A stretch of DNA of 37,757 nucleotides. It comes from Candidatus Altimarinota bacterium (GTDB lineage Bacteria > Patescibacteriota > Gracilibacteria > JAHISY01). Positions within the stretch are counted from its first letter, which is position 1; each line of letters starts with the position of its first letter. Location: contig JAQVAZ010000008.1 of the NCBI GenBank assembly GCA_028690585.1, forward strand, positions 1 through 37,757. Direction: 5' to 3'. The notes under the pieces were generated by a model that had not been told where the DNA came from, ran no database searches, and saw only the letters and a list, made by a program, of their open reading frames with translations. Below, piece by piece: positions 1-37,757 of the stretch. The position numbers and the translations under genes are program-made.

Positions 1-1
1 A

Positions 2-67
2 ATCATCGGAAAAGATTTGTATGAAGGGAGATTAGATTTGCGCGCAATAAGAGAAAATCTCGTTTAA
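2..67 (+). CDS. hisA: C-terminal end of a HisA-like isomerase (partial)
   Basis: Only the last 21 codons are in the window, ending in TAA. The visible tail contains IIGKDLYEGRLDL. This matches the end of HisA, the phosphoribosylformimino-AICAR isomerase of histidine synthesis, where a VIVGKALYEG-type strand and helix closes the TIM barrel. HisF has a different ending, so HisA is preferred, but 21 residues are little evidence. The TAA stop overlaps a TAAAAT box that could be the promoter of ruvA just downstream. Confidence 0.55.
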   Translation: MIGKDLYEGRLDLRAIRENLV

Positions 68-70
68 AAT
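65..70 (+). promoter_or_regulatory. -10 box of ruvA (leaderless spacing)
   Basis: TAAAAT lies 7 nt before the ruvA ATG and overlaps the stop codon of the preceding gene. At this spacing transcription would begin at or next to the start codon, leaving no leader. No clear -35 is seen. Confidence 0.4.
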
Positions 71-77
71 CCTAAAC

Positions 78-641
78 ATGATTGGTTATCTCACTGGCAG
101 CGTTTTACAGCTTCGCGAAAGAAGCGTGATTATCCTCACAAGTGGTGGAGTGGGTTACGAAGTTTTTGCGAGTAGATTGCTACTAAAGAAAATCCAACTA
201 GAAGAAAAAATCCACCTCTGGATTCACACGCATCAAACTAGCGATACGATTACTCTCTTTGGATTCACCGCAGAAAAAGATTTAAAGTTTTTCGCACTGC
301 TGAATTCGGTAAATGGAGTTGGGCCAAAAACTGCTTTGGATATTTTGGAAAACCCTGTGGAAATAGTGGAAAACATTATCGTCAGCGGAGATGCGAAGAA
401 ACTCGCGGAAACTAAAGGAATTGGGAAGAAAACCGCTGCGCGCATTGTGTTGGAGCTAAAAGCAAAAATTACTGGTGGAGATCCAGAAGTGCCAGCTTCA
501 GGAGAAATCGATCCAGATGTGATGGAAGCGCTACTGCAACTCGGTTACCGCAAAGCAGATATTGAGAAGCATCTCGCGAAACTTCCAGCTGAAATTATCA
601 AAACCGAAGCAATCGTGAAATGGTTTTTACAAAACGCTTAA
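78..641 (+). CDS. ruvA: Holliday junction DNA helicase subunit RuvA
   Basis: RuvA binds four-way DNA junctions and loads the RuvB motor for branch migration during recombinational repair. The 187 aa length is close to the usual ~190-200. The N-terminal OB-fold starts MIGYLTG. Two helix-hairpin-helix motifs follow (NGVGPKTA near residue 79 and KGIGKKTAARIVLEL near 113), and a C-terminal domain III after residue ~143 would contact RuvB. No Shine-Dalgarno is present; the ATG follows a -10-like TAAAAT by 7 nt. ruvB and ruvC are not in this window. The neighbours give no functional operon context. Confidence 0.95.
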   Translation: MIGYLTGSVLQLRERSVIILTSGGVGYEVFASRLLLKKIQLEEKIHLWIHTHQTSDTITLFGFTAEKDLKFFALLNSVNGVGPKTALDILENPVEIVENIIVSGDAKKLAETKGIGKKTAARIVLELKAKITGGDPEVPASGEIDPDVMEALLQLGYRKADIEKHLAKLPAEIIKTEAIVKWFLQNA

Positions 642-684
642 GCCAAGAAGTGGGTGTAAACAGTAGACTTTTGGTCGGTTTTTT

Positions 685-692
685 GCTAAAAT
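685..692 (+). promoter_or_regulatory. GCTAAAAT-type -10 box
   Basis: GCTAAAAT preceded by a T-rich stretch, 26 nt before the preferred TTG start of the FecR-domain gene. A weak -35 (TAGACT, 664-669) sits 17 nt upstream. The same octamer recurs before tRNA-Gly, the purQ-like gene, recR, the 107 aa gene and the PAP2 gene. Confidence 0.5.
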
Positions 693-718
693 GCTCCGAA
701 CAAAAAACTAAAAACACC

Positions 719-2431
719 TTGAACCAAAACAAACTTTTCAATCTCGCGCTCGGATTATTGGTTGGCATTCTATTTTTCGCGGTAAACATAGGTTATCTCG
801 CGAATTTCACAGGAAACGCATTACCAACTGATACTCCCAAAACTAGCTTCACTGCTATAGATACAGCGGAAAGCATCAGTCAAAACCAAGCGCGCGGTAA
901 AGGTATCTTCAAAATTGGAGAATTCGCGATGCTGCAACTCACGGATAATACGAGTGAATTGAAGCTTACGCAGATTGAATTTGAACCAGCAGCAAAAACT
1001 ATCAAGGAAGCTTCTGGAGAAGTTTTGAGCGGAAGCGTTTTAGCTACCAATCTCCTCTTTGGTCCAAAACTCCAACTCACCGATAAAAATGTAGTAGTTA
1101 CCAATCGTGGTGGTAGCTTCATTCTGGAGACACAGGAAAACGGCAGCAGAATCGAGGTATTAAGCGGTAGCGTAAAAGTAATTGTAAATTCACCCACTGG
1201 TGGCAAAAACTTCACAGCAGTGCTGACTGCGCAGCAAGAAATTACTCTCGATACTGAAAACCTTACGAAACTTTTTGCGAGTGAAGATGAGTTGCAGCGC
1301 AGCTATACTTGGAGCCAGCTGGTGCAAAAATCGAAGAATCGTTTTGATGGAGAAAATATCCTCATCAGCAAACTCATCAACCAACTCCCCTCACCGGAAA
1401 CACAAACTACGCTAGAAAAGAATCTGGATACTGCGCGGAAATATTTTCTCTTTAGCCCATACGCAAAAAATAATTTTTACTGGCAGCAAATTCAAGCTGC
1501 TTTTAGCCAAGTAGTAGCTGGAGAAAAAACTGCTTTAGCTAGTTATTTCGCGCAAGCACCAAGTGAAGATGAAGAAATCTTGCAGGAAGTTGTGAAGGCC
1601 GCTGCTGCTTATACTCAGATTTTCTTACCTGAAAATCTTTCACCAAAAATCAAAGAAGGAGTGATGCGCCTCACAGAAAGTTTCCCGCAAGTAGCGCAAT
1701 TCACTCCAGTAACAGATCTAGATACGGAAGCAGCGCTGATGCGCAATCTTGCTTTCACAGATACAGATCCAACTAATACAGATTACGCAGAAACTTTTGG
1801 CGAGAAAACTCTCGATAAAGGAATCGATGATAACGCGGAATTAGCTGGAGAGCTTATCGCTTTGCTAGAAAATAATAAGAAAGTAGCCAATGAAAAATGG
1901 TTAGCAAATTTCACACAAATCAATTCGCTAAATACTAAAACCAAAGCGGGTTTAGCCGCGGCAATCATGAATCAATTGAAACTAGCAAAAGTGCTAATCA
2001 ACTCCAATCAGGGAAACCTCGGCAGCAGCGCGTTGCAAGGTTTAGCGAATTTACTCACACAAGGAAAAGATCGATTTGAAGCTAGTTTACTAGAAAAGAT
2101 TTCTTTAGAAGGAAATGATTTGAAAAATCGCATCGCTTTCCTCGCAAGTAATCATAGCGCAGCGAGTGACACTTTTGATGAGGAAGCTTATGAGAAATGG
2201 TTGGCTGAGCAAAATCTAGAAGTAATCGTAGAAGATACTCCAACTGAAACCACTGAGCCAGAAATCATAGTGGTGGAAGAATCTTCACTGCCTGCGAGTG
2301 AAATCAAAACACCAGAAGAGGTTATCGCAGAAACAACAGCGCCAGCAGAAGTTACTCCAGAGAAAACAACCGAAACTCCTACAACAGAGGTAACTCCACC
2401 AACACCAGCAAAAAAGATTCCGCGAGGATAA
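719..2431 (+). CDS. Membrane-anchored FecR-domain protein
   Basis: A 570 aa protein with a single N-terminal signal-anchor segment (residues ~6-28, LFNLALGLLVGILFFAVNIG). After it comes a FecR-like beta-rich domain (about residues 60-180) with the repeated LSGSV element and VVVTNRGGSFILET. A long helical region follows, and then an acidic Thr/Pro/Glu-rich tail that ends Ala-Lys-Lys-Ile-Pro-Arg-Gly. Most of it is probably outside the membrane. FecR domains occur in envelope sensors; no sigma factor gene is adjacent, so a structural or envelope role is equally possible. I chose the TTG at 719 over the longer frame from 620 because the hydrophobic segment then lies at the N-terminus and a GCTAAAAT promoter box lies just upstream. 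The longer start would overlap ruvA by 22 nt. Confidence 0.7.
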   Translation: MNQNKLFNLALGLLVGILFFAVNIGYLANFTGNALPTDTPKTSFTAIDTAESISQNQARGKGIFKIGEFAMLQLTDNTSELKLTQIEFEPAAKTIKEASGEVLSGSVLATNLLFGPKLQLTDKNVVVTNRGGSFILETQENGSRIEVLSGSVKVIVNSPTGGKNFTAVLTAQQEITLDTENLTKLFASEDELQRSYTWSQLVQKSKNRFDGENILISKLINQLPSPETQTTLEKNLDTARKYFLFSPYAKNNFYWQQIQAAFSQVVAGEKTALASYFAQAPSEDEEILQEVVKAAAAYTQIFLPENLSPKIKEGVMRLTESFPQVAQFTPVTDLDTEAALMRNLAFTDTDPTNTDYAETFGEKTLDKGIDDNAELAGELIALLENNKKVANEKWLANFTQINSLNTKTKAGLAAAIMNQLKLAKVLINSNQGNLGSSALQGLANLLTQGKDRFEASLLEKISLEGNDLKNRIAFLASNHSAASDTFDEEAYEKWLAEQNLEVIVEDTPTETTEPEIIVVEESSLPASEIKTPEEVIAETTAPAEVTPEKTTETPTTEVTPPTPAKKIPRG

Positions 2432-2441
2432 TCAACTGAGG

Positions 2442-2447
2442 TAGAAT
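2442..2447 (+). promoter_or_regulatory. -10 box of purU (leaderless spacing)
   Basis: TAGAAT is followed by exactly 7 nt and then the purU ATG. It supports a leaderless transcript. A weak GAGG (2439-2442) lies too far upstream to be an obvious Shine-Dalgarno. Confidence 0.45.
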
Positions 2448-2454
2448 CCTTCGT

Positions 2455-3294
2455 ATGAAGCTTGCTACCATCACAGTTGCGGGTAAGGATAAACCTGGAA
2501 TCATAGCTAAAAGCACCACTTGCCTTTTTGAGCATGGAATAAATATCGTTTCACTGGATGAGAAAGTAGTAGCGGGAATTTTTTCGATGACGCTAAATGC
2601 TGATATCAGCAAAGTAAAAAATCTCACGCAGTTGGAGAAAGCTTTGCGGAAAGTCGGCAGCGAATTGGATTTGGAAATTGGTTTGCAAAAACACGATACG
2701 AAGTTTCATAAGCATCTCGCACTTTTTGTTACGAAAGAGCCGCACTGTTTGGAGGAAATCGTGAAGCAGTGCAAAACGGGAAAAATTCGCGCGAAACCAG
2801 TGGTGGTGATTGGAAATAATGCGGAGCTAAAACCACTCGCGCAAAAACTCGGAATCCCCTTCCATCTCACAGATAGTGAAAATAAACCCGAAAGAGAAAC
2901 GAAAATGATTGCGCTGCTAAAACGCTACAATGCAGATTTCATTGCGCTAGCGCGCTACATGCAGATTCTTTCTCCAGAGTTTGTCGCCAGATATGAAGGC
3001 AGAATTATAAATATTCATCCGAGTTTGCTGCCAGCTTTCCCAGGCGCAAGGCCTTACAGCCAAGCGCTAGAAGCGGGAGTGGAAATCGTGGGAGTGACTG
3101 CGCATTTCGTCACCACGGATTTGGATAGAGGCCCAGTGATTTGCCAAGATGCTTTCCGGATAAATAAAAAAGATGCGTTGGAAAAAATTCGAAACAAAGG
3201 GCAGAAGCAAGAAGCGAAGATGCTAGCGAAAGCTTGCGAGTTATTTTCGAAAGACAAACTCTATCTCCACTGGGGAAAGGTGTATTTCCGCTAA
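2455..3294 (+). CDS. purU: Formyltetrahydrofolate deformylase PurU
   Basis: PurU hydrolyses 10-formyl-THF to formate and THF, balancing one-carbon units and feeding formate-dependent purine synthesis. The 279 aa length is standard. An N-terminal ACT domain (residues ~3-80; AGKDKPGIIAKSTTCLFEHG) precedes the formyl-transferase-fold hydrolase domain. The catalytic triad expected for the family is visible: N186 and H188 in INIHPSLLPAF, and D224 in TTDLDRGPVI. The ACT domain and the length separate it from PurN glycinamide ribonucleotide transformylase. It has its own predicted promoter and no close operon partner. A PurQ-like gene lies 14 kb downstream. Confidence 0.93.
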   Translation: MKLATITVAGKDKPGIIAKSTTCLFEHGINIVSLDEKVVAGIFSMTLNADISKVKNLTQLEKALRKVGSELDLEIGLQKHDTKFHKHLALFVTKEPHCLEEIVKQCKTGKIRAKPVVVIGNNAELKPLAQKLGIPFHLTDSENKPERETKMIALLKRYNADFIALARYMQILSPEFVARYEGRIINIHPSLLPAFPGARPYSQALEAGVEIVGVTAHFVTTDLDRGPVICQDAFRINKKDALEKIRNKGQKQEAKMLAKACELFSKDKLYLHWGKVYFR

Positions 3295-3302
3295 TTCTAT
3301 TG

Positions 3303-3452
3303 TAGAATCTCTGCGGTTTGGGGATTGGCGCCAAACTACTACATATCAAAGCTGCCCTGAATTATTGGGGAATCCGAGTGGAACCGCTTCAAGTAATTGG
3401 AGTCTCGGAGTGGAAATTTTTCACTTCGGGATATTTTTATTTACTACTAACT
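3303..3452 (+). other. Non-coding leader with alternative helices
   Basis: After purU a TAGAAT box (3303-3308) precedes ~140 nt without a convincing reading frame. Two mutually exclusive helices can form: GTTTGG (3316-3321) with CCAAAC (3331-3336), or GCGGTT (3313-3318) with AACCGC (3382-3387). The block CGAGTGGAA/CGGAGTGGAA is repeated, and a further hairpin forms around 3409-3430. This could be a structured leader of the next gene or a small RNA. I recognise no known RNA family. Confidence 0.3.
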
Positions 3453-4061
3453 ATGGAAAACATTTGGTTTTATAGCCTTAGCGCATTATCACAAGTGATG
3501 GCAGCAATCATCTCATTTTTCGGTGTTTTTGTAGTTTTTAAATTACAAGCCTTAAACGAAAATATTTCTTCTCAAAGAAAAAAAGCAATAATGTATATAG
3601 TTAGCGCAGTGGAAAAAACAGCTGAAAACGGAGAGGATAATCCAAATAAAACATTTAGGGACAAAAATGAATTAACTGCTTATCAAGCAGATTATCTTCA
3701 ATATTCAGATTCAAAAATCTGTGAAATTTTCAATCAGATTTGGGAAACGAAAAGTATCCTCTATAACAACCATCTAGTTGATGAAAAAAATCATGCTTAT
3801 TACTTCTATAACAAAAGTAACTATAAAATGTTTGAAAATGCTATAAATGAAAAGAAAAATATACTGGAAAAGCTTTATATATCACTTTTACTTTCTGCGA
3901 TTTCTATTACTGTTTCCTTATTCTTAATATCATCACCATTTTCAATAAAAGATTTTGGGTATCAAGAATACAACTTATATATTCTATTTCCTCTTATCTC
4001 ACTATCCTGCTTTACAATATTTTTAATTGCTTGGGATATTTATTCCATCAGCAAAAAATAA
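3453..4061 (+). CDS. AT-rich accessory membrane protein, unknown function
   Basis: A 202 aa protein starting MENIWFYSLSALSQ. It has one transmembrane helix near residues 8-30, a ~110 residue charged cytosolic-looking region rich in Lys, Glu, Asn and Tyr, and two C-terminal transmembrane helices (about 145-165 and 175-197). Base composition and codon choice (ATA, AAA, TTA) are clearly more AT-rich than purU and glyS on either side, which suggests recent acquisition. The ATG at 3453 is preferred because the upstream in-frame extension is not protein-like and overlaps a structured non-coding stretch. I do not recognise a named family. Confidence 0.7.
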   Translation: MENIWFYSLSALSQVMAAIISFFGVFVVFKLQALNENISSQRKKAIMYIVSAVEKTAENGEDNPNKTFRDKNELTAYQADYLQYSDSKICEIFNQIWETKSILYNNHLVDEKNHAYYFYNKSNYKMFENAINEKKNILEKLYISLLLSAISITVSLFLISSPFSIKDFGYQEYNLYILFPLISLSCFTIFLIAWDIYSISKK

Positions 4062-4089
4062 TTACTTCTTTATTCTTAATCCTATAAAA

Positions 4090-5631
4090 ATGGCTGCAGA
4101 TTCTCTAGAAAAAATTGCAAGTTTATGCAAACGCAGAGGTTTCATCTTCCCTGGTAGCGAAATCTACGGAGGTTTAGCAAACACCTGGGATTACGGGCCT
4201 TATGGTGTGGAATTGAAAAACAACTTGAAACAACTCTGGTGGAAATTTTGGATTACAAATCGCGATGATATTGTTGGCCTCGATGCAGCGATTCTCATGA
4301 ATCCGCGCGCTTGGGAAGCCTCCGGCCATGTAGCGAATTTCTCTGATCCACTCGTGGATTGCAAAGCGTGTAACAAAAGACACCGCGGAGATAAGTTGCT
4401 TGAAGAAAAGTATGGCATGGAAATCTTTTCATATGCTGAAAGCCTTATAAAAGAAATCGAGAAAGAAGGAGTTAACCACCCTCTTGTAGTCTTGAATGCA
4501 AAAGGCTCAAACACAAAAGACAAAGAATGGTGGGTTGGAGAAACTATAAAAGATTTGAAATCTAAAAAATCAGACTCAATCGCCTTAGTTAACTACCTCC
4601 TTAAAACTAGCCAAATCACTTGCCCTGATTGTGGCAAATGCAATTGGGCAGAAGCGAAGAAATTCAATCTGATGTTTAAAACGCAGCAAGGTGTGATCGA
4701 AGGAGAATCCAAAGATATTTATCTGCGACCAGAAACTGCGCAGGGAATTTTCGTGAATTTTAAAAATGTGCAAAGCACTACCAGGAAGCGCCTACCTTTC
4801 GGTATTGCGCAGATTGGCAAAGCTTTCCGCAATGAAATCACTCCGGGCAATCTCACTTTCCGCACCAGAGAATTCGAGCAAATGGAAATCGAATATTTCT
4901 GCGCAGAGAAAGATTGGAAAGAAGTTTATGCGAAGCTGGAGGCTGCGAGTTGGGAATTTTTCTTGGCTCTCGGAATCACAGAAGGCAATCTCCGCTGGCG
5001 CCAACACGAGGATACGGAACTTTCTCACTACTCCTCTCTCACCAAAGATGTGGAATATAAATTTCCGTGGGGTTGGGGAGAATTGCAGGGCTTGGCTTAT
5101 CGTGGAAATTTTGATTTATCCCAACATGAGAAATTCTCTGGAGAGAAGATGGATTATCTAGATACAGAAACCAATGAGAAATTTATTCCGCATTGTGTGG
5201 AACCAAGCTTTGGCTGCGATAGAAGTGTTTTGACTGTATTACTCGATGCCTACACGGAAGAGAAAGTTGGTGAAGATGATACCCGCATCGTGATGAAATT
5301 CGCACCGCGTCTCGCACCAATCAAAGTGGCGATTCTCCCACTCAGTAAGAAAGAAAATCTAACGCGCGAGGCTATCAAGATTTATGAAATGCTGAGGAAA
5401 GATTTCCGCTGCGAATATGATGAAACGCAAAGCATCGGCAAGCGCTACAGGAGGCAAGATGAAATCGGCACTCCCCTCTGTATCACAGTAGATTTCGGCA
5501 CGATTGGAGAAGAAGAATCTGGGCAGAGTAAAAAAGGATTTGTAACTGTGAGAGACAGAGATACTCTGAAACAAGAAGCCGTGAAGATTGAGGATTTGCC
5601 AGAATTTGTGAGGAAAAAGATTGAAGGCTAA
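4090..5631 (+). CDS. glyS: Glycyl-tRNA synthetase, single-chain alpha2 type
   Basis: Class II synthetase that charges tRNA-Gly. The 513 aa length and N-terminus (CKRRGFIFPGSEIYGG, then WDYGPYGVELKNN) are those of the homodimeric type, not the E. coli two-subunit type. Class II motif 2 appears as the RNEITPGNLTFRTREFEQME region, and the C-terminal anticodon-binding domain starts near residue 415 (APIKVAILPLS). Two CxxC pairs (CKAC near 96 and CPDC near 178) probably bind zinc in the insertion. The ATG follows CCTATAAAA with no Shine-Dalgarno. A tRNA-Gly(CCC) lies in the same window at 15263. Confidence 0.95.
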   Translation: MAADSLEKIASLCKRRGFIFPGSEIYGGLANTWDYGPYGVELKNNLKQLWWKFWITNRDDIVGLDAAILMNPRAWEASGHVANFSDPLVDCKACNKRHRGDKLLEEKYGMEIFSYAESLIKEIEKEGVNHPLVVLNAKGSNTKDKEWWVGETIKDLKSKKSDSIALVNYLLKTSQITCPDCGKCNWAEAKKFNLMFKTQQGVIEGESKDIYLRPETAQGIFVNFKNVQSTTRKRLPFGIAQIGKAFRNEITPGNLTFRTREFEQMEIEYFCAEKDWKEVYAKLEAASWEFFLALGITEGNLRWRQHEDTELSHYSSLTKDVEYKFPWGWGELQGLAYRGNFDLSQHEKFSGEKMDYLDTETNEKFIPHCVEPSFGCDRSVLTVLLDAYTEEKVGEDDTRIVMKFAPRLAPIKVAILPLSKKENLTREAIKIYEMLRKDFRCEYDETQSIGKRYRRQDEIGTPLCITVDFGTIGEEESGQSKKGFVTVRDRDTLKQEAVKIEDLPEFVRKKIEG

Positions 5632-5657
5632 ACTCTCAGCGCTAAATTTTTTATAAC

Positions 5658-5685
5658 GTAAGGAACAAAAATTTTTGTTCCCTAC
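5658..5685. repeat. Long palindrome between glyS and ndk
   Basis: A perfect 20-bp palindrome, GGAACAAAAATTTTTGTTCC (5662-5681), is extended by GTA/TAC on both sides after one mismatch. It lacks the GC-rich stem and T-run of a good intrinsic terminator. It may be a weak bidirectional terminator, a protein-binding site or a dispersed palindromic repeat. Confidence 0.6.
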
Positions 5686-5714
5686 AAAAACTTAATTCCT
5701 AAATCTCCTCCCAA

Positions 5715-6179
5715 ATGAAAACCACTCTCGTATTACTCAAACCAGATTGCATCCTCCGCGGCCTCACTGGAGATATCTTGAATCGCTTCGTGAAGCGTGG
5801 TTTGCAAATCTCAGGGATCAAAATGATGCAACTCAGCGATGAAATTCTGAAAGAGCACTATGCGCATATTGCCGATAAACCTTTCTTCCCTGGTGTGATG
5901 GCTGCGATGCAACGCAGCCCTGTAATTGCAGTAGCACTGACTGGTATCGAAGCGCCGACAGTTGCGCGTAAAATGGCTGGAAAAACTAACGCAAGAGATG
6001 CAGAGCCTGGCACAATTCGTGGAGATTTCGCTGTCAGTATTCAGAATAACATCGTGCATATCTCCGAAGATGATGCAGCCGCTGATGTAGAAGTAAAACG
6101 TTTCTTCAAAGCTGAAGAGCTTTTTGGTGCGGATAAAGAAATCTCTGCTTTGGTTTATTCTCCTGATGAGATTAAATAG
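5715..6179 (+). CDS. ndk: Nucleoside diphosphate kinase
   Basis: Ndk transfers the gamma phosphate between nucleoside di- and triphosphates through a phospho-histidine. At 154 aa it is slightly longer than the usual ~140. The N-terminus TLVLLKPDCILRGLTG and the block TIRGDFAVS are typical, and the catalytic histidine is H115 in NNIVHISEDD, where the common NIIHGSDS is a little altered. The stop is TAG. The gene stands alone between a palindrome and a repeat-rich gap. Confidence 0.95.
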   Translation: MKTTLVLLKPDCILRGLTGDILNRFVKRGLQISGIKMMQLSDEILKEHYAHIADKPFFPGVMAAMQRSPVIAVALTGIEAPTVARKMAGKTNARDAEPGTIRGDFAVSIQNNIVHISEDDAAADVEVKRFFKAEELFGADKEISALVYSPDEIK

Positions 6180-6333
6180 CTGGTAGATTGTAGTTGGTAG
6201 CTGGTAGATTTTGGGATTAGAAATAAAGCAAAGTTTCCAAGCCTTAATTATATTTCTCCCACTACGAAAAAATTTCAAAACTAAAAATTAGAAATTTTAT
6301 CTACCGTCTAAAATCTATAAACTACCTACTAAA
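6180..6333. repeat. Gap flanked by inverted GGTAGATTGTAGTTGG-type repeats
   Basis: The left end (6180-6215) contains TAGCTGGTAGATT twice. The right end (about 6295-6332) contains related sequence in the opposite orientation (TTTATCTACCGTCT, ACTACCTACTAAA). Direct relatives occur at 15510-15545 and 27147-27180. The inverted ends enclose ~80 bp without a gene, so this may be a small mobile repeat remnant. Confidence 0.45.
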
Positions 6334-7773
6334 TTGAAGCATAGCGAAATACTTTTCGGAGCATTGCGGTTACCGGTAGATTTCGTTGCTGCTGCAGCTG
6401 CTTTTTTCGCAGCAAAAGAGATTCGCCTCAATCCTAACTGGCTCGCAAGCTATCAATCCCCTGCCAGTAGTTTTGAGTTTACTGGTTTCGAGCATTTTGT
6501 TTTTGGCGCAGCTGCTGGCTTGGTAATAATTTTTGCGCTGAATGGATTGTATAACATGCGTAACCGCATTGGTTTCGCGAAAGAATTCCAGAAAATAATT
6601 TTCCTCACCGCTGCGTGGTTGATGCTGATTGTAGCTTTCTTTTTCTTCCGCCGAGAGTTTTTCTTCTCACGGTTGGCAATCGCTTACGCGGGAATTCTCG
6701 CGATTATTTTCCTGACTACTGGAAGATTACTGATTCGTTTTTTGCAGAAAACTTTTTGGAAGTTTGGTTTCGGAGTAGTGAATGTAATCGTGGTTGGCAC
6801 GAATCCCAACTCCACTCTCATCGCAGAAAGTTTGAAGAAAAATTCACGCTACCGCTTCCTCGGATTTCTAGAAGTCAGCAGTGTGAAAACGAAAACCGCG
6901 CAAGTAATCGGCAGCCTCGTAGATTTCGAAAAGATTGTGAAAGAAAAAAAGATTGGAGAAATTATCCTCGCCAGTCGCAATCTCCCAAATCCCAAGATGC
7001 GCGAAATACTCTCGTTTTGTAGGGTTAATCATCTAGATTTTTGCTTTGTGCCAGATTTATTGGAAGTGCCTCAGCGCAATGTAGAGCTCGAAACGATTCA
7101 CGGAATTCCACTGATTGGCCTCCGACCCACTCCTCTCACGGGTTGGGGCAGAGTGTGGAAAAGAGTTTTTGATATCGTGGTGGGAATTTTTGCGCTAGTA
7201 ATCACTTCACCGATTTGGATTCTCACTACGCTGCTAATTAAATTGGATTCGCGCGGTCCAATTCTATTTACAAGAAAAGATGATGGCAGCAAGGTGGTAA
7301 GAATTGGGAAACACGGGAAACCACTTTGGTTTATCAAGTTTCGCAGCATGAAAGCGAAATCCGACTCGCTACGCTATTCCAAAGAGTTGGCAGAGAAAAA
7401 TACTCGCGCTGGCAGCCCACTCGTGAAAATTGAGAATGATCCACGCATCACTCGCATCGGAAAATTTATCAGGAAGTATTCTATCGATGAGTTGCCTCAG
7501 ATTCTCTCAGTGCTGGGTGGCAGCATGAGTCTCGTGGGCCCACGGCCGCATCTTCCCGAGGAAGTTGCGAAATACAAACCGCATCATCATCGCCTGCTGA
7601 CTATCAAGCCTGGCATCACAGGACTCGCGCAAGTGAATGGCAGAAGTGATCTCGATTTCGAAGAAGAATATGCTTTAGATGCTTGGTATATCGAGAATTG
7701 GAGTATCTGGTTGGATTTGAAAATCCTAGTGAAAACCATTGGGGTGGTTTTATTCCCTAGTCATCAAGAGTAA
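6334..7773 (+). CDS. Polyprenyl-phosphate glycosylphosphotransferase (WcaJ/WbaP-like)
   Basis: This family transfers a sugar-1-phosphate from a UDP-sugar to undecaprenyl phosphate and so starts exopolysaccharide or glycan assembly at the membrane. At 479 aa it has the full architecture: about four N-terminal transmembrane helices (residues 8-130), a Rossmann-like domain (about 148-270), a membrane-associated helix (WKRVFDIVVGIFALVITSP) and the catalytic domain. The catalytic Asp-Glu pair is in SIDELPQ (~383-389) and GPRPHLPEE follows. The start is TTG, without a Shine-Dalgarno. The polyprenol kinase and PAP2 genes near 36 kb could help supply or recycle its lipid carrier (inference). Confidence 0.9.
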   Translation: MKHSEILFGALRLPVDFVAAAAAFFAAKEIRLNPNWLASYQSPASSFEFTGFEHFVFGAAAGLVIIFALNGLYNMRNRIGFAKEFQKIIFLTAAWLMLIVAFFFFRREFFFSRLAIAYAGILAIIFLTTGRLLIRFLQKTFWKFGFGVVNVIVVGTNPNSTLIAESLKKNSRYRFLGFLEVSSVKTKTAQVIGSLVDFEKIVKEKKIGEIILASRNLPNPKMREILSFCRVNHLDFCFVPDLLEVPQRNVELETIHGIPLIGLRPTPLTGWGRVWKRVFDIVVGIFALVITSPIWILTTLLIKLDSRGPILFTRKDDGSKVVRIGKHGKPLWFIKFRSMKAKSDSLRYSKELAEKNTRAGSPLVKIENDPRITRIGKFIRKYSIDELPQILSVLGGSMSLVGPRPHLPEEVAKYKPHHHRLLTIKPGITGLAQVNGRSDLDFEEEYALDAWYIENWSIWLDLKILVKTIGVVLFPSHQE

Positions 7774-7776
7774 ACA

Positions 7777-8448
7777 ATGAAATCCTACCGCCACCTCGAT
7801 ACCATCACCGCACTTTTCGTTGCAGTGCTTTTGATTTCTAATGTTGCCTCGACGAAAATTGTAGACTTTGGAATTTTTTCTTTCGATGGCGGCACTTTGC
7901 TTTTCCCACTCGCTTATATCTTCGGAGATATTTTGACCGAAGTTTATGGTTATGCGCGAAGTCGCAGAGTAATTTGGTTGGGGTTCCTCGGCAGCGCACT
8001 GATGGCGGGAGTCTTGGCTTTGGTGAATTTCCTCCCAGCTGCAGCGGATTGGCCTTATCAGGAAGCGTTTCAGACGATTCTCGGACAAACGCTGCGAATC
8101 GTAGCTGCGAGTCTCACTGCCTACTTCGCGGGAGAATTCGCCAACTCTTTCATCCTCGCGAAGCTGAAGATTGCGATGCAAGGCAAACACCTCTGGATTC
8201 GCACAATCGGCTCGACTCTCATCGGCGAAGGTTTGGATACGATAATCTTCTGCCTCATCGCTTTCTACGGAGTTTTTGATAACAGCCTGCTGCTTACAAT
8301 TGTTCTTTCGAATTACGTGTTTAAAGTTGGCGTGGAGATACTCTTCACTCCATTTACTTACGGAATTGTAGGATTCTTGAAACGCGCGGAGAAAGAAGAT
8401 TATTATGATAAAAAAACCAACTTCAACCCGTTTAAGTTGGAGGTTTAA
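7777..8448 (+). CDS. yhhQ: YhhQ/VUT-family queuosine precursor transporter
   Basis: A 223 aa integral membrane protein with about six hydrophobic helices. It has the family marks SNVASTKIVDF, a Gly-rich GGTLLFPLAYIFGDILTEVYG block and FILAKLKI. E. coli YhhQ imports the queuosine precursors preQ0 and preQ1 for tRNA modification. It begins 3 nt after the sugar transferase stop and is probably co-transcribed with it, although the functions are unrelated. Its TAA stop shares bases with the stop codon of the convergent toxin gene. Confidence 0.9.
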   Translation: MKSYRHLDTITALFVAVLLISNVASTKIVDFGIFSFDGGTLLFPLAYIFGDILTEVYGYARSRRVIWLGFLGSALMAGVLALVNFLPAAADWPYQEAFQTILGQTLRIVAASLTAYFAGEFANSFILAKLKIAMQGKHLWIRTIGSTLIGEGLDTIIFCLIAFYGVFDNSLLLTIVLSNYVFKVGVEILFTPFTYGIVGFLKRAEKEDYYDKKTNFNPFKLEV

Positions 8449-8735
8449 CTTTTTCGGTAAACCACATCGTGAGATCCGATATTGAGAAGCCAAATTTCCT
8501 CCCCTTTCATCGCGAAGATAAAAACCACACGATCATTGCGAGCAGCATCATGCAAAACAGTAAAAGCCCATTTCTCATCAGCGTTTTTGAGTTTATGTGT
8601 TTCTAGTTTGGGATCTTTCCAATTCTTTTCAAATAACCGTAAGCGCCTACAAACTTCTGTAAACTGGCGATTATTGAGTTTGCGGATATAGCGCTTGTAA
8701 ACCCTAACGAAACCAGCAGATTTCTTAATTTGCAT
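8445..8735 (-). CDS. RelE/YafQ-like toxin of a type II toxin-antitoxin pair
   Basis: A basic 96 aa protein with the RelE/ParE-superfamily pattern: an N-terminal helix pair (KSAGFVRVYKRYIRKL), a central DPKLETHKLKN block, an HDAARNDRVVFIF strand, and a C-terminal LLNIGSHDVVYR close to the common LLDIGTHDEVY ending of ribosome-dependent mRNA interferases. I start it at the inner ATG (MQIKKS), so it overlaps the antitoxin stop by 11 nt, which fits translational coupling. ParE-like gyrase inhibition cannot be excluded. The stop shares bases with yhhQ on the other strand. Confidence 0.82.
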   Translation of the reverse strand: MQIKKSAGFVRVYKRYIRKLNNRQFTEVCRRLRLFEKNWKDPKLETHKLKNADEKWAFTVLHDAARNDRVVFIFAMKGEEIWLLNIGSHDVVYRKS

Positions 8736-9003
8736 TGCGCGCCTGGCGGCCAAGCTTGATTAAATCCTCTGCGGAAGTTGAAATATATTTTCCAGCTTTG
8801 TATTCCTTTTCAATCTCCATTGTTTCCTTCCAAAAATTATCCATCTCTTCTTTCAGCACTCCAGAAGTCAGCAGCAAAACTGTGCGCGCATACTCGGAAA
8901 TCGAAAGCCCCGAATTGCTAGCGCGACTAGCAATCTTTTTTTTGATTTCCGCTGGCAGGCGAATTTGGATGGAAACATCCTTGTTTTGATTAGCGGCAAG
9001 CAT
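8725..9003 (-). CDS. Ribbon-helix-helix-like antitoxin
   Basis: A 92 aa protein directly upstream of and overlapping the toxin gene. The N-terminal half (KDVSIQIRLPAEIKKKI followed by SGLSISEYARTVLL) has the strand-helix-helix pattern of CopG/RelB-type DNA binders. The C-terminal half is charged and would wrap the toxin. The ATG at 9003 is chosen because the DNA-binding strand then lies near the N-terminus; the upstream extension is not conserved-looking. It is probably autoregulated with the toxin at the inverted repeat in its promoter. Confidence 0.8.
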   Translation of the reverse strand: MLAANQNKDVSIQIRLPAEIKKKIASRASNSGLSISEYARTVLLLTSGVLKEEMDNFWKETMEIEKEYKAGKYISTSAEDLIKLGRQARNAN

Positions 9004-9025
9004 CGTAGTGAAAGTTAAGCAGTGG

Positions 9026-9056
9026 AATTGTATCACAAATGCATTACAATTTACAA
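9026..9056 (-). promoter_or_regulatory. Promoter and possible operator of the toxin-antitoxin operon
   Basis: Read on the minus strand: TTGTAA, an 18 nt spacer, then TACAAT. The inverted repeat AATTGTA (9026-9032) / TACAATT (9045-9051) overlaps the -10 and spacer and is a natural candidate binding site for the ribbon-helix-helix antitoxin (inference). Confidence 0.55.
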
Positions 9057-9090
9057 CCAGTAGCCAAGCTCTAGAATAGATGATTCTTAG

Positions 9091-9119
9091 TTGCTGAAAA
9101 GAAATATTTCACTTAAAAT
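9091..9119 (+). promoter_or_regulatory. fusA promoter
   Basis: TTGCTG (9091-9096), a 17 nt spacer and TAAAAT (9114-9119) form a well-spaced sigma-70-type promoter. It predicts a ~28 nt leader ending CCCCTACAAA before the ATG, with no Shine-Dalgarno. Confidence 0.6.
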
Positions 9120-9153
9120 CTCCCGGCTAACTTTTTTTAATTTCCCCTACAAA

Positions 9154-11241
9154 ATGGCTGAATTTCATCTAAGTAAGATTCGCAACATCGGAATCATTGC
9201 GCATATCGATGCTGGAAAAACTACTACCACCGAGCGTGTGCTTTTCTTCACTGGCCGCACTCACAAAATCGGTGAAGTGCATGATGGCGCAGCCACCATG
9301 GATTGGATGGAGCAAGAGCAAGAAAGAGGAATTACAATTACCTCTGCTGCTACTTACTGCGTATGGAAAGATTGCCAAATCAATATTATCGATACTCCAG
9401 GCCACGTAGATTTCACGGTAGAAGTAGAAAGAAGTCTCCGCGTGCTCGATGGTGGTGTTGCGGTTTTCGATGGTAGCCAAGGTGTAGAACCACAGAGTGA
9501 AACTGTTTGGCGCCAGAGTGATAAATACAAAGTGCCTCGTATTTGTTTTATCAACAAGATGGATAAAACCGGCGCTGATTTCGAGATGAGTGTGCAAAGT
9601 ATTTTCGATAGATTGAGTACCAAAGCTTCACCGATTCAATTACCGATTGGCACAGAATCTGAATTCAAAGGCATCATCGATTTGATTGAAAGAAAAGCTT
9701 TTATTTACAAAGATGAGGAAGGAAAAATTACTGAAGAAATCGCTATCCCAGCTGAGCAATTAGAATCAGTCGAAAAATGGAGATTAGAACTCGTGGAGAA
9801 AGTAGCGGAGCATGATGATGAGTTGATGAATGTTTTCATGGAAGGCAAAGATGCCACTCCAGCCCAACTGAATAAAGCAATCCGCACTGCTGTAGTGAAG
9901 AATGAATTCTATCCAATCATGTGTGGCACCGCGCTGAAAAACAAAGGTGTGCAACCACTCCTCGATGCTGTGAATGCTTATCTCCCATCCCCTCTCGATG
10001 TTACTCATTGGGTAGCCAAAGACGCGGATGATGAAGAGAAAGAAGTAATCGTAAAACCAGATGAAAATGAACCACTCGTAGCAATCGGATTCAAAATCGC
10101 CGCAGATCCATTCGTAGGTAGAATTACTTTCGTGAGGGTTTACTCTGGAATCATGAAGAGTGGTAGCTATGTAATCAATACTGCTAGCGGTAAAAAGGAA
10201 AGAATCGGTCGCCTCCTTCAGATGCATGCGAATGACAGAAAAGAAGTTGATGAGATTCCATGCGGAGGTCTCGGTGCAGTAGTTGGACTCAAAGATACTA
10301 AGACTGGAGATACTCTCTGCGATGAGAAACGCTTGGTAGCGATGGAAACCATGACTTTCCCAGAGACTGTGATTTCGATTGCGATAGAACCAAAAACCAA
10401 AGCGGATCAAGAAAAGATGGGTATGGCTCTTAGCCGCCTCGCAGAAGAAGATCCAACCTTCAATGTGAAGAGTGATGAAGAAACTGGCCAGACTATCATC
10501 TCAGGCATGGGAGAATTACATCTCGATGTGTTGGTAGACAGAATGAAGCGCGAATTCAAAGTGGAAGCGAATGTGGGCCAACCACAAGTGGCTTATCGTG
10601 AGACGATTACCAAACCAGTGGAGGTAGAAGAGAAATACGCGAAACAAACTGGTGGTAGAGGTCAGTATGGCCACGTGTTGATGAGACTCATTCCTCAAGA
10701 ACCAGGCAAGGGTTATGAATTCGAAGATCAAGTGGTAGGAGGAAAAATTCCAAGAGAATTTATCCAGCCTGTAAACAAAGGTATCCAAGAAGCTCTCACT
10801 CGTGGAATCGTCGCTGGTTACCCAGTGGTAGATGTGAAAGTAGAACTTTACGATGGTAGCTACCATGATGTGGATAGCAGTGAAATGGCTTTCAAAATCG
10901 CGGGCTCCCAAGCTTTCCAAAAAGGCGCGAAGATTGCTTCTCCAGTATTGCTTGAGCCAATCATGAAAGTAGAAGTAGTCACTCCAGAAGAATTCATGGG
11001 AGATGTGATGGGAAATATCAACGCGAAACGCGGGCAAATCGAGAAGATGAGTGATAGAGGCAGCGCAAAAGTTATCGATGCCAAAGTTCCACTCTCTGAA
11101 ATGTTTGGTTACGCTACCGATCTACGCAGCATGACTCAAGGCCGCGCCAACTACTCCATGGAATTCTCTCACTACTCCCCAACTCCAAAGAATGTAGCGG
11201 AGAAAGTTATCGAAGCGCGTGGTGGAGGCAAACCAAGATAA
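9154..11241 (+). CDS. fusA: Translation elongation factor G
   Basis: EF-G is the GTPase that drives ribosomal translocation and, with RRF, ribosome recycling. The 695 aa length is standard. All GTPase motifs are visible: [13 protein letters not shown], the [10 protein letters not shown] switch, DTPGHVDF and NKMD. The C-terminal domains include GRGQYGHV and end [14 protein letters not shown]. The start at 9154 ([21 protein letters not shown]) matches the family; an earlier in-frame TTG at 9091 is the -35 box of the promoter. It is a single-gene unit with an intrinsic terminator after it and is not next to rpsL, rpsG or tuf, unlike the classical str operon. Confidence 0.97.
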
Positions 11242-11263
11242 TATTTTCTACCAACAACAAACT

Positions 11264-11294
11264 AAAAATCCCTCACTCGTTGGGGGATTTTTTT
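11264..11294 (+). terminator. Intrinsic terminator of fusA
   Basis: AAATCCC (11266-11272) pairs with GGGATTT (11284-11290), followed by a run of T. It lies ~25 nt after the fusA stop. Confidence 0.85.
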
Positions 11295-11301
11295 ATGAAA
11301 T

Positions 11302-11396
11302 TGTCACTGCGAGTGAAGCGAAGCAGTCTCGTGAATGTCAGCACTAAGGTTTCGGGATTGCTTCACCCCGCCTCTGGCGGGGATTCGCAATGACAG
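11302..11396. repeat. Dispersed ~95 bp repeat with terminal inverted repeats, copy 1
   Basis: The ends read TGTCACTGCGAG and CGCAATGACAG, imperfect inverted repeats. The interior shares blocks with the copy at 27189-27282 in opposite orientation (CGGGATTGCTTC, GCAGTCTCGTGAA). It looks like a MITE- or REP-type non-autonomous repeat. No transposase is seen. Confidence 0.75.
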
Positions 11397-11405
11397 TAGC
11401 GCTGG

Positions 11406-11424
11406 GCTGGGTTTGCAACCCAGC
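11406..11424. repeat. Palindromic GGGTTTGYAACCC repeat, copy 1
   Basis: GCTGGGTTTGCAACCCAGC is a near-perfect palindrome. Relatives with the same core but different matched outer stems lie at 11509, 21979, 22291 and 22392. Confidence 0.75.
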
Positions 11425-11508
11425 TCGAAACGTTTTTCAACCAGCAGAAACTTGAGTTGTTTCTTCGCATTTTCCGAAAAGCATCTCTGACAAATAGAAA
11501 AACAAAAA

Positions 11509-11529
11509 GTCGGGGTTACAAACCCCGAC
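11509..11529. repeat. Palindromic GGGTTACAAACCC repeat, copy 2
   Basis: GTCGGGGTT and AACCCCGAC are separated by ACA, followed by CCAGCAG. The core matches the family in inverse orientation. The gap 11242-11544 holds only the fusA terminator and these repeats; I see no gene in it. Confidence 0.75.
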
Positions 11530-11544
11530 CAGCAGAGGTAAATA

Positions 11545-11703
11545 TCAATCGTTTCTGCTTATTTTCCCAGATATTTTTCCAACATAAATTCCAATTTCAC
11601 AAATAATTTCATAAATCTTCTGAACCTTAAATGCTATAAATAGCAAAACCAAAAAAATTAAAACTCCAATGTTTTCTCGAAGAAAAGTAATAAATTCAAC
11701 CAC
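11545..11703 (-). CDS. Small (52 aa) single-pass membrane protein
   Basis: A short open frame starting at GTG and ending in TGA. The product has one strongly hydrophobic helix (residues ~13-26, GVLIFLVLLFIAFKV) followed by a KIYEIICEIGIYVGKI amphipathic stretch and a basic end (KISGKISRND). Support for it being real: a TAAAAT box lies exactly 6 nt before the GTG, as for other genes here; the frame is uninterrupted; and it fills the gap below another AT-rich membrane-protein gene on the same strand. A TAA codon lies just upstream in frame, so no longer start is possible. Function unknown. Confidence 0.5.
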   Translation of the reverse strand: MVEFITFLRENIGVLIFLVLLFIAFKVQKIYEIICEIGIYVGKISGKISRND

Positions 11704-11709
11704 AAATTG

Positions 11710-11715
11710 ATTTTA
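11710..11715 (-). promoter_or_regulatory. -10 box of the 52 aa gene (leaderless spacing)
   Basis: Minus-strand TAAAAT followed by CAATTT and then the GTG start codon (6 nt spacing). Confidence 0.4.
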
Positions 11716-11764
11716 ACATGATTTACGAAGCAAATCAGAGTAATTTCGCTACTAATCGGAAGAT

Positions 11765-12361
11765 TTAAACTCCCATTAAATCTCTAAATTCTTCCTTTAA
11801 ATAGAATAATATATTTGGTATTTTATCCTTCATTTCTTGCAGTTTTTTTCTCTGTTTTTTAATTTTCCTTTCAGAAATATCGTTTTCGCGCATACCAATA
11901 TCTAAATAAATCATAAAACTATGGTTAATTAAATTTCCAACTAGTTTACAAATCCTTTCGGAAAATAAAATTTCATTTCTATCAAAATATGTTTTTATCA
12001 TATCAATTTTTTTGTTAAGACTTTCTAAACTAATAGAAAGCTCTTTAGATTCACATTCATCACTAATAACCACCTCAGCAGTTAAATTTCCTAATTCAAC
12101 TAAATTCCTATACAACACTCTAATAGCTTCAGTTTGAAGCTTATGTAATTCAGAAAATTTGATTTTATCTCTTATACTTAGCACTTCTAATTCCTTTTTA
12201 TATTTTTCAATTTCTTTTTTATATTCCTGCTTCTCACTCTCCAGAATTCTAGAAGCCCAAACTTTTCCAAGCCAAGAAGATAGCGCAAAAACTAAAAAAC
12301 CTCCACCTCCCAAAGAAGCGATAACCGCTAGCGCGATTTCAAAAACTTCTTTTATGCTCAT
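11765..12361 (-). CDS. Membrane-anchored coiled-coil accessory protein
   Basis: A 198 aa protein with an N-terminal transmembrane helix (residues ~8-32, IALAVIASLGGGGFLVFALSS), then a WLGKVWASRILESEKQEYKK linker, a long coiled coil (to ~75) and a helical C-terminal region. Short anchored proteins with the same layout (hydrophobic N-terminus, LGKxWAxRILE-type segment, coiled coil) are widespread and uncharacterised in bacterial accessory genomes; this is recalled, not searched. Composition is far more AT-rich than the lipoprotein genes upstream. It has its own consensus -10 (TATAAT) 6 nt before the ATG, so it need not depend on the upstream operon. Confidence 0.75.
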   Translation of the reverse strand: MSIKEVFEIALAVIASLGGGGFLVFALSSWLGKVWASRILESEKQEYKKEIEKYKKELEVLSIRDKIKFSELHKLQTEAIRVLYRNLVELGNLTAEVVISDECESKELSISLESLNKKIDMIKTYFDRNEILFSERICKLVGNLINHSFMIYLDIGMRENDISERKIKKQRKKLQEMKDKIPNILFYLKEEFRDLMGV

Positions 12362-12367
12362 GTTTTC

Positions 12368-12373
12368 ATTATA
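12368..12373 (-). promoter_or_regulatory. Consensus -10 box, leaderless spacing
   Basis: Minus-strand TATAAT followed by GAAAAC and the ATG of the coiled-coil membrane protein. This is the clearest example here of a -10 ending 6 nt from a start codon. Confidence 0.5.
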
Positions 12374-12376
12374 ACT

Positions 12377-13183
12377 CTACTGCACTTTGAATACCTCCAC
12401 CTTCTCCATCTTCACAGCTTCCAGAGGTTTATCCGCAGCATCGCGTTTTACTTTGGTGATGGCTTCTACATTTTCGAAGCCGCTGAAGACTTGGCCGAAG
12501 ACGCTGTGTTGGCTGGTGAGTGGTGGTTTGTTGTAGTCGAGGAAAGTATTATCCGCAACGTTGATGAAGAATTGAGAAGTATTTGTGTTTGGGCCACGAT
12601 TCGCCATCGCGATACTACCCGCGATATTACTGAGTTTGTCGGTGAATTCATCCGCGAATTCTCCACCCCAGATACTCTCTCCTCCAGTGCCAGTGCCAGT
12701 CGGATCGCCACCTTGGATCATGAAGCTCGGAATCACTCGGTGGAAAATCAAACCATTGTAGTAGCCTCTCTCGGATAATCCTACAAAATTCTCAATCGTT
12801 TTTGGCACTAAAGTTGGGAAAAGCTTCAGCCAGATATCACCTTCGCTGGTAGCGATTTTCGCCACCACATCACCTGCGACTGGGCAGCTGGTTTGGAGAT
12901 TGTTGCCTTCCGCTTCGCAATCATCGGTAGGAATATCTTTGAGGGAAATTTTGTTGGTAATCATGGTGGAGATATTAGCAGCGCAAGCAGCGAAATCACA
13001 GTTTGGCGCGATGCGGCTGACACTACTGCCATCAGGGCAAATTTTCGCATCTTGCTGACAAACTACCACTTCTTCTTTGGGATTGGTGGAAGTAACTGTA
13101 TCCGCATCGGGAGTCACCGCTTCACCGCAACCAGCGAGGAGTAAGGTAAGCGCAAACGCTGTGAGGAAAAACTTTTTAGACAT
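12377..13183 (-). CDS. Lipoprotein cyclophilin-type peptidyl-prolyl isomerase
   Basis: A 268 aa predicted lipoprotein: the signal peptide ends in the lipobox LLLAGC (Cys19). A short Cys-rich module follows (CQQDAKICPDGSSVSRIAPNC), similar to Kazal-like or PDGS modules of CPR surface proteins. The cyclophilin domain covers about residues 100-268, with the active-site blocks FHRVIPSFMIQGGDP, TNTSQFFINV and SVFGQVFSGFENV. Cyclophilins isomerise Xaa-Pro bonds; here it would assist folding of proteins outside the membrane. It starts 11 nt after the upstream Cys-rich lipoprotein, so the two are probably co-transcribed. The stop is TAG. Confidence 0.9.
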   Translation of the reverse strand: MSKKFFLTAFALTLLLAGCGEAVTPDADTVTSTNPKEEVVVCQQDAKICPDGSSVSRIAPNCDFAACAANISTMITNKISLKDIPTDDCEAEGNNLQTSCPVAGDVVAKIATSEGDIWLKLFPTLVPKTIENFVGLSERGYYNGLIFHRVIPSFMIQGGDPTGTGTGGESIWGGEFADEFTDKLSNIAGSIAMANRGPNTNTSQFFINVADNTFLDYNKPPLTSQHSVFGQVFSGFENVEAITKVKRDAADKPLEAVKMEKVEVFKVQ

Positions 13184-13194
13184 TGGAATAAAAA

Positions 13195-13968
13195 TTATTG
13201 ATTAGAGCCGAAGGCTTCCCCTAGGGAATTTTTTTCGAAGCTACCATCGAGGATAGTTTTACTTGCATCTTTATCTCCCCGCTTTTCTAGCGTAACCACG
13301 ATACGAGTGTAATCAGTGAAGTTATCGGTGGATTCGAAGCTGAGTTTGTATTCTGTGGAATTATCTTCTGTGGAAACTAATTCTCCGATAGAAACTTTAT
13401 CGAGAATCGGTAAAGCTTTGATGATGAAGCCTTCGTAGTAGAAACCCTCCGCAGGTGTTGGCAGTTGCGCGGAAATTGTAGCGGTAAATTTTTGTTTCGT
13501 GTAGCTGGCTTGCGCAGTGGCTGTGGAATCTCCAGCGGAAACATCGGTGAGTTTTGCGATGGAAGCAACTACTGCCTCACCCAAGACACATTCTCCTCGG
13601 AAATACTGCCAAGCTACGCATTCAGTTTTGGATTTATCATCGAGGCAATAGCCCGATTCGCTTCCGCTACCATCCGCGTTTTGCCGAGTTTCGTATTGGT
13701 AACCATCTTCCGCGCATTTCACTGCTGCAGGATTCGCTAGCTGCGCGATTTCTCCCTGCGTGAGGCAAGCTTTTTCTGTGCAACTCACCTGCTGATTTTC
13801 GCCACACACACAAGTATTGCAACCGTCTCCGGCAGGGATTTCACCTAAACCCACGCGGTAATTTTCTCCGTGGTATTTGCAGGTTTTTACTTCAGTGTAA
13901 AGCTGCAAACCATCCGCGCAACCACAGAGGAAAAGCAGTAGCAAGCTGGCAGCGAAAACTTTGCGCAT
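13195..13968 (-). CDS. Cys-rich lipoprotein with VWC-like and DUF333 modules
   Basis: A 257 aa lipoprotein (lipobox LFLCGC, Cys17). Residues ~30-70 form a von Willebrand type C-like Cys module (CKYHGENYRVGLGEIPAGDG, then CNTCVCGENQQVSCTEKAC). Residues ~77-128 match the DUF333 pattern (NPAAVKCAEDGYQYETR, then CVAWQYFRGEC). The C-terminal ~120 residues are beta-rich and unassigned. Both modules imply an oxidised extracytoplasmic protein. It sits between the CNNM-like membrane protein (10 nt upstream) and the cyclophilin lipoprotein, giving a three-gene envelope operon. Module names are from motif recognition, not a search. Confidence 0.75.
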   Translation of the reverse strand: MRKVFAASLLLLFLCGCADGLQLYTEVKTCKYHGENYRVGLGEIPAGDGCNTCVCGENQQVSCTEKACLTQGEIAQLANPAAVKCAEDGYQYETRQNADGSGSESGYCLDDKSKTECVAWQYFRGECVLGEAVVASIAKLTDVSAGDSTATAQASYTKQKFTATISAQLPTPAEGFYYEGFIIKALPILDKVSIGELVSTEDNSTEYKLSFESTDNFTDYTRIVVTLEKRGDKDASKTILDGSFEKNSLGEAFGSNQ

Positions 13969-13978
13969 GAGAGTTGGT

Positions 13979-15214
13979 TTAAATCTTTTCGATTTTTACT
14001 TTGGTGATGCGTTTGGATTCTACTTCTTCGATAGTTAATTCCGCATTACCCGCGCGGATTTTAGCATCTTCATGTGGCATTTTTCCCAGCTTATCCAGCA
14101 TGAGGAAAGCCACGGTTTTACCTTCGAATTTCCCCGCAGCGAGTTTCGTCTTGAGTCTTTTATCGATTTCCCAGAGAAGCGTATCTCCGTCTACGAGTAA
14201 AGTTTTGGAATTGATACGAGTGATTTTTTCCTCGGAGACATCTTCCTCATCTTCGATTTCACCGACGATTTCCTCGAGTAAATCCTCGAGAGTAACTAAT
14301 CCCAAAGTGCCACCATGCTCATCAACTACAATCGCGAGATGCGTGTGACGCGATTTAAATTCTTGGAAAAGTGACCGAATCGGGCGGCTGGCAGGTGTGA
14401 AAATCGGCTGCAGCAGAGGAAGTTTTTCTAATTTCAAATTCGCATCTCCTTGGAATTCAAAAATCTGGCGAATCGTAACTACTCCAATCACTTTATCAAT
14501 GGTTTTGTTGTAAACCGGCAAACGAGAATAAACACCTTCGCGAAAAAAAGCTTCAGCTTCTGCCACGGTTTTGGATTTCTCGATGGCTTCGATTTCCACG
14601 CGCGGAATCATCACTTCTTCTACTTTGGTATCAGTGAATTCCAAAACATTCTGAATCATTTCTTCTTCGTGTTTTTTCAATTCTCCACCCTCCACACCCA
14701 AACCAACCAAAGCTACCAACTCTGCTTCAGTAACTCTCTCAGTGTGTTTCATGCCAAGAGAATGCAAAATCCTCTCGAGAGTAAAAGTCAGCGGGAAAAG
14801 AATCTTATCTAGGTAATACAGCGGATAAGAAGAAACTAGCGCAACTTTCTCTGCGTGTTTCTGCGCGAAAGCTTTGGGGAAGATTTCTCCAAAAATCAGA
14901 ATCAGCAAAGTCATCACACCTGTTGCGATTCCCAAACCCATATCTCCAAAAAGCGTGGTTGCCACCACAGTAGCCAAACCTGCTGCGAGGATATTTACGA
15001 GATTATTCCCAATCAAAACTGTAGCGAGTAAACGCTGTGGCCGCGCTTTCAAGGCTACCAGAAGCTTACTAGCATGGGTTTTCTTCTCAGCAATTACTCT
15101 CACCTTCGCAGAGCTGAGACTGATAAAAGCTACTTCTGCAGCAGAGAAGAATGCTGAAAGCATCAGCAATCCAAGCAGCGCGAGATAAATCAGTAAATTA
15201 GAATCTTCCGCCAT
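13979..15214 (-). CDS. CNNM/CorC-HlyC family membrane protein
   Basis: A 411 aa protein with the standard order of the family: a DUF21/CNNM transmembrane domain (residues ~1-170, starting LLGLLMLSAFFSAAEVAFISL), a CBS-domain pair (about 190-310, with VEEVMIPRVEIEAIEK and HLAIVVDEHGGTLGLVT), a LEDLLEEIVGEIEDE helix, and a C-terminal CorC_HlyC domain (about 325-405). Members are linked to Mg or Co export and tolerance; the older name hemolysin is misleading. It is the first gene of the envelope operon. Its promoter (minus-strand TAAAAT near 15230, 12 nt before the ATG) lies next to the divergent tRNA-Gly promoter. Confidence 0.9.
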   Translation of the reverse strand: MAEDSNLLIYLALLGLLMLSAFFSAAEVAFISLSSAKVRVIAEKKTHASKLLVALKARPQRLLATVLIGNNLVNILAAGLATVVATTLFGDMGLGIATGVMTLLILIFGEIFPKAFAQKHAEKVALVSSYPLYYLDKILFPLTFTLERILHSLGMKHTERVTEAELVALVGLGVEGGELKKHEEEMIQNVLEFTDTKVEEVMIPRVEIEAIEKSKTVAEAEAFFREGVYSRLPVYNKTIDKVIGVVTIRQIFEFQGDANLKLEKLPLLQPIFTPASRPIRSLFQEFKSRHTHLAIVVDEHGGTLGLVTLEDLLEEIVGEIEDEEDVSEEKITRINSKTLLVDGDTLLWEIDKRLKTKLAAGKFEGKTVAFLMLDKLGKMPHEDAKIRAGNAELTIEEVESKRITKVKIEKI

Positions 15215-15245
15215 AATACTAGGAGGATTTTAACACAGAGAATGC

Positions 15246-15253
15246 GCTAAAAT
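15246..15253 (+). promoter_or_regulatory. tRNA-Gly promoter -10 box
   Basis: GCTAAAAT ends 9 nt before the first base of tRNA-Gly, a fitting distance for a transcript starting at or near the mature 5' end. A -35 is not obvious. It is divergent from the promoter of the CNNM-like gene. Confidence 0.55.
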
Positions 15254-15262
15254 CACTCGCGC

Positions 15263-15337
15263 GCGGGTGTCGTATAACGGCTATTATGCCAGCTTCCCAA
15301 GCTGGAGACGGGGGTTCGACTCCCCTCACTCGCTCCA
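15263..15337 (+). tRNA. tRNA-Gly (CCC), CCA encoded
   Basis: The acceptor stem GCGGGTG/CACTCGC closes with one G.T pair. The anticodon stem CCAGC/GCTGG encloses the loop TTCCCAA, giving anticodon CCC at 15296-15298. The T arm GGGGTTCGACTCCCC is intact and the 3' CCA is genomically encoded. The last 23 bases (15315-15337) recur exactly at 15485-15507. Confidence 0.95.
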
Positions 15338-15377
15338 AACAAGTTCTTCCCCGCGAAGCGGGGGAGGTTTTGTTTGG
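15335..15377 (+). other. Hairpin that pairs the tRNA-Gly CCA with TGG
   Basis: A 43-nt hairpin starting at the CCA of the tRNA itself. The 5' arm (15335-15354) and 3' arm (15358-15377) pair at 19 of 20 positions around a GAA loop; the only mismatch is T.T at pair 10. The TTTTGTTT in the 3' arm could also serve as the tail of an intrinsic terminator. The tRNA-Arg hairpin has the same geometry with compensatory changes. Confidence 0.75.
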
Positions 15378-15507
15378 GAGAGATTGGGGCTGAGAACTCC
15401 CGCGGAGTAGGAAGCTTAATTATCTCCAAAGGTTTCCACGCGTGTGGCAGTAAATTGTTGATTTACGAAAAACTCGCAGCTAACTTCGACTCCCCTCACT
15501 CGCTCCA
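15338..15507 (+). mobile_element. tRNA-Gly-associated cassette ending in a copy of the tRNA 3' end
   Basis: 147 bp without a reading frame, followed by an exact 23-bp repeat of the tRNA 3' end (15485-15507). The period between the repeats is 170 bp. Inside are the CCA hairpin, a GGGAG/CTCCC helix, a CCACGCGTGTGG hairpin and a GTAAAT/ATTTAC hairpin, ending GCTAAC. The order and several blocks match the tRNA-Arg cassette. Calling it a non-autonomous integrated element is an inference from the att-like repeat; it could also be a processed non-coding RNA. Confidence 0.5.
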
Positions 15508-15709
15508 ATTAGTTAGTAGGTGGTAGATAATAGTTTGTAGATTTTTTTATTTGTCGTGGTGAGCTTGCCGAACCACATCAAAATTAATCTTGCTTTTTTT
15601 CTTCGAGTAAACGAAATGCATCGAGAAGTTTTATCTCTCCAAATTCTAGATTCATCCCGCTAAGCGGGATTCACTCGAGTAAAAATATGGAATGCTTTAT
15701 TCTTTATTC
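15508..15709. repeat. Repeat-rich gap without a gene
   Basis: Contains a TAGTTAGTAGGTGG-type repeat (15510-15545), a GTGGT/ACCAC palindrome (15556-15576) and the hairpin ATCCCGC-TAA-GCGGGAT (15654-15670). A 23-codon minus-strand frame (15584-15655) is too short to call. Confidence 0.5.
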
Positions 15710-16312
15710 CTATAAATTATTGAAATACCGATCTCCGAAATCCCCCATGCCAGGAATAATGTATTTCTTCGCATTGAGTTTTTTATCATGCGCGCCGATA
15801 ACCATCCGCACTTTTGGAAATTTCTTGCGGATAATTTTTTCTCCCTCTGGCGCGGAGATACACACTACGAAAATAATCTGGCTTTCTTTTGCGCCAGCTT
15901 TTTTGAGAAGCGTAATCGTATCGACAGCAGTGCCACCAGTTGCCAGCATCGGATCGAGTAGAATTATCAAACTCTTCTTAGTAATCGGTGGAATACTACG
16001 GTAATACTCATGCGCAATTGCTGTTTTTTCATCACGCTTCATACCGACGAATCCCACTCGCGCAGATTCGAAATAGCGGAGAAAGGCTGGTAGCAGCGCG
16101 AGGCCACTGCGCAAAACTGGCAGCAAAATAATCTCATGTGGGATTCTGCTACCCTGCCCTTTCGCTATCGGAGTAGTGATTTTCACTTTCTCTTCGGGAA
16201 TCAATTCCCCTGTTTTCGCTGCGAGTAATTCAGCGAGTTTATGCGCAGCCGCGCGAAAATCCGCCGTATCAGTTTTCTTCTCGCGGAGAGTAGTAAGGAA
16301 AGAGTTCAGCAT
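15710..16312 (-). CDS. upp: Uracil phosphoribosyltransferase
   Basis: Upp salvages uracil to UMP using PRPP. The 200 aa length is near the usual 208. The PRPP-binding loop reads LLDPMLATGGTAVDT, and the uracil-binding end GMGDFGDRYF is intact; VLRSGLALLPAFL marks the flexible region. It lies between the two tRNA genes on the opposite strand with no operon partner. pyrG and ndk in the same window act in connected pyrimidine steps. Confidence 0.95.
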   Translation of the reverse strand: MLNSFLTTLREKKTDTADFRAAAHKLAELLAAKTGELIPEEKVKITTPIAKGQGSRIPHEIILLPVLRSGLALLPAFLRYFESARVGFVGMKRDEKTAIAHEYYRSIPPITKKSLIILLDPMLATGGTAVDTITLLKKAGAKESQIIFVVCISAPEGEKIIRKKFPKVRMVIGAHDKKLNAKKYIIPGMGDFGDRYFNNL

Positions 16313-16374
16313 GGAGTTAGTTTTAGTATTTGAATTGAATCTATTTTAAACTCATCACCACAGATTTTGCGAAA

Positions 16375-16449
16375 GCTCCCGTCGTTCAATGGATAGGATG
16401 CAAGTTTCCGGAACTTGTGATGCAGGTTCGATTCCTGCCGGGAGCACCA
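16375..16449 (+). tRNA. tRNA-Arg (CCG), CCA encoded
   Basis: The acceptor stem GCTCCCG/CGGGAGC is fully paired. The anticodon stem CAAGT/ACTTG encloses TTCCGGA, giving anticodon CCG at 16408-16410. The T arm GCAGGTTCGATTCCTGC is intact, and the 3' CCA is encoded after discriminator A. The last 23 bases (16427-16449) recur with one mismatch at 16601-16623. Confidence 0.95.
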
Positions 16450-16489
16450 CACAAGTTTTTCCCGCCGAAGGTGGGAAAGTTTTGTGTGG
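16447..16489 (+). other. Hairpin that pairs the tRNA-Arg CCA with TGG
   Basis: Same size and layout as the tRNA-Gly hairpin: 20-nt arms, a GAA loop, 19 of 20 pairs and the T.T mismatch again at pair 10 flanked by wobbles. Relative to the Gly hairpin, pair 4 changes A-T to C-G, pair 12 C-G to T-A, pair 18 C-G to G-T and pair 19 G-C to C-G. All keep pairing, so structure rather than sequence appears conserved. Confidence 0.75.
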
Positions 16490-16623
16490 TAATACTGGTT
16501 GGTGAGAAATTGCCCCGTGGAGGAAAAAACTTTACTTCACGTGGAAGATTCCCAGGCGGCTGATGAAGGAATGTAAATTCAAAAAAATTATTGGCTAACC
16601 TTCGATTCCTGCCGTGAGCACCA
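16450..16623 (+). mobile_element. tRNA-Arg-associated cassette ending in a copy of the tRNA 3' end
   Basis: 151 bp without a reading frame, followed by a 23-bp copy of the tRNA 3' end (16601-16623) that differs by G to T in the acceptor strand. The period is 174 bp. It shares the CCA hairpin, a GAGAA block, a CCGTGGAG block, GTAAATT and a GCTAAC end with the tRNA-Gly cassette. The mismatch would break a base pair of the acceptor stem, so the distal copy is unlikely to be under tRNA selection. Confidence 0.5.
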
Positions 16624-16897
16624 AAAATTTTGCTAACGCAAAATCAGAATTAAGAATTGAGATTAAGAAGAAGAATTAAGGTTGCAAGAACCACTGCAAA
16701 ATTTTCCTTCATTCTTAATCTTTTCCTTATCCTTAATTCTTCAACTAAAAAACAAACCACTCCAGAAAACTTCAATGTGTAACGAACTTTTTTGTTCGAG
16801 CTTGTCGAGAACTTGTGCTGCTCAACTTCTCGACTCCGCTTCGCTTCACTCGAAGAAAGATTTTTGACTCTTATCCTTTAATTCAAGAAATAATTGC
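16624..16897. repeat. Repeat-rich gap before the M24 peptidase gene
   Basis: Holds a hairpin ATTTTGC-TAAC-GCAAAAT (about 16627-16645), a ~35 bp imperfect AT-rich inverted repeat (about 16650-16685 against 16705-16742, AATTAAG-type) related to sequence at 24663-24700, and short TTCTCGAC-type dispersed repeat pieces around 16790-16860. No gene is seen. Confidence 0.5.
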
Positions 16898-16910
16898 TAA
16901 ACTCACCGCA

Positions 16911-17615
16911 ATGCAATCTCCTCCACGCAAACCGAAAACTCAGAAAGAAATTACTCAGATTCTGGAAGCGTGTGAAATCGCTGGGAAAGTTTTGCTGGCA
17001 GCTGTGGAGAAATTGAAGATTGGGAAAAGCGAAAAATATATCAGTAAAGAAATTACGAAGCTTGCGCGGAAATTTGGCGCAGAGAAACTCGCGTTTAAAT
17101 CCATCGTCGCTTTTGGAGAAAGCAGCGCGATTCCCCACCACCGCCCAACTGGCAGGAAATTGAAGCGCGGTGATGCCGTAAAAATCGATATGGGAGTGAT
17201 GAAGCATGGAATGTGTAGCGACATCACGCGCACTTTTTTTGTGGGAGAAGCGACTGCGAAACAGCGCAAAGTATATAACCGCGTTTTGCGCAGCCAAACC
17301 CTCGCGCTGAAGACAGTGGAAGCAAGAGTAAAAGCGAGATTCGTAGATAAAGTTGCGCGCGAAGCGATGCAAGAATGGAAAGGAAAATTCATTCATGGCA
17401 CCGGCCACGGAGTCGGGAAACTCATTCACGAAGATCCGCGCCTGAAACCGAAATCCCTACAAACTCTCAAAGCGGGTGATGTAATCACAGTGGAGCCAGG
17501 CTTATATTTTGCTGGAGAATTTGGAGTAAGGATTGAGGATACGATTGTGGTTACGAAAGCTGGTTTCGAATTCCTCACGAAACTTCCTCGCAAACTAACA
17601 ATTCTGAGGATTTAA
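16911..17615 (+). CDS. Single-domain M24 metallopeptidase (Met- or Pro-aminopeptidase)
   Basis: A 234 aa pita-bread-fold peptidase with all metal ligands visible: the two Asp in KIDMGVMKHGMCSDITRTF, His in HGTGHGVGKLIHEDP, and Glu in VEPGLYFAGEFGVRIEDT, plus the substrate-binding His in IPHHRPTG. Size and the lack of an N-terminal domain suggest methionine aminopeptidase, which removes initiator Met. However the VEPGLYFAGEFGVRIEDT block resembles Xaa-Pro peptidases (PepQ/PepP). The ATG at 16911 is preferred over earlier in-frame starts because the upstream sequence is repeat-derived, and a TAAACT box lies 7 nt before it. Confidence 0.85.
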   Translation: MQSPPRKPKTQKEITQILEACEIAGKVLLAAVEKLKIGKSEKYISKEITKLARKFGAEKLAFKSIVAFGESSAIPHHRPTGRKLKRGDAVKIDMGVMKHGMCSDITRTFFVGEATAKQRKVYNRVLRSQTLALKTVEARVKARFVDKVAREAMQEWKGKFIHGTGHGVGKLIHEDPRLKPKSLQTLKAGDVITVEPGLYFAGEFGVRIEDTIVVTKAGFEFLTKLPRKLTILRI

Positions 17616-17630
17616 CGATCTTTTAATCGC

Positions 17631-17659
17631 TTTGAAGATATCCTCCGCTGAGCTAAAAT
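17631..17659 (+). promoter_or_regulatory. Promoter of the purQ-like gene
   Basis: TTTGAA (17631-17636), a 17 nt spacer and GC-preceded TAAAAT (17654-17659), 13 nt before the ATG. It implies a leader of only ~7 nt. Confidence 0.55.
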
Positions 17660-17672
17660 ACCTCTACTTTTG

Positions 17673-18935
17673 ATGCAGAAGAAAACTCCCAAAATCGCGG
17701 TAATTCTCTTCCCTGGCACAAATTGTGAATTGGAAACTGTAGCAGCGCTGAAGAGAAATGGTTTCGCGCCAGAGGTTTTGCGGTGGAATGAAAAGAAGTC
17801 GCTAAAGAATTTTGCTGGCGTAGTAATTCCTGGTGGCTTTAGTTACGAAGACAGAGGCAGAAGTGGCTTGATTGCTTCGCGCGATCCGATGATGCAAGAA
17901 ATTTTTGCGATAGCGAAGCGTGGTGGTGTTGTCTTGGGAATTTGTAACGGCGCGCAAGTCTTGGTGGAAAGTGGCATCGTGCCAAATTTTGAATTTGGAA
18001 AATCCCCTCTCGCCCTCACCTACAATCGCAGAGTGAAGAATGGAAAAGTGATGGGAAGCGGTTTTTACAATGCGTGGGTGAATCTCAAAGCGAATACTGC
18101 GAGAGTAAATGCTTTCAACCAATTTCCCGAAGACACAATTCTAAAAGTGCCAGTCGCGCATGGTGAAGGCAGATTTTATACGGAAGATCCGAAGCTGATT
18201 GAGCAACTCGTGGCGAATGGGCAAAACGCTTTTCTCTACGTAACTCCAGAAGGAGAGCTCGATTCTACTTTCCCTACAAATCCCAATGCTTCGATTCTCA
18301 ATCTCGCGGGAGTCACGAATCCTGCCGGAAATGTGATGGCACTGATGCCTCACCCTGAGCGCTGCGCAGAAGGTGATGTGATTTTCCAATCAATGTATCT
18401 GTGGATCACAGGCAAAGTGAAGAAGCCGAAAGCTCCGAAATTTGTAGTGAAGCTACCGGTGAGTAAAATTCTGCCGAAACCAAAAATGAATGTGGAACTT
18501 TTCGTAAGCCTCATCATCACAGATAACGAAGCGCTGAGTGTCGGCGCAGCAAGTAAACTCAATCTCACGAAATACCGCTACTTCGGTTTAGATTTCGCTG
18601 GAGATGAGGCTGCGCTAGAGAAAATTATCCGCAGTGGAGATTTATTGAATCCTGAGAAAGAAGCAGTGATCGCAAAAATAAACGGAAAAACTTTGCGCTT
18701 CGATAAGAAAAAAGGCTGGCTGCCAAGTGATTTCACGCTGCCGGCAAATAAAGCGCTAGCGGTGCTGCGCGATACTAGCGGTGATGCAGCGAAAGCAAAA
18801 TCTTTACCTGAAGTGAAAATGCTGCGCAGTGGCATGCTGTGGGTAAGCAGCGATGCGAAAAAAACAGATTTCGAGAAAGCAGTGAAAGGTGGATTCTTCC
18901 ACCACCCAGCCGCTTCTGACTTAATGGCAATTTAG
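17673..18935 (+). CDS. purQ: PurQ-like glutamine amidotransferase with extra C-terminal domain
   Basis: PurQ supplies ammonia from glutamine to FGAM synthase in purine synthesis. Residues ~5-250 are a complete class I glutaminase: PGTNCELETV, VVIPGGFSYEDRGRSG, the nucleophile Cys in VLGICNGAQVLVE, and the His/Glu pair in MALMPHPERC. A Lys/Pro-rich linker (about 252-272) leads to ~150 extra residues (from MNVELFVSLIITDNEALS) that normal PurQ (~220-270 aa) lacks. The extra part could stand in for PurS or be a fused fragment of FGAM synthase, but I do not recognise it. purL is not in the window. A TTG three bases upstream of the ATG is an alternative start. Confidence 0.82.
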   Translation: MQKKTPKIAVILFPGTNCELETVAALKRNGFAPEVLRWNEKKSLKNFAGVVIPGGFSYEDRGRSGLIASRDPMMQEIFAIAKRGGVVLGICNGAQVLVESGIVPNFEFGKSPLALTYNRRVKNGKVMGSGFYNAWVNLKANTARVNAFNQFPEDTILKVPVAHGEGRFYTEDPKLIEQLVANGQNAFLYVTPEGELDSTFPTNPNASILNLAGVTNPAGNVMALMPHPERCAEGDVIFQSMYLWITGKVKKPKAPKFVVKLPVSKILPKPKMNVELFVSLIITDNEALSVGAASKLNLTKYRYFGLDFAGDEAALEKIIRSGDLLNPEKEAVIAKINGKTLRFDKKKGWLPSDFTLPANKALAVLRDTSGDAAKAKSLPEVKMLRSGMLWVSSDAKKTDFEKAVKGGFFHHPAASDLMAI

Positions 18936-18941
18936 TATATT

Positions 18942-19430
18942 ATGAAAATCCAAATTATAAATTGCGGTGGCACAATCGATAAAAGCTACAATCCTGCGCG
19001 AGAAATTTTTGAGCATACCGAAACTCACTTCTCCGCGATGCTTAATCAAGCAAGAATTAAACAGTTGGAGATTCAAGCAAAAGAACTTTTTTTGAAAGAT
19101 TCGCTTGATATGACCGAAGAGGATTTCGAGAAAATTACTGAAGCTTGTGAGAAATCTACCTGTGAAAGAATTCTTATAATGCAGGGAACTAGCAAAATGG
19201 TAGAAACTTCTAAACATATCGCCTCAAAAAAACTAGCGAAAACTATTGTTTTCTTCGGTGCGATGATTCCCTATGAATTAGCGCAAACCGATGCGATGTT
19301 TAATTTTGGCTTCGCGTTGGCTGCAGTAGAGATGCTGCCAAATGGTGTTTATATCGCGATGAATGGGCAAATTTTTCCTCACGACAAAGTAAAGAAAAAC
19401 GGCACGGAAGCTACTTTTGAAACGGCTTAA
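18942..19430 (+). CDS. Stand-alone asparaginase N-terminal-domain protein
   Basis: A 162 aa protein equivalent to only the first domain of L-asparaginases (~330 aa). The catalytic GGTID loop is present. The second motif, normally HGTDT, reads QGTSK (in MQGTSKMVETSKHI), so the Thr is kept but the Asp is lost. The block KTIVFFGAMIPYELAQTDA keeps the family Lys. With no C-terminal domain and an altered triad, hydrolysis of asparagine is uncertain; an amide-binding or different amidase role is possible. It lies 6 nt after the purQ-like gene and 11 nt before glmS, inside a cluster of glutamine-using genes. Confidence 0.8.
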   Translation: MKIQIINCGGTIDKSYNPAREIFEHTETHFSAMLNQARIKQLEIQAKELFLKDSLDMTEEDFEKITEACEKSTCERILIMQGTSKMVETSKHIASKKLAKTIVFFGAMIPYELAQTDAMFNFGFALAAVEMLPNGVYIAMNGQIFPHDKVKKNGTEATFETA

Positions 19431-19441
19431 ACTCAATCCTC

Positions 19442-21277
19442 ATGTGTGGAATCTTTGCTTATCTCGGAGATAAAAAAACTGCGGGGAAACTCGTAGTTGA
19501 GGGTTTGAAGAAATTGGAATATCGCGGTTACGATTCTTTTGGGATTGCCGAGAAGCTGCCAAATAAATTTCAGATTATTAAAAAAGTTGGAAAGATTAGT
19601 GATTTCGATCCAAATAAAGCGAAGCTCGCAAGCACGAATCTCGCAATCGGCCACACACGCTGGGCTACGCATGGTGGAGTCACGAAACTGAATGCGCATC
19701 CGCATCTCAGCAGCAATGGAAAAATCGCAGTGGTGCACAACGGTATCGTGGAGAATCACGATGCGCTGCGCAAAGCTTTGCAAAAGAAGGGAGTGAAATT
19801 TATTTCTCAAACCGATACAGAAGTAATTCCGAATTTGATTGCTGCCGAGCTAGAGAAAAATGATTTCCCAACTGCAGTGAGGAAAGCAGCGAAGAAAATT
19901 AAAGGTAGATATTCTTTCGTAGCGCTGAAGCATGATGAGGAAACTCTCGTAGCTGCAAGAAATGGTAGCCCACTCATCGTCGGTGTGGAAAAGTTTTATC
20001 CGAAGAATGATGGTGAAAGACATGGCAAAGCCGATGGCAGCGCTTTCTTCATTGCTAGTGATGTGCCAGCGTTTCTCGCCTACACCAGTGATGTTTCCTA
20101 TCTCGATGATGAGCAAATGGTGGTGATTACACGCAGCCCACTGGGAGACCACTTCCATGGAAGATTTTTCAATCTCAATACTGGTGAAGCTGTGCCGAAA
20201 CGCATTGTTTCGATTGAGTTGGCTGCTGGCAAAGCGGAGAAAGGTAGCTTCGAGCATTTCATGCTGAAGGAAATTTTTGAGCAGAAGGAAACGATTGCGA
20301 AAGCGCTAAATCAAGATGAGAAGCAACTGAAACTCGTAGCGCAGATGATTAAGAAAGCTTACGGGAGTTTCTTCATCGGCTGTGGCACCGCTGGCAAAGT
20401 TTGCGCCGCCGCAGAATATCTTTTTGCCAGCATCGCGAAGAAACACATCAATGTAATCTTCGGTAGCGAATTCGATACGCAGGAAGCTTTCCTCACACCA
20501 AAAACTCTCCTCGTAGCAGTCAGCCAAAGCGGAGAAACTGCGGATGTCTTGGAGGCCTACAAGATTGCGAAGAAGAAAAAAGTAAAAACTGTCGGTGTGG
20601 TGAATGTAGCCGGCAGCAGTATTGCGCGCAGCTCTGATGTGATTTTGCCTGTGAATGCTGGTGTGGAAAAAGCGGTGGCTTCAACCAAAGCTACCACCGC
20701 GCAACTCGCGATTCTCACGCTGCTGGCTTACACCGTGGCTGGAAAGTTGGAAGAAGGTAAAAGAGTTTTGGCGGAAGCCGCCAGCCAAATCAACGATTTC
20801 CTCAATCCCCGCTATTCCGCGCATCTCAAAACCATCGCAGAGAAAATCAAAAATGTGGAAAGCATGTATGTGATTGGCAAAGGCGCGGATTTCCCGATGG
20901 CGCTGGAGGCTGCGATTAAGTTACAAGAAGTCAGCTACATCCACGCAGAAGGTTTCGCTGCGGGAGAACTCAAGCATGGCCCACTCGCTTTGATTGAGAA
21001 AAATACTCCACTGATTGCTTTCGTGCCAGCAGAGAGATTCCGCCACGATGTGCTGAGTAATGTAGCAGAGGTAAAAGCGCGTGGAGGGATGATTATCGGA
21101 GTTTCTCCGAAGAATGATGCGCTCTTCGATGAGTGGATCCGCGTGCCAAATGTAGATACCGCGCAACCGATTGTAAATATTATCCCGATCCAACTCCTCG
21201 CCTACCATCTCGCAGTGCTGCGAAAAAATAATCCAGACTTACCAAGGAATTTGGCGAAATCTGTAACTGTAAAATAA
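19442..21277 (+). CDS. glmS: Glutamine-fructose-6-phosphate aminotransferase
   Basis: GlmS makes glucosamine-6-phosphate from fructose-6-phosphate and glutamine, the entry to peptidoglycan and amino-sugar synthesis. The 611 aa length is standard. The N-terminal nucleophile is Cys2 in MCGIFAYLGD (Cys1 once Met is removed), with the glutaminase block GHTRWATHGGV. Two SIS isomerase domains follow (GCGTAGKVCAAAEYLF and AVSQSGETADVLEAY; then YVIGKGADFPMALEAAIKL), and the end is LPRNLAKSVTVK. No glmS ribozyme-like leader is possible, since only 11 nt separate it from the previous gene; a TAAACT box ends 8 nt before the ATG. Confidence 0.97.
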   Translation: MCGIFAYLGDKKTAGKLVVEGLKKLEYRGYDSFGIAEKLPNKFQIIKKVGKISDFDPNKAKLASTNLAIGHTRWATHGGVTKLNAHPHLSSNGKIAVVHNGIVENHDALRKALQKKGVKFISQTDTEVIPNLIAAELEKNDFPTAVRKAAKKIKGRYSFVALKHDEETLVAARNGSPLIVGVEKFYPKNDGERHGKADGSAFFIASDVPAFLAYTSDVSYLDDEQMVVITRSPLGDHFHGRFFNLNTGEAVPKRIVSIELAAGKAEKGSFEHFMLKEIFEQKETIAKALNQDEKQLKLVAQMIKKAYGSFFIGCGTAGKVCAAAEYLFASIAKKHINVIFGSEFDTQEAFLTPKTLLVAVSQSGETADVLEAYKIAKKKKVKTVGVVNVAGSSIARSSDVILPVNAGVEKAVASTKATTAQLAILTLLAYTVAGKLEEGKRVLAEAASQINDFLNPRYSAHLKTIAEKIKNVESMYVIGKGADFPMALEAAIKLQEVSYIHAEGFAAGELKHGPLALIEKNTPLIAFVPAERFRHDVLSNVAEVKARGGMIIGVSPKNDALFDEWIRVPNVDTAQPIVNIIPIQLLAYHLAVLRKNNPDLPRNLAKSVTVK

Positions 21278-21344
21278 AAAGGAAATAAGTTTGTGTTTAA
21301 AGAAACACCAAGATACAATCTTTTACTGATTTAACTTCTTCTTT

Positions 21345-21959
21345 ATGAAAGATAGATTAAATTCTCCAGAAAGAGAAAACCCTGGATTGGATGGCTTAAA
21401 AAAATCTTTCCGCGGCTTAGTAGATACGGTTTATCTCCTAGGCACAAAGCATTTTGGCTGGGATAAGGAAATCGCACAAGCAGCTTTGGGAGAAGAAAAT
21501 CCTGAGACTAGAGCTCTGATGATAGAGCTGGTTGGTTTGCGCAAAGTGCAAATACCTCAAGGCGCAGATGAATTTAAAATTCCAAATAGAGAAATGGAAA
21601 TTGCTGCGAGATTAGTAGAGTTAACAAAAAATCATCCCACTCTGAGGTTTGTAATCCATTCAGATGGTAGAGATTATGGTTGTCGAATAGCTAAACCAAA
21701 AAAATCCGAAGATCGGGCACCAACATTTGTGAGTGCTAGTGAATTTAGAAACAGACAGGAATACACAACATGCATGGAAAGCATCAAAAAACATGGAGCA
21801 GCAGCCAGATTAGCAACTGATTTAGTTTATGCTGGTATTCCACTTGTAACTCTAAAGAAAGTTGACCCCGCAACAGGAAAAGAAACAGTTATAAAAGAAG
21901 GTTATTTAATCCCTGGTAAACCAATTGCTACCCTAGATGAGCTTTTAGGAAGGGAATAA
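21345..21959 (+). CDS. Hypothetical soluble protein, 204 aa
   Basis: No recognised family. The protein is mixed alpha/beta with no signal peptide or membrane segment. Notable pieces are VYLLGTKHFGWDKEIAQAAL, LRFVIHSDGRDYGCRI and the end KEGYLIPGKPIATLDELLGRE. It has a plausible promoter (TACAAT near 21314, ~25 nt leader), and its composition is slightly more AT-rich than glmS. It sits at the left edge of the repeat-rich accessory zone. No homologue-based role can be offered. Confidence 0.7.
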   Translation: MKDRLNSPERENPGLDGLKKSFRGLVDTVYLLGTKHFGWDKEIAQAALGEENPETRALMIELVGLRKVQIPQGADEFKIPNREMEIAARLVELTKNHPTLRFVIHSDGRDYGCRIAKPKKSEDRAPTFVSASEFRNRQEYTTCMESIKKHGAAARLATDLVYAGIPLVTLKKVDPATGKETVIKEGYLIPGKPIATLDELLGRE

Positions 21960-21978
21960 GAAATCTTCTTTTCTGCTG

Positions 21979-21999
21979 GTCTGGGTTTGTAACCCAGAC
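21979..21999. repeat. Palindromic GGGTTTGTAACCC repeat, copy 3
   Basis: The outer stem GTCT/AGAC surrounds the shared core and is preceded by CTGCTG. Same family as 11406, 11509, 22291 and 22392. Confidence 0.75.
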
Positions 22000-22004
22000 T
22001 CCAT

Positions 22005-22110
22005 TGTCATCCCCGCGAAAGCGGGGATCCAGAAACCGGAATGCAGTGTGATTTTTCTGGAGGTAAACCTTCTGCCTTTTTCTGGATTCCCAATCAAGTT
22101 GGGAATGACA
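22005..22110. repeat. TGTCATCCCCGC-type dispersed repeat
   Basis: Starts TGTCATCCCCGCGAAAGCGG, with a strong CCCCGC/GCGGGG hairpin, and ends GGGAATGACA, giving TGTCAT/ATGACA-type ends. The internal CCAGAAACC and TTTTCTGGATTCC also pair. A partial second end (GGAGTTGGGAATGACA) follows to 22130. It resembles widespread non-autonomous palindromic repeats of bacteria. Confidence 0.7.
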
Positions 22111-22146
22111 GGGTGGAGTTGGGAATGACAAAATAGAATTTGGTAA

Positions 22147-22284
22147 CTACAAATCCTCAAACAACTTCGGATATAAATCCACCCAACTTGGATTTTCTTT
22201 TTCGATTAACTCAAGCTTCCAAGCGCGATTCCATCTCTTGAGTTGCTTCTCGCGGTGAATCGCTTCATCGATTGCGCCGAACTT
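22147..22284 (-). pseudogene. 3' fragment of a GIY-YIG endonuclease gene
   Basis: The minus strand encodes about 45 residues with the typical end of small UPF0213/YhbQ-like GIY-YIG proteins: AIDEAIHREKQLKRW, then WKLELIEKENPSWVDLYPKL, then stop TAG. The catalytic GIY and YIG part is missing. Upstream the reading runs into a palindromic repeat (22291-22311) and unrelated sequence, so this is a broken gene interrupted at a repeat. Confidence 0.75.
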
Positions 22285-22290
22285 CAGCTG

Positions 22291-22311
22291 GTCTGGGTTT
22301 GTAACCCAGAC
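22291..22311. repeat. Palindromic GGGTTTGTAACCC repeat, copy 4
   Basis: Identical to the copy at 21979-21999 and placed exactly at the break of the GIY-YIG fragment. Confidence 0.75.
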
Positions 22312-22391
22312 TTTTCGTTTTTCAGTAGCGCTATCAACCCAATCGGAAAACCATTCTAAAGCTTTAGTTGTTGCAAATTAAAAACAAACGA

Positions 22392-22410
22392 AGCGGGTTA
22401 CAAACCCGCT
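22392..22410. repeat. Palindromic GGGTTACAAACCC repeat, copy 5
   Basis: AGCGGGTTACAAACCCGCT followed by CCAGCG. The outer stem AGC/GCT differs from the other copies but remains paired. Confidence 0.75.
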
Positions 22411-22411
22411 C

Positions 22412-22435
22412 CAGCGCTGTGTTGAGAGTTACTTC
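22412..22435 (-). repeat. Diverged copy of a recR 3'-terminal segment
   Basis: 24 nt that match recR coding sequence at 23942-23965 at 21 positions, including the exact block GAGAGTTACTTC, in the same orientation. It lies on the far side of the fic gene from recR. Confidence 0.5.
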
Positions 22436-22466
22436 TTTTCAAGTTCTATCCCTTTTTGCTAAAAGC

Positions 22467-22512
22467 AAAACTTTATAATTTTATAAATATATGCTAAACT
22501 CTATAAAGTTTT
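22467..22512. promoter_or_regulatory. Promoter/operator region of fic
   Basis: A perfect 11-bp inverted repeat, AAAACTTTATA (22467-22477) and TATAAAGTTTT (22502-22512), encloses ATATGCTAAACT, which matches the local -10 style. It ends 12 nt before the fic ATG. Fic here has its own N-terminal helix-turn-helix, so autoregulation at this site is a natural hypothesis. Confidence 0.55.
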
Positions 22513-22524
22513 AAATATATTGAA

Positions 22525-23448
22525 ATGTTGAGTATTTCTCAAAAACTACGCTTTATCCAAAAACTCTCCGCGCTAACCCAAGAAAAATTAGCGCAAAAGT
22601 TGGGGGTTTCTTTTGCCACGCTAAATAGTTGGATAAATGCGAAATCCATCCCCCACCCCAAAACTCAAACCCGCATTGATGCGCTGTATTTAGAATTAAG
22701 CGGAGAAAAAATTATTCCGCAGAATGTTTTGGAAGCGAAGAAAGATTTGATTTGGAGCAAAAGTAAAAAATCTAAAAATATCGCGCAGAAAATTTCGGGA
22801 AACAAAAAATTGTTGGATGAATTTATCCTCGCGCTTACCTACCATAGCAACAAAATCGAAGGTAGCACTCTCACTGAAGCAGAAACTGCGGATGTGTTGT
22901 TTCGCAACATTGCGCTGCCGAATAAAGATTTGATCGAACAACTCGAAGCCAAAAATCACCAAACCGCTTTGCTTTACTTGTTTCGTGAAATTCAAACTTT
23001 AAAAAAAATTGGAGAAAATTTTATCGAGAAGCTGCATAGTATTTTGATGAATGGAATCCGCGAAGATGCGGGAATTTATCGCAACCACGCGGTGAGAATC
23101 CTCGGGGCAAATGTAGCAACTGCTAACTATCTAAAAGTTCCGATTCTGATGCAGGCTTTGGTGGAAGAAATTAATACAGCTTCCAAAGATTGGATTCGGC
23201 AAACAACAATTATTCACAGCAAGTTTGAAAAAATCCATCCCTTCTCAGATGGAAATGGAAGAGTAGGAAGATTACTGATGGCTGCGATGTTGCTGCGAAA
23301 AAATTTAACCCCTGCGGTAATTCAACAAAGCAAACGCAGCGCCTACTACACCTCTCTCCAAAAATCCCAACAAAGTGAAGATTTTAGTTTGCTGGAAGAT
23401 CTTATCTGCGATGCAATTTTGGATGGATTTCAAATTTTGGAAAATTAG
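22525..23448 (+). CDS. Fic-domain protein with N-terminal helix-turn-helix
   Basis: Fic proteins usually transfer AMP, or another nucleotide-phosphate group, to a target side chain. In this 307 aa protein residues ~1-60 form an XRE-like helix-turn-helix (LTQEKLAQKLGVSFATLNSW). The Fic core motif is complete: HPFSDGNGRVGR (H238-R249). The inhibitory signature (S/T)xxxE(G/N) is present before the core as SNKIEG (108-113), so this is a class II, self-inhibited Fic. No separate antitoxin is needed or seen. It lies in the accessory zone between repeats and the recR 3' end, with a likely operator upstream. Confidence 0.92.
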   Translation: MLSISQKLRFIQKLSALTQEKLAQKLGVSFATLNSWINAKSIPHPKTQTRIDALYLELSGEKIIPQNVLEAKKDLIWSKSKKSKNIAQKISGNKKLLDEFILALTYHSNKIEGSTLTEAETADVLFRNIALPNKDLIEQLEAKNHQTALLYLFREIQTLKKIGENFIEKLHSILMNGIREDAGIYRNHAVRILGANVATANYLKVPILMQALVEEINTASKDWIRQTTIIHSKFEKIHPFSDGNGRVGRLLMAAMLLRKNLTPAVIQQSKRSAYYTSLQKSQQSEDFSLLEDLICDAILDGFQILEN

Positions 23449-23465
23449 AAGCCTTATTCCATTAT

Positions 23466-23489
23466 TCTTCTTCCATTCAGCGCAGCGCT
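23466..23489 (-). repeat. Exact copy of the recR 3' end (distal direct repeat)
   Basis: 24 bp identical to 23930-23953 inside recR. Read on the minus strand the frame continues past the repeat as Ile-Met-Glu-stop (stop at 23454-23456). This looks like the former true end of recR before the intervening 440 bp arrived. Confidence 0.8.
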
Positions 23490-23552
23490 AAGTTTTTGAG
23501 ATTGTTGCAAAATATTGTATTTAAGTTATAATACGATACTTAATTTTTTCTT

Positions 23553-23924
23553 ATGGCTGAATTACCTCTTCCCCCAGAAGCAGTAGATATCAAAACTCAA
23601 ACTGGCGATCTCAAAGGATTGAGAGAGTTTGTAGCTAATGGTAGTGATGTATTGAAAACTCCAGAGGCATACACAAATGCTATCAAGCTTCTAAAGCATT
23701 ATTTTGGAAATAATGCTGGAGCTATTAGGCTGAGAATTAATATGGGAGGTGACTTAAAAAAACTTGGGACTAAAACCGAAGTCGGAGAACTTCTTTACAT
23801 GCTTGGGTGGCCAACAGCGGCAGAAACTGCTGATACAGCTTTCGATTGCACAAACAATCTTTCTAGCAAAGAAAGACTGGAAGGATTAAATGTAGTTCAA
23901 AATTTTATAGATAAGATTTCTTAA
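23553..23924 (+). CDS. Hypothetical 123 aa protein on a recR-flanked insert
   Basis: A soluble, mostly helical protein of unknown family (MAELPLPPEAVDIKTQTGDL at the start; LLYMLGWPTAAETADTAFDC near the middle). Its promoter contains a consensus TTATAAT near 23526 with a ~20 nt leader and no Shine-Dalgarno. It is the only gene on a 440 bp segment bounded by direct copies of the recR 3' end, so it behaves like a one-gene cassette. The stop codon overlaps the recR stop on the other strand by 4 nt. Confidence 0.65.
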   Translation: MAELPLPPEAVDIKTQTGDLKGLREFVANGSDVLKTPEAYTNAIKLLKHYFGNNAGAIRLRINMGGDLKKLGTKTEVGELLYMLGWPTAAETADTAFDCTNNLSSKERLEGLNVVQNFIDKIS

Positions 23925-24523
23925 TACTCTCTTCTTCCATTCAGCGCAGCGCTGAGAGTTACTTCATCTGCATAAGATAATTCGCTGCCAGTCGGTAATC
24001 CTCGCGCGAGCCGAGTAGTTTTGATATTAAACGGCTGGAGTTGCTTCGTGAGATACATCGCAGTGGCTTCTCCTTCCACACTCGGATTCATCGCCAGAAT
24101 TATTTCTTCTACTCCCCCGCCTTTCACTCTCTCGATGAGATGCGCGATGGTGAGAGATTCTGGGCCGATGCCTTCGAGTGGATTCAGCACTCCATGCAAC
24201 ACATGGTAAACACCTTTGTAACCATTCGCTTTCTCAAAAGCTAAAACATCCAGCGCTTCTTCTACTATCAGAATTTGAGAAGTGTTGCGCGCAGAATCAT
24301 TGCAGACTCCACACACTGCGCTATCGCAAACATTGCGGCATTTTTCACAGAGCTTCAATTCGCGGCGCAACTCTGCGGCGGCTTCACCCAGCTCTACGGA
24401 AGCTTGCTGCGGTGAGCGAATGAGATGGAACACCAAGCGTGTGGCAGTTTTTTCTCCGATACCAGGCAGCGAAGCAAAAGCATCGATAAGGCGGGAAATC
24501 GCAATGGGAAATCTAGAATGCAT
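23921..24523 (-). CDS. recR: Recombination mediator RecR
   Basis: RecR, with RecO and RecF, loads RecA at single-strand gaps. The 200 aa length is standard. It has an N-terminal helix-hairpin-helix (ASLPGIGEKTATRLVFHL), a four-Cys zinc finger (CEKCRNVCDSAVCGVC), and a Toprim domain beginning ILIVEEALDVLAFE and ending GLPTGSELSYADEVTLSAAL. The last two residues (Glu-Tyr) and stop come from inserted DNA; the previous ending (Ile-Met-Glu) is still legible at 23454. It is transcribed from TTGGTT-16 nt-TAAAAT (24533-24560), 9 nt before the ATG. Confidence 0.95.
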   Translation of the reverse strand: MHSRFPIAISRLIDAFASLPGIGEKTATRLVFHLIRSPQQASVELGEAAAELRRELKLCEKCRNVCDSAVCGVCNDSARNTSQILIVEEALDVLAFEKANGYKGVYHVLHGVLNPLEGIGPESLTIAHLIERVKGGGVEEIILAMNPSVEGEATAMYLTKQLQPFNIKTTRLARGLPTGSELSYADEVTLSAALNGRREY

Positions 24524-24532
24524 AACCCTCGC

Positions 24533-24560
24533 ATTTTAGCGTTTATTACAGGCTAACCAA
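24533..24560 (-). promoter_or_regulatory. recR promoter
   Basis: Minus-strand TTGGTT (24555-24560), a 16 nt spacer and GC-preceded TAAAAT (24533-24538), 9 nt from the ATG. Confidence 0.55.
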
Positions 24561-24613
24561 AGAAAATTCGAATAAGGAATTGATGCAAAGAAAAGAAATT
24601 TGCAATAAAGCAA

Positions 24614-24656
24614 AGGCGCCCCAACCCCTAAGGGGCCACCTAGTGGCGGGGCGCCT
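24614..24656. terminator. Strong hairpin between recR and glnA
   Basis: AGGCGCCCC (24614-24622) pairs with GGGGCGCCT (24648-24656), with an inner CCCCTAAGGGG hairpin. It lies downstream of glnA; T-rich sequence follows on the plus side and milder T-rich sequence on the minus side. It probably ends the glnA transcript and insulates the recR promoter. Confidence 0.7.
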
Positions 24657-24701
24657 CTACATTTTTTCTTAATTCTTAATCCTTATAAACTTAATCCTTG
24701 C

Positions 24702-26033
24702 TTAGTATTTCAGATAGCGCTCAGTTTCAAATGGAGAAACATAGAGGCGGTATTCATCGTATTCTTGAGTTTTGGCAGCAATGTATTTATCCGTGAAGTG
24801 TTTACCAAAAGTTTCCATCAGCATTTTATCTTTCGCGAAATTTGTCAGCGCATCGCCGAGATTGGCAGGGAGAGTTTTGATTTTGTATTTCTCCGCCTGT
24901 TGGTCTGTAAATTCGAAAATGTTTTCTTCCACTGGATTTGGTGCTTTGAGGTTGCGGCGAATGCCATCCAATCCACTTGCTAGCATCGCTGCGAAAGCGA
25001 GGTAAGGATTGCAGCTTGGATCTGGATTGCGCAATTCGATGCGAGTAGCCTTGGCAGCCAACGCAGGATTTACGCGTGGGAGACGCACGAGAGCTGAGCG
25101 ATTGGTAGTTCCCCAAGCAATATATACAGGAGCTTCGTAACCAGGCACCAAGCGTTTGTAGCTATTTACAGTTGGATTGGTGACTGCAGCAAAAGCACTC
25201 ACATGCTCGAGCAAACCCGCTACATAATTCTTGGCTAACGCAGATAAACCATCTGGGCTTTTCGCATCATAGAAAAGATTCTTACCAGTTTTTATATCGC
25301 TGAGAGATTGGTGGGTATGCATACCGCTGCCGTTTTCTTTTTGAATTGGTTTTGGCATGAAGGTGCAGTGCAAATCATATTTCTGCGCAATCGCTTTGAG
25401 AGTGAATTTGAAGATGATTGCTGCATCCGCTGTAGTCAGCGCATCAGCGTAGCGGAAGCTAATCTCATGCTGGCCTGGCGCAACTTCGTGATGCAGAGTT
25501 TCTGCGTTGATCTTGAGCGCAAGCAATGCGGAAGCCATATCTTTGCGAATATGCGCTGCGAGATCAGAAGTGAAATCGAAATAACCCGCGTAATCGTTTG
25601 GGAGAATTCCTACCTTGCCATCTTCCCCTCTCTTAAAGAGAAAGAATTCTAACTCTGGCCCAGTATTGAGAATGTAACCCATCTTCTTCGCTTCTTCCAT
25701 CTGCTTCTTGAGAATCTGGCGAGGATCCCCCATAAAAGGTTCACCATCTGGAAGATACACATCACAGATAAAGAAAGCGGTTGGAGTGCTCCCCCAAGGA
25801 ATGATGCGGAAAGTATTCAAATCTAATTTGAGATACATATCGCTTTCGAAAATGCGTGTGAAGCCTTCGATCGAGCTACCATCAAACCACACATTACTTT
25901 CGATCGCACTTTCGATCTCGCTAGCTGGAATCGTCACGGATTTCACCATTCCGTGGATATCGGTAAAGTGGAGATTGATAAACTCAATCTTGTTTTTTTT
26001 GATTTCCGAGAGGATTTCAGCTTTGGTAGGCAT
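24702..26033 (-). CDS. glnA: Glutamine synthetase type I (GSI-alpha-like)
   Basis: GlnA makes glutamine from glutamate, ammonia and ATP. The 443 aa length and blocks WFDGSSIEGF, GPELEFFLF, HHEVAPGQHEISF, NGSGMHTHQSL, NPTVNSYKRLVPGYEAPV and RIELRNPDPSCNPYLAF place it in type I. The chain ends LYVSPFETERYLKY, typical of the short alpha subtype without the adenylylation loop of the E. coli type. Feedback or protein-protein control is therefore likelier than adenylylation (inference). It fits the window's group of glutamine users (purQ-like, glmS, pyrG). Confidence 0.97.
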   Translation of the reverse strand: MPTKAEILSEIKKNKIEFINLHFTDIHGMVKSVTIPASEIESAIESNVWFDGSSIEGFTRIFESDMYLKLDLNTFRIIPWGSTPTAFFICDVYLPDGEPFMGDPRQILKKQMEEAKKMGYILNTGPELEFFLFKRGEDGKVGILPNDYAGYFDFTSDLAAHIRKDMASALLALKINAETLHHEVAPGQHEISFRYADALTTADAAIIFKFTLKAIAQKYDLHCTFMPKPIQKENGSGMHTHQSLSDIKTGKNLFYDAKSPDGLSALAKNYVAGLLEHVSAFAAVTNPTVNSYKRLVPGYEAPVYIAWGTTNRSALVRLPRVNPALAAKATRIELRNPDPSCNPYLAFAAMLASGLDGIRRNLKAPNPVEENIFEFTDQQAEKYKIKTLPANLGDALTNFAKDKMLMETFGKHFTDKYIAAKTQEYDEYRLYVSPFETERYLKY

Positions 26034-26148
26034 AAGCGATGAGATTAAGAATAGCTGGATTTTAGTCTGGCACGGGGCGAAATCAAGGTGGTTTTAGCTC
26101 GATTTCCTTTACATTTTTTTAGAAAGCTTGCTGCTTACTATGCTTTTT

Positions 26149-26178
26149 TTGACTGTTGTCAAGTTTTTATAGCAAAAT
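26149..26178 (+). promoter_or_regulatory. Promoter upstream of acyP
   Basis: TTGACT (26149-26154), an 18 nt spacer and CAAAAT (26173-26178). TTGAC-TGTT-GTCAA also forms a small palindrome over the -35. A second -10-like box, TATACT (26221-26226), sits 6 nt before the acyP ATG. Confidence 0.5.
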
Positions 26179-26232
26179 CACCTCAAGTATCAGGAGATGC
26201 AAGCTGATTTTGGAATCATCTATACTTCCCAC

Positions 26233-26499
26233 ATGCAGCTCGAACTAAAAATCACCGGCAAAGTGCAAGGTGTGTGGTATCGCGATCACACCAGAAAAGA
26301 AGCGCTGAGGCTTGGGCTAAGAGGTTTTGCGCGCAATGAAGCAGATGGCAGCGTGATTGTAATCGCAGTAGGCAGCAAAGAAAAACTCCAGCAATTACGG
26401 AAGTGGTGTGAAACTGGCAGCCCAAAATCCGAAGTAAATTCGGTAATAGAAAACTGGAGTGAAGAGGAAGAATCCTTCGCAGGATTTGAGATTTACTAA
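26233..26499 (+). CDS. acyP: Acylphosphatase
   Basis: A small cytosolic enzyme that hydrolyses acyl-phosphate bonds. The 88 aa length is typical. The active-site loop GKVQGVWYRDHT contains the catalytic Arg, and the conserved GFARNEADGSVIVIAVG strand pair carries the catalytic Asn. The start at 26233 is chosen because the protein then begins directly with the first beta strand (QLELKITG); an upstream in-frame ATG at 26197 would add 12 unconserved residues. Its stop codon shares bases with the stop of convergent adk. Confidence 0.93.
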   Translation: MQLELKITGKVQGVWYRDHTRKEALRLGLRGFARNEADGSVIVIAVGSKEKLQQLRKWCETGSPKSEVNSVIENWSEEEESFAGFEIY

Positions 26500-27137
26500 G
26501 CCTCCACCTGAGAGAGAATCTCAGTAGTAACATCCTCCACCGGCTGGCTACCATCCACTTCGATCAATCTTCCAGCTGCGCGATATTTCTCAATCACCGG
26601 AAGTGTTTGCGCTGCATACACATCGAGCCTAGTGCGAATCGCCTCCTCCGTATCATCCGCGCGGATTTTTAATTCACCGCCACACACTGGGCAGGAAGTA
26701 GCGGCAGCAATATTATCTTTGCTGCCAAAAATCTTGCCACACTTGCTGCAAGTTTTTCTTCCTAGCAATCTTTTCAAAGCTTCTTCTTCAGTGAGTTTGA
26801 TATACAGCGCGGTTGGCTTGCGATTGAATTTCTCAAACTCTCCTTCGAGCATGAGGTATTGCGATTCGCTGCGTGGAATCCCATCGAAAATCACACCCTC
26901 AGTCGCTGGAGTTTTCTTGAGGAAATTCTCTACAATTTCCATCACCACTTCATCGCTGACAAGATTGCCACTCTCGATAATCCCCTTCACTTTCTTGCCC
27001 AAATCGGAATCCTCCGCTGCGAGTTTGCGAAGCTGCCCACCAGTTTCAAAAACTTGGAGATTGAGTTTCGCTGCGAGGATTTGGCCTTGAGTGCCTTTGC
27101 CACTGCCTTGCATCCCGAAGAGAATGAAATCTTGCAT
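26496..27137 (-). CDS. adk: Adenylate kinase with zinc-type LID
   Basis: Adk interconverts AMP, ADP and ATP. The 213 aa length is standard. The P-loop is GMQGSGKGTQ, the AMP-binding block is FDGIPRSESQ, and the LID carries two CxxC pairs (CSKCGKIFG and CPVCGGEL) that bind zinc in Gram-positive-like and CPR enzymes. The arginine block RADDTEEAIRTRL is intact. In the common G[FY]PR motif the residue is Ile (DGIPRS). It overlaps acyP tail to tail by 4 nt. Confidence 0.95.
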   Translation of the reverse strand: MQDFILFGMQGSGKGTQGQILAAKLNLQVFETGGQLRKLAAEDSDLGKKVKGIIESGNLVSDEVVMEIVENFLKKTPATEGVIFDGIPRSESQYLMLEGEFEKFNRKPTALYIKLTEEEALKRLLGRKTCSKCGKIFGSKDNIAAATSCPVCGGELKIRADDTEEAIRTRLDVYAAQTLPVIEKYRAAGRLIEVDGSQPVEDVTTEILSQVEA

Positions 27138-27188
27138 AGTGATGGAGTTATTAGATTGTAGTTAGTAGTTAGTAGATTTTTTAAGCTC

Positions 27189-27282
27189 TGTCATTGCGAG
27201 GGCGAAGCCCGAAGCAATCCCGAAACTTTCTTTGCCAGCTTCACGAGACTGCTTCGTCCGCCAAGGCGAACTCGCAGTGACA
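27189..27282. repeat. Dispersed ~95 bp repeat with terminal inverted repeats, copy 2
   Basis: TGTCATTGCGAG at one end and CTCGCAGTGACA at the other. Inner blocks GAAGCAATCCCGAAA and TTCACGAGACTGCTTCG match the copy at 11302 in reverse orientation. A TAGATTGTAGTTAGTAG-type repeat precedes it at about 27147-27180. Confidence 0.75.
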
Positions 27283-27291
27283 GTGGTTTAT

Positions 27292-29121
27292 TTACTCTTT
27301 GATAAGAATTGCTTTGATTCTCCTCACACCAGAGGAAGAAGATTCTTCTTTCTTGAGTTGGAATTTTCCAAGCTCAGAAGTATTGGAAACGTGAGGGCCT
27401 CCACAGATTTCTCGAGAAATAGGGTTTGCTGGATCACCAATCGTATAGACCTTCACCTTCTCTCCGTATTTACTTTCGAAAATTCCCATCGCGCCAGCCT
27501 CCCGCGCTTTTTCTAAATCCATCTCCTCCATTACCACTGGAAGCTTCGCCTGAATCGCATCATTCACAATTTTTTCTACTTCCGCTTTTTGCGCATCAGT
27601 AAGTTTGTCTGGATGAGAGAAGTCGAAACGCAATCTCTCTGCCGTGATATTGCTGCCGCGTTGCTCCACATGATTGCCTAAAACCTTACGAAGAGCTGCA
27701 AGGAGAATATGCGCAGCAGTGTGTAGTGCAGTGGTTTCCGCAGAATTATCCGCGAGGCCTCCAGCGAATCTACCAGCCGCCGCAGTGCGAGAAGCATCTT
27801 GATGCTCTCCTAGCCTTTTGTTGAAGTGATCCCAAAACTCTTTCTCATTTAATTTACCGCTAACACGATTATCGTTTTTTAATTCTTCCAAAGTAAGCTC
27901 TGGAGGAAATCCAAATGTTTCATACATATAAAAAGCAAACCCGCCTTTAAATGGAATTTTATCTTCTGCTATATCACCAAACAATTCCTGATATGCATCG
28001 ACATTTTCCTTTAAATACTTCAACCCATTCTCCAAAGTTTTCTTGAATTGATTTTCTTCTTTCTCCAGCGCGAGTAAAACTTTGCCAGAATTTTGCACCA
28101 ACTCTGGATAATGCTCTCCGAAGATAGAAATAATTACTTCAGCAATCTGAGTGGTGAAAGTTTCGCGGAAATCAAAACCAAGTTTGCGCGCTTCGCGAAT
28201 CGCGCGGCGAATCAATCTCCTCACCACGTAGCCTGCATCCACATTGCTTGGAGTGATTCCTTTGGAATCTCCGATGATGAAAGTAGCTGCGCGGAGATGA
28301 TCCGCAATAATTCTCTCGCTGCGGATTTCTGAAACTGTAGCGAGCTCGCGGATTTTCGCGATGATTGGTGCGAAAGCATCCGTTTCGAAAACGTTGGATT
28401 TTCCTTGCAGGATAGCAGCTACACGATCCAGGCCCATGCCAGTATCTACATTGGTTTGCGCGAGTGGAATATATTTTCCTGCTTCATCTTTGTTGTATTG
28501 CATGAAAACATCATTCCAAACTTCTACCCACAGCGGATCTTCACAGGTTGCTTGGAAATCCTCTGGTGCCGGAGTTTCGCCAGTCCAGTAAAACATTTCG
28601 GAGTCTGGTCCGCATGGGCCGGTTTGGCCGGCTGGCCCCCACCAGTTATTTTTGCGTGAAAGTTTTGCAATTCTTTTTTCTGAAATGCCAAGTTTCTTCC
28701 AGATTTCGTAAGCTTCCGCATCGTAAGGCGCGCCTCCCTCCTCTCCTTCGAAAACAGAAACCGCCAGTTTCTCGATTGGGAAACCTAATTCCTTGGTGAG
28801 AAATTCAAAACTCCAACTCAGCGCTTCCTCTTTCCAATAATCACCGAGGCTCCAGTTACCCAGCATCTCGAAGAAAGTAAGGTGAATCGCATCACCCACC
28901 TCCTCGATATCTCCCGTGCGCACACACTTCTGACAGTTGGCGAGTCTCGCGCCACTCGGATGCTTCTCACCGAGGAGATAAGGCACCAATGGATGCATGC
29001 CGGCGGTGGTGAATAAACAAGTTGGATCATTCTCTGGAATCAAACTCGCGGAAGGCAAAATCGCGTGGCTTTTAGAGGCAAAGAAATCGAGATACTTTTG
29101 GCGAAGCTCGGAAGTTTTCAT
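27292..29121 (-). CDS. alaS: Alanyl-tRNA synthetase without C-terminal domains
   Basis: Class II synthetase for tRNA-Ala. It is only 609 aa, against ~870 in E. coli. The catalytic domain is complete (TCLFTTAGMHPLVPYL, SLGDYWKEEALSW, VDTGMGLDRV). The editing domain has its zinc-site residues HTAAH and CGGPH, so Ser/Gly proofreading should remain. The chain ends right after this domain (RRIKAILIKE), lacking the oligomerisation (DHHA1) and C-Ala modules. Short AlaRS forms are known in some reduced lineages, so this is probably the natural end; there is no downstream open frame on the same strand that would complete it. Confidence 0.93.
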   Translation of the reverse strand: MKTSELRQKYLDFFASKSHAILPSASLIPENDPTCLFTTAGMHPLVPYLLGEKHPSGARLANCQKCVRTGDIEEVGDAIHLTFFEMLGNWSLGDYWKEEALSWSFEFLTKELGFPIEKLAVSVFEGEEGGAPYDAEAYEIWKKLGISEKRIAKLSRKNNWWGPAGQTGPCGPDSEMFYWTGETPAPEDFQATCEDPLWVEVWNDVFMQYNKDEAGKYIPLAQTNVDTGMGLDRVAAILQGKSNVFETDAFAPIIAKIRELATVSEIRSERIIADHLRAATFIIGDSKGITPSNVDAGYVVRRLIRRAIREARKLGFDFRETFTTQIAEVIISIFGEHYPELVQNSGKVLLALEKEENQFKKTLENGLKYLKENVDAYQELFGDIAEDKIPFKGGFAFYMYETFGFPPELTLEELKNDNRVSGKLNEKEFWDHFNKRLGEHQDASRTAAAGRFAGGLADNSAETTALHTAAHILLAALRKVLGNHVEQRGSNITAERLRFDFSHPDKLTDAQKAEVEKIVNDAIQAKLPVVMEEMDLEKAREAGAMGIFESKYGEKVKVYTIGDPANPISREICGGPHVSNTSELGKFQLKKEESSSSGVRRIKAILIKE

Positions 29122-29230
29122 AGGGGTAAATTACGGAATTGAATTTTACCGCAAAAAGCGAAAAGGAGTAAGTATAAATCTACTTTGATATACTCACTCA
29201 ATTCACTTATAAACCAGAGATTCCTTTAGC

Positions 29231-30865
29231 CTAAGCCTCTCCTTCAGTCTGCATGGATTTTGGCATCTTATCTATAAGACCAGCAGTTTGCGCTGCTTTA
29301 AGTGCAGCCCTCATAACGGCTGGATCATCAGGTAAAACCGCAGACCTAGCAGATGAAATTGCCATCTGCCTAAGCGTATCGACATTAGCCAGGAGAATAA
29401 GACTTGCGATTGATTTTACTAGCATTACTGCAACACTTTTTGTTAGCGCAGCATTCTCATCAGAGAAATTAAACATGCCAGACAATCCTTTCATGTCATC
29501 ATATGTTTTTAATTCTTCTGGCAAATTGCCTGAACCATGCTCTTTGATATATCCATCCATTGCTCCTTCTTGGATAATCAACGCTGCCATAAACTCAGTT
29601 ACTTTCTCACGATTCTGGCGCATCAATACTAACTCTTCGGTTGTGCCTTCTAGGGCTCGCAAAATAGCTGCATATTTCTTTTCGGCAGATTGCTTTGCTA
29701 CTGGAGCAATTACATCCATTCTCTTTTGGATATCTGCTTTGGCGGTAGCATCCATTTTTTCATAACCCTTATTTCTCAATAAACGGCCAGCTTCTTTAGT
29801 GTCGCTAACTGTGCGCAAACCTTCAGCCAGCGCTGTATCATCTGCCATAATGGTTTGTATTTTGAACTCACTGAAATCTTTTTCCAGAATCCCCGATTGA
29901 AATTTATCAGCAGCCTCTTGCGTTTTACCTTGATTCAAAAGCCTATGCACTTCCAGTAAAACTGGCTTGTATTTCTCATCCTGATGCTTCCTCTCAAAAC
30001 TAGTAATAAATTTTTCAAGACGATTAGATTTTTGCACATCATCAACACTGCCTCCTTCGGATGCTTCTCTAGCTGTTGCTCTTGCAGTTTTACCGCTATT
30101 GCCTGTGATACGAGCAATGAATTCAGAGACTGGAATTTCATCAGTTGAAAATGATTTTTGCTCAAAAACACCATCACTTCCTTTTTTCTGGATATCTGTT
30201 TTTACGGTTCCCGTGATTGCTTCTTGACTCGCAAGCGCATCAATAGCCTCCTCAATATTCTCAATTTCCCGATCTTGGTTTTCACTAGTATGCGAGAAAA
30301 AACCTCTTGAAACATTTTCTCTTGATTTATTCAAAGCAACAATCGTATCAGCGCGCTCCTTGAGTATATCAGGTGGTAATTTCCCAACCAACTCTTTGAG
30401 TTTTGGCATTACAGTCACAGCATCAAGCACCACGCGCTGCTCTCTAGGATCCTTGATACCTTCCAGCTTCTCACCAAAATCAGAATCTACGATTTGCGAA
30501 ACAGCCTTGTCTAAATATTGGGTATATTGAACAAGATCAACTGGATCAATACCATCTTTATCTTTATCAAATTTATCCAAACCAATCAAAAGAGAATCCT
30601 CACCACCTGAAATAGAAGCATTTAGCGCACTCATGACTTTTTCCTGCGCAGCCTTATTGTTTTGAGTAGCAGCTAATAGCTGGTTAATTTTTGCAGATAC
30701 TTTCTCAGACACTATCTTGGAATCCATATAATTCGCAAGATGAAGCTTATCTGTTTTTACTGCTGCCTCAACAACTCTACTTACTTCTCCACCGCCATCA
30801 AAAAAAATCCTACGAGGAAATAAGCTAAATTCTGTATTCGAGTATTTTCTTATTTTATTTTTCAT
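29231..30865 (-). CDS. Large hypothetical helical protein with Asp-rich calcium-like motif
   Basis: A 544 aa protein of unknown family, second in a two-gene operon (2 nt after the 107 aa gene). It is mainly helical and charged, starting MKNKIRKYSNTEFSLFPRRI followed by FFDGGGE. Residues 100-111 (DKDKDGIDPVDL) resemble the Asp-rich loops of thrombospondin type 3 or EF-hand-like repeats. A hydrophobic segment lies near residues 470-490 (AVMLVKSIASLILLANVDTL) and may be a membrane helix. There is no signal peptide. Function unknown. Confidence 0.75.
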   Translation of the reverse strand: MKNKIRKYSNTEFSLFPRRIFFDGGGEVSRVVEAAVKTDKLHLANYMDSKIVSEKVSAKINQLLAATQNNKAAQEKVMSALNASISGGEDSLLIGLDKFDKDKDGIDPVDLVQYTQYLDKAVSQIVDSDFGEKLEGIKDPREQRVVLDAVTVMPKLKELVGKLPPDILKERADTIVALNKSRENVSRGFFSHTSENQDREIENIEEAIDALASQEAITGTVKTDIQKKGSDGVFEQKSFSTDEIPVSEFIARITGNSGKTARATAREASEGGSVDDVQKSNRLEKFITSFERKHQDEKYKPVLLEVHRLLNQGKTQEAADKFQSGILEKDFSEFKIQTIMADDTALAEGLRTVSDTKEAGRLLRNKGYEKMDATAKADIQKRMDVIAPVAKQSAEKKYAAILRALEGTTEELVLMRQNREKVTEFMAALIIQEGAMDGYIKEHGSGNLPEELKTYDDMKGLSGMFNFSDENAALTKSVAVMLVKSIASLILLANVDTLRQMAISSARSAVLPDDPAVMRAALKAAQTAGLIDKMPKSMQTEGEA

Positions 30866-30867
30866 TT

Positions 30868-31191
30868 TTAAATTGTATTGATCTCGGCCTCAATTTTTTC
30901 CAAATCAAAAGCATCTTTTTGCACAGCACTAATTTCAGATTCCTCCAGGGTTTTGCGCACTGCTTGATGAGTAAATGATTCTAAATTTTTAATAAACTCA
31001 GGTTGTTTTATCGCGATCTTCGTAAGCAAATCAACTTGCTTAGCATCAGCCTCAGTAAGCAAAGTAAGCAATAACTCCAACTGAGCTGGAGATAGCGCAT
31101 CAATCTTTTCTACTACCGCAGATTTTGCCTCTTTGGTAAGAAAAAAATTCCGACGAAGTAGATCAAGAATATTTTGTTTTTGATTTTTCAT
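30868..31191 (-). CDS. Small helical hypothetical protein, first gene of operon
   Basis: A 107 aa soluble protein predicted to be all helix, with leucine-rich repeats of hydrophobics (ALSPAQLELLLTLLTEADAK) and a basic N-terminus. No family recognised. It has a good promoter, TTGATG-17 nt-TAAAAT, and precedes the 544 aa gene by 2 nt, so the two products probably act together. Confidence 0.7.
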   Translation of the reverse strand: MKNQKQNILDLLRRNFFLTKEAKSAVVEKIDALSPAQLELLLTLLTEADAKQVDLLTKIAIKQPEFIKNLESFTHQAVRKTLEESEISAVQKDAFDLEKIEAEINTI

Positions 31192-31212
31192 GTTAAATAG
31201 ATATTTCCGCTT

Positions 31213-31241
31213 ATTTTAGCATTTTTATCGAAAAACATCAA
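31213..31241 (-). promoter_or_regulatory. Promoter of the 107/544 aa operon
   Basis: Minus-strand TTGATG (31236-31241), a 17 nt spacer and GC-preceded TAAAAT (31213-31218). The leader is ~15 nt and has no Shine-Dalgarno. Confidence 0.6.
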
Positions 31242-31357
31242 TGATTCAGAGAGGTTTATTATTATCCCACCCTCAACCAAAATGCCTTATTCTATATTCC
31301 TTATTTCAACAAAAAACATTTAGAATAACCAACTAAGTAGTAACCCGTTGTGAAGCT

Positions 31358-32971
31358 TTACGCTTGCTTCTTCACTGCTGCTTGGAGTAATCCAAGGAAA
31401 AGTGGATGTGGGCGGAAAGGCCGAGAGAGGAATTCCGGATGGAATTGGCTACCCAGCATGAAAGGATGATTCTTGATTTCGCTAATCTCTACGAGATCTG
31501 CATCAGGATTGATTCCAGCGATGCGTAGCCCCGCAGTTTCGAGTTGCTTGCGATAATCATTGTTTACTTCGTAGCGGTGGCGGTGGCGCTCAGAAATCAT
31601 CTTCTTACCATAAAGCTTGAGGGAAAGTGAGCCTGGTTGCAGCGCGCATTTATAAGCACCGAGGCGCATCGTGCCACCCTTGCGCTCAATTTTCCTTTGC
31701 TCTGGCATGAAGTGAATCACAGGATTCGCAGTTTTACTATCAAACTCTTCACTATTCGCATCGAGAAGTCCTAAAACATTTCTCGCAAACTCAATCACGA
31801 GAATCTGCATCCCGAGGCAAAGCCCGAGATATGGAATTTTATTTTCACGCGCGAATTTCGCGGCAGCGATTTTTCCTTCGATACCACGATTGCCAAATCC
31901 ACCTGGCACGATAATTCCATCTACATTTTTTAGCTTCTCCCATTCTGGGCAATCGGATTTTTGAAGTTTCTCGCTATCAATCCAAACAATCTTCGGCTCG
32001 CGATTCACTGCGAAAGCTGCTGCTTTGATTGCTTCATTCACGGAGATATAAGCATCATCAAGGTTGGTATATTTCCCGACACAACCAATCGTAATCGTTT
32101 TCTTCTCACGATTAATTACTTTTAATAATTTTTCCCATTCCGCTGTTTTCGCTTTTTTCAAGGGTAAATCAAGCTTCTCTTCAATAATCTTCGTGATATT
32201 ATGCTTTTCGTAATTGATCGGCACTTGGTAAATCGTGCTAACTGTCAGCGCTGGAATTACACAGTTTTCTTTTACATCACAAAACAAAGCAATCTTACGT
32301 AGCAAATCATCGGTAACTGGTAAATCCGCGCGAGGCAAGATGATATCGGGAGAAATTCCAATCCTACGCAACTCTCTCACGGAGGCTTGCGTTGGTTTTG
32401 TTTTCAGCTCTTTGGAGGCAGCAAGGTATGGAAGCAGTGTGAGATGCACGAAAAGAGTATTTTTCGCGCCGAGGCGATAGCGCATATGACGAATCGCTTC
32501 GAGGAAAGGCTCACCCTCGATATCTCCGACAGTGCCACCAATCTCTACTAAAACAATTTCCGCTTTACTATTCTCCGCTGCGAGTTGGATTCTTTCTCTG
32601 ATTGTGCGAGTGATATGTGGAATGATTTGAATCGTGCCACCGAGGTAATCTCCCTTCCTTTCTTTCTCTAGAACTTCTGTGTAAATCTGACCGGTGGTAA
32701 CTGTAGAAAATTTGGAAAGTGGAATATCGATGAATCTCTCATAGTGACCCAAATCCAAATCTGTCTCCGCGCCATCATCTGTTACGAAAACTTCTCCATG
32801 CTGAAATGGAGACATCGTGCCTGGATCTACGTTTAGATATGGATCCAGTTTCATCGTAAATACAGAAAAACCAGCCGACTTCAGCAAAGAGCCGATGGAA
32901 GCTGTTGCTATACCCTTCCCTAGAGAAGAGCACACTCCACCGGTTACAAATATAAATTTAGTCTGCTGCAT
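31358..32971 (-). CDS. pyrG: CTP synthase
   Basis: PyrG converts UTP to CTP with glutamine as nitrogen donor. The 537 aa length is standard. The synthetase domain starts KFIFVTGGVCSSLGKGI (usually GGVVSSLGKG) and includes LDPYLNVDPGTMSPFQHGEV and EIGGTVGDIE. The glutaminase domain has the Cys nucleophile in YLGLCLGMQ and His/Glu in SQFHPEFLSRP. The ATG at 32971 is chosen because the protein then begins MQQTKFIFVTGG; nine upstream residues are unconserved. The promoter TACAAT lies 17 nt upstream. Confidence 0.97.
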   Translation of the reverse strand: MQQTKFIFVTGGVCSSLGKGIATASIGSLLKSAGFSVFTMKLDPYLNVDPGTMSPFQHGEVFVTDDGAETDLDLGHYERFIDIPLSKFSTVTTGQIYTEVLEKERKGDYLGGTIQIIPHITRTIRERIQLAAENSKAEIVLVEIGGTVGDIEGEPFLEAIRHMRYRLGAKNTLFVHLTLLPYLAASKELKTKPTQASVRELRRIGISPDIILPRADLPVTDDLLRKIALFCDVKENCVIPALTVSTIYQVPINYEKHNITKIIEEKLDLPLKKAKTAEWEKLLKVINREKKTITIGCVGKYTNLDDAYISVNEAIKAAAFAVNREPKIVWIDSEKLQKSDCPEWEKLKNVDGIIVPGGFGNRGIEGKIAAAKFARENKIPYLGLCLGMQILVIEFARNVLGLLDANSEEFDSKTANPVIHFMPEQRKIERKGGTMRLGAYKCALQPGSLSLKLYGKKMISERHRHRYEVNNDYRKQLETAGLRIAGINPDADLVEISEIKNHPFMLGSQFHPEFLSRPFRPHPLFLGLLQAAVKKQA

Positions 32972-33002
32972 TTTGAAACAACGGGGAGATTGTAGCACAA
33001 AA

Positions 33003-33344
33003 TTAAAATTGGTTAGCTAGAGCTGAAGAAACACCAGTTCTTCCAGAATTTCTCGCTGCTTTATTCTCTAAAGCGTTAATCTCATGTCTTTTAGATCGCA
33101 TCTCCTTATAAATGCTTTCAGCTTCATTTTGTGCGATGCGAATGCTAGCCTTTAAAAGGGATTTTTGATTCCCACCGTTAGCTTGACTGAGTTTTGCACG
33201 TAATTTACTAAGCGCTGCATTTAAATCATCTAACCTCGTTTTATATACTTGAATATCTGCTTTTAGCGCAGAGATTCTTCCCTGTAGAGATTTATCTACA
33301 CGAGAGTCATCAAGTGTTGGAAGTGAATCTACTAAACCTGGCAT
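33003..33344 (-). CDS. Small coiled-coil hypothetical protein
   Basis: A 113 aa protein dominated by a coiled coil (about residues 20-95: ISALKADIQVYKTRLDDLNA and onward). No catalytic motif or signal peptide. It follows the 139 aa gene by 24 nt on the same strand and is probably co-transcribed with it. Family not recognised. Confidence 0.65.
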   Translation of the reverse strand: MPGLVDSLPTLDDSRVDKSLQGRISALKADIQVYKTRLDDLNAALSKLRAKLSQANGGNQKSLLKASIRIAQNEAESIYKEMRSKRHEINALENKAARNSGRTGVSSALANQF

Positions 33345-33368
33345 CAGATAAAAAAATGATTTTTAAAA

Positions 33369-33788
33369 CTAATTGCTAATAAAAGTTTTTCCTCTAACTC
33401 TCACAACTACCCTCCCATCACTGTTTTTAGCCACAGCTTTTCTCATTTTCAAAACCTGTTTTTTCAGCGAGAGTGCGCTCGAAATTGCATTTAACTTTTC
33501 TATATCAATCACATCACCTAAAGCTGTTTTATTTTCGCGTAAAAAAGAAATCATATCTTCTAATCCTTGCAGATTAGTAATCATTGTTTCTTTTAGCTTT
33601 CCCAAGAAATCTCCACAATCAACCTCTCCATTAAATAAATCATCAATGGGAAGATTCGGAAACAGCGTATTCCATGCGCTAGTAAGATTTTCCTGCGGAT
33701 TCTCACTACCCTCTTCTGACTTTCTTCTTCTTATTACGGAAGGCCTACCATCCCAATCTTCTGCAATAACTTTAACTTCATTTCCCAT
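33369..33788 (-). CDS. Small hypothetical protein upstream of the coiled-coil gene
   Basis: A 139 aa protein starting MGNEVKVIAEDWDGRPSVIR. It has an acidic central helix region and a basic end (RVVVRVRGKTFISN). I start it at the inner ATG because the upstream 20 residues are AT-derived and lie in the promoter region shared with divergent proS. Family not recognised; likely a two-gene unit with the coiled-coil gene. Confidence 0.6.
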   Translation of the reverse strand: MGNEVKVIAEDWDGRPSVIRRRKSEEGSENPQENLTSAWNTLFPNLPIDDLFNGEVDCGDFLGKLKETMITNLQGLEDMISFLRENKTALGDVIDIEKLNAISSALSLKKQVLKMRKAVAKNSDGRVVVRVRGKTFISN

Positions 33789-33900
33789 CAGGATTAAATT
33801 TAAATTAAATAAGTGAGGTAATCTACTCGCTGAGGCTACTTTTGTCAATCAAGCCAATTTTTCTGATTCCCTGCTACAATAAGCGAGTTAAAACTACTTT

Positions 33901-35115
33901 ATGCGCTTATCCCAATCCCTTTCTCAAACGAGTAAAACTTTTTCTTCCGATGATCCAACCGCGAATGCGAAGCTGCTGACGCAAGCGGGTTTCGTGAAAA
34001 GAGAATCAGCGGGAGTGTATAGTTTCCTCCCTTTCGGCTGGAGAGTGATGCGGAAAATTATCGAAATCATCCGAGAAGAAATGAATGCAGTGGATGCGCA
34101 AGAAGTTCTCATGCCGGCTTTGGTGCCAATTGAGTATTGGCAAAAAACTGGCAGGGATAATGTGGAGATTGGTTTCCAACCAAGTGAAAAATACATTCTC
34201 GGTTGGAGTCACGAGGAAGTAGTGACTCCGATGGGAAAACAAAGAATCAAGAGTTATCGTGATTTACCTTTCTGCGCTTTCCAGATTCAAACAAAATTCC
34301 GCAATGAAGCGCGCGCGAAAAGTGGTTTGATGCGCGGAAGAGAATTCATGATGAAAGATGCTTACTCTTTTCATGCGAATCAAGCAGATTTGGAAAAATA
34401 TTATGCGCGCATGAAACAAGCTTATTTCAATGTGTTTGGGCGCTGCGGCTTGGAAAGTTTTTATGTGGATGCTCCCGGTGGAGAATTCACCAAGAAGCGT
34501 AGCCACGAATTTCAAGTGCTAACGGAAGCCGGTGAAGATAAAATTTTTGTGTGTGAAAAATGCAAACTCGCGTGGAATAGTGAGCTGGAAGTGAGGAAAT
34601 GTGAGAAGTGCGGAGGTAAACTCGTAGAAAAAAAAGGTGCAGAAGTAGGTAATATTTTCGATCTCAGCACTCGTTTCTCCGAAGCTTTCGATGTGAAGTA
34701 TCTCGATGAGAATGGAAAGCAGCAACTCGTGGTGATGGGCTGCTACGGAATCGGAGTAAGCAGAATCATGGCAGTGGTAGCTGAAGTGCATCATGATGAA
34801 AAAGGTTTACTGTGGCCAGAAAGTATCGCGCCTTTTGCGGTGCATTTGGTGAGTTTAGGGAAGGATGAAGCAGCCAAAAAGGCCGCAGAAGAGCTTTATG
34901 AGGAGCTAAACAAAGCAAAAATAGAAGTTTTATTCGACGAAAGAGATGCTGCTGCTGGCGCGAAATTTGCGGATGCGGATTTGATCGGAATTCCCTTGAG
35001 AGTAGTGGTTAGCCCAAAAACTCTGGAGGCTGGAGGAGTAGAGATTAAAAAAAGAAATTCCTCTGAAGTCAACACTATCTCAGTGAAAGAATTGTTAAAA
35101 AGTTTGCAAAAGTGA
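33901..35115 (+). CDS. proS: Prolyl-tRNA synthetase lacking the INS editing domain
   Basis: Class II synthetase for tRNA-Pro. It is 404 aa, against ~570 in E. coli. The catalytic core is intact (PFGWRVMRKIIEIIREEMN, FRNEARAKSGLMRGREFMMK, MGCYGIGVSRIMA), and the C-terminal anticodon domain is present. In place of the ~180-residue INS editing domain there is a short Cys-containing stretch (CEKCKLAWNSELEVRKCEKC), probably a zinc ribbon. Hydrolysis of Ala-tRNA-Pro in cis is therefore not expected. The stop is TGA, evidence for the standard code. A TACAAT box lies 20 nt upstream, with no Shine-Dalgarno. Confidence 0.95.
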   Translation: MRLSQSLSQTSKTFSSDDPTANAKLLTQAGFVKRESAGVYSFLPFGWRVMRKIIEIIREEMNAVDAQEVLMPALVPIEYWQKTGRDNVEIGFQPSEKYILGWSHEEVVTPMGKQRIKSYRDLPFCAFQIQTKFRNEARAKSGLMRGREFMMKDAYSFHANQADLEKYYARMKQAYFNVFGRCGLESFYVDAPGGEFTKKRSHEFQVLTEAGEDKIFVCEKCKLAWNSELEVRKCEKCGGKLVEKKGAEVGNIFDLSTRFSEAFDVKYLDENGKQQLVVMGCYGIGVSRIMAVVAEVHHDEKGLLWPESIAPFAVHLVSLGKDEAAKKAAEELYEELNKAKIEVLFDERDAAAGAKFADADLIGIPLRVVVSPKTLEAGGVEIKKRNSSEVNTISVKELLKSLQK

Positions 35116-35163
35116 TTTTCCGCCCTTAAAATCTGGGCAATTAATTTCTAACCCTCCCATAAA

Positions 35164-35385
35164 ATGCGAAAGCTTATCGCTCTTTGCGGACTCGGACTGC
35201 TCCTAGCTGGCTGCCAAGTTCCTGGTTCAAACGAAGCTACAACTCCAGAAGACACTATGCTTCCTCCTGCTGCAGAAATGCCAGCTTCAGAGAATACAGT
35301 TTCTCCTGATGTTTCAGCTCCTGCTGCAGAAATGCCAGCAACTGAAGTTCCAGCTGCTACTACAGAAGTTCCAGCTGCTGAATAA
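35164..35385 (+). CDS. Small lipoprotein with Pro/Ala/Glu repeats
   Basis: A 73 aa protein with a signal peptide and lipobox (LGLLLAGC, Cys17). The rest is low-complexity with near repeats of PAAEMPASE and TEVPAA. It resembles the small surface lipoproteins common in bacteria; the tail is probably a flexible spacer. It has its own TAAAAT box upstream and a strong terminator just after it. Confidence 0.75.
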   Translation: MRKLIALCGLGLLLAGCQVPGSNEATTPEDTMLPPAAEMPASENTVSPDVSAPAAEMPATEVPAATTEVPAAE

Positions 35386-35407
35386 TTTCAGCTTCAAACT
35401 TAATAGA

Positions 35408-35441
35408 TAAAAAAACCATCTCGTTTCGAGATGGTTTTTTT
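35408..35441 (+). terminator. Intrinsic terminator after the small lipoprotein
   Basis: A-tract, then CCATCTCG-TTT-CGAGATGG, then seven T. It would also work on the opposite strand for transcripts from 36.9 kb that read past the polyprenol kinase gene. Confidence 0.9.
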
Positions 35442-35504
35442 ATGTTTAGTAATGGAGAAAAAAACTAAAAAACAAAGATAAGCACAAAACACTCTCGACC
35501 TTAT

Positions 35505-36104
35505 TTAGATAGTGATTCCGCAATTGCGTAGCAACATAATCACTGTGCCAGCCACGAGTGGCACCACCACATTATCGTTGAGTAATTGCTGATTGAGGCG
35601 AATCTCCATCGCTTCGAAAAACATCGCAATGAAAGCTGCCAGCATTGCTTCGAAAGGCGCCACGAAAAGCATCGCCGCTAAACCACCCGCCACTCCCCCA
35701 GCAAAAGTGCCTTCAAATAATTTCTTATCAGAAAGCTTGGTTTGGATATGCCCAAAAGGCCCGATGAGGCTACTCACTCCATCACCTACGGCAAGAATTA
35801 GAATTGAGGCGTAAGCGATGTCGTGAGGGAAAAGTTGTAGCGCGAGTAATACTCCGATGAAATAAGTAATCGCACCTTTACCCGGCCGAGTTTGTTTGCG
35901 CTCGAATTTATCGAGAAACCAACCAATCACAGGTAAACGAATATGCGCAGAAATCCAAGAAACGATAATTCCCATCACCAAAACCCAAAACAAAATCCAC
36001 GCATTTACAAAGCCGTGGCTGAGAAGAAAAACCAAAACAAAACCCAGCGAGATGTGAAAAAGTTGCCGGCGAATCTCGAGAGGTGTGATTGGCATTCTAG
36101 CCAT
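35505..36104 (-). CDS. Polyprenol/dolichol kinase-like membrane protein
   Basis: A 199 aa integral membrane protein with about six helices, similar to the DGK1/SEC59/VTE5 CTP-dependent lipid kinase family. Recognisable pieces are the RRQLFHISLGFVLVFL start, KGAITYFIGVLLAL, ILAVGDGVSSLIG, and KKLFEGTFAGGVAGGLA. Family members phosphorylate dolichol, phytol or diacylglycerol. Here a role in re-phosphorylating polyprenol carrier lipid is suggested by the PAP2-type phosphatase gene in the same operon. It overlaps the RNHCP gene by 8 nt. Confidence 0.82.
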   Translation of the reverse strand: MARMPITPLEIRRQLFHISLGFVLVFLLSHGFVNAWILFWVLVMGIIVSWISAHIRLPVIGWFLDKFERKQTRPGKGAITYFIGVLLALQLFPHDIAYASILILAVGDGVSSLIGPFGHIQTKLSDKKLFEGTFAGGVAGGLAAMLFVAPFEAMLAAFIAMFFEAMEIRLNQQLLNDNVVVPLVAGTVIMLLRNCGITI

Positions 36105-36420
36105 CGGAGTTTTGGGTTAAATCAATCAGCGTTTCGAAGTTATCATCTTCCGCGCAACGATTGGGTTGCTCTTTTCCGCATTCGAGGCAGCGGTGAATCA
36201 CCACCCACTCTCCATGCTTTTGGAAAATCGCCGCTGGCTCCATCACTCCTCCGCAGGTGGCAGCTCGATCGCCTGGAATATTTTCATCTACATGCAAACT
36301 CCAGAGACAATGTGGGCAGTGATTCCGCGCAGTCACTACCGCTGGTGAAACTTTTTCTCCACAATGCGCGCAAATGAAACCACTATTCGTTTCGTTTTTA
36401 GGAAGCATGTTGCGTTTCAT
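36097..36420 (-). CDS. RNHCP-domain zinc protein
   Basis: A 107 aa protein with three CxxC pairs (CAHCGE, CPHC and CLECGKEQ), the signature ARNHCPHCLWSLHVDE and a following PGDRAATCGGVM block. This matches the RNHCP domain, a small conserved family of unknown function named after this motif. It lies 1 nt downstream of the PAP2 gene and overlaps the kinase gene, so all three are tightly coupled. Confidence 0.85.
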   Translation of the reverse strand: MKRNMLPKNETNSGFICAHCGEKVSPAVVTARNHCPHCLWSLHVDENIPGDRAATCGGVMEPAAIFQKHGEWVVIHRCLECGKEQPNRCAEDDNFETLIDLTQNSDG

Positions 36421-36421
36421 C

Positions 36422-36985
36422 TTAGAAACCGAGGAAGAGTAACAAACTTGAGCCTAATGCGAGTTGCATCATAAGATAAGCAATCAAAATCCCCGCTGCT
36501 ACATCAGAAAAAAAATGCAGTTGAAGATACATACGCGAAGCAGCTACCAAAGAGGCAAGCGCAAAAAAGGCAATCGCGAACTTTGGACAAAAAACTGCCA
36601 ACGCAAAAGCAGCTGCGAAACTCCCGGCGGTATGCGCAGAAGGAAAAGCTGAGTCGATTTTGCCAAGATAAGTAGTGTGACCAAAAGGTCTTACACGCGC
36701 AAAAATATATTTCCCAAGAAAAGCCAAGCCCAAAGCGAGACTGCAGCTAGCAGTCAAAGCCGCCATGGTATAGATATCCCCCTGCCTAAAAAGACAAATT
36801 AGTGGAATGAAATACAAAACGATTACCACTAAAGGTGTATAGGAAAGCGCTGCAAAAATTATACTAAAAGTTTTTGGGATTTTTTTTCTTAAACGCAAAT
36901 TTTTCTTTACGATGAAATTATCTACGCCAGCGAAACCCGCAATCACTGCAAGTATTAATACGCCTATGAGATACCAATTCAGCAA
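36422..36985 (-). CDS. PAP2-family membrane phosphatase
   Basis: A 187 aa protein with about five to six transmembrane helices and the full PAP2 tripartite active site: KYIFARVRP, PSAHTAG (the usual PSGH varied to PSAH) and SRMYLQLHFFSDVAAG. Relatives remove phosphate from undecaprenyl pyrophosphate or from phosphatidate. The start is TTG, preceded by a GCTAAAAT box (37006-37013, minus strand). It is first of the three-gene operon with RNHCP and a lipid kinase. Confidence 0.88.
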   Translation of the reverse strand: MLNWYLIGVLILAVIAGFAGVDNFIVKKNLRLRKKIPKTFSIIFAALSYTPLVVIVLYFIPLICLFRQGDIYTMAALTASCSLALGLAFLGKYIFARVRPFGHTTYLGKIDSAFPSAHTAGSFAAAFALAVFCPKFAIAFFALASLVAASRMYLQLHFFSDVAAGILIAYLMMQLALGSSLLLFLGF

Positions 36986-37058
36986 GGTAATTTGTTAGTG
37001 TAGATATTTTAGCATGAGTAAAATTATGATAGCCTACAGGCCAACTTACTAAAACTTT

Positions 37059-37757
37059 ATGCAAAAAAAGAAACAACAAACTTTCCTCATCACTGGAGGC
37101 ACAGGTTTCTTCGGTTGCCACATGGCAGCAGAATTATTGAAGCGCGGAGAGAAAGTGAAACTCCTCGATCTCGCACCACTCACCGAGCCTGATTTGATTG
37201 GAAGAGTAGAAAATTATCAAGGAGATGTGAGAGATAAAATGATTCTGGAAAGATTGATGGAAGGAGTGGATGTAGTAATTCATGCTGCTGCTGCCTTACC
37301 ACTCGCACCGAAAAAAGAAATCGTAACTACTACTGTCGATGGCACGAAATTAGTTTTGGCAACTGCGAAAAAAGCGAAAGTAAAACGCGTAATCTACATC
37401 TCTTCCACTGCTGTGTATGGAGTGCCTATGAAGCATCCGATTTATGAAACCGATGAAAGAATCGGAGTCGGTGCTTACGGTATCGCGAAGATTGAAGCAG
37501 AGAAAGCGTGTGAGAAAGCAAGGAAAGAAGGATCAGTAGTAACTATCATCAGACCGAAAAGTTTTATCGGCACTGGCAGGCTCGGAGTTTTCCAAATCTT
37601 GTTTGATTGGATTCGCAGAGGTTGTCGAATTCCAGTGATTGGAGATGGTAGCAATCGCTATCAACTCATGGATGTAGAAGATCTCACGCAAGCAATTTGG
37701 CTAGCTGCAACTAAACCAGCAGCCAAAGCAAACGATACTTTCAATGTTGGCGCAAAA
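37059..37757 (+). CDS. NAD-dependent epimerase/dehydratase (partial)
   Basis: 233 codons are present and the gene runs off the window. It is an extended short-chain dehydrogenase: the NAD-binding GGTGFFG is at residues 13-19, HAAAALP marks the cofactor pocket, SSTAVYG precedes the active site, and the catalytic pair is Tyr/Lys in YGIAK. IRPKSFIGTG is a typical downstream block. Members act on nucleotide sugars or on sterol-like and other substrates; the specificity cannot be read here. The ATG is chosen because the Rossmann strand follows directly. Confidence 0.88.
   Translation, partial: MQKKKQQTFLITGGTGFFGCHMAAELLKRGEKVKLLDLAPLTEPDLIGRVENYQGDVRDKMILERLMEGVDVVIHAAAALPLAPKKEIVTTTVDGTKLVLATAKKAKVKRVIYISSTAVYGVPMKHPIYETDERIGVGAYGIAKIEAEKACEKARKEGSVVTIIRPKSFIGTGRLGVFQILFDWIRRGCRIPVIGDGSNRYQLMDVEDLTQAIWLAATKPAAKANDTFNVGAK

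Follow-up and report, generated by a model that had tools for sequence, protein, structure and literature searches.

Why should a tRNA gene be followed by a second copy of its own 3′ end, with a short gene-less segment between the two? The question is raised by tRNA-Gly(CCC) (15263-15337, + strand; ARAGORN; Rfam RF00005, 57.2 bits) and tRNA-Arg(CCG) (16375-16449, + strand; ARAGORN and Rfam), two genes in a 37,757-nucleotide stretch of DNA (the window: positions 1-37,757 of the forward strand of contig JAQVAZ010000008.1, assembly GCA_028690585.1) from Candidatus Altimarinota bacterium (Bacteria; Patescibacteriota; Gracilibacteria; JAHISY01). A preliminary description of the locus reported two homologous cassettes, each closed by a repeat of its host's tail, with periods of 170 and 174. 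Its coordinates and shared blocks were borne out, and no ORF is present inside either cassette. The Gly repeat is exact over 24 nt (15315-15338 and 15485-15508, period 170), and the Arg repeat spans 23 nt, of which 22 are identical and one is a mismatch (16427-16449 and 16601-16623, period 174).

Both units show the same order of parts, all on the + strand: a terminator-like hairpin (H), a 22-nt strand complementary to the host tail (the guide), a core of about 90 nt containing a hairpin with a GCGN loop (Pc), the motif GCTAAC and a copy of host nucleotides 54-76. In the Gly cassette, H (15338-15373) lies directly 3′ of the CCA and consists of a 10-bp stem (15345-15367) followed by TTTTGTTT. 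The guide, or anti-tail strand, TTGGGAGAGATTGGGGCTGAGAA (15374-15396), is complementary to the Gly tail (permutation tests are given below) and, in the MFE fold of the isolated unit, pairs with the second tail as the 5′ strand of a closing stem, P1. The conserved core (15397-15484; family alignment) includes Pc (CCAC-GCGT-GTGG, 15436-15447) and ends with GCTAAC at 15479-15484. The second tail (tail 2, 15485-15508) matches the 3′ end of tRNA-Gly at 24 of 24 positions, tail 1 being nucleotides 54-76 of the tRNA itself (15315-15337). In the Arg cassette, the base of H (16450-16486) reaches into the ACCA of the tRNA; its terminator-like stem (16457-16479) is followed by TTTTGTGT. The Arg guide, TGGTAATACTGGTTGGTGAGAA (16487-16508), forms 11 of 15 pairs with its own tail against a mean of 8.5 with other tails. 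The core (16509-16600; family alignment) carries a Pc in which the outer C-A pair is broken (CCAG-GCGG-CTGA, 16552-16563) and ends with GCTAAC plus one C (16594-16600). The single mismatch in Arg tail 2 (16601-16623) breaks an acceptor pair, which leaves tail 1 (16427-16449) as the functional one. Besides their opening hairpins, the two cassettes have GAGAA, CCG(C/T)GGAG, GTAAATT and GCTAAC in common, and both fold better than all or nearly all shuffled versions (z = -3.0 and -3.7).

The window's own genome (G000; 1.05 Mb in 48 contigs) was searched with the Gly cassette, the Arg cassette and all tRNAs. A covariance model (R1) trained on 16 cassette copies scores the Gly and Arg cores at 110 and 107 bits. 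The preliminary description was right about the two cassettes but too narrow in scope, as the feature extends well outside the window: approximately 23 copies are found genome-wide, R1 returning 23 matches at E≤5e-7. They follow 16 host tRNA genes (Gly-CCC, Arg-CCG/GCG/TCT, Leu-CAG/GAG/TAG/CAA, Ser-GGA/CGA, Tyr, Val-GAC, Glu-TTC/CTC, Asp and Trp) as well as the tmRNA gene. A tandem array of three units has tails that match tRNA-Ile, and one R1 copy (C44) is not preceded by any recognised tRNA. In this genome, palindromic elements of three further types (GCCTTCGCCCTTCGGGCTACGGC; TTCTTCGTTCC..GGAACTTCGAATGGC; AATTTTGCTAACGCAAAATTAGAATTAAG) likewise begin exactly at tRNA or tail-copy CCA ends (for example 16624-16760 of the window, and loci L014, L027 and L003).

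A covariance-model search for copies near other tRNAs, proposed in the preliminary description, identified cassettes in G000 and in five genomes of the same GTDB family (G001-G005), where they stand behind other tRNAs. Occupancy varies. In G001, 38 of 41 tRNAs are bare; own-tail copies lie behind two of the 41 as scored by script, plus Ala-GGC as seen by eye, where a palindrome interrupts tail 2. Some tRNAs that are bare in G000 or G001 are occupied elsewhere, namely Leu-TAA and Ala-CGC in G002 and Ala-GGC in G001. When R1 was run over 288 genomes of the class, matches were obtained in six only, all from one GTDB family, to which the cassettes are thus confined. In GTDB genome contigs the core pattern matched once in Gracilibacteria and seven times in taxa unrelated to them; chance alone should produce a similar number (3-4 by our own estimate). 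Viral contigs held no match to the same pattern. In other families of the class (loci L086, L088 and L074), shorter own-tail cassettes with apparent complementary strands but no R1 match are found behind tRNA-Gly; the habit of tail duplication is wider than the R1 family.

Every preserved tail copy reproduces the 3′ end (nucleotides 54-76) of its own host, down to base 57 and mostly to base 59. For 32 of 162 tRNAs from G000 and its relatives, at least 12 nt of the gene's own 3′ end recur 30-320 nt downstream, against 0.8 with shuffled partners (maximum 5 in 200 shuffles). The same 162 tRNAs yield three copies upstream and none for the reverse-complemented tail. The correspondence follows the host from one genome to another: the tRNA-Val tail reads AAACCCACCA in G000 and GGACCCACCA in G001, and in both cases tail 2 equals tail 1 of the same genome. 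Tail 1 always keeps all seven acceptor pairs, whereas tail 2 shows mismatches, truncations, palindromic inserts and, in the Leu/Ile/Arg-GCG subfamily, a shortened T-loop. The intact tail 1 and the degenerate tail 2 indicate that the former is the functional tRNA end and that the latter belongs to the cassette. A T-loop intron or removable insert, one of the alternatives entertained initially, was rejected on this pattern: tail 1 is unbroken and intact in every case, and it is tail 2 that is mutated, truncated or interrupted.

Several peculiarities of the tails were recorded along the way. A palindrome, CTGCCTGCCGGCAGGCAGG, is inserted at a near-identical T-stem position of tail 2, and not of tail 1, in several cassettes from three genomes (L127, Trp; L128, Glu; L100, L118, L207 and L213). 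Throughout the Leu, Ile and Arg-GCG cassettes of G000, G001 and G004, tail 2 is TTCAATCC or a near variant, its T-loop at least one base shorter than that of tail 1. At G004 L069:1590-1780, the T-loop of a tRNA-Arg(CCG) is interrupted by a segment that holds a second, complete tRNA-Arg(CCG) bounded by an inverted repeat; the right junction, GGTGA|GATTCC, resembles a Glu-type cassette end.

A comparison of the same loci in relatives, likewise suggested at the outset, revealed empty sites. The window pair is flanked by a CNNM/CBS/CorC_HlyC transporter-family gene (13979-15214, - strand) and an M24 metallopeptidase gene (16815-17615, + strand). G002 has the same order, CNNM(-), Gly-CCC, 6 bp, Arg-CCG, M24 peptidase(+), with neither cassette: the transporter gene is kept beside the empty tRNA pair (65% protein identity to the window's) and the peptidase gene directly after the empty tRNA-Arg (48%). 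A uracil phosphoribosyltransferase gene that lies between tRNA-Gly and tRNA-Arg in the window is absent from the G002 locus. Orthologous tRNAs that are empty between the same flanking genes imply that cassettes were gained or lost; such syntenic empty sites were seen between genera only, where intergenic flanks do not align base by base. With many copies and syntenic empty sites, the cassettes are apparently mobile. Fixation everywhere, a lack of other copies and an origin in tandem tRNA duplication, all of which the preliminary description had set against its own reading, were not what we found.

Two features of the family bear on whether the unit acts as RNA. The first is Pc, a 4-bp hairpin fully paired in 28 of 30 copies. 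Its pairs vary among C-G, G-C and U-A at position 2, among A-U, G-C and U-A at position 3, and among G-C, A-U, C-G and G-U at position 4. These changes amount to compensatory evolution and constitute the strongest sign that the unit functions as a folded strand. They lend support to the non-coding RNA character that was among the first proposals. No helix besides Pc is backed by covariation when RNAalifold is applied to the whole alignment.

The second feature is the guide, the 22-nt strand that follows the opening hairpin, whose sequence is similar to the host tail in reverse complement. Summed over the copies, guides form 251 pairs with their own tails against 227.6±4.4 with permuted hosts (p = 2e-5); duplex energies give p = 4e-4, which becomes p = 1.8e-3 when each isotype is represented by a single copy. 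The effect is modest, amounting to roughly one pair more in every 15, and many copies pair as well or better with the tails of other hosts. Such complementarity allows guide and tail copy to form a stem that closes the unit, a closure that is statistically supported though modest for each copy. In the isolated Gly unit, the MFE fold is closed by guide and tail 2; when tail 1 is included, the guide prefers tail 1. The conserved GGTGAGAA would be the counterpart required opposite the TTCRA that is invariant in tRNA T-loops.

The closest parallel is found in Escherichia coli. In the K-12 tyrTV region, units of 175-178 bp lie behind each tRNA-Tyr, each unit containing GGGGAAGG(A/G)TGAGAA and ending with AATCCTTCCCCCACCACCA; the MFE fold of the 178-nt tyrV repeat unit is closed by GGGGAAGGAU:AUCCUUCCCC, its guide and tail. 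Rfam family RF00391 (RtT) matches four tyrTV units, and the E. coli record annotates the ncRNA RttR and tpr. Like the cassettes, these units start directly after the tRNA CCA, can be tandem, carry a strand complementary to the tail followed by GAGAA, and have a copy of the host 3′ end, CCA included, that closes each unit and forms its closing stem in the MFE fold. Unlike the cassettes, they are confined to tRNA-Tyr in the region examined, their tail copy is 19 nt long and lacks TTCG, and no GCGN-loop hairpin is recognised in their core. The models do not cross-detect: cmscan with RF00391 gave no match at E≤10 in the loci of the window, Ile-array, Val and Arg cassettes, matching E. coli only, and none at E≤5 in 14 other cassette loci; R1 gave only background scores in E. 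coli. Rfam searches at gathering and at permissive thresholds found nothing above the gathering score in cassette loci other than tRNA and tmRNA, so that membership of a known RNA family was rejected. On present sequence comparisons, the cassettes share the anatomy of RtT with no detectable sequence relationship; they appear to work like RtT and are not filed as a member. The initial statement that no such family had been described has to be given up, as tyrTV/RtT repeats have the same anatomy. Open-access searching on RtT/tyrT and tRNA-tail repeats turned up nothing relevant. To our knowledge, the tyrT repeats have so far been a one-locus curiosity, and we know of no previously seen genome-wide, apparently mobile family with the tyrTV layout.

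We favour the interpretation, with a probability of roughly 0.55, that the cassettes are a family of structured non-coding RNA units of roughly 150 nt, RtT-like, that sit directly behind tRNA and tmRNA genes and spread from gene to gene. Read-through of H would allow the unit to be transcribed together with the tRNA. Guide and tail copy would then pair into a minihelix resembling an acceptor/T-stem with a CCA end, from which tRNA-processing enzymes may release a defined RNA, comparable to the RttR annotated behind E. coli tyrV. The tail copy would arise at insertion, as a target-site duplication of about 23 bp of the tRNA end, the guide being subsequently tuned to it. Two observations count against an RNA unit: H resembles an intrinsic terminator that would keep most transcripts out of the unit, and the guide could pair with tail 1 instead, as full-context folds prefer. 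Furthermore, tail 2 cannot be essential everywhere, since in several units it is degenerate or interrupted by a palindromic insert.

Among the competing explanations, the one that survives best sees the cassette as a MITE-like miniature DNA element inserted after the tRNA CCA with a 23-bp target-site duplication, its hairpins being DNA or transposition signals with no RNA function. We consider this possible but unlikely. It accounts for the multiple copies, variable occupancy, empty sites and own-host tails, and fits with other palindromic elements being located exactly at CCA ends or within tail 2 and with Y1-type transposase genes being present in G000, G002 and G004. Still, a dead insert is not expected to display compensatory changes in Pc over old, diverged copies, nor guides matching different hosts. 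In addition, no terminal inverted repeats were seen, a Y1_Tnp search of G001 was empty though that genome has cassettes, and two Y1 genes checked in G000 have palindromes next to them that are unlike the cassette. Attribution to RAYT/REP was rejected, the Y1 genes being there but next to a different repeat. These Y1 (RAYT-like) genes (L235 and L236, on contigs C5 and C37) are flanked by the palindrome GGTTCAAGTTTGTAACTTGAACC, of which one arm, GGTTCAAG, is tRNA T-arm sequence. Like REP/RAYT, RUP and BOX repeats and MITEs, the cassettes are short, structured, multi-copy and gene-less; unlike them, they occur strictly at tRNA or tmRNA 3′ ends, bear a host-derived tail cap and lack terminal inverted repeats. 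Casposons and Cas1-type insertions, too, lie behind a tRNA and duplicate its 3′ end; the cassettes resemble them in both respects but are gene-less and far smaller, and no terminal inverted repeats are recognised in them.

A more tentative proposal, which we also regard as improbable, is that the cassette might be a parasite of tRNA ends, an RNA element of about 150 nt whose insertion copies the 3′ end of the tRNA or tmRNA behind which it landed. Its guide would pair with that tail and thereby let the enzymes of tRNA processing mature the element. Target-site duplication or RNA-templated copying could give each copy the tail of its own host. If the guide selects the target, the cassette would be an RNA-guided mobile element with no gene of its own.

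The integration into a tRNA gene with restoration of its 3′ end that was first envisaged holds as regards mobility and the repeated 3′ end, but is not supported in the sense of integrase action. In this scheme, which we judge quite improbable, the cassettes would be miniature satellites of tyrosine or serine recombinases, crossing over in the T-loop and mobilised in trans. The repeat does run exactly from nucleotide 54 to CCA, the geometry of tRNA-targeted islands; Islander-type tRNA/tmRNA-targeted islands cross over in the T-loop, repeat the tRNA 3′ fragment at their far end, leave the tRNA functional and also use tmRNA (PMC4383910). Unlike such islands, the cassettes are about 170 bp long, have no integrase gene, bear a different tail in each copy and share no common attP. 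Site-specific recombination cannot create a different host tail per copy, and an att-based element would need a new attP for every tRNA. Tyrosine-recombinase (Phage_integrase) genes number only one or two per genome (three genomes), none of them beside a cassette in the places listed. Integration at a conventional att site is a poor fit.

A genuine island of about 9.8 kb does occupy the same position behind tRNA-Ile(GAT) in G000, between the gene and the Ile-tailed triple array (C6:104731-115123; L182 and L126). It has a large serine recombinase (557 aa) adjoining tRNA-Ile and, as judged by eye, DNA-methylase-like and helicase-like ORFs. Having parted tRNA-Ile from its array, the island shows that the same junction also serves ordinary integration. 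Two other candidates were rejected. Group I/II introns and retroelements are set aside because the cassette is too small and reverse transcriptase (PF00078) is absent from G000, G001 and G002. As for an integron integrase, the insertion point is G^TTC, but the last base of the cassette is C rather than G, and the RYYYAAC/GTTRRRY rules of integron attC sites are not followed.

Slippage or template switching at hairpins, duplicating tRNA 3′ ends, with gene conversion subsequently making tail 1 and tail 2 alike, seems very improbable to us: it would explain short repeats that run beyond CCA into the trailer in relatives (Gly-GCC and Leu-TAA of G002) and unit arrays (Ile x3, Glu-TTC x2) like those of E. 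coli tyrTV, but one homologous core behind many unrelated tRNAs calls for movement from locus to locus, and slippage offers none. Simple tandem tRNA duplication with decay of the second copy would leave a 3′ tRNA fragment downstream in the same orientation, but it has next to nothing in its favour otherwise and is excluded by the absence of tRNA sequence or fold upstream of the tail and by a non-tRNA core that is homologous behind unrelated tRNAs and scores as R1, not as tRNA.

The cassettes form a genuine family, restricted in distribution and present in many copies, of structured non-coding units that end in host tRNA tails; the family is a genome-wide variant of the tyrT/RtT kind. In a reduced genome, an anatomy like that of tyrT is now found behind the tmRNA gene and 16 tRNA genes; sites are seen both filled and empty, units can stand in tandem, and the core covaries. 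Guide, tail and host tRNA change together across approximately 30 natural variants. With these it becomes possible to test what purpose the tail copy serves, by what route the units spread, and whether it is common for tRNA transcripts to carry a second RNA matured by tRNA processing.
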